Assembly: GCA_013003535.1 (NCBI GenBank)
Contig: JABDIY010000058.1
Location: 1-64,000, forward strand
Reading direction: 5' to 3'
Length of the DNA stretch: 64,000 bases
From: Acidimicrobiales bacterium
GTDB taxonomy: Bacteria > Actinomycetota > Acidimicrobiia > Acidimicrobiales > SZUA-35
A program made the position numbers and the translations under genes. Positions 1-64,000 of the stretch are shown here, piece by piece; position 1 is the first letter of the stretch; each line of letters opens with the position of its first letter. Under the pieces are notes generated by a model. That model made no database searches and was not told the origin of the DNA. It saw only the letters and a list, made by a program, of their open reading frames with translations.

Positions 1-275
1 CCCCCCCCCCCGCAACTCCCTGGTTCCCGCCAGGAAGGGTCAGGGGGCTCGGCTAGGAGGACGCCCCGACCCCACTAGGTTCGGTCCCGAATCGTTTCCG
101 ATGAGCGGATTGGTTCTAACGGCCCATCGGAATGACCCAACGGCACTACCGGCAGCTTGAAGTGCGCTCTCTCAGGTCAAGCATCGTGATGGAAATGGCT
201 CATCCGTCACACCAAGGCTCGTCACATCCGCAGCGGCGATTTCGTACGTGAGATCTGGATTTTTGTGTAGCTGTT
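1..275. other. Upstream region of groEL, no gene seen
   Basis: This stretch starts with a run of 11 C residues and continues as GC-rich sequence. No reading frame here has a convincing start, ribosome site or family match. One forward frame stays open from the window edge to about base 160, so the tail of a gene lying to the left cannot be excluded. No groES-like sequence is present. Confidence 0.4.
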
Positions 276-302
276 TTGGCACTCTCATCGCTAGAGTGCC
301 AA
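276..302 (+). promoter_or_regulatory. CIRCE operator (HrcA site) of groEL
   Basis: A perfect 9-9-9 inverted repeat is present: TTGGCACTC, nine bases, GAGTGCCAA. It differs from the classical CIRCE arms (TTAGCACTC/GAGTGCTAA) by one base per arm. It lies 41 nt before the groEL start and overlaps the probable -10. HrcA is the known ligand of this element, so heat-shock derepression is expected. Confidence 0.93.
292..297 (+). promoter_or_regulatory. groEL -10 candidate inside CIRCE
   Basis: TAGAGT lies in the right half of the CIRCE palindrome, so bound HrcA would block it. Transcription from here would give a leader of about 40 nt with a weak GAAGAGG ribosome site at 325-331. Confidence 0.5.
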
Positions 303-309
303 CTTGTAA

Positions 310-1935
<1,626 letters not shown>

Positions 1936-1955
1936 CCCCTCCGCCAAGAATCGTT

Positions 1956-1986
1956 GAACAAGGCCGGGCCTCGCCCGGCCTTGTTC
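1956..1986 (+). terminator. Strong hairpin after groEL
   Basis: A perfect 14-bp stem, GAACAAGGCCGGGC pairing with GCCCGGCCTTGTTC, closes a 3-nt loop 20 nt after the groEL stop. No long T-run follows, so it may be an imperfect intrinsic terminator or a 3'-end stabiliser. Confidence 0.75.
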
Positions 1987-2010
1987 GCGTCTGGAAACAT
2001 TACAGAGGCA

Positions 2011-2016
2011 TAGAAT
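2011..2016 (+). promoter_or_regulatory. -10 box, leaderless MFS gene
   Basis: TAGAAT ends 6 nt before the GTG at 2023. There is no Shine-Dalgarno sequence, so the RNA should begin at or next to the start codon. Confidence 0.7.
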
Positions 2017-2022
2017 CCGCTG

Positions 2023-3216
2023 GTGACCAGCCCTTCCCAGTTCGGAGCGCTCGAGCAGCGTGCTCTGCTTTCGGTGGCCACGCAGTTCTTCGTCAACGGG
2101 GCGGTATTCGCATCCTTCGTGCCGCGACTCCCAGAGATTCGAGATGTTGTGGACATCACCGTGGGAGAGCTCGGGCTCCTCATCACGATTGGCGGAATGA
2201 TTGGACTACTTGGAAGCCTCGGCGCCAGTCCGATCATCGAGCGACTTGGCACCCGCCGGACGCTGATCATCGGCGCCCTCGCTCTGGTCGGCTTCTTGCC
2301 GGTCCTGGGATTGGCTCGCACACCCTACGTCCTGGTGATCGGATTCGCCGGTTTGCAGACATTCGACGTGATCGTGGACGTTGCCATGAATCTCCAAGGG
2401 TCGTGGCTGAGCGCTCGACGCCACGCCCCGGTGATGAATCGCTTGCACGGGTTGTGGAGTCTGGGAACCGTGGTGGGGGGACTGGCCGCATCGCAGCTGG
2501 CTGGTCTCGGGGTATCGCTGCGAGATCACTTCTTTGGCGTTAGTGCACTGATGTTCGTTGTGATCGTCTTTGTGGGACGCGGTCTGCTCCGTGAAGACCG
2601 GGAGTTCAGCCACGTGGCAGTGACCAGCCACGCGGAGCACCGACCCGAGAAGGTCCGGGGACGAGGCAAAAGGACAGCTCTGGCCGCCCTGGCTATTGCC
2701 GGTGGTTGCGCCATCGTGGTTGAACTCACCTCCAGTGACTGGGCGGCCTTCCGGCTGTCCGACGACTTCGGTGCCGGTGCTGGATTCGCCGGCCTGGCTT
2801 ACGTTGCGTTCACGTCAGGAATGACCCTGGGTCGTTTCGGCGGAGACTCGGTATTGGTGAAAATCGGATCCGACCAGCTGTTCCGGGGGGCCCTTGTTCT
2901 TTCCTTTGCCGGTATGGCCGCAGCCAGCCTGGTGCCCAATCGGGCGGTGACGATTGCGGCCTACATGGTGGCGGGCGTGGGAATCTCAACGTTTTTCCCC
3001 AAGCTTTATGATGATGCAGCCCGCTACCCGGGCAAATCAGGAGCGGGGCTGGGGGCCCTTACCGGTGGATCGAGGCTGGCAGGATTCATTGCACCTGCGG
3101 TGGTTGGGGCATTGGCGGCAACGGAGCTTTCTGTTGGGCAAGCCTCGGCTTTGGTCACGCTGCCGACGCTGGGAGGATTGGCTGTGGTTTCCTTCACCGC
3201 CCGCCGCCTGTCCTAG
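2023..3216 (+). CDS. MFS transporter
   Basis: A 397-aa polytopic membrane protein with about 12 hydrophobic segments in two halves. An MFS-type loop after TM2 (SPIIERLGTRRTLIIG, residues about 68-83) and a basic central loop near residues 200-220 (HRPEKVRGRGKR) support a major facilitator. The substrate cannot be told from the sequence; the fold resembles YbjJ/fucose-permease-like carriers. The GTG start is fixed by the -10 box just before it. The gene is single, between the groEL terminator and fdhD. Confidence 0.85.
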   Translation: MTSPSQFGALEQRALLSVATQFFVNGAVFASFVPRLPEIRDVVDITVGELGLLITIGGMIGLLGSLGASPIIERLGTRRTLIIGALALVGFLPVLGLARTPYVLVIGFAGLQTFDVIVDVAMNLQGSWLSARRHAPVMNRLHGLWSLGTVVGGLAASQLAGLGVSLRDHFFGVSALMFVVIVFVGRGLLREDREFSHVAVTSHAEHRPEKVRGRGKRTALAALAIAGGCAIVVELTSSDWAAFRLSDDFGAGAGFAGLAYVAFTSGMTLGRFGGDSVLVKIGSDQLFRGALVLSFAGMAAASLVPNRAVTIAAYMVAGVGISTFFPKLYDDAARYPGKSGAGLGALTGGSRLAGFIAPAVVGALAATELSVGQASALVTLPTLGGLAVVSFTARRLS

Positions 3217-3269
3217 CGGTTTGGTGCCGTCCGCCCTGGGCTCGGCCCATCTCGAGCCTCGATTGTCGG

Positions 3270-3275
3270 TAGCTT
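3270..3275 (+). promoter_or_regulatory. -10 box, leaderless fdhD
   Basis: TAGCTT is followed by 7 nt and ATG 3283. It favours this ATG over the in-frame TTG at 3274, which lies inside the box. Confidence 0.6.
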
Positions 3276-3282
3276 GAACGTA

Positions 3283-4089
3283 ATGGCACAGCGGTCGACA
3301 TCCCTTGAACTGTTCAGCAGAAAGCTGAAGGCGGACGGCACCACCACCAAGGCACCCGACACACTCCTGGTGGAGGAACCGCTCTCCATCCAGCTCGATG
3401 GCACCCTGGTCTCTTCAACCATGCGAACGCCTGGTCATGATTTTGAGCTGGCGGCAGGGTTTTGTCTTACTGAGCAAGTCCTCCATGGGGCGCCGGTTAC
3501 CAGTATTCGCTACTGCGGAACGGGGGCGGCGGTGGATTCTGACTTCAACGTGGTCACGGTGGAAACCGGTGGTAAAGCGCCCCAGCCGACGCCTCGGCTT
3601 GGCAATACCACTTCCTCCTGCGGGATCTGCGGCGCCGATGCGATCGAAGAGCTCACCGAGACCCTGAGTGTCTTGCCACCCCATGATCGGTGGGACTACG
3701 CGCCGCTATTATCGCTTGCCAATACGGTGCGGATGTCGCAGGTCCTCTTCGAATCCACCGGCTCGTCCCACGCCGCGGGGGCGGCCGACCGGGACGGCCG
3801 CTTGGTGATCATGCGGGAGGACATCGGGCGGCACAATGCTGTCGACAAGGTCATCGGCCGGCTTTTGCTCGACGACCTCCTGCCAGCCACCGACATGGCG
3901 CTCTTCGTCAGTGGTCGGGCCAGTTTTGAGATGGTGCAGAAGGCCTGGGCAGCCGGGTTCACGGCGTTGGTGTCAGTGAGCGGCCCGTCGGCGCTGGCGG
4001 TCCAAACCGCCCGCCGAGCCGGAATGACGCTCGTCGGTTTTGCCCGAAACGGTACGGGCACGCTCTACAGCCCGTTCGAAGCTATCTGA
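3283..4089 (+). CDS. fdhD: Formate dehydrogenase accessory sulfurtransferase FdhD
   Basis: FdhD passes sulfur from a cysteine desulfurase to the molybdenum/tungsten bis-MGD cofactor of formate dehydrogenases. The 268-aa protein carries the characteristic CGICG cysteine pair near residues 113-117 and the family segments TPGHDFELAAGF and REDIGRHNAVDKVIG. The last contains the conserved RHNA motif. No formate dehydrogenase or molybdenum-cofactor gene lies in this window, so its client is elsewhere. The start is taken as ATG 3283 because of the -10 spacing. Family assignment is firm. Confidence 0.95.
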   Translation: MAQRSTSLELFSRKLKADGTTTKAPDTLLVEEPLSIQLDGTLVSSTMRTPGHDFELAAGFCLTEQVLHGAPVTSIRYCGTGAAVDSDFNVVTVETGGKAPQPTPRLGNTTSSCGICGADAIEELTETLSVLPPHDRWDYAPLLSLANTVRMSQVLFESTGSSHAAGAADRDGRLVIMREDIGRHNAVDKVIGRLLLDDLLPATDMALFVSGRASFEMVQKAWAAGFTALVSVSGPSALAVQTARRAGMTLVGFARNGTGTLYSPFEAI

Positions 4090-4114
4090 CCAATCAGCCT
4101 GCCGGTCCCATCGG

Positions 4115-4120
4115 TAAGCT
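4115..4120 (+). promoter_or_regulatory. -10 box, leaderless chdC
   Basis: TAAGCT sits 6 nt before ATG 4127, 26 nt after the fdhD stop. This suggests chdC is transcribed independently of fdhD. Confidence 0.7.
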
Positions 4121-4126
4121 TGTCGG

Positions 4127-4843
4127 ATGGCCTCCCCCCCCGAAACAGACGCAACGGACGTAGTTGACGGCGCCGTTCCGAAGGAGGGATTGGGAGTGGC
4201 GCATCTCTTCTACCGAACCACGGTCCTCGCCGACCGGGAGGCCGCAATCTCCGCGTTCAAAGCTGCCGAAACGGCCGGTTGCCAAGTGATCACTGTTGCG
4301 ATGCTGGGTCACAAAGCCGACTTGGCGGTCATGGCCCTGGGACCGAACCTGTGGACACTTCGGGCGCTGCAGACCCAGCTCACGCAGGCGGGCTTCGACC
4401 TGGTAGATAGCTACATCAGCATCACCGAAGTGTCTGAATATGCTGCTGGTGTTCCAGAACAGATGAAGAAAGATCGCCTGTACCCGAACCTTCCGCCAGA
4501 AGGAAAGACAGCGTGGTGCTTCTATCCCATGAGCAAGCGGCGGGCTGAGGCGAGCAACTGGTTCACCTTGGGATTCGAAGAGCGGAAAAATCTGATGATG
4601 GAGCACGGCACCAGCGGCAGGAAATTCGCCGGTCGTCTCGTGCAGCTCATCACCGCTTCAACGGGGCTGGACGATTTCGAATGGGGTGTCACACTCTTTG
4701 CTCAGCGACCGGATGATCTCAAAGAAGTGGTCTACACGATGCGCTACGACGAGGCCTCGGCAAAGTACGCCGATTTCGGCCAGTTCTACGCCGGGATGGT
4801 GGCCCCCGCCCATGACGTTCTCACCGCTGTCGGTGTCGACTAG
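4127..4843 (+). CDS. chdC: Coproheme decarboxylase ChdC (HemQ)
   Basis: This enzyme converts Fe-coproporphyrin III (coproheme) to heme b by two peroxide-dependent oxidative decarboxylations, the last step of the coproporphyrin-dependent route. The 238-aa chlorite-dismutase-fold protein has the FYPMSKRR segment near residue 132 with the conserved radical-forming tyrosine. It also has a likely proximal heme histidine in MMEHG near residue 158 and the family stretch STGLDDFEWGVTLFA. hemE and the FAD oxidase gene of the same pathway are 22 kb downstream; ferrochelatase is not in the window. The N-terminal 20 residues are acidic and variable. Confidence 0.95.
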   Translation: MASPPETDATDVVDGAVPKEGLGVAHLFYRTTVLADREAAISAFKAAETAGCQVITVAMLGHKADLAVMALGPNLWTLRALQTQLTQAGFDLVDSYISITEVSEYAAGVPEQMKKDRLYPNLPPEGKTAWCFYPMSKRRAEASNWFTLGFEERKNLMMEHGTSGRKFAGRLVQLITASTGLDDFEWGVTLFAQRPDDLKEVVYTMRYDEASAKYADFGQFYAGMVAPAHDVLTAVGVD

Positions 4844-4868
4844 AAACCCACGGTGCTGATACGCCCAG

Positions 4869-4874
4869 TACGGT
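4869..4874 (+). promoter_or_regulatory. -10 box of the S1-glnD operon
   Basis: TACGGT with a 7-nt gap to ATG 4882. It would drive the four overlapping genes that follow. Confidence 0.6.
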
Positions 4875-4881
4875 AGGGGTT

Positions 4882-6237
4882 ATGTCGGACCCACCAGACG
4901 TTACGGAAGAACCGGCCGTCGTTGCCGTATCTCCGACCCTCGGCGACGCAGCACCGATCGATGCCTCCGTGGACCTCGACTCGGGTGCACCAGCACCAGC
5001 AACCGCTGAGGAGCCGGTAGTCGCTGAGGAGCCGGTGGCCGCTGAGGAGCCGGTAGTCGCTGAGGAGCCGGTGGCCGCTGCGGAGCCGAAAGTCGCTGAG
5101 GCGCAAGGATCGCCCGCAGGGCAACCTCCTCCCACGGCCAAGGCGGCTCCCGCTCAAGCTGACTCCGCTCCAGTCCAAACGGCTCCGCTGATCGAGGTTC
5201 CCGGCGGAACTTTACCTCCGATCGAGGAGCATGCTCCCCTCGTGATGCAGATCCTGGGTGGGATCGTCACCGCCGTCACAAACAAAGAGGTGGACCTCGT
5301 CCTCGATGACGGTCGAGAAGCGGTCATTCACCGTGAGAATTTCGACCTGGCAGAGACCGATCCCACCACTGTTCTCCAAGTTGGCGACGGCGCTGAAGGG
5401 GCGGTGTTGTCAAGAGAGGACCCCCGAAATCGTGTGGTCCTGTCCCGCAAATGGGTTCTTCGGGACCGAGCATGGAAGAAAGCGACGGACAGCATCGAGG
5501 ATCATTCCACGATCAACTGTCGAGTTACGGCTGCGTCGAAAAAGGGCGTTGTTGTCGACGTCATGGGCCTTCGCGGGTTCGTTCCCTTGAACCACTTCCA
5601 GCTCAGCTCCCAGCCGCCGCCGCCCGAAACCGTAGGCCAAATGGTCGAGCTGCGAGTTCTGGCGGCTGACCGACAGAAGGATCGGCTGTTGCTCTCCCGT
5701 CGATCGGCGCTCATGAAGGAGCAGCGCAAAGCCGACGCTGAGGCGCTGCAATCGCTCAAGGTAGGTGGCACCTACACGGGGACCGTCAACGAGCTCACCG
5801 CATTCGGTGCTTTCGTTACGGTCAACGGAGTTCGTGGTCTCCTTCATGTCAGCGAAATGTCATGGGATCGGGTGACCTCGCCGAAAGGCCTTGTAAAGGT
5901 CGGTCAAGAAATTGACGTCCAGGTGATCGAGGTGAAACCGAAGAAACGCCGAGTGTCGTTCTCTCGCAAAGCGTTGTTGGATGATCCGATGGCAGGAATC
6001 GAGGTTGGCTCGGTTCACACCGGCACCGTGAAACGTTTGGTCGATTACGGGGTCTTCGTCGACATCGGTCCAGCCGAGGGAATGGTGCATCTCAGCGAAC
6101 TTGCCGAGTATCGACCACAACATCCCTCCGAGGTGGTGTTGCGAGGCGATGAGGTCCAAGTGAAGGTGCTGAAGGTCAACCGGGAAAAGCGGCGCTTGGA
6201 GCTCTCTGTGCGGCAGGCCCTGTACTTCCCGGCGTGA
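4882..6237 (+). CDS. Four-S1-domain RNA-binding protein (RpsA-like)
   Basis: A 451-aa protein with an acidic, Ala/Pro/Glu-rich N-terminal region (residues 1-120) and then four S1 OB-fold modules at roughly 125-195, 205-275, 295-365 and 375-445. The last two are most canonical (GAFVTVNGVRGLLHVSEMSW, GVFVDIGPAEGMVHLSEL). Such proteins bind single-stranded RNA; ribosomal protein S1 is the best-known member. Whether this is the main S1 protein or a paralogue cannot be decided here. The low-complexity part contains a perfect DNA repeat. It is the first gene of an operon with glnD, and its stop overlaps the next start. Confidence 0.85.
   Translation: MSDPPDVTEEPAVVAVSPTLGDAAPIDASVDLDSGAPAPATAEEPVVAEEPVAAEEPVVAEEPVAAAEPKVAEAQGSPAGQPPPTAKAAPAQADSAPVQTAPLIEVPGGTLPPIEEHAPLVMQILGGIVTAVTNKEVDLVLDDGREAVIHRENFDLAETDPTTVLQVGDGAEGAVLSREDPRNRVVLSRKWVLRDRAWKKATDSIEDHSTINCRVTAASKKGVVVDVMGLRGFVPLNHFQLSSQPPPPETVGQMVELRVLAADRQKDRLLLSRRSALMKEQRKADAEALQSLKVGGTYTGTVNELTAFGAFVTVNGVRGLLHVSEMSWDRVTSPKGLVKVGQEIDVQVIEVKPKKRRVSFSRKALLDDPMAGIEVGSVHTGTVKRLVDYGVFVDIGPAEGMVHLSELAEYRPQHPSEVVLRGDEVQVKVLKVNREKRRLELSVRQALYFPA
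5005..5094 (+). repeat. In-frame 18-bp tandem repeats (Glu-Pro-Val rich)
   Basis: Five 18-bp units encode AEEPVV/AEEPVA-type hexapeptides. Units 1-2 (5005-5040) are repeated identically as units 3-4 (5041-5076), and the fifth has diverged. The unit number is probably variable between strains. Confidence 0.9.
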
Positions 6238-7073
6238 CCGATTCCCATCACAGTGCCATGAACTCAAAGACTGGTGAGAGCGCTACTGAAGCCGAACTCC
6301 TCGCAAGCCATGCCGATGCTTTGCTGGAGGCACTTTGGGCTACCGTCGAGCAGTGGGCGGTGAACAGCTTGGTTTCTCGGTCGCCCGCTGATGCTCACAA
6401 ACGAGTGCAGTTGAGCGCCGACCGTATTAGCGATCACGTGCGGAGTTCGGTCCTACCGGACCTCGCAACGCTTCTTGGTGCCGACATCGATGAGCAGTGG
6501 ACAACTCCCTTGGAGATCGTACGAAGTCTGGTGGGACCGATTACCGCTGAACTGCAATCCTTGCACGTTCCCCCACCGCAACGGGACTCCCACAGCGTTG
6601 CTCTTCATCCCCAGGATCTCTACAACATTGCACCTGCTACGTTTGCCAACGTCCATCCATCACTCCATGAACCTGGGCTCGCATGGGGAGCGGCCAAAGC
6701 CCATGTTCACCTTCGGCGGCACCAGCGCCAAGCGTCAGATCGTCGCCCAGTGGTGGTGGTGTGCGCTCCTGAGCTAGGTGACAGGTCGCGTTTCGATGCC
6801 TTCGAAGTGCACCACGTAAGAAACGCCCAGAAGCTGGCTGAGTTCAGCGCCCATACCGAACCGGACCTCGTGATCGTTGATTTGGATCGGACACCCGACC
6901 CAGTCCCGTTCCGCATCGAGAATGCTCACGTTGTTGGATTTGGCTCCCACGTTGACACGCCGCGCCACGATGCTGCTCTCGAGGCTGGATACGACGCCGT
7001 GCTCGCTCGCTCGATATTCTTTCGCCGCCTTCCCGAGCTTCTCGCTCCCGTCCAGAAGTCAAGCGCCTCATGA
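6234..7073 (+). CDS. Hypothetical protein with receiver-like C-terminal half
   Basis: I do not recognise this 279-aa family. The first half is helical and polar. From about residue 175 the pattern changes to alternating beta strands and helices (PVVVVCAPELGDRS, DLVIVDLDRT, HVVGFGSHVD, GYDAVLARSIFF). This order and the acidic residues after the first and third strands recall a response-regulator receiver or other flavodoxin-like fold, but this is inference. GTG 6234 overlaps the S1-gene stop (GTGA) and its own stop overlaps glnD (ATGA), so it is translationally coupled on both sides. Confidence 0.6.
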   Translation: MTDSHHSAMNSKTGESATEAELLASHADALLEALWATVEQWAVNSLVSRSPADAHKRVQLSADRISDHVRSSVLPDLATLLGADIDEQWTTPLEIVRSLVGPITAELQSLHVPPPQRDSHSVALHPQDLYNIAPATFANVHPSLHEPGLAWGAAKAHVHLRRHQRQASDRRPVVVVCAPELGDRSRFDAFEVHHVRNAQKLAEFSAHTEPDLVIVDLDRTPDPVPFRIENAHVVGFGSHVDTPRHDAALEAGYDAVLARSIFFRRLPELLAPVQKSSAS

Positions 7074-9364
7074 AGACCAAATCCGACCTGCTGACCGCTC
7101 CCTCGCTTCATGGCTCTGAGTACTGCCGGGCTCGTTCCGCCGCAGCTGACTCGTGGCTGGCTGAAGTGTTTGCTACCGCAACCGAGGGCGATACCTCAAA
7201 GCTGGCTCTGGTCGCCGTCGGTGGGTACGGTCGAGGTGTGCTCTGGCCCCAGAGCGATCTTGACCTGGTGTTATTCCACAACAAACGGCGGGATATCGCC
7301 GCCATAGCCGAACGTCTCTGGTATCCGATTTGGGATCGCAATCTCAAACTGGGGCATGCTGTTCTCACTCCGAAGGAGGCTGGTCAGCTCGCCAGCGCAG
7401 AACTCGAGCGTGCCACTGCATTCTCGGTTATGCGGCTCATCGCAGGAAGTGCCGAGGTGCTAGAGGACGCTGAGGCTCAGATTTTTCGTGCTCGCGAGAA
7501 GCGAGCGCCTGCCCATCTGCGAGAGCTCGCTCGAGTTATCGAGGACCGGCATACGCAGTTCGGTGACGTTGCATTCCGCCTGGAGCCTGATCTGAAAGAA
7601 GGTCGGGGTGGCATACGCGATCTGGATGCACTGCGATGGGCCGAGTCGATGCAGCCGGGGTTCGCCGCTGACCTGTTGGTGGGACTTGACGATGCCGCAG
7701 AAGTGTTGACTCGTGCAAGGGTGGAGTTGCACCGCAGCAGCGGTCGCAGCGGAAACCGGCTCACCCTCGATGATCAAGATGTGGTCGCCGCTGCGATGGG
7801 CGAGGGGTCTGGCCAGACGTTGATGAAGGAAGTCTCGCTGGCGGCCCGCAGGATCGCGTGGAACTCCGACGAGGCGTGGCGACGGTGGCAGCGAACCGAA
7901 CGAGAGTCGGCGGCGCCGGCCCGCGATCGCAACGAACTGCTGAGCGATGACATTCAGATTCGCAACGGAGCACTCACCTTTACCGGCACCGCCAATCCTG
8001 TTCAACGACCGGCGCTACTTCTCGAATTGGCTGTTCTCGCCGCCCAGCGCTCCCTACCGATCGACCGGATCGCTCTGGCTCGCCTACAAAACGAATGCCC
8101 GTTTTTCGATCGCGACGTGTGGGACGAGCGAACTCGCCGCCTCTTCGCCGAGCTGTTTCTCGCGGGTCCAGTGGCTTTGGCCGTTGTAGAGGACCTCGAC
8201 AATTTCAATCTGATGGCTCGCATGCTGCCCGAATGGGATGCCGTTCGAAGTTTGCCGCAACGGAATGTGTTGCATACCTTCACCGTAGATCGCCATCTCT
8301 GTGAGACCGCCGTCAACGCTGCTGCCCTTGCCGACCGGGTCGGCCGCCCCGACCTCTTGGTCGTCGGCGCCCTCCTCCATGATATTGGGAAGGGTTTCCC
8401 CGGTGACCACACTGAAGTCGGCATGGACATCATCAACACGGTCGGAACCAGAATGGGCTATCCCGAAGACGACATCGCCATTCTCGTTGACCTCTGCCGC
8501 CACCATCTACTCCTGTCCGATGTGGCGGTCCGCCGGGACCTGGCCGACGATGGAACGATCCAGATGACTGCGGCGGCAGTGTACTCCAAGGACTTTCTCC
8601 ATTTGCTGGCTGCGCTCACGGAGGCCGATTCCATCGCAACCGGACCGGCGGTATGGGGGTCATGGAAGAAGTCGTTGATGGGCGAGTTGGTGTTTCGCAC
8701 CGAAGCACTCCTGGACGGTGAACCGTTCAGCGGGCCTGCTCCAATGTTCCCCAGCCCAGAGACCCGGGAACTCATGGCACAGGGCAAGCGCCAGTTTGCC
8801 ATCAGCCACAACCGGCTGACCGTCATCACCCCCAATGAGGCCGGGACCTTCTCCGCCGCCGCCGGGGTTCTCATGATGAATGGACTTGACGTGGTGCAGG
8901 CGGCCGCCACCTCCGAACGCGGTATGGCCGCCAATGAGTTCTTGGTGTCTTCTGATGGCGATGATCGCATCGACTGGGAGCCGGTTCTGGCGCTGTTGGA
9001 GCGGGCGTTAGACCGTCGCTTGGCGGTCTCGGCCCGGGTCGCGGACAGGGCGGAGAAGTTGCAGCGGTATCGCCGTCGGCTCTCCGCTACGCCGCCGGTG
9101 ACCTCGGTCGTAGTCGACAATCGAATTTCCTCTGCGGCCACAGTAGTGGACGTGCATGCTCCGGATGCGGTAGGAGTTCTCTACCGGATAACCCGAGCCA
9201 TGGCCGACCTTCGCCTCGACATCGGGAAAGCGACCGTGCAAACCCTGGGCCCCCAGGCCGTCGACAGCTTCTACGTTACCGATGCCGATGGAAACAAGTT
9301 GGATGCGGAGTTGGTGGACGAGCTGAAGATCGCAGTCCTGCATGCGGTGAACTCGGCACGATGA
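7070..9364 (+). CDS. glnD: [Protein-PII] uridylyltransferase GlnD-type
   Basis: Members modify and demodify the nitrogen signal protein PII (GlnB/GlnK) in response to glutamine; in Actinobacteria the reaction can be adenylylation. The 764-aa protein has the family order. A nucleotidyltransferase domain comes first, with GGYGRGVLWPQSDLDLVLF near residues 45-64 and two metal-binding Asp. Next is an HD phosphohydrolase domain with LLHDIGKGFPGDHTEVG near residues 437-453. Two ACT domains (about 583-650 and 690-764) finish the protein. No PII or ammonium-transporter gene is nearby; instead it sits in an operon with an S1 protein and a Nudix hydrolase. Confidence 0.92.
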   Translation: MKTKSDLLTAPSLHGSEYCRARSAAADSWLAEVFATATEGDTSKLALVAVGGYGRGVLWPQSDLDLVLFHNKRRDIAAIAERLWYPIWDRNLKLGHAVLTPKEAGQLASAELERATAFSVMRLIAGSAEVLEDAEAQIFRAREKRAPAHLRELARVIEDRHTQFGDVAFRLEPDLKEGRGGIRDLDALRWAESMQPGFAADLLVGLDDAAEVLTRARVELHRSSGRSGNRLTLDDQDVVAAAMGEGSGQTLMKEVSLAARRIAWNSDEAWRRWQRTERESAAPARDRNELLSDDIQIRNGALTFTGTANPVQRPALLLELAVLAAQRSLPIDRIALARLQNECPFFDRDVWDERTRRLFAELFLAGPVALAVVEDLDNFNLMARMLPEWDAVRSLPQRNVLHTFTVDRHLCETAVNAAALADRVGRPDLLVVGALLHDIGKGFPGDHTEVGMDIINTVGTRMGYPEDDIAILVDLCRHHLLLSDVAVRRDLADDGTIQMTAAAVYSKDFLHLLAALTEADSIATGPAVWGSWKKSLMGELVFRTEALLDGEPFSGPAPMFPSPETRELMAQGKRQFAISHNRLTVITPNEAGTFSAAAGVLMMNGLDVVQAAATSERGMAANEFLVSSDGDDRIDWEPVLALLERALDRRLAVSARVADRAEKLQRYRRRLSATPPVTSVVVDNRISSAATVVDVHAPDAVGVLYRITRAMADLRLDIGKATVQTLGPQAVDSFYVTDADGNKLDAELVDELKIAVLHAVNSAR

Positions 9365-10038
9365 GCGACGAGAAGCCGAACATCAGTGTTCAGGATCTTC
9401 TGCGGTGGTCAGAGTCGTTGGCGGGAATCGCCCAAACCGGACTGGCCTTCTCCACTGCAGCATTTGAACGTGAACGATATGAAGAGATCATCCATGTTGC
9501 CGGAGAGATCAAAGCCAGAGCTACGGCGGGCGAGCCAGTGGAGTTCTCCGGGGAGTGGCTACGTCAGATCGCGGAAGGGCTGGCCGGATACGCCACGCCA
9601 AAGGTCGCCGTGGGTGCGGTGGTAGGAAACGACGACGGCGAACTCTTGATGATCCAGCGGGCTGACAGTGGGATCTGGTTGTATCCGACCGGGTGGGCCG
9701 ACGTCGGCTATTCACCAGCTGAAGTGGCAGAGAAAGAGGTTCGGGAAGAAACCGGCATCGTTTGTGAGACGGTCCGTCCGTTGGGGGTCTTCGACGGCCT
9801 CCGTCTCGGTTTTTCTGCCGTACCGCTGTATTCGATAGTGTTCCACTGTCGGGCGGTGTCCGGGGAGTTGAAGCCCCATCCCAACGAGGTCACCGACCTC
9901 GGCTGGTTTACACCGGAGCGCCTGCCCGAGCCGATTGCCAGCCAGGAACGCTGGTTGGATCTCGCATTCTCTGCAATCCGGGGTGAGCCGATCGAGGTGT
10001 ACTACGACCGCCCGCGGCCCGACGTTTGGCTCCGCTAG
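9361..10038 (+). CDS. Nudix hydrolase with N-terminal helical domain
   Basis: A 225-aa Nudix protein of the subgroup with a helical N-terminal extension (residues 1-65, LRWSESLAGIAQTGLAF). The Nudix helix is GWADVGYSPAEVAEKEVREE near residues 110-129. The EVREETG metal-binding core is intact, while the outer Glu of the textbook box is Tyr and the first Arg is Lys, as in several members of this subgroup. ADP-ribose or another nucleoside diphosphate derivative is the usual substrate class; the exact one is unknown. Its start overlaps the glnD stop (ATGA), so it ends that operon and lies directly against the convergent PAC2 gene. Confidence 0.87.
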   Translation: MSDEKPNISVQDLLRWSESLAGIAQTGLAFSTAAFERERYEEIIHVAGEIKARATAGEPVEFSGEWLRQIAEGLAGYATPKVAVGAVVGNDDGELLMIQRADSGIWLYPTGWADVGYSPAEVAEKEVREETGIVCETVRPLGVFDGLRLGFSAVPLYSIVFHCRAVSGELKPHPNEVTDLGWFTPERLPEPIASQERWLDLAFSAIRGEPIEVYYDRPRPDVWLR

Positions 10039-10872
10039 CTACTTCTGGTCTTTCAGAAACTCCTCGATCTTGGCGATCAGCTCGTTGCCGGAACCGGAGT
10101 TCATGGCGGCGTCGTACTCGGTCTCGAGATTGCTGACGTATTCGGCCATGTCGTCGTCGTCGGCGATCATCATGTCGATCTGGCGGACGTACTCGTCGGC
10201 AGCTTGGCTGAGGTCGTGGAGTGGGATTGGCAGTCCCAACAGCTTCGAAACTCGTTCTACCAGCGCTTTGGCCACCTTGGGCGATTGGGCGTGAGGGACA
10301 TAGCTCGGCACGGCCCCCCACAGCGAGACCGAGTCTAAATTGGCGTCATGGGTAGTGGTGTGGACCACTCCCACGATCCCAGTGGGCCCTTCATAGGTTG
10401 AGGGCTCCAGGTCGAGCCGATCGCGAAGCTCTGGGTTCATAGCTGATCCGTAGATCGTTGCGGGCCGGGTGTGGGCGACGTCGGCGATCAGGGCACCCAG
10501 GCTGACCACCATCTCTACCCCCGCCGCAATAGCGAGGTCGCGGATGGTCTCGGAATAGGTTCGCCAGCGCAACTGCGGCTCTATGCCTCGCAGGATGATC
10601 AGCTGACGGCCGTTCAGCGAACCGTGGCTGAAGGTGTTCTCAGGCCAATCGATGACCCGCTGCGTGTCTGAAATTCGTACCATGGGCCGGCTTTGTTGGA
10701 AATCGTAGAATGGCTCGGGGTCCAGTCTGGCGAACACCGTGGCCCCGCACTGCTCGGCGATGTACTCCGCGGCTGACGATGCCGCGTCGCCCGCGTCGTT
10801 CCAGCCTTCGAAGGCCATGATCATGATCGGCGAGCTGAACGAAGGGGTGTGGAGGTAGTCGACGAATGCCAC
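10039..10872 (-). CDS. PAC2 family protein
   Basis: A 277-aa protein of the PAC2 (proteasome assembly chaperone 2-like) family. The family hallmark MIMAFEGWNDAGDAAS is at residues 17-32, and GALIADVAHTRP near residue 150 is the conserved second block. Actinobacterial members are typical of proteasome-bearing lineages, but their molecular role is not established. GTG 10872 is preferred to GTG 10881, three codons upstream, because TACCGT lies 7 nt before it. The acidic C-terminus (MNSGSGNELIAKIEEFLKDQ) is helical. Confidence 0.88.
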   Translation of the reverse strand: MAFVDYLHTPSFSSPIMIMAFEGWNDAGDAASSAAEYIAEQCGATVFARLDPEPFYDFQQSRPMVRISDTQRVIDWPENTFSHGSLNGRQLIILRGIEPQLRWRTYSETIRDLAIAAGVEMVVSLGALIADVAHTRPATIYGSAMNPELRDRLDLEPSTYEGPTGIVGVVHTTTHDANLDSVSLWGAVPSYVPHAQSPKVAKALVERVSKLLGLPIPLHDLSQAADEYVRQIDMMIADDDDMAEYVSNLETEYDAAMNSGSGNELIAKIEEFLKDQK

Positions 10873-10879
10873 GCAACTC

Positions 10880-10885
10880 ACGGTA
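10880..10885 (-). promoter_or_regulatory. -10 box, leaderless PAC2 gene
   Basis: TACCGT on the minus strand, 7 nt before GTG 10872. The divergent GNAT promoter begins only 8 bp away. Confidence 0.55.
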
Positions 10886-10892
10886 CCGGGCC

Positions 10893-10898
10893 CATACT
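10893..10898 (+). promoter_or_regulatory. -10 box, leaderless GNAT gene
   Basis: CATACT followed by 6 nt and GTG 10905. This fixes a start 13 codons inside the longest reading frame. Confidence 0.55.
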
Positions 10899-10904
10899 TG
10901 GAGG

Positions 10905-11363
10905 GTGCAGATTGATGAGGCCACCGAGGTCAATCCCGAGCTGGTGGAGGCGATGAATCGCCTGATTCCGCAGCTCTCCCGCTCAAATCCTCCACCATCG
11001 GCAGAACAACTCGCCGAGCTGGTGGCTTCCGATGCTTCCCGTCTACTACTGGCGGTCAATGATGAGGGGCAGATCGTAGGTTCCTTGACCTTGGTGCTGT
11101 TCCGTATCCCAACCGGGGTGCGGGCCTGGATCGAAGACGTGGTGGTGGACGCCGAAGCCCGTGGTCTTGGAGTTGGGGAGAAGTTGAACCGACAGGCCCT
11201 TCGGTTAGCGGCGGAAAATGGTGCGGTTTCGGTTGATCTCACCAGCCGCCCCTCTCGGGAGGCCGCCAATCGCCTTTACAAACGACTCGGATTCGAAGAG
11301 CGCAGCACCAACGTGTACCGCTATGACCTCTCGCGAGCCGGCTCAATTCCAGGTTCGGACTAG
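10905..11363 (+). CDS. GNAT family N-acetyltransferase
   Basis: A 152-aa single-domain GNAT. The acetyl-CoA pyrophosphate-binding segment is VVVDAEARGLGVGEKLNRQA near residues 84-103, with the R/Q-x-x-G-x-G/A logic (ARGLGVG). It is followed by the beta-5/alpha-4 block (VDLTSRPSREAANRLYKRLG) ending in the usual GFEERSTNVYRY motif. The acceptor is unknown. It is divergent from the PAC2 gene with a shared 32-bp promoter interval and ends 1 bp before the convergent crotonase gene. Confidence 0.9.
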   Translation: MQIDEATEVNPELVEAMNRLIPQLSRSNPPPSAEQLAELVASDASRLLLAVNDEGQIVGSLTLVLFRIPTGVRAWIEDVVVDAEARGLGVGEKLNRQALRLAAENGAVSVDLTSRPSREAANRLYKRLGFEERSTNVYRYDLSRAGSIPGSD

Positions 11364-11364
11364 T

Positions 11365-12057
11365 TCAGACGCTTCTTCCTGCCAGAGCGATCGCCTCGGC
11401 GTGGAGGAGCGACTTGATTCGACCAAGATTGTTCCCTCGCCGCCCGGCAGCAGCCCTTGCCACCCCTACTGCGGTGGTGAGGAGGTCGTCTTCAGATACG
11501 AGTTGGTGAACGACTCCCGCTGTCAGTTGCTGCTCGGGCGGGAGCCGCTCGGCGGTGACCATCAGTCTGCTCGCGGCTGGTCGCCCCAGAACGTCGGCGA
11601 AGAGCGCCATCATCCCTGGGGAAAACGGCATCCCTAGATCCGCTTCGGGAAGGCACCAGAATCCTCGCTCGGTTCGGCCGATGCGAAGGTCCCCGGCGAG
11701 CGCCAGCATGGCTCCGGCGCCGAAAGCGTGGCCATTCAGAGCGGTGACCACCGTAAACGGAGCGGCCAACAACCGGGCCCAGAGTTTCTCCATGGTCCCG
11801 ACGAACGCCAGCGCCTTGTTTCCAGCATCGCTGAGGGCGGTTATGTCGAAGCCGTTGCTGAAAAACTTGCCGGAGCCGGTGACGATCAACGAACCGATCG
11901 ACTCGTCTGCCAAGGCCTCATCGAGCAAAGCGTTGAGGTGACTGATCACCGCCGGGGTGAAGCGGTTTTCGCCGTTGTTCATCCGGAGGATTGCTGCCCC
12001 GTCCCCTACCCGTTCCAGTGTCAGATCATCACCCAATGAGGTATCGGCAGCTCCCAT
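11365..12057 (-). CDS. Enoyl-CoA hydratase/isomerase (crotonase) family protein
   Basis: A 230-aa crotonase-fold protein acting on acyl-CoA thioesters. The two oxyanion-hole segments are visible: SGKFFSNGFDIT near residues 51-62 and NGHAFGAGAMLALAGDLRI near residues 98-116. LPEADLGMPFSPGMMALF carries a Glu that could serve as acid/base. The FFSNGFD form and short length resemble Delta3,Delta2-enoyl-CoA isomerases more than hydratases, but specificity is not provable. The open frame continues far upstream; the start is set at ATG 12057 because the crotonase domain begins there and a -10 box lies 7 nt before it. Confidence 0.88.
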   Translation of the reverse strand: MGAADTSLGDDLTLERVGDGAAILRMNNGENRFTPAVISHLNALLDEALADESIGSLIVTGSGKFFSNGFDITALSDAGNKALAFVGTMEKLWARLLAAPFTVVTALNGHAFGAGAMLALAGDLRIGRTERGFWCLPEADLGMPFSPGMMALFADVLGRPAASRLMVTAERLPPEQQLTAGVVHQLVSEDDLLTTAVGVARAAAGRRGNNLGRIKSLLHAEAIALAGRSV

Positions 12058-12064
12058 AGGGGGG

Positions 12065-12070
12065 AGGGTA
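12065..12070 (-). promoter_or_regulatory. -10 box, leaderless crotonase gene
   Basis: TACCCT on the minus strand. The 7-nt gap to ATG 12057 is CCCCCCT, which cannot act as a Shine-Dalgarno, so this is one of the clearest leaderless cases. Confidence 0.65.
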
Positions 12071-12080
12071 GACGCCTCGC

Positions 12081-12086
12081 TACGCT
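12081..12086 (+). promoter_or_regulatory. -10 box, leaderless 166-aa gene
   Basis: TACGCT, then the pyrimidine-rich CCGCCTC and ATG 12094. It is divergent from the crotonase promoter, 10 bp away. Confidence 0.65.
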
Positions 12087-12093
12087 CCGCCTC

Positions 12094-12594
12094 ATGCCGG
12101 AACTCCGACACGTGATACAGCGGGCATCGCGCAAGCTGCCGGGTGAGACCGTAGAGCTGGCTTTTCCGGCGATCCCCGTGCGCGCTGCGCCGGGGTCTCT
12201 CCACCAGACGTGGACGGCCTTCTTGCCGTTCGACGTCGCAATCACTGCGGCGGTGGGAAGCAAATGGGCGGTTCGCAAATATCGCCGCCGGCGAGCGATG
12301 GTCGGTCTGGAAGTCGCAACCGTCGACGCTATTACCGTGCCGGTCATTCTGGCGCTCACCAGCAACCACGTGGTGGTCCTCGACACCGGGCCTATTCGGC
12401 TGACGTGGCCGCGTCGCGAACTCGTCAGACTTCCAAAACCGGCGGCCGAAGTCATTTACCAACAGACTGCGACTCCCGTGGATACGCGTTTCGTCCTGAA
12501 TGGGCGGGAGTGGCAGGTTCATGGACGCTATGGCGCATCGATCCGCTCGCTGGTCGAGAAGTCCAGCTGGTCCGGAATCATCGACCTCCGCTGA
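12094..12594 (+). CDS. Hypothetical protein, possible PH-like domain
   Basis: I cannot place this 166-aa protein. The N-terminal 75 residues include a very basic patch (WAVRKYRRRRAMVG). After it comes a strand-rich region in which VILALTSNHVVVLDTGPIRL resembles the edge strands of bacterial pleckstrin-homology-like domains. That is only a pattern resemblance. It has no signal peptide and no clear membrane span, although residues 45-56 are mildly hydrophobic. The clean leaderless promoter and full-length open frame make it a real gene. It is divergent from the crotonase gene and upstream of the UMF1 transporter. Confidence 0.65.
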   Translation: MPELRHVIQRASRKLPGETVELAFPAIPVRAAPGSLHQTWTAFLPFDVAITAAVGSKWAVRKYRRRRAMVGLEVATVDAITVPVILALTSNHVVVLDTGPIRLTWPRRELVRLPKPAAEVIYQQTATPVDTRFVLNGREWQVHGRYGASIRSLVEKSSWSGIIDLR

Positions 12595-12639
12595 CCGGCG
12601 TTCCGGCTGACCATCGAGAATGGTGAACGTGTCAGCCAT

Positions 12640-12645
12640 TACGCT
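12640..12645 (+). promoter_or_regulatory. -10 box, leaderless UMF1 transporter gene
   Basis: TACGCT, 6 nt before GTG 12652, in the gap after the 166-aa gene. Confidence 0.65.
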
Positions 12646-12651
12646 GCGGCG

Positions 12652-13998
12652 GTGACTGCTGCTTCAGCGATCGAACGGGCCGAAGCCGCTCTAACCGGTG
12701 AGGAACGATCGGAGATCTTTGGCTGGAAGATGTTCGACTGGGGATGGTCAGCGTTCAGTACCACCGTCGTCACCGCTCTATTGGGTCCGTACCTCTTGGA
12801 GTTGATCGATGACGATGCCGGGGTTTCGGTTTTGGGGCTGAGGATCGATGAGGGAAGCTTCTATCCGTACGTGATCAGTCTTTCGGCGGTCCTCCAAGTC
12901 ATCGCCCTGCCCTTGGTCGGGTCCGCGGCTGACTTCAGCAGCAAGAAAAAATCCATCATGTTGACGCTGGCCTACATCGGCTCGATCGCCACGATCGGTC
13001 TCTTCTTCGTGGTCGAGTCAACCGTGGTACTCGGCGGCCTCTTGTTCGTCGTTGCCGCAGTCGCCTTTTCGGCTGCCTCGGTGATCTACAACTCCTACCT
13101 TCCCGACATCGCACCTCCCGCTCTGCGGGACCGGATTAGTTCCGCCGGCTTTGCCGTTGGGTACATGGGCGGGGCGTTATGGCTGGCGGCAAACTTCGTT
13201 TTGATTCTGGTGATGGAAGACGACGCTCTAGCCGTACGGCTGAGCCTTGGAGGAACGGGCGTCTGGGCTCTCGTGTTCATCTGGTGGTTTCCCGGTCGTC
13301 TGCTTCTCTCCCGTCCAGCCAATCGTCAGAAACCCGAGGGCATCGGCTGGTTGAAGCTCAGCGCCACGTCGGTCATGGCCACGTTGAAAGAAATCAAGTC
13401 CGCCCATCCGGTCACATTCCGGTACTTGATCGCTTATCTGATCTTCAATGACGGGATCGCCACGGTCATCACGGTCGCAGCAGTCTTCGCCGCGGACGAA
13501 CTGGACGCGGAGGCCACCCAGTTGCTGCTACTTGTTCTTTTGATCCAGGTGGTAGCCATCCCGGGAGCGATCGCCTTCGGCCGATTCGCCGAGCGGGTGG
13601 GCGCCAAGAAGGCGCTGATCGTCAATCTCTGCGTGTGGGTGGCCTTGGTGGTCTATGCATTCCTGGTCCTCGACAACATCACGCAGCTGTTTGTGATGGG
13701 GTTCTTTCTCGCCTTGGTGTTGGGTGGCTCCCAAGCCCTGAGCCGCTCGCTGTACGCCCAGATGGTCCCGCACGATCGGGAATCGGAGTTCTTCGGGTTC
13801 TATGAGATCGCCGCCCGGGGAACGTCGTGGATGGGTCCGTTGGCGTTCGGTGTGGCCAATCAAGTCCTGGGTTCACAACGGCAAGCGATTCTTATTCTCC
13901 TGGTCTTCTTCGTGCTGGGCCTGGCTTTGCTGATCCCGGTGAAGGTTCGGCAAGGCATGCTCGATGCCGGTCAGGATCCCACCGGCCTGGTGTTCTAG
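12652..13998 (+). CDS. MFS transporter, UMF1/Atg22-like
   Basis: A 448-aa integral membrane protein with about 12 hydrophobic helices. The start EIFGWKMFDWGWSAFSTTVV is the signature opening of the UMF1 (Atg22-like) branch of MFS transporters, normally followed by a large first extracytoplasmic loop, as here (residues 46-75). SLYAQMVPHDRESEFFGFYE in the second half is also typical. Yeast Atg22 exports amino acids from the vacuole; bacterial substrates are mostly unknown. It is monocistronic and convergent with the hydroxyacid oxidase gene. Confidence 0.9.
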   Translation: MTAASAIERAEAALTGEERSEIFGWKMFDWGWSAFSTTVVTALLGPYLLELIDDDAGVSVLGLRIDEGSFYPYVISLSAVLQVIALPLVGSAADFSSKKKSIMLTLAYIGSIATIGLFFVVESTVVLGGLLFVVAAVAFSAASVIYNSYLPDIAPPALRDRISSAGFAVGYMGGALWLAANFVLILVMEDDALAVRLSLGGTGVWALVFIWWFPGRLLLSRPANRQKPEGIGWLKLSATSVMATLKEIKSAHPVTFRYLIAYLIFNDGIATVITVAAVFAADELDAEATQLLLLVLLIQVVAIPGAIAFGRFAERVGAKKALIVNLCVWVALVVYAFLVLDNITQLFVMGFFLALVLGGSQALSRSLYAQMVPHDRESEFFGFYEIAARGTSWMGPLAFGVANQVLGSQRQAILILLVFFVLGLALLIPVKVRQGMLDAGQDPTGLVF

Positions 13999-14014
13999 CG
14001 CAGATCACGCAGGC

Positions 14015-15169
14015 CTATTCGAGACGCTCCGAGGACAGGGAACTCGGCAATTGGCTGAGGGTCGCACAACCAGTCTGGCTCATCACGTTCACCAGATCGT
14101 CGTGAAGGATGTCAAAGGCATGGCCCGCCGCGTCGTTGCCGAGAGCACCGACACCGTACATGAATGCCCGGCCGCAAAAAACGAAGCTTGCACCAAGAGC
14201 GATCGCTCGGGCAACGTCGAGACCTGACCGAACTCCGCTGTCAAAGAGCACCGGTACCGAGCCGCCGAGGCGTGCGACGATCGCCGGGAGTGCATCTATT
14301 GCTGCGACCGCTCCATCGAGTTGGCGGCCGCCGTGATTGGAGACTTGTATGGCGTCGGCTCCGGTGTCCACGCACCTTTGGGCATCGTTGGGGTCCAGGA
14401 TGCCTTTGACCACCAGTGGGCCGTCCCACTGGTCCCGGATCTCGGCGAGGTAGGCGAATGACAGGGTTCCACCCAGGCTGGCACCGACGAACCCGGCGGT
14501 GTTGCGCATCGTGGCTTGATCTACGTAGGCCTCGAGTGTTCGAAAGCGGGGCAGTCCGTGGCGCAGAATCTCCCGTGACCATGCCGGTCGGAGGGCCGCC
14601 TGACTGACGAGGCGAGGACCGATCGTTGGGGGTACCCGGATTTGGGCTTTGCGTTGCCGTTCCCGCCGGCTGGGACTCGGGACGTCGGCGGTGACCACCA
14701 GCGTGGTGAATCCGGCGGCGGCAGCTCGTTGGATCAGCTGCTCGCGGAGCTCCAGATCGCGTGGTGGATACAGCTGGAACCAGCCCATTCCGCCGCTGAG
14801 GGGGCCAACGATTTCCGGGGCTTGGGTCCCGACGGTGCTGAGCACGAACGGGATCCGTCGGTCGGCGGCCGCCCTGGGAAGGGAGAGGTCGCTGCCGGGC
14901 CAGATCAGCCCCGCCATGCCGATGGGGGCCATGCCGATGGGGGCGCTGTAGTTGACACCGAAGAGGCTGGTTTCGGTAGCGGGGGCGAACGGGCCCCTGA
15001 GGAGTTGAGGAACGAACGTGATCCTTTCGAGCGCGGCCGTGTTGCGAGCCACCGCCTCATCGTTACCGGTCCCGCTGTGCAGGTACTCCCATGCGAAGTG
15101 CGGGATGCGTCGTTTGGCCCGACGCTCAAGATCGGCGATCGCCGGGAAGTGATCCATCAACGCCCCCAC
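14015..15169 (-). CDS. FMN-dependent alpha-hydroxy-acid oxidase/dehydrogenase
   Basis: A 384-aa TIM-barrel flavoprotein of the lactate dehydrogenase (LldD)/glycolate oxidase/mandelate dehydrogenase family, which oxidises L-2-hydroxy acids to 2-oxo acids. The active-site block [11 protein letters not shown] with catalytic His and substrate-binding Arg is near residue 278. The FMN-contacting Lys is in LVVKGILDP, and [20 protein letters not shown] plus [11 protein letters not shown] form the phosphate site. [11 protein letters not shown] replaces the more common YxxGGAxDE. GTG 15169 is chosen from the -10 box spacing. Without partner genes the physiological substrate is open. Confidence 0.92.
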
Positions 15170-15175
15170 CCTCCC

Positions 15176-15181
15176 ACCTTA
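15176..15181 (-). promoter_or_regulatory. -10 box, leaderless hydroxyacid oxidase gene
   Basis: TAAGGT on the minus strand, 6 nt before GTG 15169. It abuts the 16-bp tandem repeat. Confidence 0.65.
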
Positions 15182-15213
15182 GAACCGCCCCCCGAAAGAA
15201 CCGCCCCCCGAAA
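15182..15213 (-). repeat. Perfect 16-bp tandem repeat covering the -35 region
   Basis: GAACCGCCCCCCGAAA occurs twice head-to-tail (15182-15197 and 15198-15213), immediately upstream of the oxidase -10 box. Position and perfect identity suggest a tandem operator, but a replication-slippage duplication is an alternative. Confidence 0.8.
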
Positions 15214-15330
15214 ATCTGCCGGACCTTGCACCTCTCGTCGTTCGTGAGTAGACGGGACGGTCGATTGTACGTTCGCCTGAGATTGTCCGGTGAGTCGAGA
15301 TTCGGGGGCAGGCCCAGTCCGCCGCAGCCG

Positions 15331-15492
15331 CTACCGCTTGAGTTGCTGGATGAGGGAGGCGAGCGCCTGAAGCGCCTGCTCGCGCTTCATGGCCCACGAC
15401 CCTGGCGGCAACATGGCAACAGAACGGCGAACCTGTTCCCAGTCTTCGGCGGTTTTGGGCGAGGGTGATGGCGAAGTGGGAGAGTGGTCCAT
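15331..15492 (-). CDS. 53-aa small protein with SOS-box promoter
   Basis: A short gene encoding 53 residues that I do not recognise. The first 13 residues are Ser/Pro-rich (MDHSPTSPSPSPK). The rest should form two helices separated by LPPGSWAMK: TAEDWEQVRRSVAM and REQALQALASLIQQLKR. No signal peptide or membrane span is evident. Evidence that it is real: an ATG 7 nt after a TANNNT box, a perfect CGAAC-N4-GTTCG LexA-type palindrome just upstream, and codon use like its neighbours. The expected behaviour is induction after DNA damage. The function cannot be inferred; small SOS proteins in other bacteria often restrain division or modulate repair. Confidence 0.7.
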   Translation of the reverse strand: MDHSPTSPSPSPKTAEDWEQVRRSVAMLPPGSWAMKREQALQALASLIQQLKR

Positions 15493-15499
15493 CCCTTTC

Positions 15500-15505
15500 A
15501 CACTA
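15500..15505 (-). promoter_or_regulatory. -10 box of the 53-aa SOS gene
   Basis: TAGTGT on the minus strand with 7 nt (GAAAGGG) to ATG 15492. The gap could also act as a short Shine-Dalgarno if transcription starts earlier. Confidence 0.6.
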
Positions 15506-15506
15506 G

Positions 15507-15520
15507 CGAACGTTTGTTCG
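15507..15520 (-). promoter_or_regulatory. LexA/SOS box
   Basis: CGAACGTTTGTTCG is a perfect CGAAC-N4-GTTCG palindrome, the LexA operator of Gram-positive bacteria and Actinobacteria. It begins one base upstream of the -10 box, where bound LexA would exclude RNA polymerase. No plus-strand gene starts here, so the 53-aa gene is the only plausible target. Confidence 0.78.
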
Positions 15521-15566
15521 ATCTGCGAGAGAAACTTTGCTACGAAGCGCTATGTCAGAAACGTTC

Positions 15567-16865
15567 TTATTCGGCAGGCGCAGGCTCGATCCGGAAGACG
15601 CCGCCGTCGAGACTGAGCACGTACATCTCGCCGTTTTCGTCGGTACCAAAGGAACTCAGCACGTTCCGGGGCAACTGGAGGCCGAGATTGCGAAAGATCA
15701 CACCGCCGGGACTGGTTTGGGCACCGAACATTTCACCCGAGCAGTAGTCACCGAAGAGATAAACCCCATCGAACACCGGGAGGAGCTCGCCCCGGTAGAC
15801 GGCTCCTCCAGTGACAGAACACCGGTCGTTTTCGTGGCCATAGACAAGAATGGGCCTGGTATGGTCAGCCGGCTCGGTCCCCCCTTCGTAGGGTTCGAAA
15901 CCTTCTATCTGGTTCCATCCGAGATTCGCCGCGAACCCGCCTCCATCTGCGGCCCGCAGGAGGTTGACTTCTTCGAATCGATTCTGGCCGACGTCGGCAA
16001 TCCAAAGGTCACCGGTGGTGCTGTCGAAGCTGAAGCGCCACGGGTTTCGTACACCGTAGAGCCATACCTCTGGAGCGCCGCCACCATCGACGTACGGGTT
16101 GCCGTCGGGAATCGAGTACTTCGAATCACCCGACGCGCCGTCAGGGTCGATCCGCAGGATCGAACCGAGCATCGTGCTGGGATCTTGACCAGAACCCAGC
16201 GGGTCCCCGCTCCGGCCTCCATCACCGATACCGATGTAGAGGAATCCGTCGGGGCCAAAGGCTAAGCCACCACCGTTGTGGTTGGAGAAGGGTTGCTCGA
16301 CACGCAACAACTCGATTCGGGTTCCGGTGGCCACATTGTCGCCGTCCATGGTGTAGCGATCGATGACATTGTTCCCCGCTCTGTCGGTGAAGCTTACGAA
16401 GAGGTGGCGCCCATCGCTGGAGAAGACGATGTCCAGCAGTCCTTGTTCGCTCGCGCTACTGACTTCGTCGGAGATGTCCAGCACGGCACCGTTTCGTACG
16501 GCGAAACGGTCCGGTTGGTTCTTGGTAGTTGTGCGGGTGACCTGTCGGACGCGACCACCTTTTTCTCCAACGTAGAGGTCGCCGGTGCCGCTTCGTCCAA
16601 CGAGTGCGAGTGGTTTGTCGAGTTGGGCCACTTCAACAAGCAGAAGCTCCTGGCTCGACCAGGTTGGTTCTGCCGCTGACAACGGTGTGCTGGTGGTAGT
16701 CGGTGCATTGGTGGATCCCGGCGTGATCGGCTCGGTGACGGTCCCCCCAGGGTCGGCGGCAGAAGTGGACGGCTCATCGGAGCGGGTCCCGCAGGCGCTG
16801 GCCGCAAGCGCGACGACGGCCGCGGCCACGATCCAACGATCAAAAAACCTCCGGTGTTCTGCCAT
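15567..16865 (-). CDS. PQQ-type sugar dehydrogenase (GSDH family) lipoprotein
   Basis: A 432-aa exported protein. The N-terminus has basic residues, a hydrophobic core and the lipobox LAASAC (Cys near residue 27), so it should be lipid-anchored on the outer face of the membrane. A Ser/Thr/Pro-rich linker follows to about residue 75. The rest is a six-bladed propeller of the soluble glucose/sorbosone dehydrogenase family, with SNHNGGGLAFGPDGFLYIG (catalytic His), ILRIDPDG, VRNPWRFSFD and IADVGQNRFEEV. The usual cofactor is pyrroloquinoline quinone and the substrate an aldose. The start is ATG 16865, preceded by GGAGAAGG; the longer open frame upstream runs into the TesB gene. Confidence 0.9.
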   Translation of the reverse strand: MAEHRRFFDRWIVAAAVVALAASACGTRSDEPSTSAADPGGTVTEPITPGSTNAPTTTSTPLSAAEPTWSSQELLLVEVAQLDKPLALVGRSGTGDLYVGEKGGRVRQVTRTTTKNQPDRFAVRNGAVLDISDEVSSASEQGLLDIVFSSDGRHLFVSFTDRAGNNVIDRYTMDGDNVATGTRIELLRVEQPFSNHNGGGLAFGPDGFLYIGIGDGGRSGDPLGSGQDPSTMLGSILRIDPDGASGDSKYSIPDGNPYVDGGGAPEVWLYGVRNPWRFSFDSTTGDLWIADVGQNRFEEVNLLRAADGGGFAANLGWNQIEGFEPYEGGTEPADHTRPILVYGHENDRCSVTGGAVYRGELLPVFDGVYLFGDYCSGEMFGAQTSPGGVIFRNLGLQLPRNVLSSFGTDENGEMYVLSLDGGVFRIEPAPAE

Positions 16866-16903
16866 TGCCGCTGCCTTCTCCGGTGAACCGGGGCGAAACT
16901 TTT

Positions 16904-17770
16904 CTACGAAATGAGCCGAACCAGGCCCTCCTGCACAACAGACACTACAAGCTTGCCGTCCTGGAAAATTAGACCCCTTGCCAGCCCTCGTGCCCCTTGG
17001 GAGCTGGGGGTGTCCTGGATGTAGAGGAACCAGCGGTCGGCTCGGAAGGGCCGATGGAACCACATGGCGTGGTCCAGGCTGGCCATCATGAGATTTCCGC
17101 TGTGGAAGCTTTCACCGTGGGGAAGGTTGACCGTGTCCAGCAGGGTCATGTCGGAGGCATAGGTAAGGACACATTGATGGAGCACCGGATCGTCGGGGAG
17201 GGCTCCGTCGGCCCGCATCCACACCTGCTGATGTGGCGGCAACGGTTCGCCCGAAGCTCGTCGGGCCTCGTCGGGTCCCACGTAGCGCGCATCGATCGGA
17301 CGGGGCTGATGCAACCAGGCGCCCAGGATGTCGTTGCGGTCCGCATTCCGAGTGGCGAAATTGGGAAGTGATTCGGGGTCGGGAGCGGCTGGGGGATCGA
17401 ACTGGTGCTCGAACCCCGATTCGGCGGTGTGAAATGAGGCCGTGAGGTGAAAGATAGACTCGCCGTGCTGGATCGCGATCACTCGACGGGTGGTGAAGGA
17501 TCGGCCGTCCCGGACCCGTTCGACCTCATACACAATAGGAATTGATGGGTCGCCAGGGCGAAGAAAGTAGGAGTGAAGCGAGTGGACCGATCCCTTGTCT
17601 ACCGTTCGGTATGCCGCCACGAGTGCTTGGCCCGCCACTTGTCCTCCGAAGACCCGCTGGCGCATGTCGTTGGGGCTTTGACCACGGAAGATGTGGTCTT
17701 CGATCCGTTCGAGGTCCAACAGTTTCACGAGATCATCAACGGCGGACTGGGCGGAATAGGTTTCACTCAC
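16904..17770 (-). CDS. tesB: Acyl-CoA thioesterase II (TesB family)
   Basis: A 288-aa double-hotdog thioesterase that hydrolyses medium- and long-chain acyl-CoA to fatty acid and CoA. The family opening LVKLLDLERIEDHIFRG is near residue 13. The first hotdog holds RVFGGQVAGQALVAA and SLHSYFLRPGD. The second holds ASDMTLLDT and DHAMWFHRPFRADRWFLY. The length equals that of E. coli TesB. GTG 17770 is chosen over the more distal start of the open frame because it matches family length and has AGGA close upstream. Confidence 0.92.
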   Translation of the reverse strand: MSETYSAQSAVDDLVKLLDLERIEDHIFRGQSPNDMRQRVFGGQVAGQALVAAYRTVDKGSVHSLHSYFLRPGDPSIPIVYEVERVRDGRSFTTRRVIAIQHGESIFHLTASFHTAESGFEHQFDPPAAPDPESLPNFATRNADRNDILGAWLHQPRPIDARYVGPDEARRASGEPLPPHQQVWMRADGALPDDPVLHQCVLTYASDMTLLDTVNLPHGESFHSGNLMMASLDHAMWFHRPFRADRWFLYIQDTPSSQGARGLARGLIFQDGKLVVSVVQEGLVRLIS

Positions 17771-17776
17771 CTTCCT

Positions 17777-17782
17777 AGTGTG
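17777..17782 (-). promoter_or_regulatory. Weak -10 candidate for tesB
   Basis: CACACT on the minus strand, 6 nt before GTG 17770. It keeps the spacing but lacks the first T, and the gap (AGGAAG) could equally be a ribosome site. Confidence 0.3.
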
Positions 17783-17861
17783 CCTGTCGATAGGAGAAGA
17801 TCGTGTAGACGCTCGGGCCATCCCGCTGACCGGCGGCGGAGGCTACGGTTAGGACTCCTCT

Positions 17862-18347
17862 ATGGCCAGATTTCGGCACATACTCCTCAACTTCGTAGAT
17901 GGCCGATGGGGTCCCGCGGGCCGATATGTGCTCGTTTCGGCGATCAACGTTCTAGACCACCAGATCTTGCTCTACGTTGCCAACTCCATTTGGGGCTGGC
18001 CGGGTGCGTGGGCCAATGCATTCGCTGCTTCTGTAGCGTTTGTCCCGGCCTACTTTCTTACTCGGACGCTGGTGTGGTCGGTGAATCGGACGCATTCGGT
18101 CCGCAGGGAAGTTGTGCCATTTTTCGCTCTGGCCGTGCTGGGCCTCTTGGTCTCCTCCGGCACCTCAGCCGTGGCCCAAGCCATTTTCGGAGCCGGCCTT
18201 TTTGTGAACGGAGCCAGCATGACCGGTTATGTCGGTGTTTGGGTGGCCAAGTTCTTCGTACTCGAGCGGATCTTTGCAGGCGATCATGAAGAAGCCCCGG
18301 GGCCCATCGGCGAATCGCTTCCCGGTAGCCGCGTGAGAAGCGTTTGA
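17862..18347 (+). CDS. GtrA family membrane protein
   Basis: A 161-aa protein with four predicted membrane helices and the GtrA pattern. The opening RYVLVSAINVLDHQILLYVA and the turn FVPAYFLTRTLVW before TM3 are typical. GtrA-like proteins are thought to help flip or assemble polyprenyl-linked sugars for envelope polysaccharides. The stop overlaps the next gene's TTG start (TTGA), so the methyltransferase is coupled to it. Location beside glycosyltransferase and methyltransferase genes fits a surface-glycan role. Confidence 0.85.
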   Translation: MARFRHILLNFVDGRWGPAGRYVLVSAINVLDHQILLYVANSIWGWPGAWANAFAASVAFVPAYFLTRTLVWSVNRTHSVRREVVPFFALAVLGLLVSSGTSAVAQAIFGAGLFVNGASMTGYVGVWVAKFFVLERIFAGDHEEAPGPIGESLPGSRVRSV

Positions 18348-18967
18348 CGCCGAAGGAGCGAGATCTGGCCATGGCGGCCCGTGGGTTCATGCCGCCTGCG
18401 GAAGGTGTGGCGCTGGCAGTTGCCGCCGAATCCGCCGACCTCTCTCTGGGGGCGTTGTTGGAGGTTGGGAGCTACTGTGGCAAGTCGGCCCTTTACTTAG
18501 GACCGGTGGCCCGTCGGCGCAACAGCCTTCTCTACTGCGTCGATCATCATCGAGGTTCTGAAGAGAACCAGGCCGGCTGGGACTTTCACGAACCGGAGTT
18601 GGTGGATCCCGAGTTGGGTCTCATGGATACCTTGCCGTGCTTTCGTCGGACCGTTTTCAATGCTGGACTCGAACCCTGGGTGGCGGCGGTTGTTGGTGAC
18701 GGTCCCCGTATTGCCCGCCACTGGGGTACTTCGCTGTCGTTCCTCTTTGTTGACGGCGGCCACGGCGAGGAACCGGCTCGGCTGGACTACGAGCTCTGGA
18801 CACCGCACGTAGCGCCCGGCGGGATACTGGCCATACACGACGTCTTCCCAGACCCGGCCGATGGCGGCAGACCCCCGTACGAGCAGATTTATCTGCCGGC
18901 ATTGGCAAACGGATTTGTTGATCTGAGCAACACCGGCTCACTCCGCGTGCTTCGCAAAGAGTTCTGA
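18344..18967 (+). CDS. Class I SAM-dependent methyltransferase
   Basis: A 207-aa Rossmann methyltransferase of the Methyltransf_24 type. LLEVGSYCGKSALYLGPVA near residues 36-54 is the AdoMet-binding motif I, YCVDHHRG is motif II, and LSFLFVDGGHGEEPARLDY is the acidic post-motif. The proposed start is TTG 18344, overlapping the GtrA stop; ATG 18371 with GAAGGAG upstream is the alternative. The acceptor is unknown, perhaps a sugar in the pathway served by the neighbouring genes. Its 3' end overlaps the convergent gene by 30 bp. Confidence 0.82.
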   Translation: MTPKERDLAMAARGFMPPAEGVALAVAAESADLSLGALLEVGSYCGKSALYLGPVARRRNSLLYCVDHHRGSEENQAGWDFHEPELVDPELGLMDTLPCFRRTVFNAGLEPWVAAVVGDGPRIARHWGTSLSFLFVDGGHGEEPARLDYELWTPHVAPGGILAIHDVFPDPADGGRPPYEQIYLPALANGFVDLSNTGSLRVLRKEF

Positions 18968-19957
18968 CGTTGGCGTCTCACCGAAAAGGGCGTCGGCGGC
19001 CAAGATCACCGCAGCGGCGGTGTAAGTGCTCTTCTCACGGTCTGGAAAGTGGATGAGCTCCGGGTAGACCATGCCCGTGAAGTACCGGCCGTCGGCATCG
19101 TCGCGCAATGACTGGGCGTCGCTGAAAAGCTTGAGCGCCAGTGCCCGTTCGCCGGCGGCGACATGGGCGATTACGCATTCACTCGTCTCTGCGGCGGTCA
19201 CCCACGGACGGTCATATACACAGCGACAGCCCTTGTCCTCCATGATGAACTGATCCCAGCGAGCGGCAAGGTGGACCTTGGCGTCATCCCCGGTGATGGC
19301 GCCACCCAACACCGGGTAGTACCAATCCATGGCCCAGCGGTCCTTTGCTTCAAAGGCTTCCGGTTGGGAAGAGATGATGTGGATGAGTCGCCGTCGAGCC
19401 GATGCCCATTCGGGCTGAGGGTCATTCAGAAGTTCGCTCAGCGCGATGCCACAGGCGAGGCTGTGGGCGATCGAGGAGGAGCCGGTGAGAAGAGCGAAAC
19501 TCCAGGGCGTTCCGTCGGGTCGGCGGGCCCAAATGATCTCCCCCCGCTTGGTTTGGAGATCGATGACGAACTCCATCGCGGGTTTGACCACAGGCCAGAA
19601 CCTGTCCGCGAATTCGCGGTTGCCGGTGGTGAGCCAGTGGTGCCAGATGCCGGTGGCGATATAGGCGATGCAGTTGGCATCGAATTTGGCGTCCTCGATC
19701 CCATCGGCAACGTAGTAGTTGTGCCAGCTGCCGTCTGGCCGTTGGAGTTCGGCCAACCACTCATAGGCCAGTTCTGCTTCGTTCACGAGGCCAGCCGTTG
19801 CCAGGGCCATCGCTGATTCCACATGGTTCCAGGGATCGGCGTGGCCGCCGGGGATCCAAGGAATCATCCCCGAGGACAGCTGCCACTCGGCGATGGCCTC
19901 AGCGGACGCCACCACCTGGGTGGCGGTGAGTATTCCTGGGACACACGGTACGGGCAC
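18938..19957 (-). CDS. (alpha/alpha)6-barrel protein, prenyltransferase/glycosidase-like
   Basis: A 339-aa soluble protein built of repeated helix pairs. WLAELQRPDGSWHNYYV near residue 70 is a QxxDGSW-type motif shared by squalene-cyclase and prenyltransferase alpha/alpha barrels. WNHVESAMALATAGL and DANCIAYIATGIWHHWLTTG continue the helical pattern. Homologous-looking actinobacterial proteins are usually labelled prenyltransferase or six-hairpin glycosidase without biochemical proof. It lies 6 nt after a methyltransferase gene and is third in the GT4 operon, which points to glycoconjugate metabolism. Start GTG 19957. Confidence 0.7.
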   Translation of the reverse strand: MPVPCVPGILTATQVVASAEAIAEWQLSSGMIPWIPGGHADPWNHVESAMALATAGLVNEAELAYEWLAELQRPDGSWHNYYVADGIEDAKFDANCIAYIATGIWHHWLTTGNREFADRFWPVVKPAMEFVIDLQTKRGEIIWARRPDGTPWSFALLTGSSSIAHSLACGIALSELLNDPQPEWASARRRLIHIISSQPEAFEAKDRWAMDWYYPVLGGAITGDDAKVHLAARWDQFIMEDKGCRCVYDRPWVTAAETSECVIAHVAAGERALALKLFSDAQSLRDDADGRYFTGMVYPELIHFPDREKSTYTAAAVILAADALFGETPTSELFAKHAE

Positions 19958-19963
19958 GCGCTG

Positions 19964-20683
19964 CTATGCCTTCACCGCATATTGCACCAAGCTCTTGCCC
20001 AAAACGGGGTTGAGAATGCGATCGGCGAGCCGTGTAATGCGAGGGGCCTTCACGATGTCCCAGGTGAGAAACCGGAGGTACAGCCTCACCAGGGGGTGGC
20101 TGTCATTGGTGACGCCCACCGCACATTTGAGCCACCAATAGGGGCTGTGCAATGCGTGGGCTCTGTGATACTCGGTGGGTTCCAACCCGACGGACTCCAG
20201 CTTCGTCGTGAGTTCGGCACGTGTGTAAATTCGTACATGGCCGCCAACGACCTTGGGGGCGTGGTAGCCGTCGTCGAGCCACCAACAGATCTGTTCGGGG
20301 AGGGTCGCCGGCACAGTGGCGGCGATGATGCCGCCGGGCTTGAGTACTCGACACAACTCGGTCATGACACCGAGGTCGTCTGGAACGTGCTCCAGGATTT
20401 CGGATGCGATGATTCGATCGAAACTGTTGTTGGCAAAAGGAAGGCCAAGCCCGTCGGCCTGCGTGCACCCGACGTGGGTGGTGCCCTCATCCAGTTCGCC
20501 GGCGTCGATCATGGCCGCGAAGGTGCTTCGTGTGGACTCCATCTCGTTGAACGCAAAATCTGCGGCTACTACCCTGGCGCCGCGGCGGGCACTCTCGAAC
20601 GCATGCCTGCCAAACCCGGCGCCGAGGTCGAGCACCGCCATACCCGGCTCCAAATACAGACGGTCATAGTCGACGGTGAGCAC
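19964..20683 (-). CDS. SAM-dependent methyltransferase (Methyltransf_11)
   Basis: A 239-aa class I methyltransferase. AVLDLGAGFGRHAFESARRG near residues 17-36 is motif I, VVAADF is motif II, and FDRIIASEILEHVPDD is motif IV. LKPGGIIAATVPA is motif V. The C-terminal 80 residues are basic and hydrophobic (PYWWLKCAVGV), which suggests a membrane-associated or lipid-linked acceptor. GTG 20683 shares a base with the stop codon of the GT4 gene, so the two are translationally coupled. Confidence 0.88.
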   Translation of the reverse strand: MLTVDYDRLYLEPGMAVLDLGAGFGRHAFESARRGARVVAADFAFNEMESTRSTFAAMIDAGELDEGTTHVGCTQADGLGLPFANNSFDRIIASEILEHVPDDLGVMTELCRVLKPGGIIAATVPATLPEQICWWLDDGYHAPKVVGGHVRIYTRAELTTKLESVGLEPTEYHRAHALHSPYWWLKCAVGVTNDSHPLVRLYLRFLTWDIVKAPRITRLADRILNPVLGKSLVQYAVKA

Positions 20684-21957
20684 TAGCGAGACGCTCCGTC
20701 AGCCGCATGCGTCCGCAAGTCGATGACCTCTCGATACTGCTCGACGGTTCGGATTGCACTCTGGCGCCACGTGTAGAGTTCGGAAACTCGTTGACGACCT
20801 GCCGCCCCGATTCGGTCTCGAAGTTCGGGATCATCCAGCGCCCGTCGGAGGGCGTCGGCCAGTGCATCGGCATTCCCGGGCTCGCATTGGAGAACCGTTT
20901 CACCATCGGTTCCGGTCACCTCTTTCAACGCGCCGCCGGTGGTGGCCACTAGAGGGGTGCCGCTCGCCATGGCCTCCACAGCAGGAAGGGAGAACCCCTC
21001 GTACAGGCTGGGCACCACAGCTACCTCGGACTCGGAATAGAGCTCCACGATTCTCTCATCTGTCACGCCGCTCACGAAGGTGATGTACGGGGTGAGATCG
21101 AGGTCGGTGATCAAGGTGTCCGACGGTCCGCCCGGTTTCGCCCGTCCGATCACGGTGAGCCGTATGTCCCGTCCCTCGGCCCTCAGCTTTGCCATGGCGC
21201 CCAAGAGAAATTTCAGACCCTTCATTTCTGCGTCGGCGCTGGCGGTGGTGAGGAGGTGGCCGGGTCGGCGCGAAACCCGAGGATTGGGTTTGAAGAGGTC
21301 AGGGTCTACACCAACGTGCACAAGGCGCATGTGGGAGCGCTCCACGCCCATGTCGTTGTGGATGTCGTCGATCGAGTTCTCACTGACCACGAGGATCCGG
21401 GGCATGCGCCGGGCCACCCTGGCCTGCATTTCCACAAAGGAATACCATCGACCGATGCTCCAACGCTTCCGCCAGTTTGGGGCGGCCTCCATTTCCAGTC
21501 GGCGGTCCACCGTGATTGGGTGATGGAGCGTGGTGAGCACCGGGAGCATGCGATTGATGGCCAGCATTCCATACCCGAGGCTCTGGTTGTCATGGACGAT
21601 GTCGAATTCGGTGGTTCGTGGCTTCAGTTCTTTCCAAGCTCGCAGGCTGAAAGCAAAGGGTTCGCTGAACGCTCCCGTGGAAAACTGTGCCACCTCGGCC
21701 AGGTCCGCCAACGACTTCAGTTCCCAGTAGGCCGGGAAGCGGCCCGGGAACTCGTCATTGAAGATGTCCAAGCTGGGGAGCTTGGTGAGAGCGATTCGCG
21801 GATCGAGGACCGGGTACGGCTGGCCGCTGAAAACTTCGACGGCGTGACCGAGGTCAACCAGCGCCTTGGTGATGTGGCGGGTGTAAATACCTTGCCCGCC
21901 GACTGTGGGCTTGGAGCGGTAGGACAGGTAGGCCAGCCGCAGCGGTTGTTCACTCAC
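20683..21957 (-). CDS. GT4 family glycosyltransferase
   Basis: A 424-aa GT-B glycosyltransferase, probably retaining and using an activated sugar nucleotide. The N-terminal domain begins with LRLAYLSYRSKPTVGGQGIY, containing the glycine loop. The C-terminal domain has LTVIGRAKPGG and the GT4 nucleotide-sugar motif SLYEGFSLPAVEAMASGTPL (E-x7-E) near residues 317-336. First gene of an operon with a methyltransferase and an alpha-barrel protein. This gene order resembles actinobacterial methylated polysaccharide or glycolipid clusters, but donor and acceptor cannot be read from sequence. Confidence 0.9.
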   Translation of the reverse strand: MSEQPLRLAYLSYRSKPTVGGQGIYTRHITKALVDLGHAVEVFSGQPYPVLDPRIALTKLPSLDIFNDEFPGRFPAYWELKSLADLAEVAQFSTGAFSEPFAFSLRAWKELKPRTTEFDIVHDNQSLGYGMLAINRMLPVLTTLHHPITVDRRLEMEAAPNWRKRWSIGRWYSFVEMQARVARRMPRILVVSENSIDDIHNDMGVERSHMRLVHVGVDPDLFKPNPRVSRRPGHLLTTASADAEMKGLKFLLGAMAKLRAEGRDIRLTVIGRAKPGGPSDTLITDLDLTPYITFVSGVTDERIVELYSESEVAVVPSLYEGFSLPAVEAMASGTPLVATTGGALKEVTGTDGETVLQCEPGNADALADALRRALDDPELRDRIGAAGRQRVSELYTWRQSAIRTVEQYREVIDLRTHAADGASR

Positions 21958-21963
21958 AGGAAC

Positions 21964-21969
21964 AGGGTA
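21964..21969 (-). promoter_or_regulatory. -10 box of the GT4 operon
   Basis: TACCCT on the minus strand, 6 nt before GTG 21957. Confidence 0.65.
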
Positions 21970-22025
21970 GGGGTTTCAATTCCAGCCCTGGCGAGGACCC
22001 GGGTTGCGGTGTTCCATACCTTGGC

Positions 22026-22463
22026 TCAGGTTTCCAAGATCAGGGTGACGGGTCCGTCGTTGGCGATCATCACCTTCATGTCTGCCCCGAAGCGGCCGGT
22101 AGCAACCGTGAGTCCGCTGGAAACCACCCTCTCCATGAAAGTTCTGAAGAGAGGGAGCGCCTGTTCGGGGCGGGCTGCTCTGACGAACGACGGTCGGTTC
22201 CCTTTGCTGGAATCACCGTAGAGGGTGAATTGGCTGACCAGCAGTATGTCTCCGCCGACATCGGTCACCGATAGGTTCATCTTGTCTTCGGAGTCGGAAA
22301 ATATCCGTAGCTTCACGAGCTTTTCCGCCATTCGTTGCATTTCGCTGTCGTCGTCGTCGTGGGTGATTCCTACGAACACACAGAGCCCGGGCCCGATTTG
22401 GCCCACCATCTCACCGTCTACGCTGACCGCGGCCATCCCAACTCGTTGCACCACCAAACGCAT
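22026..22463 (-). CDS. dtd: D-aminoacyl-tRNA deacylase
   Basis: Dtd hydrolyses D-aminoacyl-tRNA (and glycyl-tRNA-Ala) and so protects translation from D-amino acids. The 145-aa protein shows the standard start MRLVVQRVGMAAVSVDGE. It also has the active-site block SQFTLYGDSSKGNRPSF near residues 78-94, and a C-terminal Gly-Pro-Val-Thr loop (NDGPVTLILET) that corresponds to the cross-subunit Gly-cisPro motif. Length is normal. It is monocistronic, divergent from the secreted-protein gene. Confidence 0.96.
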   Translation of the reverse strand: MRLVVQRVGMAAVSVDGEMVGQIGPGLCVFVGITHDDDDSEMQRMAEKLVKLRIFSDSEDKMNLSVTDVGGDILLVSQFTLYGDSSKGNRPSFVRAARPEQALPLFRTFMERVVSSGLTVATGRFGADMKVMIANDGPVTLILET

Positions 22464-22469
22464 CGCCCG

Positions 22470-22475
22470 AGACTA
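22470..22475 (-). promoter_or_regulatory. -10 box, leaderless dtd
   Basis: TAGTCT on the minus strand, 6 nt (CGGGCG) before ATG 22463. Confidence 0.7.
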
Positions 22476-22525
22476 TCGAGCGAATGCCTTGGACGACTGT
22501 CTCGACTCGCACACGCACCGCTGCA

Positions 22526-22555
22526 TTGGACAATGTCGCATTCGGCGAATAGCAT
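22526..22555 (+). promoter_or_regulatory. -35/-10 promoter of the secreted propeller protein
   Basis: TTGGAC and TAGCAT are separated by 18 nt, and the gene has a leader of about 30 nt with GGGGGA at 22584-22589 ahead of GTG 22594. It is one of the few transcripts here with a clear leader. Confidence 0.5.
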
Positions 22556-22593
22556 CGGCCGAACTTGGCGGACAAGAAAAATCGGGGGAAATT

Positions 22594-24816
22594 GTGAAGA
22601 AGCTCGTAGCTTTGCTTGCGCTTGTGACCATCACGGCTGCTGTAGTCGCGGTTCCAGTGGGGGCCGCATCGGACAATGATGACGAGCCATCGATTTGGGT
22701 GACGGACGATTTCACGAAACAGACCTACAACCTGAACCTCGCTGGTTCCCTCAACTTCAAGTTTCCGACGCCGAACACCGCCGTTTCGTCTATCGACGTT
22801 GACCACGTCAACGGCACGTTGTGGGGAGCGAATGATCGATCGAACAAAATCGTGAACTACACGTTCGAAGTCGTTGCAGGCGAATACAAGGCTGTCGTGC
22901 TTGCGGAGATCTTCCTGGACGGAATCGGTTCGATTGGTAGTGAGGGCGTTGCTGTGACCCTTAGCGATGGCGACGACACGCTGTGGGTAGTCGACGATCC
23001 GCAAGCCATAGACCCAGAGGTGCCGACGGTTTACAACATCTCGCGGGACGGAACCTTGATCTCATCATTTGCAACGTCCGTGTTCGATCCACAGGCATTG
23101 AGTCCCCAGGCGATCGCTTACGATCCATTCGATCAAACCCTTTGGATCAGCGACAACCAATCCGAGGCCGTCTACAACGTGACGCAGTCCGGAACATTAA
23201 TCAGCACATTCGCCACCAACGCCGGTCCGTTCGTCACGGCGGACAACCCCTCAGGCGTGACAAATGTTCAGGGGATTTCGGTGGAGTCTGACGGCATTCT
23301 CTGGTTGACCGCACGCGACACCGGCAAGATCTATCGAGTTACGAGATCAGGCGACGCGGTACTAGCCTCGTTCGAGAGTACGTCCTTTGATCCGACGTCC
23401 TCCAATCCGGTGGGCGTTGCCTTCGATTACGCCGACGGAGTCGACCTTGGCGTGGCCGGATCGTTTGCGGTGCTGGGTCTTCCCGGCTCGACCATCAAGT
23501 TCACTTCCGACGTTTCCGGTGTGGTAGGTGATGTTGGACTCGCCGCAGGCGCGAAACAGGATTTCAAGGAGGGACTCCTCACAGGGTCGTTCCTGGTCGC
23601 CCCCGGTTCGGACAACCGCAACGATCATGACGTCGTCATCTCGGGTGGCACGGTGGATTCGGACTTGACCGCTTCCGTCGACGATGCGCTCATGGCCGCT
23701 GCAGTAGCGGCCGTTATGCAAGCTGATCAGGCGTTCGGCGACATCAAGTCGACCAAAACACTTTTCGGTGGCCCCGGACGCAATGTCATCGATGCCAACA
23801 AGATCGAACTCGACGACGGCGAAACGCTGACCCTGGCCGGAGACCCTTCCTCGACGTTCGTCATCAATGTCGCTACGAAACTCAAACTCAAGGGAGGCAG
23901 TTCGATCGTTCTCCGAGGAGGAGTCGAGGCTGATGACGTCCTCTTCAACATCACTGGTGATGATGACGCGTCGGTTGAGGAGGGAAGCGTTGCCCTCGGC
24001 ACGATCCTCGCGCCCCACGCCAAGGTCAAGGTCAAAGGCGAAGGCTCGTTGCTCATCGGCACAGTAATCAGTGGCGAGGCGATCGCGCTTGAGGACAGTG
24101 GTCGGGTGCGGCACCCGTCTTTGGCGCTGGCACCCGGTGATCTGGGCGACGCACGGGCCGCCACAGTCTTGGCCTTGCCTGGGACAAAAATCAAGCTTGC
24201 GGAAGCTTCTTCCGTGGTCGTCGGCGACATTTTTCTAGGACCGCGATCGAAACAGGAGTTCTCGGCAGGTCTCATCACAGGAGCACTCTTGGTCGATCCA
24301 GCGGCGGACAACACGCGCGTTAGTGAAGCCGTGATCCAGGGCGGGACGGTGGTAACGCCGTTGTCGCAGGCGTCTGCCGACGCGATCGATGCGTCATCCT
24401 TGGCGGCGACACTGGCAGCTGACCAAACGTTCGGCGACATCAAGTCCAGCGCAACGATCGTTGGCGGTCCGGGTATGAACGTCATCGATGTTGAGGTGGT
24501 CGAGCTCAAGGACGGTGCGACGCTCACCCTCTCAGGAGCGTCGTCTTCGACCTTCATCCTGAACGTCAGAGAGAAGTACAAGCTGAAAGAGTCGAGCTCT
24601 ATCGTTCTCGACGGCGGGCTCCTCGCTCAGAACGTGCTGTTCAACGTGCTCGGGAGCTCTGAGACAGTCGTGGAGGATGCAAGCGTCGGGTACGGCACGA
24701 TTCTTGCCCCGTATTCCGACAAACTGAAGGTGACGACGAGCGAGTCCGTCGTGTTCGGACATGTCATCGGCGGTCACGAGATCATTATCGAGAAGGGCGC
24801 GTCGGTCGGCGGCTGA
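22594..24816 (+). CDS. Secreted beta-propeller plus tandem beta-solenoid protein
   Basis: A 740-aa exported protein. Residues 1-27 form a signal peptide (KK, hydrophobic core, cleavage after GAA). Residues about 33-283 hold NHL/SMP-30-like propeller blades with repeated LWVVDD, TLWISDN and ILWLTARDTG strands. Two homologous domains follow at about 285-505 and 519-740. Each has FAVLGLPG/TVLALPG, then TFGDIKS-type, GGPGxNVID, SSTFxxNV and LFN segments and a GTILAP turn. They resemble choice-of-anchor-A or DUF3494 ice-binding-like solenoids; the assignment is by pattern only. No sorting signal or C-terminal membrane span is present, so it is probably released or held non-covalently. The open frame extends upstream but the signal peptide fixes the start. 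Confidence 0.8.
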   Translation: MKKLVALLALVTITAAVVAVPVGAASDNDDEPSIWVTDDFTKQTYNLNLAGSLNFKFPTPNTAVSSIDVDHVNGTLWGANDRSNKIVNYTFEVVAGEYKAVVLAEIFLDGIGSIGSEGVAVTLSDGDDTLWVVDDPQAIDPEVPTVYNISRDGTLISSFATSVFDPQALSPQAIAYDPFDQTLWISDNQSEAVYNVTQSGTLISTFATNAGPFVTADNPSGVTNVQGISVESDGILWLTARDTGKIYRVTRSGDAVLASFESTSFDPTSSNPVGVAFDYADGVDLGVAGSFAVLGLPGSTIKFTSDVSGVVGDVGLAAGAKQDFKEGLLTGSFLVAPGSDNRNDHDVVISGGTVDSDLTASVDDALMAAAVAAVMQADQAFGDIKSTKTLFGGPGRNVIDANKIELDDGETLTLAGDPSSTFVINVATKLKLKGGSSIVLRGGVEADDVLFNITGDDDASVEEGSVALGTILAPHAKVKVKGEGSLLIGTVISGEAIALEDSGRVRHPSLALAPGDLGDARAATVLALPGTKIKLAEASSVVVGDIFLGPRSKQEFSAGLITGALLVDPAADNTRVSEAVIQGGTVVTPLSQASADAIDASSLAATLAADQTFGDIKSSATIVGGPGMNVIDVEVVELKDGATLTLSGASSSTFILNVREKYKLKESSSIVLDGGLLAQNVLFNVLGSSETVVEDASVGYGTILAPYSDKLKVTTSESVVFGHVIGGHEIIIEKGASVGG

Positions 24817-24863
24817 CGCGGCGAAGAAATCGGTTGCGCCAATTCAAAGGCAGTGGTTGCAGG

Positions 24864-24869
24864 CAGACT
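24864..24869 (+). promoter_or_regulatory. -10 box, leaderless lnt
   Basis: CAGACT, 6 nt before GTG 24876; it differs from TANNNT only at the first base. Confidence 0.45.
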
Positions 24870-24875
24870 TGAGGT

Positions 24876-26363
24876 GTGCAGATTCCGCGACCGCAGTTAC
24901 AGACGCGGAAACCCCAATGGTGGGTGTTGGGCATCCTCGCCGGAATCTGTCTCGCTGGATCACTTCCTCCCTGGGGTTGGTGGCCGCTGATCTTCGTGGG
25001 GTTTGCCCTGTGGGATCACCTCACCGCATCGGTTCCGCCGATACAGCGGTTTCTCCGCTCCTTCGTCGTTGCGGCTACATGGTTGACCATCGCAATGTTC
25101 TGGATGATCGATCTCACCGCTCCCGGATTTGTTGTAGCCGTCCTTGCCTACAGCGCATATTTCGGCGTCGCCGGCGCAATCACGCCACGAGATCGAGTGG
25201 GTCGCTTCCTTGTTTTCCCGTTCGCCGTCATGCTGGCCGAGCTCATCCGTTGGCGTTTTCCCTTCGGTGGCGTGCCGCTGGCCAACCTCGCTTTGAGTCA
25301 GGTGGAAACGCCGTTGGCCGGAACCGCTCGGATCGGCGGGCCGTACCTGATCATCGTGCTCGTTGTTCTTCTTGGTCTCAGCGTTCGCGAGGTCTTCACC
25401 TCGGACAACCGGCGTCTAGCTGTGATAGGCGCGGCTGTAGCCGTGGCATTCATTGCCGGAAGCTGGATGCATCCCCGGGCGTCGGACACCGGCAGCCTCG
25501 AGGTAGCCGCCGTCCAGGGTGGTGGGGCCACCCGAACTCGCGCCAGCGGGGAATCGGCTGCGGTAGTTCTTGGAAGGCATGTGGAGGCCACCCGCTACAT
25601 CGACCAGTCTGTGGATCTCATCCTTTGGCCGGAGAACGTGGTGAACCCGGGCCGCTTCTTCGACGTCGACGCTGCCGGGGAGATCGTGTCTGATGTCGCC
25701 CGCCAATCTGATGCCACTCTGCTGACCGGCTGGTTCTACCGGATCAATGACCGCGAGACCGTCAACTATCAGGCCGCCACCAGTTCTGATGGGGTGGAAC
25801 TGGGGCGGTATGAGAAGGTTCGGATCGTTCCTTTCGGAGAGTTCGTTCCGCTCCGAGGACTGATCGAGGCGTTCAGTTCCGACCTTCCGACCGCCGATGT
25901 TCGCCAGGGAACCGGACCGGCGATTCTTTCCACGCCCGAAGGTGTTGTGGGCGTGAGTATTTCCTGGGAAGCATATTTCGAGCGGCGCACCCGGAACTCC
26001 ATTGCCAACGGTGCGGAAATCCTGACCAATCCGACCAACGGTGCCAGCTACTGGCTCACCCAGGTGGCAACCCAACAGGTGGCCAGTAACCAGTTGCGAG
26101 CAATCGAGGGTGATCGCTGGTTGCTGATGGCCGGTCCAACGGGGTTGTCGGCGATCATTTCTCCTGACGGCGAGGTGGTGCAGCGGTCGGACATCGGTGA
26201 GCGAATCGTTCTCACCGACACCATTACCCGACGCGATGGTCGCACGTTGTTCAGCTATGTGGGCATTTGGCCGGTAGCGCTGTACGGGTTGGCCTTGCTC
26301 GCTAGATTCAGCCCGATCCGTGTTCGCAGGACTCGGTCCGCCGAGACGCCTACGCCCGGCTGA
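24876..26363 (+). CDS. lnt: Apolipoprotein N-acyltransferase-like protein lacking the catalytic Cys
   Basis: Lnt adds the third acyl chain to the N-terminal cysteine of lipoproteins at the outer face of the cytoplasmic membrane. This 495-aa protein has the usual block of N-terminal membrane helices (about residues 12-195), a nitrilase-like periplasmic domain (about 205-455) and a last helix near residue 470. Two active-site residues are in place: Glu in LILWPENV near residue 251 and Lys in YEKVRIVPFGEF near residue 312. At the position of the catalytic Cys the sequence reads VSISWEAYF instead of the family's ICYE pattern, so Cys is Ser (codon TCC). Either the clade uses Ser, or the protein has lost acyl transfer. 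Confidence 0.85.
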   Translation: MQIPRPQLQTRKPQWWVLGILAGICLAGSLPPWGWWPLIFVGFALWDHLTASVPPIQRFLRSFVVAATWLTIAMFWMIDLTAPGFVVAVLAYSAYFGVAGAITPRDRVGRFLVFPFAVMLAELIRWRFPFGGVPLANLALSQVETPLAGTARIGGPYLIIVLVVLLGLSVREVFTSDNRRLAVIGAAVAVAFIAGSWMHPRASDTGSLEVAAVQGGGATRTRASGESAAVVLGRHVEATRYIDQSVDLILWPENVVNPGRFFDVDAAGEIVSDVARQSDATLLTGWFYRINDRETVNYQAATSSDGVELGRYEKVRIVPFGEFVPLRGLIEAFSSDLPTADVRQGTGPAILSTPEGVVGVSISWEAYFERRTRNSIANGAEILTNPTNGASYWLTQVATQQVASNQLRAIEGDRWLLMAGPTGLSAIISPDGEVVQRSDIGERIVLTDTITRRDGRTLFSYVGIWPVALYGLALLARFSPIRVRRTRSAETPTPG

Positions 26364-26373
26364 CAAGCGCCGA

Positions 26374-26379
26374 TAACCT
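26374..26379 (+). promoter_or_regulatory. -10 box, leaderless hemE
   Basis: TAACCT with 7 nt to GTG 26387, located just after the lnt stop. Confidence 0.6.
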
Positions 26380-26386
26380 TCGCCAG

Positions 26387-27454
26387 GTGCCTGCTTCATT
26401 CCTGGACGCCACCACCCTTCCCGCCCTCCTTCGGGCAGCCCATCAGCAACCCGGGATCCCCGGCACTCCTGGGAATCGGGTGCCGGTGTGGTTCATGCGT
26501 CAGGCCGGCCGTTCGCTCCCCGAGTACAAAGAGGTACGGGGCGAAGGCACGATCCTGAACGTGATCGCCGACACCGATCGCGCCACCGAGATCACCCTTC
26601 AGCCGGTCCGCCGGTACGGGGTGGACGCCGCAATCCTTTACTCCGACATCGTCACGCCCGTGTGGGCCGTGGGCTTCGGGATCGACATCACACCCGGAGT
26701 GGGACCTGAATGCGAAGAACCGTTCTCTTCGGCGGCCGACCTGCAACGCCTCCGCCCCCTGGAGGCCAGCGAAGATCTACCGTTTCAAGCTGAGACGATC
26801 CGCAATGTTGTTGCTCAGGCCGGTGTCCCGCTGATCGGTTTCGCCGGCGGACCCTTCACCCTGGCCAGCTACCTGGTGGAGGGCAAGCCATCGAGGACCT
26901 ACACCAAAGTGAAAGCGTTGATGTTCGGTCAGCCCGACCTCTGGCACAAGCTCTCCGATGTTCTCGCGGACATTGCAATTGCAACCCTCACGGCGCAGGT
27001 CGAGGCCGGTGCTTCCATGGTGCAGCTGTTCGACTCGTGGGCGGGGGCACTGCGTCCAGAGCATTACACCGAGTACGTCCTACCCCACTCCACCAAGATC
27101 CTTGCTGCTATGGGTGAATTGGGAGTTCCCAGAACCCATTTCGGGATAAACAGTGGCGAACTTCTCGGTCTCATGGCCGATGCTGGCGCCGACGTGGTTG
27201 GCGTGGATTGGCGCACACCCCTCTCCATCGCCAGAGCCCGCACCGGTGGCAGGGTGGCCTTGCAAGGCAACCTCGATCCGGCGATCACTACCGGAACGTG
27301 GGCGGTGGCCCAAACCGAGACCCTGCGAGTTCTAGCGGACAACGACGGTCATCCGGGCCACATCTTCAATCTTGGGCACGGGGTCATGCCGGAATCGGAC
27401 CCCGGCGTCCTCAAGCAGATCGTGGAACTCGTTCACGAGGAGGGTTCGTGTTGA
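26387..27454 (+). CDS. hemE: Uroporphyrinogen decarboxylase
   Basis: HemE removes the four acetate carboxyls of uroporphyrinogen III to give coproporphyrinogen III. The 355-aa protein has the N-terminal signature PVWFMRQAGRSLPEY near residues 26-40, with conserved Arg residues, and the second signature block GFAGGPFTLASYLVEG. It also has the barrel motif VQLFDSWAGALRPEHY and the C-terminal FNLGHGVMPESDP. Length is normal. Next to cgoX, 44 nt downstream, it supplies the substrate for that enzyme. Confidence 0.97.
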   Translation: MPASFLDATTLPALLRAAHQQPGIPGTPGNRVPVWFMRQAGRSLPEYKEVRGEGTILNVIADTDRATEITLQPVRRYGVDAAILYSDIVTPVWAVGFGIDITPGVGPECEEPFSSAADLQRLRPLEASEDLPFQAETIRNVVAQAGVPLIGFAGGPFTLASYLVEGKPSRTYTKVKALMFGQPDLWHKLSDVLADIAIATLTAQVEAGASMVQLFDSWAGALRPEHYTEYVLPHSTKILAAMGELGVPRTHFGINSGELLGLMADAGADVVGVDWRTPLSIARARTGGRVALQGNLDPAITTGTWAVAQTETLRVLADNDGHPGHIFNLGHGVMPESDPGVLKQIVELVHEEGSC

Positions 27455-27497
27455 ACACAATCCATGACTTCGAGCCGACGAAACCCACGGTCACGCG

Positions 27498-28820
27498 GTG
27501 CGAGTAGCCGTCATTGGCGGTGGTATTGCGGGTCTGACGGCTGCATATGATCTTGCCAATGCTGGAGCCGACGTCACCGTTTTCGAGGCGAGCGATCGGT
27601 GGGGTGGGAAAATCTTCAGCTCTCCGGTGGGGGAGCGACGAGTGGACGCCGGTCCCGATAACTTCCTGGCGAGAGTTCCCGACGCGACGGCCCTCTGTAA
27701 GGAGCTCGGGCTCGGTTCCAGACTCACCGTTCCGGTAGCGCCCGTCCCGGCCTACATTTACCGATCCGGTGCACTGCATCGCTTGCCTGAGGGAACGATG
27801 CTGGGCGTACCCACCGATTTTTCGGCGCTGAAGGGTCTGATTTCCGAGACTGGGATTGAGCGGGCGGAGCTCGACCTTAGCCTTCCAGCCACGCCGATAT
27901 CCTCCGCTACGAGTGTGGATGACTACTGTCGGGCCCGTCTCGGCGACGAGGTCACCGACGTTCTCGTAGATCCACTGGTGGGCGGTATCAACGCTTCATC
28001 GATCAAACACCTGTCGTTTGAGCACGGAGCCGCCCAGCTCTTTGCCGCAGCGCAACGATCACCGTCGTTGGTGGAGGGATTGCGGGCGGCGAGGTCCAAG
28101 GTTGGGGCAACGCTGGGATCGGCCGGGAAGAACGAACCGGTGTTTTACGGGCTCGAAGGTGGCATGGCCACCTTGATCGAGGCGCTGGTAGACCATCTCG
28201 AGCCCCGGTCGGACCTGCGGCTCGGTTCGCCGCTTGTGGAGCTGCCACCGGGCTTCGACAGTGTGATTGTCGCCACCGAAGCGCATGCAGCCGCGCGGTT
28301 GATGGAGCGCCAGCAGCCCGAGGCCAGCGAGTTACTTCACCAGATTCACCACGCCTCCGTGGCTCAGGTCACCATGGAAATTCCCAAAGGGCAGATCGAG
28401 CCGCTCGACGCATCGGGCATCCTGGTGCCGCGTACGGAGGGGATGCTGATGACGGCCTGCACCTGGTTTTCTACCAAGTGGGCTCAGTATGCCTCGCCGG
28501 ATCATTTTCTCGTGCGGATCACCTCCGGCCGTTTCCATGATCAGCGCGCTGCGCTCCTCGGCGATACCGAGCTCATCAACCAGCTCACCCGAGACTTCGC
28601 CACCGTGTACGCCGACCCCGGAGAGCCGCATTCGGTTCGGGTTGTGCGATGGCCCAATGCTTTCCCACAATATCAACCGGGGCATGCGGCCCTGGTCGAC
28701 GAGATCGATGAGGCGCTCTCCGAGTCGAACGTGAAAGTCATCGGGAACTCTTATCGCGGTATCGGCATTCCCGCAACGATCAAGTTGGCCCGGCAAACCG
28801 CTGCAGCAGTTCTTGGCTAG
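27498..28820 (+). CDS. cgoX: FAD-dependent coproporphyrinogen/protoporphyrinogen oxidase
   Basis: A 440-aa flavoprotein of the HemY/CgoX family. The dinucleotide-binding motif VIGGGIAGLTAAYDLANAGA opens the protein, followed by FEASDRWGGKIFS. DPLVGGINASS near residue 155 and the C-terminal GNSYRGIGIPATIKLARQTA are family hallmarks. In bacteria using coproheme decarboxylase, as this one should, the enzyme oxidises coproporphyrinogen III to coproporphyrin III, so CgoX is preferred to HemG/HemY. GTG 27498 follows hemE without a clear ribosome site. Confidence 0.93.
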   Translation: MRVAVIGGGIAGLTAAYDLANAGADVTVFEASDRWGGKIFSSPVGERRVDAGPDNFLARVPDATALCKELGLGSRLTVPVAPVPAYIYRSGALHRLPEGTMLGVPTDFSALKGLISETGIERAELDLSLPATPISSATSVDDYCRARLGDEVTDVLVDPLVGGINASSIKHLSFEHGAAQLFAAAQRSPSLVEGLRAARSKVGATLGSAGKNEPVFYGLEGGMATLIEALVDHLEPRSDLRLGSPLVELPPGFDSVIVATEAHAAARLMERQQPEASELLHQIHHASVAQVTMEIPKGQIEPLDASGILVPRTEGMLMTACTWFSTKWAQYASPDHFLVRITSGRFHDQRAALLGDTELINQLTRDFATVYADPGEPHSVRVVRWPNAFPQYQPGHAALVDEIDEALSESNVKVIGNSYRGIGIPATIKLARQTAAAVLG

Positions 28821-28844
28821 GGAGTTACTTCGAAACTCGTTGTC

Positions 28845-28850
28845 TACACT
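28845..28850 (+). promoter_or_regulatory. -10 candidate for helD
   Basis: TACACT lies 25 nt before TTG 28876, with AAAGGA in between as ribosome site. This would be a leadered transcript starting just after cgoX. Confidence 0.45.
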
Positions 28851-28875
28851 TGACGAGCCCGAAAAGGACACCCGC

Positions 28876-30966
28876 TTGACCAATAACGCTCCACAGGATC
28901 ACCCTGAACTGGCCGCCGAGCAGGCGTTTCTCGACCATGCTCACCGACGGCTGGAGGCAACGAAGCAAGAGGCGCTCCAGCTCCAAACCATGGTCGAGGT
29001 AGGCCAGGGTGGCACCAACCAGGCGCGGTGGGAACGTGAAGTGATCAACGAGAACATCGCGGGCCGCCTCGCCAAACTCGAGCTCGGGCAACGGTCGCTG
29101 TGTTTTGGTCGGATAGACCAGACCGAGGAGTCCGGTGGCTACTCCTACCACATCGGTCGGATTGCCGTTGCCGACTCCGATGCAGAACCACTGATCGTGG
29201 ACTGGCGGGCGCCGGTCGCTGAACCGTTCTTCCGTGCCACCGGGTCTGATTCCATGGGTCTGGTTCGACGCCGTCACTTCATGAGCCGCGGAACTCGACT
29301 TCTCGGATTAGAGGACGAATTTTTCGGTTCCGCCCGGACCGCAGATCAGGTGACCGTCAACGGTCACGAGCTCCGGGGCGAGGGCGCCCTGGTGGCGGCT
29401 CTGCGGGCATCTCGGACCGGTCGGTTGGGTGACATCGTTGGCACAATTCAGGCTGAGCAGGACGAGATCATCAGGGCGCCTCTGCCCGGGATTCTGGTGG
29501 TGCAAGGTGGCCCCGGCACCGGGAAGACCGTCGTGGCGCTCCACCGGGCGGCCTATCTGCTGTACACCCATCGGTTTCCCTTGGACGGCCAAGGTGTTCT
29601 CGTGGTTGGACCCAACCGTCTCTTTCTCGGCTACATAGAGCAGGTTCTGCCATCGCTCGGTGAGGCCGGCGTACATCTTCATGTGCTGGGCGACCTCGTG
29701 CACGGCGTTCGGGTTCGAGGTCGAGATGACCTCGATGCGGCGCGGATCAAAGGCGACTTGCGCATGGTGTCGGTTCTGCATCGGGCCGTGAGAGATCGCC
29801 AACGACCGCTGCGAAGAGATTTGCGCGTTGGCTATGGATCACGGGTCATGCGTCTGTCGATTGGTCAGTCCGAGCGAATCGTCAAACAGGCTCGCGAGAG
29901 ATTCGGCAACCACAATGCCGCCCGGGCGTTCGTGCAACGCGAGGTCTACCAGACGCTCGTACAGAATCACGCTGACGCCGAGGATCTCGATGTCAACGAA
30001 GTTCGCGACGTCCTCAAACTTGACCGGTCGGTGCGCGAGGCCCTGGAGTGGATGTGGCCACTCCTCAGTCCCGCCCAGCTGCTGCACGATCTCTTCGGTT
30101 CCAAGGCCCTGCTCCGCTCGGCAGGACGCCGGTTGACTCTCGATGAACGCAATGCTTTGTTCCGTCCATGGGAGCAGCGTGGGCAGTTGGCGCGGCGAAT
30201 TTGGACCGCCGACGATGTCCCGTTGTTAGATGAGGCCCGAGAAATCCTTGGCCGGTTGCCGAAGGAGACCGTCGACGACGACCCCCGGACCTACGGGCAC
30301 ATCGTGGTCGACGAGGCCCAGGATCTCTCGCCTCTGCAACTTCGGATGCTCACCCGGCGGTCGCTCAGCGGCTCCATGACGATCGTAGGAGATATCGCCC
30401 AGAGCACCGGAGCGTGGGCCCACAACTCTTGGGATGAGATTCTGGACCACCTGCCGGACCGGCGGGTGCCTCAGAACCGCGAGCTGACCGTGGGCTACCG
30501 TATTCCCGGTCCGCTGATGGCGCTGGCTGCGAAAGTTCTGCCGCTTGCGGCCCCCGAGCTGTCCCCTCCGGTCTCGGTTCGGTCCGACGGCGAAGCCCCG
30601 CAGGTGATCGATGTGCGCCCTGACGAGCTGATCGCCCAAGTGGTTGTTTCGGTTCGCGCTCAGGAGAACGAAGGGACCAGCGGCAACGTTGCCGTTATCG
30701 TGCCAACCTCACTCGAGGACGAGGTCGATGCTGCGCTCGCTGACGCCGGGATCACGGCCGGGCGGGCCCCCCGAGACAACCTTGACAGCCATATCACGAT
30801 CGTCCCGGTGAGCCTGGTGAAAGGCCTGGAGGTAGACACCTCGATCATCGTGGCGCCAGATCGAATCGTGGCCGAGAATCCGCAGGGCTACCGGAGCCTT
30901 TATGTTGCGATGACCCGAGCTACCCAGCGCATGGTCATTATCGGCCCGCTGCCTGCGGAGATCTGA
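28876..30966 (+). CDS. helD: HelD-like UvrD-family ATPase (RNA polymerase recycling)
   Basis: A 696-aa superfamily 1 motor protein. The N-terminal coiled coil (ELAAEQAFLDHAHRRLEA) and the segment WRAPVAEPFFRA are typical of HelD, which removes stalled RNA polymerase from DNA in Gram-positive bacteria; some actinobacterial members give rifampicin tolerance. Walker A QGGPGTGKTVVALHRAAYLL is near residue 210, Walker B HIVVDEAQDLSPLQLRML, and motif VI YVAMTRATQRMVI is near the C-terminus. The open frame extends to TTG 28813, but TTG 28876 is preferred because AAAGGA precedes it and the coiled coil starts soon after. Codon 1 would be TTG. Confidence 0.88.
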   Translation: MTNNAPQDHPELAAEQAFLDHAHRRLEATKQEALQLQTMVEVGQGGTNQARWEREVINENIAGRLAKLELGQRSLCFGRIDQTEESGGYSYHIGRIAVADSDAEPLIVDWRAPVAEPFFRATGSDSMGLVRRRHFMSRGTRLLGLEDEFFGSARTADQVTVNGHELRGEGALVAALRASRTGRLGDIVGTIQAEQDEIIRAPLPGILVVQGGPGTGKTVVALHRAAYLLYTHRFPLDGQGVLVVGPNRLFLGYIEQVLPSLGEAGVHLHVLGDLVHGVRVRGRDDLDAARIKGDLRMVSVLHRAVRDRQRPLRRDLRVGYGSRVMRLSIGQSERIVKQARERFGNHNAARAFVQREVYQTLVQNHADAEDLDVNEVRDVLKLDRSVREALEWMWPLLSPAQLLHDLFGSKALLRSAGRRLTLDERNALFRPWEQRGQLARRIWTADDVPLLDEAREILGRLPKETVDDDPRTYGHIVVDEAQDLSPLQLRMLTRRSLSGSMTIVGDIAQSTGAWAHNSWDEILDHLPDRRVPQNRELTVGYRIPGPLMALAAKVLPLAAPELSPPVSVRSDGEAPQVIDVRPDELIAQVVVSVRAQENEGTSGNVAVIVPTSLEDEVDAALADAGITAGRAPRDNLDSHITIVPVSLVKGLEVDTSIIVAPDRIVAENPQGYRSLYVAMTRATQRMVIIGPLPAEI

Positions 30967-30969
30967 ACG

Positions 30970-31899
30970 TTACGTGCCGACCAGGCGGGCCACAACCGGG
31001 GCGAACGAGTCGATGTCCTCGGCTCCGAGGGTGATGTAAGAAAAGCCGTAGATCTCCCGGCGCTCGATGAGCGTTTCGGCTATCTGTTCCGTCGTTCCTA
31101 CCACTGCCAGTGGCGACGCGAGCGCGGCCTCCTTATCCATCCCGAGACCGGGACCCAATGCGTCGGCAGTCCCATCGCGATCATCGGTGATCATGGCGAG
31201 GAAGATCCGGATCTGGAGTTCGACGTTTTCGAATCGGTCTCCGGCGCCTTCTTTGACCCAACGTACCTTCTCGGCGTAGCGCTCAGCAGTTGCATCGGCG
31301 GCGGTGGATTCATCGATCACCCCCGAACGGAGATTCGGGTTGACTCCCACGATGTCGGCGTGTTTGCCGGCCAAGCGAAGCATCCGTGGGCCACCCCCGC
31401 CGATCAGGATTGGCACTGGGTGCTGCACCGGTTTAGGCGTGAGGTCCAATTCGGTCACGGTGTAATGGTTCCCGGAGTGCGAGAACGGTCCGTCGTCAAA
31501 CAGACCCCGAAGGATCTCCACTGTTTCCATCATCCGTTCGATCCGAACGCCGGGCCGGTCGTAGCTCATCCCGGCAGCGTCGTAGTCAGATTTCATCCAA
31601 CCGGCACCGATTCCCAGTTCCAGTCGACCTTCAGAGAGAACGTCCAGTGTTGCCATCTCACTGGCGAAGGTCACTGGATGGCGGTAGTCGTTACACCAAA
31701 CCAGCGCCCCAACCCGAAGCGTTGTGGTGGCATCGGCAGCCGCCATGAGTGCGGGGGTGGGGGAGAGCTGGCCATCAAAATGATCCGGCAGGCTCAGCGA
31801 GGAATAACCGAGATCCTCGATCTTCTTGGCCTGTTCCACCCATTCGCTCCGGGAGTTGGCAGATTTGGCTTGAATGGCGAATCGGAATGGTCTTGGCAC
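30970..31899 (-). CDS. F420-dependent LLM-class oxidoreductase
   Basis: A 309-aa luciferase-like monooxygenase-fold protein resembling the MSMEG_2516-type F420-dependent subgroup. Matching segments are RFAIQAKSANSRSEWVEQAK at the start, YSSLSLPDHFDGQLSPTPAL, RVGALVWCNDYRHPVTFASE and LELGIGAGWMKSDYDAAGM. These enzymes use coenzyme F420 as hydride carrier; the substrate is not predictable. It ends 3 bp from the convergent helD stop. Confidence 0.9.
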   Translation of the reverse strand: MPRPFRFAIQAKSANSRSEWVEQAKKIEDLGYSSLSLPDHFDGQLSPTPALMAAADATTTLRVGALVWCNDYRHPVTFASEMATLDVLSEGRLELGIGAGWMKSDYDAAGMSYDRPGVRIERMMETVEILRGLFDDGPFSHSGNHYTVTELDLTPKPVQHPVPILIGGGGPRMLRLAGKHADIVGVNPNLRSGVIDESTAADATAERYAEKVRWVKEGAGDRFENVELQIRIFLAMITDDRDGTADALGPGLGMDKEAALASPLAVVGTTEQIAETLIERREIYGFSYITLGAEDIDSFAPVVARLVGT

Positions 31900-31905
31900 C
31901 TGTCG

Positions 31906-31911
31906 ATTCTA
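31906..31911 (-). promoter_or_regulatory. -10 box, leaderless LLM oxidoreductase gene
   Basis: TAGAAT on the minus strand, 6 nt before GTG 31899. Confidence 0.7.
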
Positions 31912-31985
31912 AGGCCCGCGTCCTTAGTTGACAGCGGTGAGCAGTGAGTCAGTGAAAATCGGTGCGCAACGGTCGCAACTCTTGC

Positions 31986-31991
31986 GAGAAT
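31986..31991 (+). promoter_or_regulatory. -10 box of the MFS/SNF2/SWIM operon
   Basis: GAGAAT, then GGGGGG and ATG 31998. The start 12 codons inside the longer open frame is chosen from this spacing. Confidence 0.45.
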
Positions 31992-31997
31992 GGGGGG

Positions 31998-33161
31998 ATG
32001 CATCGGCTGGCCTACCTCCTCGAGTTCCTCGTCGTAGCGAGCATCGGTGCAGTATTCGTTTTCCTTTCCGACATTCAGGACACCTATGGGATCCCCGGGT
32101 GGGGAATCGGTCTCATTGCAGCAGTGGGATTTCTTTCCACGTTCCCCGTGACCTTGGCGGTCTCACCGCTAGCCGATCGGGGCTACACCGGTATCCTGAT
32201 CGTGGCTACGGCGATCTTGGCAATCGCGGGAAATCTACTCTTCGGTTTCGGAGACTCCCTGAGTGACTTCGTGATCTCCCGGGGCCTCTTGGGCGCTGCT
32301 ATCGGGACCGGTGGTGTTTCGATTCGGAAGGCTCTCATCGGATTGGACGTAGCCGGAAGCGGCAAGAAGCTTGGCCGTTTGCTCAGCGTGGGAGTGGCGG
32401 GTTTCATCCTGGGCCCGCCGTTGGCGGCCCAGCTCCAGCAGTACGGATTCGCTACGGTCTTCGTGGTTTTTGCCGTTGCAACAGCGGTCTGTGCGGTCCC
32501 GGTGGCCATCTGGGCTTGGAACGTTCCCTTGTCAACGTCCCCGATGACCTTGCGGTCGTCGCTGAGCCTTTTCCGCAATCCCACCGTGCAAGGAGCCGGG
32601 CTCGGCTATGCCCTACTGCTCGGTAGCGTAGGAATCTTCGATGCAACGATCGACATCTATCTGGATGACCTCGGGGCCAGTAATCGGATGATCGGACTCA
32701 TCCTCCTCGTGATCGGCATGCCTCTGCTGCTCCTGCCGGGATGGGCCGGAGCGTTTGTGGAGCGGCGCGACCCGAAGAAGATCATGCTGTTGGTCATGGC
32801 GGCAAGTGTTGTGACGATCACCGGCTATGGCCTGATCCCGGCGCTTTACGCTTTCGCTGTTGCTGGCATCGCCCACAGCACTGTGGAGGCTATTGCGTTC
32901 CCCGCCTCGCAGGTGGTCACCGTGATCGAGACCGGGGCGTCCAAAGCTGCTAGCGGTCAGGCGATGATGGAGGCCGCCGGTGCCATTACGGGCGGCATGG
33001 GTGCGTTTCTCGGACCGGTGGTCTATGAACAGATTGGTGCCCGGGCGATGTACCTGCTGTATGGCTCCATCGTCTTCGCAGGTGTCGTGGTGATTCGAAA
33101 TCGTTTCTCCCGTCCGGTGGTCTTGCCGATCGTGCCGGAGGGCGCACCGGTGGTGGTATGA
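31998..33161 (+). CDS. MFS transporter
   Basis: A 387-aa polytopic protein with about 12 hydrophobic helices. The inter-helix loop VSPLADRGYTGILIVA near residues 55-70 is a degenerate MFS motif A, and PGWAGAFVERRDPKKIMLLV near residue 250 is its second-half counterpart. The substrate is unknown. Its stop overlaps the SNF2 helicase start (ATGA), an unusual coupling of a transporter with a helicase. Confidence 0.85.
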   Translation: MHRLAYLLEFLVVASIGAVFVFLSDIQDTYGIPGWGIGLIAAVGFLSTFPVTLAVSPLADRGYTGILIVATAILAIAGNLLFGFGDSLSDFVISRGLLGAAIGTGGVSIRKALIGLDVAGSGKKLGRLLSVGVAGFILGPPLAAQLQQYGFATVFVVFAVATAVCAVPVAIWAWNVPLSTSPMTLRSSLSLFRNPTVQGAGLGYALLLGSVGIFDATIDIYLDDLGASNRMIGLILLVIGMPLLLLPGWAGAFVERRDPKKIMLLVMAASVVTITGYGLIPALYAFAVAGIAHSTVEAIAFPASQVVTVIETGASKAASGQAMMEAAGAITGGMGAFLGPVVYEQIGARAMYLLYGSIVFAGVVVIRNRFSRPVVLPIVPEGAPVVV

Positions 33162-36100
33162 CCGCAGTCGCCGGGGCGGTGAGTTTCGCCTCGACACAGC
33201 TCACCACCAAAGCCCTACAGGGGCTTGTCGCCACGTTCATCCCCGCCGATCGGCCCCGACTCGGCCGGGTGGCCTTTTGGGATCCGGCGGTGGTCGACAC
33301 CCTTCCCGACAGCTCGCTCGATCGGATCCAAGTTGTCCTCGGCGACGGCGCGGAACACGCCGTTTGGGGCACCACCTTCGACCTTCCCGAAGTGCTCGAC
33401 TGGCTCGTCGCATTGCCCAGGTCTGCCGAGCTTCACAACTCATTTCATGCCCTGGCGATCACTGCTCGATTGGCGTTGGATTTGATAGCTCGGGGTCGGT
33501 TACTTCCATGGATCACCGACAATGGGTTCGATGCTTGGCGCATCGACCCGATCGACGCGGAGCATGCGATGTATTTGGATCGCATCGCACAGGGCACATC
33601 GGCGTTCACCCACTGTGCAGTTGTCGAGGCATCCGATCCTGATAATCCGGCGATCGCTAGTGCGGCTGGCACGCTACGGCGGGTTCTCGATGCGGTCGCG
33701 GACTGCTTGGTTCGATCACCAGCCGCGGCACGAATCCTTGGCAACCCCGCCTTCGCAGACCCGGCCGGTCTGAAGATTCCGCACCTCAAGCCGTGGCTCA
33801 CGGAGGTAGCCCAGCCGTACGCCGCCGGCTGTCGTCTTCTCATCAGCGCCATCCCTCCGGAGGAGGAACCGGGGATCGAAGGAGGCTTCGAACGCAGTTT
33901 TTCGGCGGCCGATTTCGCCGACTTCGACCCCGGTGATCATGTTGCCGCGGTCAACTTCGACGCCGCAATGCAGAGCCTGCGGCGAGGATCGGCTCCCCGA
34001 AACACCAAACCCATATCCGATGAAGGCTGGTTCTTGGCCTTCAGCCTTCGCAGTTCCCGGGATCGGACCATCGAGGTCGGGGCATTGGACTTGTGGGCCC
34101 AGCCTCATGATGTTCTCGAAGTCCTAGGCGACGAAGCGGAGAGCGAGTTTCTCATCGGTCTCCGCCAGGCCTCGCTGATCTGTCCGTTGCTTCACAGAGC
34201 GATGGAGGAAGCCGCACCCACCGGAGTACACATCACCGAGGTTGAGATCCTGGAATTCATTGACTCTGTCGATGAACTTCAGCAGGCGGGTATTGAGGTG
34301 CGGTGGCCTGGCTACGCTGCAAACGCAACTATTGAGCAACGTCGGTTGGTTTCGGCAACCGCTCCGGCCGGGGAACTGCCTTCCATGCTCGATTTGGAGT
34401 CTCTCCTAACCGTGCAGTGGGAAGTCTTCCTGAATGGCGTGGCTCTCACTGCGGCCGAACTTGAAACGCTCGCCACCGCGAAACAACCGATCGTTCGCAT
34501 CCGGAACCAGTGGGTGGTGCTGGACGAGGAGCAACGGAGACGATTGGCGAACCCACCCCCCAAGCCCAGCGCCGCCGAGGTCATGGCCGAACTGGCTGCA
34601 GCTGACGCGGAGGCCTACGCCGCCGAGCAGCCGGGTGCCACACTGTTCGATGACTCCAGCGAAGCGGGAGCGAGCGGCGCGCTGTATTCCCTGGGCGGAA
34701 CGATGGTGCCCTTCGCTCAGGCGTTCCGGACGTTGCGGGATGATTCGCCGGTCACTGAGCCAATGGGGCTGAACGCCACGCTGCGGGAGTACCAAAGGAT
34801 TGGTGTCGGCTGGCTGAAGAAGATCACCGATCTCGGCGTAGGTGGAGTCCTGGCTGATGACATGGGCCTCGGGAAGACCATTCAGGTTCTGGCGCTTCAT
34901 GCCGAGACGGGCGGTCCCACTCTGGTGGTGTGCCCAACATCGCTTTTGGTCAATTGGGAACGGGAGGCGGCCACGTTTGTTCCCGGGGCAATTGTGCATC
35001 GCTATCACGGCCCCAACCGTTCCCTTCCCAACCAGCTTTCACTGAATCACATCATCCTGACTACCTATGGGGTGGTCCGCGCTGACCATGAGAGCCTTGC
35101 TCACTGGAACTGGAAGCTTGTGGTTGCGGACGAGGCCCAGGCAATGAAAAACCCTCGCAGTCGCACCGCCATAGCGCTTCGCCAGATCCGCGCCGGTACT
35201 CGGATTGCCCTGACGGGCACCCCGGTGGAGAACAAGCTCTTCGAACTCTGGAGCATTGTGACCTGGTTGATGCCGGGCTATCTGGGTAGCCAAGCCGACT
35301 TCCGGCGTCGCTTTGTCACGCCGATCGAACGAGACAGTGATCCGGTTGCTACCAAGCGGCTTCAGGCCATGGTGGCGCCGATTTTGCTGCGGCGGAAGAA
35401 GTCCGATCCCGGTATCGCTCCGGAACTACCAGACAAGATCGAACGAGATGTGATGATCTCGCTGACCGCGGAGCAAATCACCCTTTACCGCGCCACCGTC
35501 AAGTCCGCCGAGGAGGATCTGGCCCGGGCCAAGAACGAAATCTCCCGGCAGGGGATGGTGCTACGAATGCTTACCGCACTGAAACAGATCACCAACCATC
35601 CTGCTCAGTATTTGGGTGAGAGCGGCCCTCTCCCCAACCGTTCCGGCAAGCTGGACCATCTCTTCGAGTTGGTCTCAGCTGCAGCCGAGAACGGTGAGTC
35701 AGCCTTGATCTTCACCCAGTACGTCAAGATGGGCACCCTGGTGTCCAACTTCCTCTCCGGCCAGGGATTGACGGTTGGCTTCCTGAACGGCTCGAGTTCC
35801 GTCGCCGAACGTGAGGAATTGGTGGACAACTTCCAAAGCGGAGACCTGCCGTTCTTGATTCTGTCGCTGAAGGCGGGGGGAACCGGGCTCAACCTAACTC
35901 AAGCCAGTCATGTGATTCACTACGACCGATGGTGGAATCCCGCGGTGGAGGATCAGGCCACCGATCGTGCGTACCGCATCGGGCAGGACAAGACGGTCAT
36001 CGTGCATCGCATGATCGCGACGGGAACGGTGGAGGAACGGGTTGCCGAGATGTTGGAGAAGAAGCGGGGCCTTGCTGATGCTGTGCTGGCCGGTGGGGAG

Positions 36101-36202
36101 GCCTGGATCGGAAAGCTGTCCAACGAGGAACTCACCGAACTGGTCCGCTTTGATGATCCGTCCGTTCCCGAAACCCGCGGGAAGAGCTCAAGGACTCGTT
36201 GA
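33158..36202 (+). CDS. SNF2-family DEAD/DEAH helicase
   Basis: A 1014-aa protein with a 520-residue N-terminal region found in bacterial SNF2-associated helicases and a complete C-terminal SWI2/SNF2 motor. Motif I is VLADDMGLGKTIQVLALHA near residue 565, with LVVCPTSLLVNWERE as motif Ia. The motif II position reads VVADEAQAMKNPRS, motif III ALTGTPVENKLFELWSI, motif V LKAGGTGLNLTQAS and motif VI DQATDRAYRIGQDK. Such proteins translocate on double-stranded DNA and remodel bound complexes; Mycobacterium HelZ-type proteins are comparable. Translational overlaps link it to the MFS gene before and the SWIM gene after. Confidence 0.93.
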   Translation: MTAVAGAVSFASTQLTTKALQGLVATFIPADRPRLGRVAFWDPAVVDTLPDSSLDRIQVVLGDGAEHAVWGTTFDLPEVLDWLVALPRSAELHNSFHALAITARLALDLIARGRLLPWITDNGFDAWRIDPIDAEHAMYLDRIAQGTSAFTHCAVVEASDPDNPAIASAAGTLRRVLDAVADCLVRSPAAARILGNPAFADPAGLKIPHLKPWLTEVAQPYAAGCRLLISAIPPEEEPGIEGGFERSFSAADFADFDPGDHVAAVNFDAAMQSLRRGSAPRNTKPISDEGWFLAFSLRSSRDRTIEVGALDLWAQPHDVLEVLGDEAESEFLIGLRQASLICPLLHRAMEEAAPTGVHITEVEILEFIDSVDELQQAGIEVRWPGYAANATIEQRRLVSATAPAGELPSMLDLESLLTVQWEVFLNGVALTAAELETLATAKQPIVRIRNQWVVLDEEQRRRLANPPPKPSAAEVMAELAAADAEAYAAEQPGATLFDDSSEAGASGALYSLGGTMVPFAQAFRTLRDDSPVTEPMGLNATLREYQRIGVGWLKKITDLGVGGVLADDMGLGKTIQVLALHAETGGPTLVVCPTSLLVNWEREAATFVPGAIVHRYHGPNRSLPNQLSLNHIILTTYGVVRADHESLAHWNWKLVVADEAQAMKNPRSRTAIALRQIRAGTRIALTGTPVENKLFELWSIVTWLMPGYLGSQADFRRRFVTPIERDSDPVATKRLQAMVAPILLRRKKSDPGIAPELPDKIERDVMISLTAEQITLYRATVKSAEEDLARAKNEISRQGMVLRMLTALKQITNHPAQYLGESGPLPNRSGKLDHLFELVSAAAENGESALIFTQYVKMGTLVSNFLSGQGLTVGFLNGSSSVAEREELVDNFQSGDLPFLILSLKAGGTGLNLTQASHVIHYDRWWNPAVEDQATDRAYRIGQDKTVIVHRMIATGTVEERVAEMLEKKRGLADAVLAGGEAWIGKLSNEELTELVRFDDPSVPETRGKSSRTR

Positions 36203-37374
36203 TGGCACGACGAAGAACATTCGGAACGACCTGGTGGGGTGAGGCGTGGATTAGATCCTTGGAGGAGAGCCGTTTCGCGCATGAGGGTCGATTGGGGCGG
36301 GGCCGTACCTATGCCCGACAGGATCGAGTCCGCGAGGTTGAATTGTCGCCGGGCCGGGTAGACGCCCGCGTTTGGGGAGCGTCGTTGTACTCCACGCACC
36401 TCGGCGTTCGGCTCTTGAACGATGATCAATGGGACCGGCTTCTCGACTTCATCGTCGCCAAAGCCGTCTACAGCGCTGAGCTACTAGCAGGGAGCATGCC
36501 CCAGGGATTGGCGGCCGATGCAGCCGCAGCTGGCTCACCACTCTTGCCTGAGCCCGGAGACGTCAGTTCGCACTGCTCCTGCCCTGACGACGGTGACCCG
36601 TGCAAACATTCCGCCGCCCTTTGTTATGTGGCTGCTGACCTGATCGACACCGACCCGTTCGTTCTGATGTTTCTCCGGGGCAAAGATCGCGCGTCGATGG
36701 TAGAGGAGCTTCGAGAGCGTCGTGCCAGGGCGGCTGGCCACACCCGCCGAACCCGCAACGATGTCCGGGCCGGAGGCGATCGGGTAGATCCGGTCGAGGC
36801 CTTCGCCGCCCCGCCTCGACCGCTCCCGAATGCTCTGCCGCTCGTTGAGGCGCCCGGTCGGCCGAACCCGCTGCGATCAAGTGCTCCCGCCGATTCCGGA
36901 CTGAACACCGCAGGTCTGGAGCAGTTGGCCGCTGACGCTGCTCGGCGGGCGTGGGCCATGCTCCTGGGCGAATCGTCCAGTGCATTGGAACTGTCTCCAC
37001 AGGCTGACCTCATTCGACGAGCGGCTCTCAGACACGAGCGGCACCTCGATCCCACACCTATTTTGGAACTGTTCGACGGAACCGCCGAGGAACTGGAGGC
37101 AGGCGCCATCGCCTGGTCGATCGCGGGCGGACCGGGCACAACCGTTGCCACGGTCAAGTGGACCGCCACCGCCGAGCAGCTCGCTCCTGCCCGGAGTGCA
37201 CTGCTGGAGGCCGTGCCCGAGGCAAAGCTGCGAAAGTCCGGCAATGCGGTGCACGCCGGATCGATCCAACTCCGGTTGGACCAGAGCGGCGAGTGGTGGC
37301 GATTCGAAGCGCACGACCGGCTGGGCTGGGTTCTCGCCTCCGGTCCCTTCTCCAGCCCGGCCGAAGCCATCTGA
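36202..37374 (+). CDS. SWIM zinc-finger protein
   Basis: A 390-aa protein beginning with the family opening FGTTWWGEAWIRSLE. The SWIM zinc-binding motif CSCPDDGDPCKHSAAL near residues 115-130 has CxC...CxH spacing. The remaining two thirds is helical and Ala/Arg-rich with no clear catalytic motif. SWIM proteins are frequently encoded next to SNF2 helicases in Actinobacteria, and here ATG 36202 shares a base with the helicase stop, so the two probably act together on DNA. The segment RYARQDRV-like basic N-terminus could bind nucleic acid; this is inference. Confidence 0.88.
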   Translation: MARRRTFGTTWWGEAWIRSLEESRFAHEGRLGRGRTYARQDRVREVELSPGRVDARVWGASLYSTHLGVRLLNDDQWDRLLDFIVAKAVYSAELLAGSMPQGLAADAAAAGSPLLPEPGDVSSHCSCPDDGDPCKHSAALCYVAADLIDTDPFVLMFLRGKDRASMVEELRERRARAAGHTRRTRNDVRAGGDRVDPVEAFAAPPRPLPNALPLVEAPGRPNPLRSSAPADSGLNTAGLEQLAADAARRAWAMLLGESSSALELSPQADLIRRAALRHERHLDPTPILELFDGTAEELEAGAIAWSIAGGPGTTVATVKWTATAEQLAPARSALLEAVPEAKLRKSGNAVHAGSIQLRLDQSGEWWRFEAHDRLGWVLASGPFSSPAEAI

Positions 37375-37399
37375 TCGGTTCAAGTTGCTCCGAAGTGGG

Positions 37400-37405
37400 T
37401 ACGTT
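37400..37405 (+). promoter_or_regulatory. -10 box, leaderless lhr
   Basis: TACGTT with 7 nt to GTG 37413. It favours this start, 85 codons inside the longer open frame, and gives lhr its own promoter after the SWIM gene. Confidence 0.6.
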
Positions 37406-37412
37406 TGTTCCC

Positions 37413-41954
<4,542 letters not shown>

Positions 41955-41962
41955 CCCACCCC

Positions 41963-41986
41963 GTTCGCTGAAACTGTTCGCTGAAA
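41963..41986 (+). repeat. 11-bp direct repeat at the left edge of the TIR element
   Basis: GTTCGCTGAAA occurs at 41963-41973 and 41976-41986. The second copy overlaps the first three bases of the left inverted repeat. It may be a footprint of insertion or excision, or an independent duplication. Confidence 0.8.
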
Positions 41987-42061
41987 TTCCTGTGGATACC
42001 CACATCTGGTGTGGCTGAGCTAGGGGCAGAAAGTCGATTTGTAGCTATCAACAGGGATTTG
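41984..42061 (+). repeat. Left inverted-repeat arm
   Basis: The outer part is 41984-42005 (AAATTCCTGTGGATACCCAC then AT). The inner part is 42038-42061 (starts TTTGTAGCTATCAACAGGGA). Both are perfect reverse complements of the right arm. TGTGG-ATAC-CCACA inside the outer part can also fold on itself. Confidence 0.92.
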
Positions 42062-42191
42062 GCCCGATCCGACCGAAACGAATCGGTTGGCACTACGGTG
42101 GACCGCCTCGCTCGCAGATGCGATGGTGTCCACGCCCTGAATCTGCCGCACAACTGCAGCGCTTCAGGCGCCTCAAGAGCGGAGAATCCAA

Positions 42192-43127
42192 GTGAACGAT
42201 TCCAGAGTGCTGGAACTGTTCCGGCAACAAGGCGGGGTCGTCCACCGCGAACAGGCCAAGGTGGCCGGGCTGACATACCGCCAGATCGACTACCGGCTGC
42301 AACGAGGTGATTGGATCAAGTTGCGGGACTGCGTTTACCAGCACGCGGCATTCCCCGAGTCCGACCTCCTGCGGATGTTCGCACTCACGTTGGGAGGCGC
42401 GGGGCATGTGAGTCACCGATACGCAGCTCGCCTCTATGGACTTGACCTTGTTCAGAAGGCCAGACCAGAAGTAACAACCCGCCCCAGTCTTGGCCTGACC
42501 TATGCAGGAGTGATTGCACACGAATCGACACAACTGGAAACCGCCGATCTCACCTGGATCAACGGCCTTCAGGTGAGCGGAATCGAACGGACGCTCATGG
42601 ACTGCGCAGCCGTCATCCATCAGAAGTGGAAAATCCTTGCGCTCATCGATCAGGCTCGCATGATGAAGCTCACCACGCCGACAAAACTACGACGCTGCCT
42701 CGCTGTCCATGCCCAGCGGGGCCGCAACGGTACGGTCAACTTTCGGAATGCACTGGAGCATGTCACCGATTCTGTTCCGCCAATCGGCCACCTCAGCCGG
42801 CAGGCATCACAGATCGTGACAAGTGGGGGCCTGCCGGAACCTCGATTCGAAGAGCAAATCTTCGACAGATACGGAAACTTCATTGCACAGGTCGATGCAT
42901 CCTGGCCGATCGGTTACGTGCATTTCTATGACGGCTTCGGGCCTCATCGGTCGCGGCGCGCTCAGACCAACCGCGACATCATGCAGCGCGCCCGCCTTCG
43001 CAACGAGGGAATCGTCGTGGATGAGTTCACGTATGACCAAATCAACGACGACCCGGCATTCGTTCTCCGCACATCGATCCAGGGATATGCACGGGCGCTC
43101 GAACAGTTTCGGGGACGCACCGGGTGA
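42192..43127 (+). CDS. AbiEi-type winged-helix plus DUF559/Vsr-like nuclease-fold protein
   Basis: A 311-aa two-domain protein. Residues 1-80 match the N-terminal AbiEi antitoxin-type winged helix: LFRQQGGVVHREQAKVAGL, YRLQRGDWIKL, VYQHA and HVSHRYAARLYGL. The C-terminal 95 residues follow the DUF559/Vsr-like PD-(D/E)XK layout: EPRFEEQIFDRYGNF, AQVDASWP, VHFYDGFGPH, TNRDIMQRARLRNEGI. The Asp of VDASWP is kept, while the acidic residue expected two positions before YDG is Phe, so nuclease activity is doubtful. GTG 42192 has GGAG seven bases upstream, and a -10-like TACGGT is at 42094-42099. It is the only gene inside the inverted-repeat element, and no AbiEii-like toxin gene is adjacent. Confidence 0.8.
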   Translation: MNDSRVLELFRQQGGVVHREQAKVAGLTYRQIDYRLQRGDWIKLRDCVYQHAAFPESDLLRMFALTLGGAGHVSHRYAARLYGLDLVQKARPEVTTRPSLGLTYAGVIAHESTQLETADLTWINGLQVSGIERTLMDCAAVIHQKWKILALIDQARMMKLTTPTKLRRCLAVHAQRGRNGTVNFRNALEHVTDSVPPIGHLSRQASQIVTSGGLPEPRFEEQIFDRYGNFIAQVDASWPIGYVHFYDGFGPHRSRRAQTNRDIMQRARLRNEGIVVDEFTYDQINDDPAFVLRTSIQGYARALEQFRGRTG

Positions 43128-43133
43128 CGCCTT

Positions 43134-43211
43134 CAAATCCCTGTTGATAGCTACAAAGCGGCGTTCTACCGGCGTGATAGCCACAACCAATGTGGGTATC
43201 CACAGGAATTT
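43134..43211 (-). repeat. Right inverted-repeat arm
   Basis: The inner part is 43134-43157 and the outer part 43190-43211. They begin 6 bp after the gene's stop codon. The 32-bp centre has the same length as in the left arm and matches it at 17 of 32 positions by my count, which supports common origin of the whole 78 bp. Confidence 0.92.
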
Positions 43212-43229
43212 GCAAGAGGGGAATGTGGG

Positions 43230-46067
43230 TTAGAGGGTGGCAATTGCGTCGAGGGGGTTGAGCTTGGCGGCTCGGCGAGCCGGAAGGTAGGCCGCCAGCA
43301 CGCCGATCAGGCCCGACATCACCACGATCACCGCCAATGTTGTCCAGGGGATTGCCACCTGGTCGATCACCGTGTCGGGAATCGCTCGAACCCCGGCGAT
43401 GCCGAACAGGATCCCGAGCGCAATACCGAGTAGCGCACCGAACAGGCTCACCATGATCGCTTCCCAGCGGATCGTAGACATCAGCTGGCCGCGGGTCATA
43501 CCGACCGCTCGAAGCAAACCGATCTCTCGGGTTCGCTCCAACACCGAGAGAACGATGGTGTTGACCACACCGAAGAACGCCACCACTAGCGCCAGCCCCA
43601 GCAGTCCGTTGATAAGCACCAGCAAGCCGTTGATGCCGCTTTCCAACTCCTGCTGCAGATCATCGTTGTTGAATACCTGCACGCTCGGATAGTTGGATCC
43701 CAGATTCTTGGCGGCATCGGTAGTTGCGGCGATGTCGGCACCGGCGCTGATAGTTGCGCCGATCGATTCGATTGGAGCGTCGTCGTCGTGCTGTAGCAAC
43801 AGCGAGTTGTCCATCAGCATGGTGCCATTTGTAAAGTTCTCATTTGCGATGATTCCTGCAATGGCCAACTGCTCGGTCACGCCATCTTCAAATTCAACGT
43901 CGAGAGTTTGACCAACCCGAAGGCCGCGATCGTCGGCGAGAGACGTGGTGACAACGACAGCGGTCCCGTCGGAAAGCCCATCGAAGCTACCTTCGCTGAG
44001 GTTGTAGGTGAGAACCGATTCGCCGGTGCTGGCGGTGAAGCTATCTGCTCTTAACACGTCGCCGTCGGGTCCGCCGAGACGGATCGGAATCGACCGGTAT
44101 TCGCTCACCGCACCGATCCCCTCAAGCTCGAGAAGTGCCGCCGCAAAGTCGTCGGGCAGAGGCTCCCCGAATTCAGTGCTTACGAATAGATCGGCACCGA
44201 TGCTGTTGTCGAGCACGTCGGTGAGGCTGGTTTTCAGCGATTGGCCAAGCACCGAGACCAGCGTCACCAAAGCCAGACCGATCATGAGCGCCGTGGCGGT
44301 GGCCGCGGTTCGTTGCGGGCTGCGGGCGGCATTTTCCCGAGCGATGCGAGCCATCTTGGTCTCAGCGCCGCCCCGGAACGAATGAACGAGCAGTCGAAAT
44401 CCGTCGGCCAACGCTCGCGGGCCTGAGAAGAGAAACATTGCGCCCAGCGCCCCGAACATGGCCCCGAAGATGATCGTGACCACCTGACCGGCGCCCGAGG
44501 GCGGAGTGAAGACCTGATCTTCGGCGCCGTCCTGGCCTGGCACGGTGATTTCACCGGTGATCCCGGTGCCGAACACCAGCGCAACAAGACCCCCGACGAG
44601 CAGCGCGACGCCCCCGACCAGCAACAGCACACCGCTGATAGTTCCGAGGAGGCCAACTGGTCCCGATCGTCCCAGCGCTTGCACCGCTAGACCAGCAAAA
44701 AGGCCAGAGAGGAGTGCAACGCCAACGAAGGTGAACACTGCACCAGCACCGAGAAGCGTCAGGGTGCCGCTCAGTCCCGCCGCGCCGGTGAGCCCATAAC
44801 CGACGGCGAACAGGCCAACCGCGGTGATGAGTGCACCAACCAGAACCCGGACCCGGCCGTTCCCGGGCTGAACGCCTTCGTTACGAATCGCCTCTACCGG
44901 TGAGATCTTGCCCGCCTTGAATGCCGGTAGCAGAGCGGAAACCAACGTGGCGACGATTCCAACGATCAGCGCAACGATGACGGTGCGAAGGCTGATGACG
45001 GTGCCGGTCTCGGGAAAGCCTCCCTGGCTTTCGAACAGCGCTTTGATGAGTTCAGCTACTCCGACACCACAGACAATTCCCAACACCGATCCGATGACGC
45101 CCACCAGGATCGCTTCGATGAAGATCGTATTTCGAATCTGACCCCGGCCTGCGCCGATGGCGCGTAACATGCCGATCTGTTGAATGCGCTGGCTGACCAG
45201 GATGGCAAAGGTGTTGTAGATGATAAACAGGCTCACGAAGAGGGCTACCAGCGCAAAACCCAGAAGGATGTTGCCCAGGATGCTGATCACCTGGTTGAAG
45301 TCCTCGCTGTCTTCGGCGCTGGCCTGGGCCTGGTCGATCACCTCAACGCCCTCGGGCAGCAGTGGCTCGATTGCCGAAAGTACGGCGGACGGGAGGACTC
45401 CCGGCGCAGCCTGGATCTCCATTGCGTCGAGCAGCCCCACCTTGTCGAATTGCTGTTGGCCGGTGGGTAGATCGAACAAGGTGAACCAGGCGCCGCCGGC
45501 CGTAAACGACACAATGCCGTCGACGGAGAAAACCTTGAGGCCGGTCGGGGTCTGGAATGTCACTTCTTCGCCTACTCCGACTCCAAGCGCTTCGGCCTGT
45601 TCCACGTTGATCGCAACGGAGTTCTCACCGGAGGGAGCGGAACCATCGACCAGTTCGAATCCACCACCTTCCTCGCTGGGCCCGTTCCAGGAGAACGTGA
45701 GTATCGGTGGCCCCCCTGGTGTCTGAGGCTCGCCGTCCACGTCGAGCCCGATGAAGCCGTTGGCACCTTCGTAGGCAACAAAGCCGTCTACCTGGGCGAC
45801 CTCGTCAAGGGCAAGTATGTCGTCCAGTAGGGACTCCGGAATGGTTCCCGGTGTCTGCCCGAAGGAGTCGTCAGTGATCGGCTGGACTCTGGCATCGAGG
45901 TTCTGGTTGGCCCGCTCAACGATGCTGTCGAAGACCTTTCCCAACGAATCGGAAATGATGAACGATCCACTGACGAACCCGACACCGAGGGTGATCGCCA
46001 GAACAGTAAGAGCCAGGCGCCCCAAGTTGTTGCGGATGCCGCGGAGCGAGAGTTTGGTAATGATCAT
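43230..46067 (-). CDS. ABC transporter permease with duplicated FtsX/MacB core
   Basis: A 945-aa membrane protein with the layout of actinobacterial FtsX-like permeases: a first membrane helix (LGRLALTVLAITLGVGFVSG, residues 11-30), a large extracytoplasmic domain (about 35-270), and three helices (about 280-390). Further hydrophobic segments, a second extracytoplasmic domain and a final three-helix FtsX core (ALVVAFFGVVNTIVLSVLER onward) follow. These transporters do mechanotransmission or lipoprotein/lipid extrusion rather than import. ATG 46067 follows the ATPase stop by 10 nt with GAGG as ribosome site. The longer open frame merely overlaps the ATPase gene. Confidence 0.92.
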   Translation of the reverse strand: MIITKLSLRGIRNNLGRLALTVLAITLGVGFVSGSFIISDSLGKVFDSIVERANQNLDARVQPITDDSFGQTPGTIPESLLDDILALDEVAQVDGFVAYEGANGFIGLDVDGEPQTPGGPPILTFSWNGPSEEGGGFELVDGSAPSGENSVAINVEQAEALGVGVGEEVTFQTPTGLKVFSVDGIVSFTAGGAWFTLFDLPTGQQQFDKVGLLDAMEIQAAPGVLPSAVLSAIEPLLPEGVEVIDQAQASAEDSEDFNQVISILGNILLGFALVALFVSLFIIYNTFAILVSQRIQQIGMLRAIGAGRGQIRNTIFIEAILVGVIGSVLGIVCGVGVAELIKALFESQGGFPETGTVISLRTVIVALIVGIVATLVSALLPAFKAGKISPVEAIRNEGVQPGNGRVRVLVGALITAVGLFAVGYGLTGAAGLSGTLTLLGAGAVFTFVGVALLSGLFAGLAVQALGRSGPVGLLGTISGVLLLVGGVALLVGGLVALVFGTGITGEITVPGQDGAEDQVFTPPSGAGQVVTIIFGAMFGALGAMFLFSGPRALADGFRLLVHSFRGGAETKMARIARENAARSPQRTAATATALMIGLALVTLVSVLGQSLKTSLTDVLDNSIGADLFVSTEFGEPLPDDFAAALLELEGIGAVSEYRSIPIRLGGPDGDVLRADSFTASTGESVLTYNLSEGSFDGLSDGTAVVVTTSLADDRGLRVGQTLDVEFEDGVTEQLAIAGIIANENFTNGTMLMDNSLLLQHDDDAPIESIGATISAGADIAATTDAAKNLGSNYPSVQVFNNDDLQQELESGINGLLVLINGLLGLALVVAFFGVVNTIVLSVLERTREIGLLRAVGMTRGQLMSTIRWEAIMVSLFGALLGIALGILFGIAGVRAIPDTVIDQVAIPWTTLAVIVVMSGLIGVLAAYLPARRAAKLNPLDAIATL

Positions 46068-46077
46068 GTTTGTGGCC

Positions 46078-47013
46078 TCAGTCGCCCAGATGACGCATCT
46101 TGTCGAAGACGCTGTCGGCGGTGGGGTTCTGCATTTCGTCCACGATCTCGCCATCGGCGAGGAAGAGAACGCGATCGGAATAGCTGGCCGATACGGGATC
46201 GTGGGTCACCATGACGATGGTCTGGCCGAACTCCCGAACGGCGAGCTGCATGAAGCTGAGGATTTCGGCACCGGTTTTGGAGTCAACGTTTCCAGTGGGT
46301 TCGTCACCAAAGATGATGGCGGGTCGGCTGGCCATGGCCCGAGCAACAGCGACGCGCTGTTGCTGACCACCGGAGAGCTCGTTTGGTCGGTGTCCCAGTC
46401 GATCGCCGAGCCCCACGGTGTCAATCACCTGTTTCATGAACTCCTTGTCTGGGGTGGTCCCTGCCAGATCAAGGGGGAGCGTGATGTTTTCTTCGGCACT
46501 GAGTGTTGGGATCAGGTTGAAGGCCTGAAAGATGAAACCGATCTGATTCCGCCGCAATTCGGTGAGCTGCTTGTCCTTGAGCGACGAAAGCTCCACCGAT
46601 CCCACATACGTCTGGCCCGATGTGAGCGAGTCCAAACCGGCCATGCATTGCATCAGCGTGGACTTGCCTGACCCGCTGGGGCCCATGATCGAGGTGAAGC
46701 GTCCGGTCTCGAAACCAACCGATACGTCGTACAGCGCTCGGACCTCGGTCTCGCCCTTGCCGTAAATTTTCGTGGCGTTGCGACAGTACGCGGCGAAGTT
46801 GGCCGTGCTGGTAACCCCGCTCATTGTTGGGGCCAGCGGGCCGGTGAGCGGCCCGTGGGGTGTGGAGGGTGGAGAGGCCGCTACGTTCGAAGGCGGAGCC
46901 AACGGCGATTGCGGTAGCGGTGGCGAGTCAGGGGAATCGAATGGCGAATCGTGTTGGGCGGGTTCGGCCCAGGGCGAGCCAAGGGGATCAGGCGTGGGTG
47001 CCGCTTCTGTCAT
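46078..47013 (-). CDS. ABC transporter ATP-binding protein (MacB/LolD-like)
   Basis: A 311-aa ATPase partner of the adjacent FtsX-like permease. Residues 1-63 are a Pro/Ser-rich extension not found in most relatives. The ATPase core has Walker A IMGPSGSGKSTLMQCMAGLD near residue 109, Q-loop IGFIFQAFNLIPTLSAEENI, signature ELSGGQQQRVAVARAMASRP, Walker B AIIFGDEPTGNVDS and the H-switch VMVTHDP. The signature and Q-loop are of the MacB/LolD/FtsE type. ATG 47013 is supported by its -10 box. An internal ATG at codon 64 would give a normal-length protein, so the extension could be optional. Confidence 0.95.
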   Translation of the reverse strand: MTEAAPTPDPLGSPWAEPAQHDSPFDSPDSPPLPQSPLAPPSNVAASPPSTPHGPLTGPLAPTMSGVTSTANFAAYCRNATKIYGKGETEVRALYDVSVGFETGRFTSIMGPSGSGKSTLMQCMAGLDSLTSGQTYVGSVELSSLKDKQLTELRRNQIGFIFQAFNLIPTLSAEENITLPLDLAGTTPDKEFMKQVIDTVGLGDRLGHRPNELSGGQQQRVAVARAMASRPAIIFGDEPTGNVDSKTGAEILSFMQLAVREFGQTIVMVTHDPVSASYSDRVLFLADGEIVDEMQNPTADSVFDKMRHLGD

Positions 47014-47019
47014 GGGTCG

Positions 47020-47025
47020 ACGTTA
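47020..47025 (-). promoter_or_regulatory. -10 box of the ABC exporter operon
   Basis: TAACGT on the minus strand, 6 nt before ATG 47013. It supports translation of the Pro-rich extension. Confidence 0.6.
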
Positions 47026-47069
47026 CCGCTGTTTGCCTGGGGGCCTACCGCCCTTTTCTCAGAGTGCTC

Positions 47070-48698
47070 TCAGTTGAACCACACGCATGCATCTGGAGGG
47101 AGCTTGCCAGTATCAGTCTCTGCTGGATCGCTCATCAACTGGACAGTGGCCTCGTCCGGCAATGCGATCTCGCCGCGGGAGAAGTTCACCCAGCATTGAA
47201 GACCGCCCGCCCGACGAAAAGCGACGACTTTGGGATGGTGTGGGACAAGCCATTCGATCTCGTCGCTCGCCGGTACCAGGGCCCTCCTCAGCCGGAGAGC
47301 GGACCGGTAGAGCTGCAGCATCGATTCTGGATCGAGGGCCTGGTTGGCTGCACTGAGGTTGCCGAAGTAGGCGGGTTGCGGGAGCCACGGCGGTCCGGCG
47401 CCGAACCCGAACGAGGGTCCGTTAGCGGTCCAGGGCAGAGGAACTCGACAACCATCGCGACCTTTCGTGGTGTGACCGGACTGCTCCCAAACCGGATCAT
47501 CCAGAACCTCCTCGGGCAGATCCCAGACCTCGGGAAGACCAAGTTCTTCGCCTTGGTAGAGGTAGGCCGAACCGGGGAGCGCCAACATGAGCATAATGGC
47601 AGCTCGGGCTCGACGTTGACCAAGATCCGCATCGAGTAGGTCGTGCGGGCCCTCCAACAACCACTTCCGCCATTCGACACCCTCGGGCAAGCCATATCGA
47701 GTTGCGTGACGGACAACATCATGGTTGCTGAGCGCCCAGGTGGGGACGGCTCCCACAGAGCCGGCATCGTCCAACGCCTTCTGGATGCTGGTGGTGAGCT
47801 CCTCGGGATTCCACGAGGACTCCAAGAAGTTGAAGGCGAACGACTGGTGGTACTCATCGGGCCGCAGGTAGAGATGGACCCTCTCGGGCGCCACCCATGC
47901 TTCGGCAACCATCATCGAGTTGTTCGGCGAAGCATCGAGAACCTCGCGCCACTGACGGATGTAGGTGTGTACGTCGTCTCGATCCCAAAATGGATGGTTA
48001 CGGAGTTTGGCTGTCACGAGCAGCTCTTCTGTCTCGGTAGGGATGTCCGGGAAGGACATGTCCTTGGCCAGTCCGTGCGCAACGTCTACCCGGAAGCCGT
48101 CGGCTCCGAGCGCCAACCAAAACCTGAAGATGTCTCGGAACTCGTCCTGAACCTCGGGGTTGGCCCAGTTGAGATCGGGTTGGGTGTGATCGAAGAGATG
48201 GAGATACCACTCGCCGTCGGGCAGGCGTTCCCAGGCGGGACCCCCGAAAACACTCAGCCAGTTGGTGGGGGGTTCGCTCCCGTCGGTTCCTTTGCCGGGG
48301 CGAATGTGGTATCGGTTGCGGCTGGGGTGGTTCGGCGGCGATTGGATTGCCTCCTGAAACCACTCGTGTTGGGCCGAGGTATGGTTGGGGACCAGGTCAA
48401 CGATTACTTTGATGTCTGCCGCATGGGCCTCCCGAATCAGATCGCGGGCATCCTGGAGCGTTCCGTAGATCGGATTGATTTCCCGGTAATCGGCAACGTC
48501 GTAGCCGCCGTCGTGCAGTGGGGAGGTGTACCAAGGGTTCACCCACAGCCCGTCGACGCCCAAATCCGCCAAATAGGGGAGCCTGGAGCGAATGCCGTTG
48601 ATGTCCCCCGTGCCATCGCCGTCGGAGTCGGCGAATGACCGCACATAGACCTGATAGATCACCGAGTTTCGCCACCACCGTGCTGTTAGGTCTGTCAC
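47070..48698 (-). CDS. GH13 alpha-glucosidase
   Basis: A 542-aa alpha-amylase-family enzyme of the oligo-1,6-glucosidase/alpha-glucosidase type. The opening WWRNSVIYQVYVRSFADSDG and GDINGIRSRLPYLADLGVDG are typical. The four GH13 regions are VDLVPNHTS, DGFRVDVAHG (nucleophile Asp near residue 204), MMVAEAWV (acid/base Glu near 262) and LSNHDVVR (third Asp near 326). It should release glucose from the non-reducing end of short alpha-glucans or related sugars in the cytoplasm. GTG 48698, 14 codons inside the open frame, is chosen because of the -10 box. Confidence 0.93.
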   Translation of the reverse strand: MTDLTARWWRNSVIYQVYVRSFADSDGDGTGDINGIRSRLPYLADLGVDGLWVNPWYTSPLHDGGYDVADYREINPIYGTLQDARDLIREAHAADIKVIVDLVPNHTSAQHEWFQEAIQSPPNHPSRNRYHIRPGKGTDGSEPPTNWLSVFGGPAWERLPDGEWYLHLFDHTQPDLNWANPEVQDEFRDIFRFWLALGADGFRVDVAHGLAKDMSFPDIPTETEELLVTAKLRNHPFWDRDDVHTYIRQWREVLDASPNNSMMVAEAWVAPERVHLYLRPDEYHQSFAFNFLESSWNPEELTTSIQKALDDAGSVGAVPTWALSNHDVVRHATRYGLPEGVEWRKWLLEGPHDLLDADLGQRRARAAIMLMLALPGSAYLYQGEELGLPEVWDLPEEVLDDPVWEQSGHTTKGRDGCRVPLPWTANGPSFGFGAGPPWLPQPAYFGNLSAANQALDPESMLQLYRSALRLRRALVPASDEIEWLVPHHPKVVAFRRAGGLQCWVNFSRGEIALPDEATVQLMSDPAETDTGKLPPDACVWFN

Positions 48699-48705
48699 CA
48701 CGCCA

Positions 48706-48711
48706 ATGGTA
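48706..48711 (-). promoter_or_regulatory. -10 box, leaderless GH13 gene
   Basis: TACCAT on the minus strand with 7 nt to GTG 48698. Confidence 0.55.
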
Positions 48712-48839
48712 GGGGACGGTCCGGCTTCCGACGCTCTCACCTGGCCATGGAGAATCGGTGGCGCCGCGGCCGAATGGGCTGCGGCGTGTCGTTCATCACT
48801 TGTTCACACAGGTGCTAAATATAGTTTGCACTCAGGCCG

Positions 48840-48845
48840 TAGAGT
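48840..48845 (+). promoter_or_regulatory. -10 box, leaderless cyclase gene
   Basis: TAGAGT, then AGAGAT and ATG 48852. The region before it (48800-48840) is locally AT-rich. Confidence 0.65.
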
Positions 48846-48851
48846 AGAGAT

Positions 48852-51800
48852 ATGAGCTGTCCATCTTGCGGGCTGTCAGTGCCCGAGGGCGCTCGTTTCT
48901 GTCCCCACTGCGGTAAATCACAGGTGACCGCCGTGGAAGAACGCCGTCTCGTCACCGTGTTGTTCGCCGACATCGTTGGCTTCACCGCCATCTCGCAGCA
49001 TCTTGATCCTGAGCAGGTCAAACGAATGGTGGATGCCACTTTCCAACAGCTGGGCCAAGACATCCAACGCTTTGGTGGCAAGGTCGACAAGGTCATCGGT
49101 GATGAACTCGTTGCGTTATTCGGAGCGCCCGTCGCCCATTCCGATGATGCCGAACGCGCCGTCAGGGCGGCTCTGGCCATGCAAGACACCGCCGCCCGCC
49201 TTAGCGATGGTGGTGAGATATTGCAGCTCCGGATCGGAATCACCACGGGCGACGTGCTCGTCGGGGCCACCGTGATCGGGGGCGACTACACGGCCATGGG
49301 TGACACCATGAACCTCGCCAGTCGCCTCGAGCAAATTGCAGAACCCGGCCAGATCATCGTGGGTCCCGCCACCCATGCGGCTTCGGCTGATGCCATCGTG
49401 TACCGGCCCAAGGGCGACGTTTCACCTCGGGGCCGATCTGGCAAAGTGAACATTTTCGAGGCGGTACGGCCTGTCGGTCCTCCTGGCACCCGGCGGCTCC
49501 ATAGTCGACCGCTGGTGGGGCGCTCCCACGAACTCGGTGTGCTCGATGCCCTCGGCAAGCTCGCGGTAGAAGCCAATCGCGCTCAAGTCGCCTTGCTTCA
49601 GGGCGAAGCCGGGGTCGGGAAAAACCGGATTGCAAAAGAGGCCGCCCGGCAGCAACACAGGAACCGGAACGCGGTGGTGCTCGAGGGCCGCTGCGCCCCG
49701 TACGGCGAAGCCAATGTTTGGTGGCCGATCGCGCAGGCTTTGCGGTCGGCTCTCAGCGTTGCGGGCGACGCCTCCATAGACGAGGCCCGCGTCATCATCC
49801 AGCGCTGGTTGATCGCCAACGACGTTCCGGTGGACCACGAGCGCATGACGACTGCTTTGCTCCACACGTTGGGATACCTGACGGTGCTGCGCGGTGGTGA
49901 CCGTGAGTACAACCGGGCCGAGGTGGTCTTTGCGGTGTCCAGTTTGTTAGCGGCGCAGCTGAAAAGCACACCCATCGTGTTTGTCCTGTCCGACGCCGAT
50001 TGGGCGTCAGCGGCGGTCTGGGTCTTGGTGGAGCGGGTGCTGAAGGATCTGGCCGACCAACCGCTGATGGTCATCATCACCGGTCGAGACATCAGCCTCC
50101 CGCCCGGACTTCAGACCGGTGACTTCGGAAGCCTCACGATCGGCGTACATCCGCTCGACCCTGTGGCCACTGGCGAACTCCTCGCCAATCTCGGTGTTCA
50201 TCTCAGCGCCAGAAATGCCGAGCGGCTCGTGGAACGATCAGGCGGGAATCCGTTCTTCATGGAAGAACTCGTGGCGCTGATCGTTCGCAAATCCATCGAT
50301 GGATCTGGTCTGACCGATGATGAATTGGTCGAACAGTTGATGACCGCAGAAGTAGAAGAACTGCCGGACACGTTGCGAGGCACGATAGCGGCCCGTCTCG
50401 ATGGCTTGGAGAAGGGCCTCAAGCAACTACTGCAGGACGCGGCTGTGCTCGGCCGAGCGGGGCCGGTTTCTGGACTTGCGGCCCTAGCCCAGGAGACTCG
50501 CGGTGTTGCAGACATCACCGAGTCACTTCAAGCCCTGGTCGAGGAAGACATCCTGGACGTGTCAGATGGTCGTTACCGGTTCCGTTCCGACCTGGTGCGT
50601 GACGTGGCATACGCAACGATCACCAAAACTTCTCGAGCGATCCTTCACAGTCAGATAGCCGAGTTCATCGAGAAGGACATAGCTGATCCCGTTCGGAACT
50701 CGGTTGCAGCCATGATCGCCGATCACTACTCCCGATCGGCTGGGCTCGTGGCTGAGATGTCCTATGTCAAGGGCATCGATCGCCCGTCGGTGACGGCGAA
50801 GGCAATCCACTGGCTTGGCGAGGCTGGATTCCGAGCGCTGGAGTCCGATCCTCCATCCGCCGAGAGCTGGTTCAGTTCGGGCATCGAGCTTGCTGCTGAT
50901 GACGAGACCAAAGCGATGATGTACTTCGGGCGGGCCCAGGCTCGACTGGAGGTCGGAGCCCTCCGATCAGCCCGGGAAGACTTGGAGGAGCTCGAGTCCT
51001 TCGTTGACACCGACGACGTCCTCCGTGCCCGCGCCCTCCTCGTGCGAGGCAACCTTGAGCGGCGGTCCAGGAATCCGGCGGAGGCGGCGGCGATCTTGCG
51101 CGAGGCCGCGGACCGTCTCGCCGCTTTGGGAGAGTTTGCTGAGCAGGCTCTGGCGTTGCGACTGCTTGGGCTCACTGAACTTGCCCGTAACGACCGAGTT
51201 CTGGCACGGCGCGCCCTGGAGGCGTCCCAACGGGTGGCGGCATCCATCAATGATCGTCGTGCCGAGGCGTGGGCATTTCAGAGCCTGGCCTGGCAGGCCT
51301 TTCGATCCGGAAACGTCGACGAAGCAAGCGGTTTCGTGGCCAAGGCCAGCGAGCTCTTTACCGAGCTAGGCGACGCCGGTGGCCTCACGTGGACCAAGGG
51401 CGTAGAAGCGTGGGTTCTCTTTCATAACGGATCGTTGGCGGAGGCCGAGGAACTGGTTGACGAAGTGCTGCCGGGAACGACCCAGCGCGGCGACCCGTGG
51501 GCCGAGGGCATCATCTCCATCCTGAGCGCATCCATCCACCTCTGGTCGGGTCGACCCGATCGAGCCTTGATGGCCGTAGACGGCGCCCTGGCCGCCGCTG
51601 CTCGTGCTGATGACATCACCTTGGCTGTCCAAGCACGAGCTGTGCAAGGGCGCGCCCATATCTCTCTGGCCAACATCAGCGACGGTCTCAAGTCGCTCGA
51701 GCAGTCGTTTGCTCTGGCTCAACATCAGGGTGACAACGACTCTCGCCGTTTGGCGGCGGGCGCCAACTGTGCGGCGGGCGCCCGCCTCGGCCGGCCCCGC

Positions 51801-52370
51801 TCTGTGCTCATGTGGGCAGCCCGATTCGATCAGGTCCACTCGCACCCCGATGTTGTTGGCGAGAGTGAGATCGTTGTGTCGGTCTCCCTGGCGTTGCTCC
51901 AGCTCGGACAGGTGCGCGAAGCCGTTCAGGAGTTGGAGTGGATCGATGCAACCTTGCCAAGGGTCAGCCGGGTGTCGGGCGATGCTGTGGCCGCGTTGGT
52001 TCTCGTAGCAAACAACGAGATCGCTGAGGCGCAGCTTCGCATCGACCACGTGTTGTCCGCTCAAGCAACATATCTCGACCGGTTCAGGGCCCGAGCCGCG
52101 CTTGCCGCGCTGCACTACCGTCAGGGCGATCTCGATCGTGCTCGATCCGTTCTTGGCGAGGCGATCAATGAGGCCGAGGCCACTCGGGACCGGATCACCG
52201 GCCCGCTTGGTCGACTCCTTCGAGGAGTGTGTGGGTTCGAGCCGCTGGAACCTGCCGAAAAGCGGTGTCGCGAAATGGGAGTTGACCCCGTAGGGTGGCT
52301 GACCGCTTTCCGGGCAATGGTGGGGGCGACTGCGGAAGAACCAGCCGTCAGAACTAGTCCTCAGGATTAG
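48852..52370 (+). CDS. Class III adenylate/guanylate cyclase with AAA/TPR region
   Basis: A 1172-aa multidomain signalling protein. It opens with a zinc ribbon (CPSCGLSVPEGARFCPHC, residues 3-20). A class III cyclase domain (about 30-200) follows, with both metal Asp residues (LFADIVGFTAI and KVIGDELVALFGAP), a substrate-defining Lys in VDKVIGDE and the transition-state Asn/Arg in GDTMNLASRLEQ, so it looks catalytically complete. A STAND/AAA-like ATPase follows from residue 220; its P-loop reads GEAGVGKNR, with Asn where Ser/Thr is normal. The C-terminal half is TPR-like helical repeats. The cyclic nucleotide is probably cAMP. Its 3' end overlaps the convergent LysM gene by a few bases. Confidence 0.9.
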   Translation: MSCPSCGLSVPEGARFCPHCGKSQVTAVEERRLVTVLFADIVGFTAISQHLDPEQVKRMVDATFQQLGQDIQRFGGKVDKVIGDELVALFGAPVAHSDDAERAVRAALAMQDTAARLSDGGEILQLRIGITTGDVLVGATVIGGDYTAMGDTMNLASRLEQIAEPGQIIVGPATHAASADAIVYRPKGDVSPRGRSGKVNIFEAVRPVGPPGTRRLHSRPLVGRSHELGVLDALGKLAVEANRAQVALLQGEAGVGKNRIAKEAARQQHRNRNAVVLEGRCAPYGEANVWWPIAQALRSALSVAGDASIDEARVIIQRWLIANDVPVDHERMTTALLHTLGYLTVLRGGDREYNRAEVVFAVSSLLAAQLKSTPIVFVLSDADWASAAVWVLVERVLKDLADQPLMVIITGRDISLPPGLQTGDFGSLTIGVHPLDPVATGELLANLGVHLSARNAERLVERSGGNPFFMEELVALIVRKSIDGSGLTDDELVEQLMTAEVEELPDTLRGTIAARLDGLEKGLKQLLQDAAVLGRAGPVSGLAALAQETRGVADITESLQALVEEDILDVSDGRYRFRSDLVRDVAYATITKTSRAILHSQIAEFIEKDIADPVRNSVAAMIADHYSRSAGLVAEMSYVKGIDRPSVTAKAIHWLGEAGFRALESDPPSAESWFSSGIELAADDETKAMMYFGRAQARLEVGALRSAREDLEELESFVDTDDVLRARALLVRGNLERRSRNPAEAAAILREAADRLAALGEFAEQALALRLLGLTELARNDRVLARRALEASQRVAASINDRRAEAWAFQSLAWQAFRSGNVDEASGFVAKASELFTELGDAGGLTWTKGVEAWVLFHNGSLAEAEELVDEVLPGTTQRGDPWAEGIISILSASIHLWSGRPDRALMAVDGALAAAARADDITLAVQARAVQGRAHISLANISDGLKSLEQSFALAQHQGDNDSRRLAAGANCAAGARLGRPRSVLMWAARFDQVHSHPDVVGESEIVVSVSLALLQLGQVREAVQELEWIDATLPRVSRVSGDAVAALVLVANNEIAEAQLRIDHVLSAQATYLDRFRARAALAALHYRQGDLDRARSVLGEAINEAEATRDRITGPLGRLLRGVCGFEPLEPAEKRCREMGVDPVGWLTAFRAMVGATAEEPAVRTSPQD

Positions 52371-52783
52371 CCTGCCACCGTGGTTTCGGCGGCCGGATCA
52401 GGTTCCGGGGGCGGTGGAGCGGCAGTAGTTGGTGTTGTGGTGGTGCTGGTTGCGCCAGGGGGAATCAGTAGTTGTTGTCCGGCAGCGATCCGATCGGGGT
52501 CGGCCAGATTGTTGAACTCGATCAGAACCTCCTGACTGATGCCGAACGCTGCGGCGATGGCTCCAAGGGAATCACCGGGCTGAATCACGTAGCTGCTGGG
52601 TTCCGGCGGCGCCGTTGTTGGGGTGGTGCTGCCAGCGGACGAAGCGGGCTGGGCGGGGAGTGTGGTTGTGGTTGTGTCACCTGAAGCCACGGGTTCGGTT
52701 CGACCGCACGCGGTCAAAACTAGCGAGAATGCCATGGCGGTTACGACCCCGGAGGCCCTGAGCTTTTTGGAACACATGAACAT
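52367..52783 (-). CDS. LysM-domain lipoprotein
   Basis: A 138-aa exported protein. The N-terminus has KK, a hydrophobic stretch and lipobox LVLTAC (Cys at residue 26). A Thr/Pro/Ser-rich linker leads to one LysM module (SYVIQPGDSLGAIAAAFGIS to QQLLIPPG, about residues 64-110), then a Thr/Pro tail. LysM binds the glycan backbone of peptidoglycan, so the protein probably bridges membrane and cell wall. The start could be ATG 52783 or the ATG two codons later. Confidence 0.9.
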   Translation of the reverse strand: MFMCSKKLRASGVVTAMAFSLVLTACGRTEPVASGDTTTTTLPAQPASSAGSTTPTTAPPEPSSYVIQPGDSLGAIAAAFGISQEVLIEFNNLADPDRIAAGQQLLIPPGATSTTTTPTTAAPPPPEPDPAAETTVAG

Positions 52784-52807
52784 ATGCGTTCTAGTCTTGC
52801 AGGTCCG

Positions 52808-53980
52808 TCAGCGCCCCTTGCGCCGGCGACCCGACTTCTGTCGATTGCTTCCTTTTTTCGAGCTGCTGCGCTGGCCGTGGCGCTGCACGCCCCGTTCTGA
52901 ACGCTCCTCGGCGTTGACTCTCGCCCGAGATTCGGAGCGCCGCTCGAACTCCAGCAACTGCTCGTCCTGGACATCTAGTTCTGCGGTGAGTTTGAGGTAG
53001 TGCTCCACCCGTCGGCGAGAGATCTGGCGATCGCTGACTAGGCGGCGGACAGCGCAGTCGGGCTCGCGATGATGTGTGCAGTCGGTGAACTTGCACATCT
53101 GAGCAGCGTGGGTGATCAGCGGGAACGCTTTGGCCAGTCCGGTCCGGGCATTCCACAGCGCAATCTCCCGGATCCCAGGTGTGTCAACCACGATGCCACC
53201 GCCCGGCAGCGGGATCAGATCTCGGGTCACGGTAGTGTGCCGGCCCCGCCGGTCCACGGCCCGAACCTGGCCGGTGCGTTGGACCTCACCTCCGGAGAGG
53301 GTGTTGACGAGCGTGGATTTTCCGATCCCGGAGAGACCGATGAGAGCGACGGTTCGGTTGCCACGAATCCGCTTTTCCACCTCTTCTATGTTGCGACCGC
53401 TATGCGTAGAGATCGCAAGGCATTTCACGCCTGGGGCAATCACCTGGATCGCACGTACCGCACCATCGGGGTCCGCAACCTGATCTGCTTTGGTAAGCAA
53501 CACCACCGGTTCGGCCCCGCTGTCCCAGGCGATCACAAGAAGTCGTTCCAGACGGGGAAAGTTGACCGGGCGGTCCATGCCCTGCATGACGAATACGTCG
53601 TCAATGTTGGCCGCCAGGACCTGCGGTTCGGGTACACGGCCAGGCGCTCGGCGCACAAGTGCAGTCTTGCGGTCGGCAATCGCGGAAATGATGTATTCGC
53701 CGTCGTTCTCCTCGTCGGACCGAATAGCTACAAAATCACCGGTGGCCGGAGCAAGTCCCGTTCGAGACCGGATAGAGCCTGAGGTCGCCGTAACGGCTTT
53801 CTGGTCGCCAACGAAGACGACACATGTTCCACGATGAGTGCGAGCTACTCGGCCCCGAAGTTCGGCCCCGTTTCGATCGGCCCATTTGTCTAGGCGCGTT
53901 GTCCATCCGAGTGAGGTCAGATCGGGTGCGAGGTCGTAGATATTGCCGGTCACGATTCCACGCCGATCATCGCTGAGCAC
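52808..53980 (-). CDS. rsgA: Ribosome small subunit-dependent GTPase A
   Basis: RsgA is a circularly permuted GTPase that assists late maturation of the 30S subunit. The 390-aa protein has an OB-fold N-terminal domain (about residues 35-105). The permuted G motifs run in order G4 LLTKADQV, G1 LIGLSGIGKSTLVNTL near residue 215 and G3 VVDTPGIREI. A C-terminal zinc knuckle (CKFTDCTHHREPDC) follows. The last 45 residues are very basic and suit rRNA binding. The start is uncertain: GTG 53980 overlaps the upstream peptidase gene by 14 nt, and GTG 53953 is equally possible. Confidence 0.95.
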   Translation of the reverse strand: MLSDDRRGIVTGNIYDLAPDLTSLGWTTRLDKWADRNGAELRGRVARTHRGTCVVFVGDQKAVTATSGSIRSRTGLAPATGDFVAIRSDEENDGEYIISAIADRKTALVRRAPGRVPEPQVLAANIDDVFVMQGMDRPVNFPRLERLLVIAWDSGAEPVVLLTKADQVADPDGAVRAIQVIAPGVKCLAISTHSGRNIEEVEKRIRGNRTVALIGLSGIGKSTLVNTLSGGEVQRTGQVRAVDRRGRHTTVTRDLIPLPGGGIVVDTPGIREIALWNARTGLAKAFPLITHAAQMCKFTDCTHHREPDCAVRRLVSDRQISRRRVEHYLKLTAELDVQDEQLLEFERRSESRARVNAEERSERGVQRHGQRSSSKKGSNRQKSGRRRKGR

Positions 53981-56108
53981 CGGTCAGGTGTTGGTGGAGG
54001 AAGTCGCATTGAAGGGTGAGAAGGTTCTGCGACACCACCGCTTGCGGTGTCATGTGGGTCACGCCGCTGAGCGGCAGGACCTGATGGCTTCGACCGCTCG
54101 CCAGCAGGGCACTGGAGAGCTGCAAGGTGTGGGCCACAACCACATTGTCATCCGCTAGCCCGTGGATCAAGAGCAGCGGTCGACTCAGTTCCGCAGCCTC
54201 GTTGATGAGGTTGGTACGGGCATAGTGGTCGGGCTGATCATCGGGATGACCCAGATAGCGCTCGGTGTAATGGGTGTCGTAAAGTGCCCAATCAGTGACC
54301 GGTGCACCGGCCACTGCCGCGTGAATTCGGTCGGGAGCTCGAAGAACGGCAAGTGCTGCCAGATAGCCGCCAAAGGACCAACCTCGAATCCCCACGCGTG
54401 AAAGATCCATGAATGGATACAACGCCGCTGCCGCATCGAGAGCGGCTATTTGGTCTTCCAGAACGGGAGCGGCAACATCCCCCCAAACCTCTCGCTCGAA
54501 CGCCGGCCCCCTCCCGGGAGTTCCGCGGCCATCGGTGACGAGCACGACGTACCCCTGCTCGGCGAACCATCGGGACACGAGATGGGGGTTGTGAGTCTTG
54601 AGAACCCGTTGGGCGTGCGGGCCGCCATAGGGATCAAGGAGCACCGGGAGTGGCGTGACACCGTCGTGATCGGACGGAAAGAAGATCGCGCTGGCAAGTT
54701 CTCGCTCACCAAGGCGGAGGAAGGTGGGATCGGCCCGCAGCCACGGATCCTCGCAGTAGTTGCGAATCTGCAGTGTGGGTGTTTCTGGTGGCAGGTGAGG
54801 TGAGGACGTATGGAAGGAGGTGATCGGGGAGTTCGGCGTTGCCGATGCCACCACGGTTGTGCCGTGCGATCGGACAGCGCTGTGAACCCCAGGTTCGGAG
54901 CTCCATTGCTTGGGGGCCCACCCGTCGGCGGGCACCAGGAAAACATGGACCTCTGTGGAGTCGGTGGACGCCGTAATCAATGCTCCGTCGGAGTCGACGT
55001 CCACGATCGAGCGGACATTGAGTGATGGGTCAGTAATTGCCCTCCCGTCAATGCACAAGGCTCGACGGTCGGGCAGATCCTCGATCGTGTATAAGGAGTT
55101 GTTGAAGATCTTGGGGGCGCCCGGGTGGAGGTCTGTCCAGTGTGCGTCGGTAATCCGACGTAGCTCAGTAATCGTTAAGGTCTTCATCGATACAGTGACG
55201 ATTGAAGTCAGTCGTTGGTCGCGCGATTGTCGAACCAGCAGTGGGTTTTCGTCGGTCCAGACAACATCGGCCAGGTATTCCAATTGTCCATCGATGTCGT
55301 AGGCCCAATCAATCAGCTGGGCCGGTTCGCCACTAATTGGAAGCAGATGGAGCGCCACGGACGCGTTTTGGGAACCGGCCGCCGGATATCGGATAGCGGT
55401 GGGCTTTGCAGCTGGCGAGGCCGGGTCGGCTATGTGCCACTCCAATACAGAACTCACATCGACCCGGGTGGCCACCAGCGCGTCACCTTGCGGCGACCAC
55501 CAAAACCCCCGAGTGCGATTCATCTCCTCGGCCGCTACGAACTCGGCTTGGCCCCATGAAACGGTGTGCGTGGTTTCCTCAGGAGAGAGTTGTTTGTCTA
55601 GGTCGTCGGTGGCGTCAGCCCCCAGGTTTGTAACCCGCAGAGTGGATCCGACGGTGTACGCGATGTGAGCGCCGGAGGGCGAGAGTCGGGCATCGAAGGC
55701 GGGGGTTGCAGTTGCGACTTTGCGTGTGCGACCAGATCGGAGGTCTGCGATGTAGACATCGCCGGCCAGAATGAACGACGCCCAAGGTTGAGACTGCGCA
55801 ACCGAAAACTGAGCGATCCCCCCGGCAGATTCTCGGGCTCGTTCTCTACGGACCCGCTCCTCGGGGGTTGGCAAATCCCCATCGGCAGAGAGGCTTAGGG
55901 GATCGGCGATCAAGCGCTCGGCGCCGCTGCTCAGGTCGAGTACCCAGAGTGACAATGTAGGGGTGATTCCGTCGACAGAGCGCAGAAATGCTACCAGTCG
56001 ACCGTCGTCGACCACGGTGATGGACCTGGGTGTCCCCAACGTGAACCGCTGAGTCCTGGCATACGCCAGCGGGAACCCGCGCACAAGAGTCGTCTCTCTA
56101 CCCATCAC
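53967..56108 (-). CDS. S9 family prolyl oligopeptidase (DPP IV-like)
   Basis: A 713-aa serine peptidase with an N-terminal beta-propeller (about residues 20-440) of the DPP IV type and a C-terminal alpha/beta-hydrolase domain. Catalytic Ser is in IRGWSFGGYLAALAVL near residue 575, Asp in LIHGLADDNVV near 650 and His in SGVTHMT near 683. VAAEEMNRTRGFWWSP in the propeller resembles the substrate-N-terminus-binding Glu-Glu helix of DPP IV. No signal peptide is seen, so cytoplasmic peptide turnover is likely. First gene of an operon with rsgA, starting at GTG 56108. Confidence 0.92.
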   Translation of the reverse strand: MMGRETTLVRGFPLAYARTQRFTLGTPRSITVVDDGRLVAFLRSVDGITPTLSLWVLDLSSGAERLIADPLSLSADGDLPTPEERVRRERARESAGGIAQFSVAQSQPWASFILAGDVYIADLRSGRTRKVATATPAFDARLSPSGAHIAYTVGSTLRVTNLGADATDDLDKQLSPEETTHTVSWGQAEFVAAEEMNRTRGFWWSPQGDALVATRVDVSSVLEWHIADPASPAAKPTAIRYPAAGSQNASVALHLLPISGEPAQLIDWAYDIDGQLEYLADVVWTDENPLLVRQSRDQRLTSIVTVSMKTLTITELRRITDAHWTDLHPGAPKIFNNSLYTIEDLPDRRALCIDGRAITDPSLNVRSIVDVDSDGALITASTDSTEVHVFLVPADGWAPKQWSSEPGVHSAVRSHGTTVVASATPNSPITSFHTSSPHLPPETPTLQIRNYCEDPWLRADPTFLRLGERELASAIFFPSDHDGVTPLPVLLDPYGGPHAQRVLKTHNPHLVSRWFAEQGYVVLVTDGRGTPGRGPAFEREVWGDVAAPVLEDQIAALDAAAALYPFMDLSRVGIRGWSFGGYLAALAVLRAPDRIHAAVAGAPVTDWALYDTHYTERYLGHPDDQPDHYARTNLINEAAELSRPLLLIHGLADDNVVVAHTLQLSSALLASGRSHQVLPLSGVTHMTPQAVVSQNLLTLQCDFLHQHLTGAQR

Positions 56109-56114
56109 GGGCTG

Positions 56115-56120
56115 AACCTA
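56115..56120 (-). promoter_or_regulatory. -10 box, leaderless S9 peptidase gene
   Basis: TAGGTT on the minus strand, 6 nt before GTG 56108. It favours the GTG over the ATG codon that follows directly. Confidence 0.65.
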
Positions 56121-56169
56121 GCGAAATATCAGGCTAAGTGCGCCCTGATCGGCTTTCGTGGTGAGCAGC

Positions 56170-57588
56170 TCACCGTATGCGCGCACGCACGCCGAGATCC
56201 CCAAACCCGGCCCGCAGACAATTCTTGAAGAGTTTGGTTTCGGCCACCGCGGATGGATCGATATGCATTCCCACAAAGCACATGTCGTTGTAGGAGAGCA
56301 GGGTCACGTTCAGCGCGGTTCCCGATACCGGACCTACCGGGATCCACCGTTGGATCAGCTGGCCGCCGAAGAACACCGGCAGCGGGGGTCCCGGCACGTT
56401 GCTGGTGGCGAGATCCACTCGTCGGGCTTGGTCGAGGGTGAGGCTAGCCGTCAGGTTGCTCGGCAATGCCGCAGCCAAACCACTCACTGATCCCAGGAGA
56501 TCCCGATGTGAGCGCAACGCATCTCTTCGTAGCTGGATCTCGGAATTGATGTAGGCCACCCGCTCCTCGGTTCCCACGCCGTGCCCGGGCAAAGGAATGC
56601 TGGCGGGGGTGAAGGCATTGACAGTGGGGTCGTCGCCATCTCTGCGGGTGCTGACCACCACCGTGGAGGAGATCTCGGGTAGCTGTACTGCGAACTCGTC
56701 GTGATATCGGAGAACACCCTCAGCCGACGCAGCCACGAAGATGTCGTTCAGCCGCACCCCGCGGGTTCTCGCCGCCGTCTTGAGTTGATCGAGCGGAATT
56801 TCCAACCACTCCAATCGGCGGTTCCGAGATCGCTCGGCCCAGAGCGGTGAACCGGAATGACCGCCGAGACCGGGGAATTGGTTGGCGACCGCCCGAGCGG
56901 CGTTGACGGCGTCGTTACCGGCGGCTGTGATTCGGTGGCGGTCGGCGAGGAGTGACGCCACACTTCCGACGCGGCCCAATATGTTCCGGCCGCCGGGCTC
57001 GTGATGATCATCGGAATCGCCGGAATCATTTGATTTGGTGGTGACGGCAGCAACTTTCTCCTCTGCGATCAATTCGGCGATGACCTGGTTGATATCGCGC
57101 GGTTTGGGCTTAGGGCCCACTTCGCCAAAGTCGTAGATCTCTCCAGCCATTTCGAGGGCCCCAAGGCCGTCGGCAATCGAATGATGCAGCTTGGAGATCA
57201 ATGCCCCTTTTCCGCCGGGGAGACCGGAGAGGATCAGGCACTCCCAGAGCGGGCGGCTGCGGTCGAACGGATCATTGATCCACTGCACCGCCGTGTCGGC
57301 CAGATCCTGATAGGACGCCCTGGCGGGAAGCCGGAGGTAGCGGACGTGATGTCCGAGGTCGAATGTGGTGTCGAGGATCCAGTGGGCCGAGCCCAGTCCA
57401 AGAGAGGAGCCTTCTACCCTCAGGCGAAGCCGTGGAACTGCCGCCACGGCCTTGCTCCATGCGGCGTGAACCCACTCTGGATCCGGCGGCCGTTCGAGGA
57501 TCATGAGGGAGCCCATCGTTGACGCGAGGTTGGGATTTGACTCCAACGCCCACATCATCGCCTCCATGTCTGTGAGTTGCTGCTGCAC
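56170..57588 (-). CDS. Wax ester synthase/diacylglycerol acyltransferase (WS/DGAT)
   Basis: A 472-aa acyl-CoA-dependent O-acyltransferase that makes triacylglycerol or wax esters, a storage trait of many Actinobacteria. The active-site motif HHSIADG (HHxxxDG) is in ISKLHHSIADGLGALEMA near residues 132-149. VRLNDIFVAASAEGVLRYH and the C-terminal block ATSNVPGPPLPVFFGGQLI (the family's N-x-P-G-P segment) are also present. The linker at residues 170-215 is polar and variable. GTG 57588 has a -10-like hexamer 6 nt upstream. Confidence 0.93.
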   Translation of the reverse strand: MQQQLTDMEAMMWALESNPNLASTMGSLMILERPPDPEWVHAAWSKAVAAVPRLRLRVEGSSLGLGSAHWILDTTFDLGHHVRYLRLPARASYQDLADTAVQWINDPFDRSRPLWECLILSGLPGGKGALISKLHHSIADGLGALEMAGEIYDFGEVGPKPKPRDINQVIAELIAEEKVAAVTTKSNDSGDSDDHHEPGGRNILGRVGSVASLLADRHRITAAGNDAVNAARAVANQFPGLGGHSGSPLWAERSRNRRLEWLEIPLDQLKTAARTRGVRLNDIFVAASAEGVLRYHDEFAVQLPEISSTVVVSTRRDGDDPTVNAFTPASIPLPGHGVGTEERVAYINSEIQLRRDALRSHRDLLGSVSGLAAALPSNLTASLTLDQARRVDLATSNVPGPPLPVFFGGQLIQRWIPVGPVSGTALNVTLLSYNDMCFVGMHIDPSAVAETKLFKNCLRAGFGDLGVRARIR

Positions 57589-57594
57589 GTCATC

Positions 57595-57600
57595 AGTATG
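57595..57600 (-). promoter_or_regulatory. -10 box, leaderless WS/DGAT gene
   Basis: CATACT on the minus strand, 6 nt before GTG 57588. Confidence 0.5.
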
Positions 57601-57630
57601 GCGGACTCAGTGAGCGGCCGGTTCTGCGGC

Positions 57631-57636
57631 TAGACT
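57631..57636 (+). promoter_or_regulatory. -10 box of the ferredoxin gene (leadered)
   Basis: TAGACT lies 51 nt before ATG 57688. The leader carries a strong ribosome site, GAGGTGA, six bases before the ATG. Confidence 0.6.
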
Positions 57637-57687
57637 GGAAACCTGTTCCGGGCACAAGGCCTGGCAGCGAGATTGAGGTGACTTTTC

Positions 57688-57954
57688 ATGGTCAAAGTAT
57701 GGATTGATCAGGATCTTTGCACGGGCGATGGCCTGTGTGCAGAGATCGCCCCCGATGTCTTTTTCGGTATGGACGACGGTCTGTATTACGTGAAGGAATC
57801 CGCCAGCAACTTCGGTGAAGAGAAACTCTTCGACGGAACGTCCAACCCGGCCGGTGTTGAAGGAATGGCCCGTGTGCCCGAAGGTGGCCTGGAGGGTGTG
57901 ATTGAATCCGCCGAAGAATGTCCAGGCGAGTGCATCTTCATCGAGGTCGACTAG
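57688..57954 (+). CDS. Ferredoxin
   Basis: An 88-aa iron-sulfur electron carrier. The cluster ligands are CTGDGLC (residues 11-17) and the C-terminal ECPGECIFIE. The spacing C-x5-C and the final CPGEC are those of the short 3Fe-4S/4Fe-4S ferredoxins that reduce cytochrome P450s and related oxygenases. A 25-residue acidic insertion sits between the two halves. No P450 or ferredoxin reductase gene is nearby. It has an ordinary leader and ribosome site, unlike most genes in the window, and is followed by a terminator. Confidence 0.92.
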   Translation: MVKVWIDQDLCTGDGLCAEIAPDVFFGMDDGLYYVKESASNFGEEKLFDGTSNPAGVEGMARVPEGGLEGVIESAEECPGECIFIEVD

Positions 57955-58008
57955 GTTCCTCACCCCTGGTCCGTGAGAAGGGCCAACGTCTGAACGACTG
58001 TATTGTTT

Positions 58009-58048
58009 CCAGAGCGCCGGGCTGATCGCCGTGGCGCTCTGGCCGTTT
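58009..58048 (+). terminator. Terminator after the ferredoxin gene
   Basis: A 10-bp perfect stem, CCAGAGCGCC pairing with GGCGCTCTGG, with a 14-nt loop, followed by CCGTTTTC. It lies 55 bp after the ferredoxin stop and 49 bp before the next gene. Confidence 0.65.
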
Positions 58049-58090
58049 TCAACTCACTCACACTGAGCCCACATAGGCCGAAAGGTCTAT

Positions 58091-58999
58091 ATGTTCTGGG
58101 ACTGGTTCCTTGCCGCCAAGTTTGTTGGTGCGGTTGCTCTCGCCGTGGGCTTGGGGTGGGTGTGGACCAATTCCGAACTCGTCACCTCTGCCTACACTGA
58201 CGAACGAGCGGTTCAGGCCCTCACACTCCAACCCCTCAGCTTCTCCGTAGCAACCATTCCGCCCTCGGATGACGCGGCCTTCGAACTCGCGCCGGCACCG
58301 GACACGGGCAACATTCCGCTTACTCGGCTCGCGGTCTCGGACCCAGTTGTCACCAAGCCAGTGGTCCGGGGCGGTGATGCTCGACTGTCGGGTCACGTCC
58401 GAGGGCTGGGGCCGGATGACGTCGGTCAGGTACGCCTCACGCGAATCACCGATGGCGGCAGCAGCGACTGGACCGTCGGGGTGAACGCCGATGGCAGCTG
58501 GACCGCCCCGGGAATTCACGGCGGTCGGTACCGGATCCGGGCGCTCGTTCCGAATCTTCGAGCGTCCAATGGCTCCACCGTGCTATTCCTCGGTGAGGGT
58601 CAACGTCGCGAGTTGAACCTGGCTGTCACCACGCCGCCGGAAGGTCTGGTCTTCGAGCTGGTGGCCGCCGACGAGCTACCGCTTGGGAGTGATTCAGTCG
58701 TAGCCGTGACGGTCGGACGTCAGACCGTGGATGGCGAGGGTCGGAGCGTGCTTGCCGCCGTTCCTGGAGTCCCGGTCCAGGCGACCTTCTCCTCGCTTCT
58801 TTCAACATTGTCCGCAAATGTTGTCTCCACCGATCCAGGCGGTGCGGCACGATTCCTGGTTCGGTGCGGTGCTCCGGGTCGGGCATCGGTCACGTTTGTC
58901 GCCGGCGATCAAACGGCGCTTCTGACTTTGCCGCCCTGCGTCGCACCAGTCATCCAGATACCCCCCGCCGTTGGCGACGCGGAGTCTACCGATGGATGA
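58091..58999 (+). CDS. Membrane-anchored hypothetical protein with Ig-like domains
   Basis: I do not recognise this 302-aa protein. Residues 7-26 form one hydrophobic helix (LAAKFVGAVALAVGLGWVW), so it is a bitopic or signal-anchor protein with an exported body. The body has at least two beta-rich regions: residues about 95-180 resemble a carboxypeptidase-regulatory/Ig-like fold (LSGHVRGLGPDDVGQVRLTR, GSWTAPGIHGGRYRIRALVP). Residues 190-290 resemble a Big-type Ig domain (VPVQATFSSLLSTLSANVVS). AAAGG-type ribosome site lies 5 nt before the ATG. Its end overlaps the PBP start, so it probably works with the PBP in the cell envelope. Confidence 0.7.
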   Translation: MFWDWFLAAKFVGAVALAVGLGWVWTNSELVTSAYTDERAVQALTLQPLSFSVATIPPSDDAAFELAPAPDTGNIPLTRLAVSDPVVTKPVVRGGDARLSGHVRGLGPDDVGQVRLTRITDGGSSDWTVGVNADGSWTAPGIHGGRYRIRALVPNLRASNGSTVLFLGEGQRRELNLAVTTPPEGLVFELVAADELPLGSDSVVAVTVGRQTVDGEGRSVLAAVPGVPVQATFSSLLSTLSANVVSTDPGGAARFLVRCGAPGRASVTFVAGDQTALLTLPPCVAPVIQIPPAVGDAESTDG

Positions 59000-61196
59000 C
59001 TCCAACGAGATCGAGCGTCGGGGTACCGGGGCGGTTCTCGGAGTGGTCAACGTCGGGATCGCCCTAGCACTGGCGTTACTGCTCGTGCCTCCGGTCATGG
59101 CTGTGGTTGCCGTGTTCACTCTCCTGAAGGCACCGCTTCCCGGCGAGTTGCCGGAGGAACGCCCGGACCTGGTGGCCAAGCCGTCAGTCATCGTGGATTC
59201 CAAGGGCACTGAGATCGGCCTACTCCGGGGCTTCGAGCAGACGGTGGACGTGAAGCAGTCTGACATTCCCAAGGTGCTCAAGAATGCGGTGGTAGCGATC
59301 GAGGACCGACGCTTCTGGGAACACGACGGGGTTGATCTGGAGGGTGTGGCTCGAGCTGCCCGAGTGAACCTGGAGGCCGGTGGCATCGCCCAGGGCGGAT
59401 CCACGATCACCCAGCAATACGTGAAGAATGCGTACCTCACTCGCGATCAGACGTTTGAACGCAAGGCTCGAGAAGCCCTCCTGGCGGCGGAATTGGAACA
59501 GGTGATGAGTAAGGAGACCATCTTGTTCCGCTACCTGGAAACCTCATACTTCGGCGCCGGGGCCTACGGAATCGGTGCTGCCGCCGAGGTGTATTTCGCC
59601 AAGCCGGTCAATGATCTCGACATCTCCGAAGCCGCAACGCTGGCAGGGATCATTCAGGCGCCGTCTCGTCTGAGTCCTCGTTCCGACGTGGAGGCGGCCG
59701 ACGAACGTCGTCGGGTGGTGCTTCAGGCCATGTTGGACCAAGGCTATTTGGATGTGGAAACTTACGAGGTCGAGGCGGCGCGCACGCTCTGGCTGGTCGA
59801 GCGCGGCGATCCGCCATCGGGTCCGGTGACCGTGATCGCGCCCTTGGACGCCAAGGGAGCTACGGACCATCCCTTCTTCGTCGGCTGGGTGGAAGCCGAT
59901 CTGCTGGAACGATTTGGCGACGAGATCGTCTACCGCGGCGGACTTACGGTGGAGACCACCATCGATCCCTCCCTTCAGCAGGTAGCTGAAGACGTCATCG
60001 CCAACCGGCTCGGGTCCTCCGAGTTCCCGGTGGAGATGGCCTCGGTCACGATCGACCATGCCACGGGTCATGTGTTGGCCATGGTGGGGGGCCGCGATTA
60101 CGACTCGAGCCAGGTCAACCTGGCTATTGGTGGCAGTACCGGATTCCAACCGGGGTCGTCGTTCAAACCGATCGTGTTGGCGGAAGCCTTCAGTCGAGGC
60201 TTGGGCCCCGACACCGTTTACCGAGCGCCGGGGTCTTACGTTGTTCCCGGGTGCGTTGGCAATCAATGCACCATCGAAAACTACGACTACAAAGACCGCG
60301 GCCGGATCGATCTGCGGGAAGCCACCTGGAAGTCGGTGAACACGGTCTTTGCTCAACTCGTGCTGGATGTGTCGGTGGCTGACACGGCTACGTTGGCATC
60401 CGAGCTGGGGCTGGACCGGTTGGATCCCACAAGGGAGTACGGAGCCAGTTTGGCGCTGGGTGCCGCCGAGAGCTCTCCACTGGAGATGGCTTCGGCCTAT
60501 GGAACCTTCGCCAACGGAGGCATTCGCGTTGCCCCTACCGGGATCCTTCGAGTGACTGATGATGAGGGCAACGTCCTTCTGGACCATTCCGCTCCTGCTG
60601 GTGAAAAGGTCCTGGATCGGGCGGTGGCCGAGAACCTGACCGATGTTCTCCAGGGTGTGGTAACAGAAGGGACGGGCAAGCGAGCTGCGGTGGAGGACCA
60701 CTTCATCGCTGGGAAGACCGGAACGGCTCAGGCGTATCGGGCCGCCTGGTTCGTTGGCTATGACCCCAACCTCACCACCGCCATTTGGATGGGGCATGCG
60801 GACAAGTTGGCCAGCCTGTACAACGTCAACGGCGTTGGCAAGGTAACGGGCGGTAGCCACCCCGCCATTGCCTTCTCCGAGATCATGACCGCGGCTCTGG
60901 CCGACTATGAGCCCAGAGAGTTTCCCGAGCCAACCGAACTCCCCGCCCGGGTGGCGACCCCAGCTGAAGTAGTGGCATCCAGAACCGAGACCGTGGCGAA
61001 TCCAAGGTCTCATGTGGCCACGGTGGCTGCCGACTGTGGGGGGCCTTGTTATGCCACGGCAATCCCTCGGCCGGCGCTCTATGCACCGCCGGTGACCGCA
61101 CCGCCGCCCACTGCCCCGCCCCCCACCGCCTCGCTGCCCGGACAAGACCAAAACACTTCGCCAACTTCTGCCATCCAGGAAGAAAGTCAACCATGA
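58992..61196 (+). CDS. Class A penicillin-binding protein (transglycosylase/transpeptidase)
   Basis: A 734-aa bifunctional peptidoglycan synthase. One N-terminal membrane helix (about residues 16-46) precedes the GT51 transglycosylase domain with VVAIEDRRFWEHDGVD (catalytic Glu near 104), GGSTITQQYVKNAYL and LLFRYLE-type segments. The transpeptidase domain has SSFK (Ser near 389), SVN in WKSVNTVFAQL and GKTGTAQ (about 573). The C-terminal tail is Pro/Thr-rich. It starts inside the preceding gene and its stop overlaps the pseudoprotease start (ATGA), giving a three-gene envelope operon. Confidence 0.95.
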   Translation: MDDSNEIERRGTGAVLGVVNVGIALALALLLVPPVMAVVAVFTLLKAPLPGELPEERPDLVAKPSVIVDSKGTEIGLLRGFEQTVDVKQSDIPKVLKNAVVAIEDRRFWEHDGVDLEGVARAARVNLEAGGIAQGGSTITQQYVKNAYLTRDQTFERKAREALLAAELEQVMSKETILFRYLETSYFGAGAYGIGAAAEVYFAKPVNDLDISEAATLAGIIQAPSRLSPRSDVEAADERRRVVLQAMLDQGYLDVETYEVEAARTLWLVERGDPPSGPVTVIAPLDAKGATDHPFFVGWVEADLLERFGDEIVYRGGLTVETTIDPSLQQVAEDVIANRLGSSEFPVEMASVTIDHATGHVLAMVGGRDYDSSQVNLAIGGSTGFQPGSSFKPIVLAEAFSRGLGPDTVYRAPGSYVVPGCVGNQCTIENYDYKDRGRIDLREATWKSVNTVFAQLVLDVSVADTATLASELGLDRLDPTREYGASLALGAAESSPLEMASAYGTFANGGIRVAPTGILRVTDDEGNVLLDHSAPAGEKVLDRAVAENLTDVLQGVVTEGTGKRAAVEDHFIAGKTGTAQAYRAAWFVGYDPNLTTAIWMGHADKLASLYNVNGVGKVTGGSHPAIAFSEIMTAALADYEPREFPEPTELPARVATPAEVVASRTETVANPRSHVATVAADCGGPCYATAIPRPALYAPPVTAPPPTAPPPTASLPGQDQNTSPTSAIQEESQP

Positions 61197-62620
61197 CCCC
61201 TCCCACCGCCAACACGCCAGTGCGGCCCGACGCCAAGAAGCCCGTCCTCCGAGACCGTCCGCCGACCACGGGAAAGCGGCCGCCGGTCAAAACCCGCGCC
61301 GTGCCGCAACGACCAAGCGCGGGCCAGGTTCCGCCAGCACCCGGTAGGGCGACACCGCCGACACCGCCGCCGCCCATGTCCGTGGCGTCGCCACCGTCGC
61401 CTTCCCCTGGAACGAGCCCGCCCTCGAGAGTCGATGAGGCGAAGCGCTGGATTGCTCAGATCGTCACCGCACTGCCGTTGGATCGGGTTCGGGCGGCCGC
61501 TAGGTCATGGGTACGAAAGGCTCGTCGTGTCCCTCTCTTGTTCAAGAGGAGTCCTATCGCGTTTCGAGATGGGAACGACGCGATCACCACCACATCGAAA
61601 CGGAAAAAGCGGACTGGGGGGGTGGCGCCAGTGGTTCGCCCTCCCACATATCTGAGCCGACTACGGCAGGGTCGTTTGTTGGAACGGAAGGGGTTCGTGC
61701 CGCTCAGCCCCGGTCGGGTGAAGCGTCGCCACCGGATTCTGCCGCGCACGGCGATCGGGATCTCCTTCATGCTGCTATCGATGGGGGTTGGCGCAGCCTT
61801 CACCGGAGCCGGGTTCTATGCGTACTACGACAATCGGTTGGCGGCCAACGAAGCTGAGATCGCTCGTTTCGTGGAAGGGTTTGATGCCCAGTTCGTCGAC
61901 GCTTCGGAGTCGCTGAACCAGCTGCGGGGGGATTCGCTGGACCAGATACGGCGGGAACTCCAGCCGCTAGGCGAGTACGTGTCGGAACAAAACGGTGTGG
62001 TGAACCTGCCGGCGCAGGTTGGCCATTCGGTGTACCAGCTCCGGACCACCGATCACAACGGCAGGGTGGTCGCCGGATCGGCTGCTGCCGTAGCGGATCA
62101 TCGGGGCGGAACCGCTCTGGTGACGAGCTATTCGCTCGTGAAAGCGGGAACGATCTCGCCCGGTCCTGGAATCGAACTGGTGAAGGGCGACGAGGTGATT
62201 CTGGCCACGCTGTGGTCATGGGACGCCGAACGCGACCTGGCACTGGTAGTGACCGAGGTTTCGCTGCCCCGGCTGACCTTTGCCACCAACTCCGAACAGG
62301 TTGAGTTGGTGGGCGCCCGAGTCTTCGCTATGAGCGGGACCGGTGGACAAGGAGCTACGGCGTCGCCGGGAACGGTTCTGGACCGTTCGGCGGTGGGCCT
62401 CCAACACACCGCGGTGGTTGGCACGATGTTCAACGGCGGACCGCTGGTGAACAGCGAGGGTGAGCTGGTGGGCGTGGCGAGCACCACCTACTCGCCGCTC
62501 GGCGTGGACGGCGGTGACGTCTCTTTCGCTGCCGACCTCGACGGGGTCTGCGCCAAACTTTTGAACTGCGCTGATCCTGCCGAACCAGAGTCCAAGGACG
62601 AGGAGAACCCGGAGGGGTAA
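61193..62620 (+). CDS. Membrane-anchored trypsin-like pseudoprotease (HtrA/S1C-like)
   Basis: A 475-aa protein with a basic, Pro-rich cytoplasmic region (1-180), one membrane helix near 183-212 (ISFMLLSMGVGAAFTGAGFY), and a short coiled coil. A chymotrypsin-fold domain (about 275-460) follows. The fold is recognisable from ERDLALVVTEVSLP and NGGPLVNSEGELVGVAS. Only the Asp of the triad remains (DLALV). The His position of the LTNNHV motif reads VTSYSLV, and GNSGGPL reads MFNGGPL, so His and Ser are Ser and Asn. It is therefore expected to bind, not cut, exported peptides. Start ATG 61193 overlaps the PBP stop, with AGGAAG upstream. Confidence 0.85.
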   Translation: MTPPTANTPVRPDAKKPVLRDRPPTTGKRPPVKTRAVPQRPSAGQVPPAPGRATPPTPPPPMSVASPPSPSPGTSPPSRVDEAKRWIAQIVTALPLDRVRAAARSWVRKARRVPLLFKRSPIAFRDGNDAITTTSKRKKRTGGVAPVVRPPTYLSRLRQGRLLERKGFVPLSPGRVKRRHRILPRTAIGISFMLLSMGVGAAFTGAGFYAYYDNRLAANEAEIARFVEGFDAQFVDASESLNQLRGDSLDQIRRELQPLGEYVSEQNGVVNLPAQVGHSVYQLRTTDHNGRVVAGSAAAVADHRGGTALVTSYSLVKAGTISPGPGIELVKGDEVILATLWSWDAERDLALVVTEVSLPRLTFATNSEQVELVGARVFAMSGTGGQGATASPGTVLDRSAVGLQHTAVVGTMFNGGPLVNSEGELVGVASTTYSPLGVDGGDVSFAADLDGVCAKLLNCADPAEPESKDEENPEG

Positions 62621-62672
62621 CCCGGTTGGGAACGACCCTGTTGGGGGAGTGAGAGGTCCTGACCGCACCCAC

Positions 62673-62678
62673 TAGCCT
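62673..62678 (+). promoter_or_regulatory. -10 box, leaderless 63-aa membrane-protein gene
   Basis: TAGCCT, 6 nt before ATG 62685. It should also serve the coupled YihY gene. Confidence 0.65.
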
Positions 62679-62684
62679 GGTGGC

Positions 62685-62876
62685 ATGCTCTCTCAGACAG
62701 GTCTGCTGCTCGTCGGTGCCGGACTCCTGCTCGCGCTCATCGCGGTGATCATCGATCGTCTCAATTTCCCGCAAAGAAAGTTCACGCCCAAGCGGGTGTG
62801 GACCTACGGGCGGGGACCCTTCCGGGACCGGACGGGTGCGCACATCGTTGAGGTGTACGACGAGGAAGAGATCTGA
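62685..62876 (+). CDS. 63-aa single-pass membrane protein
   Basis: A small protein with one hydrophobic helix at residues 6-24 (GLLLVGAGLLLALIAVII), then a basic stretch (RLNFPQRKFTPKRVWTYG) and an acidic end (VEVYDEEEI). I do not know a named family. It has its own leaderless promoter, and its stop TGA shares a base with the ATG of the YihY gene. That coupling suggests a partner role in the membrane. Confidence 0.75.
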   Translation: MLSQTGLLLVGAGLLLALIAVIIDRLNFPQRKFTPKRVWTYGRGPFRDRTGAHIVEVYDEEEI

Positions 62877-64000
62877 TGGTCGCAGCGGTGCGCGATCGAA
62901 TTGATGCCTCGGGGATGGATCTCAATCCCTTTGACGATCCCAGCGCACGGCAACACAAAGTGGGGTTCATCCGGACGGCGAAGCTGGTCTTCAAACGATT
63001 TGGCCAACACAACGTCACCGTCATCGCCGCCGGGATCGCTTTCTACGCTCTTTTGGCCTTGTTGCCCACTTTGATCGCCATGACCAGCCTTTATTCGCTT
63101 GTGGCCGATCCTCAGGAGATCCTGGATCAGGTAGACAAGCTTGCCGCCACCATCGATCCTGAGCGCGAACCGGGTGGAACCGGAGACCTTGTGGAAAGCT
63201 TCGGAAACGCTGCGGTTGCCAAGAATGACGATGGATCCGTGGCCGAAGGAGGGTATTCCGCCGGTCGCCTCACCAGCCTGATCGTTGGCATCTTGGTGGC
63301 ATTGTTCTCCGCGTCGGGAACCGTACAGAAGCTGATGAATGCGGTGAACTCGGCGTATGAGGCAAAGGAGTCCCGACCGGGGATGTTCCTGCGCCTGTTG
63401 GCCTACATGTTCACGGCGGGAGCGATCCTTTTTGTGGTCGTGCTCATAGCGCTTCTTGGTGTTGTGCCCGCTCTCGCCGCCCGAGCAGACGTTGGCGGGA
63501 TCGCCGAGGTTGCAGTAAACGTCGGTACGTATCTCGGTTTGGCGCTGGCGTTTCCTTTTGCTCTCACGGTGCTTTATCGCTATAGCCCGGACCGCGTTCG
63601 GCGCACGCCGTGGCGGAACAGGGGAGCGATTGTGGCCACCGTGATCTGGGTTCTGTCGGCCATTGCCTTCAGCATCTATGCCCGAAGTGTCGGCAGCTTT
63701 GGCGCGGCGTATGCGTTGCTCGGTGGTATCGCAGGTCTGATCATCTTCTTCCAACTCACATCTATCTCCATCATCATCGGAGCAGAGGTGAATGCAGTTC
63801 TCGAAGATCCCGAAAATGCCAAGGCCAAGATCAAGTCGGCCAGCGAGTTGGCTACGCCAGCCGCGCTGCGGACGGCACCGGTGGACCGACTGAACGCAGC
63901 CGGCAAACGAGGGCGGAACGCCGTGCCCGTCCCGGCCGAACCCATCAGTCTGGGGAAAGCGCTGGTGGGCGTGGCCGCCCTCCTCTTCCTCGGTCGAAAC
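62876..64000 (+). CDS. YihY/virulence factor BrkB family protein (3' end outside window)
   Basis: The open frame runs 375 codons to the window edge without a stop, so the gene is partial. After about 30 polar residues comes FKRFGQHNVTVIAAGIAFYA, the characteristic YihY/BrkB opening, then ALLALLPTLIAMTSLYSLVA. Further membrane helices are at about residues 135-155, 175-200, 210-235, 245-270 and 280-300, including the family segment FGAAYALLGGIAGLIIFFQL near 275-295 and IIIGAEVNAVLED. After residue 310 the chain is polar with a further hydrophobic stretch at the edge (LVGVAALLFLG). The family's molecular role is unsettled; despite the old ribonuclease BN label, these are membrane proteins. Confidence 0.9.
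   Translation, partial: MVAAVRDRIDASGMDLNPFDDPSARQHKVGFIRTAKLVFKRFGQHNVTVIAAGIAFYALLALLPTLIAMTSLYSLVADPQEILDQVDKLAATIDPEREPGGTGDLVESFGNAAVAKNDDGSVAEGGYSAGRLTSLIVGILVALFSASGTVQKLMNAVNSAYEAKESRPGMFLRLLAYMFTAGAILFVVVLIALLGVVPALAARADVGGIAEVAVNVGTYLGLALAFPFALTVLYRYSPDRVRRTPWRNRGAIVATVIWVLSAIAFSIYARSVGSFGAAYALLGGIAGLIIFFQLTSISIIIGAEVNAVLEDPENAKAKIKSASELATPAALRTAPVDRLNAAGKRGRNAVPVPAEPISLGKALVGVAALLFLGRN

Follow-up and report, generated by a model that had tools for sequence, protein, structure and literature searches.

The window, the stretch of 64,000 nucleotides analysed here, contains a unit of one gene and two inverted arms lying between an lhr-type helicase gene and an FtsX-type ABC permease gene. 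The features of this locus are as follows:

37158-41954, + strand: lhr-type helicase gene (start uncertain), neighbour at the left border of the insertion site
41984-42061, + strand: left arm, 78 bp, imperfect palindrome and member of a dispersed family; half-sites at 41984-42004 (+) and 42040-42060 (-)
42192-43127, + strand: gene of 311 aa for a predicted AbiEi-type wHTH plus Vsr/EDxHD homing-endonuclease-like protein (Pfam, profile and Foldseek matches)
42192-42791, + strand: AbiEi-like region, about residues 1-200 (Foldseek 6y8q, E 2.3e-5; Pfam AbiEi_4 at residues 5-45)
42783-43100, + strand: putative nuclease domain, about residues 198-303 (profile matches to 3hrl and 3r3p, Foldseek match to 3r3p, alignment)
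43134-43211, - strand: right arm, 78 bp, inverted copy; half-sites at 43135-43155 (+) and 43191-43211 (-)
43230-46154, - strand: FtsX-type ABC permease gene (start uncertain), neighbour at the right border of the insertion site

The two arms are identical at 63 of 78 positions when aligned in inverted orientation. Their alignment confirms the architecture described in a first-pass annotation of the window, with a perfect outer block of 22 bp and a perfect inner block of 24 bp enclosing equal 32-bp centres, and the reported distances to the neighbouring stop codons are also correct (29 bp from the lhr stop at 41954 and 18 bp from the FtsX-permease stop at 43230). Not recorded in that annotation is that each arm is itself an imperfect palindrome, built of two 21-bp half-sites, one resembling AAATTCCTGTNGATANCCACA and the other its complement. 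The gene is the only one between the arms and is free-standing in intergenic DNA rather than within an intron or intein. No AbiEii toxin gene lies next to it, its immediate neighbours being the helicase and permease genes. The unit had been said to encode no transposase, and this holds, as Pfam and structural matches identify AbiEi and EDxHD-like folds.

Pfam assigns AbiEi_4 to the window protein and MTES_1575 or DUF559 to most of its homologues, and profiles of the family match 3hrl, the homing endonuclease I-Bth0305I (3r3p), AbiEi (6y8q) and, weakly, Vsr. An AlphaFold model of the protein (pLDDT 86) is matched by Foldseek to the AbiEi antitoxin over about 200 residues and to I-Bth0305I over the last 100 residues (E 0.03, TM 0.72-0.79 on the target). 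The protein is predicted to combine a DNA-binding region of AbiEi type with a domain resembling Vsr and the EDxHD homing endonucleases, the latter having putative nuclease activity. D235 and D262 do not vary among the aligned homologues and H252 hardly does; the window protein retains all three. Position 245, usually a glutamate, is F in the window protein, and most members of its close clade have F, L or M there. All acidic residues are retained in most homologues beyond this clade, and the lhr-linked orthologue of one congener (G002) keeps the glutamate. No match to the window protein was found on phages or plasmids.

Dispersal of the arms in the host genome

With the left arm as query, full-length copies are found on further contigs of the genome from which the window derives (the host genome). 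A half-site pattern allowing up to two mismatches gives 30 forward and 30 reverse matches there, grouped into about 26 loci, and the reversed pattern gives none. The repeated arms and gene-less copies that the first-pass annotation had proposed to look for are thus present; arms that occurred nowhere else and varied freely, which it held would speak against an element, are not what the genome contains. Some loci comprise three or four regularly spaced half-sites, and a 48-bp variant of the arm is a nearly perfect palindrome, AAATTCCTGTTGATAGCCACA-NNNN-TGTGGCTATCAACAGGAATTT. The same half-site pattern in 60 relatives matches in one genome only, with two matches in total. An exact-pattern scan of a wider collection of genome contigs returned no arm, and a protein scan of that collection returned six loci.

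Arm copies in the host genome are mostly intergenic and often lie 4-30 bp downstream of a stop codon, with genes taken from a simple ORF script. A second AbiEi-type paralogue in this genome, on contig C159 (L003, L044), has an unrelated arm of its own, which is dispersed too (at least 17 matches). No near-identical second copy of the window gene was seen. Pairs of arms, inverted or palindromic, can also enclose other single genes: a DUF899-like gene in the host genome (L034, 3506-4519) and, in G042, an LLM-type oxidoreductase gene (L236, 2792-3722) and a maleylpyruvate-isomerase-like gene (L237, 2767-3733). With regard to the idea that such genes are cargo, the orthologous loci were not syntenic.

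When arm copies from four genomes are aligned, their boundaries are sharp, the 5′ tip is conserved and the sequence upstream is rich in C. The tips read CAAATTYCTG or other sequences and, judged by eye, none carries a GTAG or CGTC tag. The tip is mostly turned towards the stop codon of a gene running in the same direction, often 5-40 bp away, and folding energies fall below those of shuffled sequences (median z -4 to -10). A search of the arms against Rfam matched no known RNA. Integron attC sites were ruled out by reasoning from the sequence, since the arms are inverted pairs that lack the expected core.

Stable folding and a position at gene 3′ ends are what ordinary transcription terminators would also exhibit, and chance inverted repeats might share them. 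However, matches to intrinsic terminators are no commoner in the arms than in shuffles, and the sequence-specific dispersal, together with the family-wide flanking described below, far exceeds controls. The shuffle scan and the dispersal and flanking controls refute terminators or chance as a sufficient explanation, and we regard it as almost certainly wrong. The first-pass annotation had offered operators or terminators as an alternative; the terminator half finds no support in the scan, whereas an operator is in keeping with what AbiEi proteins do and may contribute to the explanation.

The lhr/FtsX interval in related genomes

Two genomes of the same genus, G001 and G002, carry an orthologue of the window gene (57-61% identity) between the same lhr and FtsX genes. 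These orthologues are likewise flanked by inverted arms, of 90 nt at 88% and 97 nt at 74% complementarity, which have the architecture found in the window and differ from it in sequence beyond the tip CAAATTCCTG. The window gene is co-oriented with lhr, whereas the orthologues in G001 and G002 point the opposite way, as would follow if the stretch between the arms had been inverted or if the insertions were separate. The G001 orthologue (L153, 3297-3875) lacks its N-terminal third, with the break adjoining an arm, and G001 arms are among the most numerous. The G002 gene appears to be full length, and no dispersed copies of its arms are among the matches listed.

An empty site, which the first-pass annotation had suggested seeking at this locus, exists in G003, where lhr and FtsX almost touch and the gene is missing, having either never been there or been lost. 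G012 has a gene-less inverted pair of its own arms in the lhr/ABC interval (L240, contig C12, 1837-1914 and 2019-2096), about 100 bp apart, and its homologous gene is located on another contig. Sites elsewhere in the host genome also differ in length from their counterparts, as estimated from protein alignments: a gap bearing an arm measures 153 bp there against about 27-56 bp in relatives, and a gap with two arms 401 bp against tens of bases in G003. No target-site duplication was seen by eye, the empty sites of relatives being too diverged for comparison at base level, and no insertion intermediate was seen.

These comparisons bear on the proposal, made in the first-pass annotation, of a single-gene mobile cassette in which gene and both arms move as one unit. 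Such a cassette would account for the occurrence of gene and arms at differing loci in different genomes, for the gene-free site in G003 and for the reversed orientation of the gene relative to G001 and G002. It is nevertheless very improbable, given that three related species have the gene at one and the same site, that gene-less arms abound, and that no near-identical gene pair was seen in the host genome. What multiplies is the arms. The notion of a nuclease-linked selfish element remains the leading one, but that of an element hopping mainly as a whole is not supported.

Flanking arms across Actinomycetota

The association of gene and arms was assessed in 57 homologues, 29 from relatives in the order of the window and 28 from a phylum-wide draw, by comparing the two flanks of each gene in inverted orientation at a threshold of 30 bits. 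Inverted arms flank 32 of the 57 homologues, compared with 3 of 285 mismatched flank pairs and 1 of 88 other genes; by this test the remaining 25 homologues have no flanking arm. The control with other genes initially gave 4 of 91, from which we removed three AbiEi-type genes, and its one remaining positive is the DUF899 gene between two arms of the host genome. Arm placement is regular, with medians of 87 bp upstream of the start and 5 bp downstream of the stop, and most of the flanking arms fold into hairpins. The flanking arms at L224 (G061) and L211 (G115) look less like simple hairpins than like direct repeats in tandem, and may be repeats of another kind.

Dispersal was surveyed with composite queries of 15 and 16 arms, the G048 arm being left out, against the genomes from which the arms came; most genomes in the analysis as a whole are metagenome-assembled. 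The matches listed land on the arm belonging to the genome in question. Among them, the first set has copies besides the flanking pair in 11 of its 15 genomes and the second in about 11-12 of 17, counting perfect palindromes on both strands, a fraction that is not valid for all such genes because the survey started from loci with known arms. Seven genomes (G002, G011, G013, G021, G077, G095 and G097) have little or nothing beyond the flanking arms among the matches listed. In Tsukamurella tyrosinosolvens NCTC13231 (NZ_LR134454.1), a DUF559/AbiEi_4 gene lies between 42-bp inverted arms, and this arm is found in only three records of 7.3 Gb of plasmid sequence, all of that organism, at five places. 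Together, this suggests that the AbiEi/nuclease gene family is often paired with a genome-specific hairpin repeat across Actinomycetota, in an undescribed, transposase-independent partnership. The unit in the window is an instance of a phylum-wide pairing of a gene family with its own palindromes, not a one-off.

Arms of this type could instead be REP or MITE elements that owe their movement to a RAYT or other IS transposase acting in trans, with the AbiEi-nuclease gene as a passenger or bystander. A search of sixteen genomes for the Y1 transposase family (PF01797) found a Y1-like gene in six, the host genome among them, and the enclosure of other genes by arm pairs would also suit movement in trans. 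However, Y1 was not found in the other ten genomes, including the single-contig G038, which has dispersed arms, so RAYT-driven spread cannot be general. In addition, the Y1 copy of the host genome (L255, contig C209, 1425-1721) stands alone on a contig without an arm by pattern search, and unrelated arms repeatedly flank the same gene family. Movement in trans is accordingly considered improbable.

The reading that we favour, with slightly better than even confidence, is that gene and arms form a REP-like replicator pair, in which the protein recognises its own palindromes and helps to spread them; we infer binding, cleavage, mobilisation and causation alike. Under such a mechanism the AbiEi region would bind the palindrome as its operator, and the nuclease domain would nick or cut there, either on the palindrome itself or on the hairpin that it extrudes. 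New copies of the arm could then be seeded, and the arms kept alike, by recombination or by copying during repair, and the protein and repeat would diverge together as an outcome of this copying and homogenisation. We count in favour of a replicator pair the dispersal within the host genome and near-absence in relatives, the dispersal of other arms in the genomes they come from, the flanking of 32 of 57 homologues with regular placement, the Tsukamurella record, the sharp boundaries and polarity of the copies, the empty or shorter sites, the AbiEi and I-Bth0305I folds, the ten genomes in which Y1 was not found, the G001 and G002 orthologues with the same arm architecture in another sequence, and the binding of AbiEi proteins to cognate repeats. 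Counted against it are the 25 of 57 homologues that lack an arm, the lost glutamate, the lack of a visible target-site duplication or insertion intermediate, the full-length G002 gene without dispersed copies and the truncated G001 gene with many.

The main rival is a regulator with dispersed operators. Here the protein would act on transcription or DNA topology by binding the palindromes at gene ends and around its own gene, something else would spread the repeats, and the nuclease-like domain would be degenerate or serve another role. AbiEi-family proteins are known autoregulators acting on paired inverted repeats, and those studied bind inverted repeats of 23 bp with 3 or 13 bp between them, with neither of two proteins tested binding the repeats of the other (PMC7319586). 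The 21-4-21 geometry of the short arm is similar to these operators and would be compatible with a candidate binding site. The location of arms at gene 3′ ends and the active-site glutamate missing from the clade of the window protein also agree with a regulator. Yet this explanation, taken as a whole, is rather unlikely, as it accounts neither for the fresh multiplication of repeats in each lineage nor for the arm after the stop codon of the gene, and most homologues outside the close clade retain all acidic residues.

If replication of the arms by the protein is the correct reading, AbiEi-Vsr fusions all over Actinomycetota could more generally multiply their own operators without being transposases, as an independent counterpart to REP/RAYT; this wider proposal is plausible but tentative. 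The association described here ties an antitoxin-type DNA-binding region and a homing-endonuclease-like domain, unrelated to the partner enzymes of REP, to genome-specific palindromes across a phylum. AbiEi/DUF559 fusion genes would thereby gain a candidate function; they occur several to a genome, and their usual annotation is antitoxin or unknown. Many natural protein-DNA pairs would be on offer for reading recognition specificity, and the spread of repeats driven by a nuclease that is not a transposase becomes a testable question.

Relation to known systems

The closest parallel is found in the REPtrons, REPINs and TIRtrons of the REP/RAYT system, in which a gene also lies between inverted palindromes that occur dispersed at intergenic 3′-end sites. 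There, too, the repeat is specific to species and gene, and several gene-repeat pairs are possible per genome. REP-type palindromes are common in bacteria, and their CGTC class has no known partner enzyme (PMC3733652). However, REP/RAYT features a Y1 HUH (IS200/IS605-type) transposase where the unit described here encodes an AbiEi wHTH with a Vsr/EDxHD-like domain, and REP repeats carry a GTAG or CGTC tag beside the hairpin, neither of which is visible by eye in the arms. Unlike REP/RAYT, the unit is known from the present work in Actinomycetota. Because it has no Y1 HUH transposase, it lacks the defining component of a REPtron despite its REPtron-like working (PMC3733652, PMC8266576).

AbiE type IV toxin-antitoxin systems share the AbiEi fold, which is N-terminal in the window protein, and putatively also an operator of inverted half-sites of about 21-23 bp with a short spacer; there, as proposed here, every AbiEi protein would be selective for the repeat that belongs to it. 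AbiE differs in having an AbiEii toxin neighbour; the unit has none and is thus not an AbiE toxin-antitoxin operon, and its repeats lie on both sides of the gene and across the genome, with an extra nuclease-like domain in the protein. The EDxHD homing endonuclease I-Bth0305I and the Vsr nuclease share the C-terminal fold and conserved residues of the D/H/D type. Unlike these, the window gene resides in no intron or intein, encodes an AbiEi fusion, is flanked by inverted palindromes and belongs to a clade that has lost one glutamate. The unit is probably not a classical homing element.

The first-pass annotation knew of no described element with this structure, and we likewise found no description linking AbiEi/DUF559 to REP-like repeats in the open-licence PMC papers searched. 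No known kind joins the AbiEi-nuclease family to dispersed repeats; classed by its logic alone, the unit would be of the REPtron kind.
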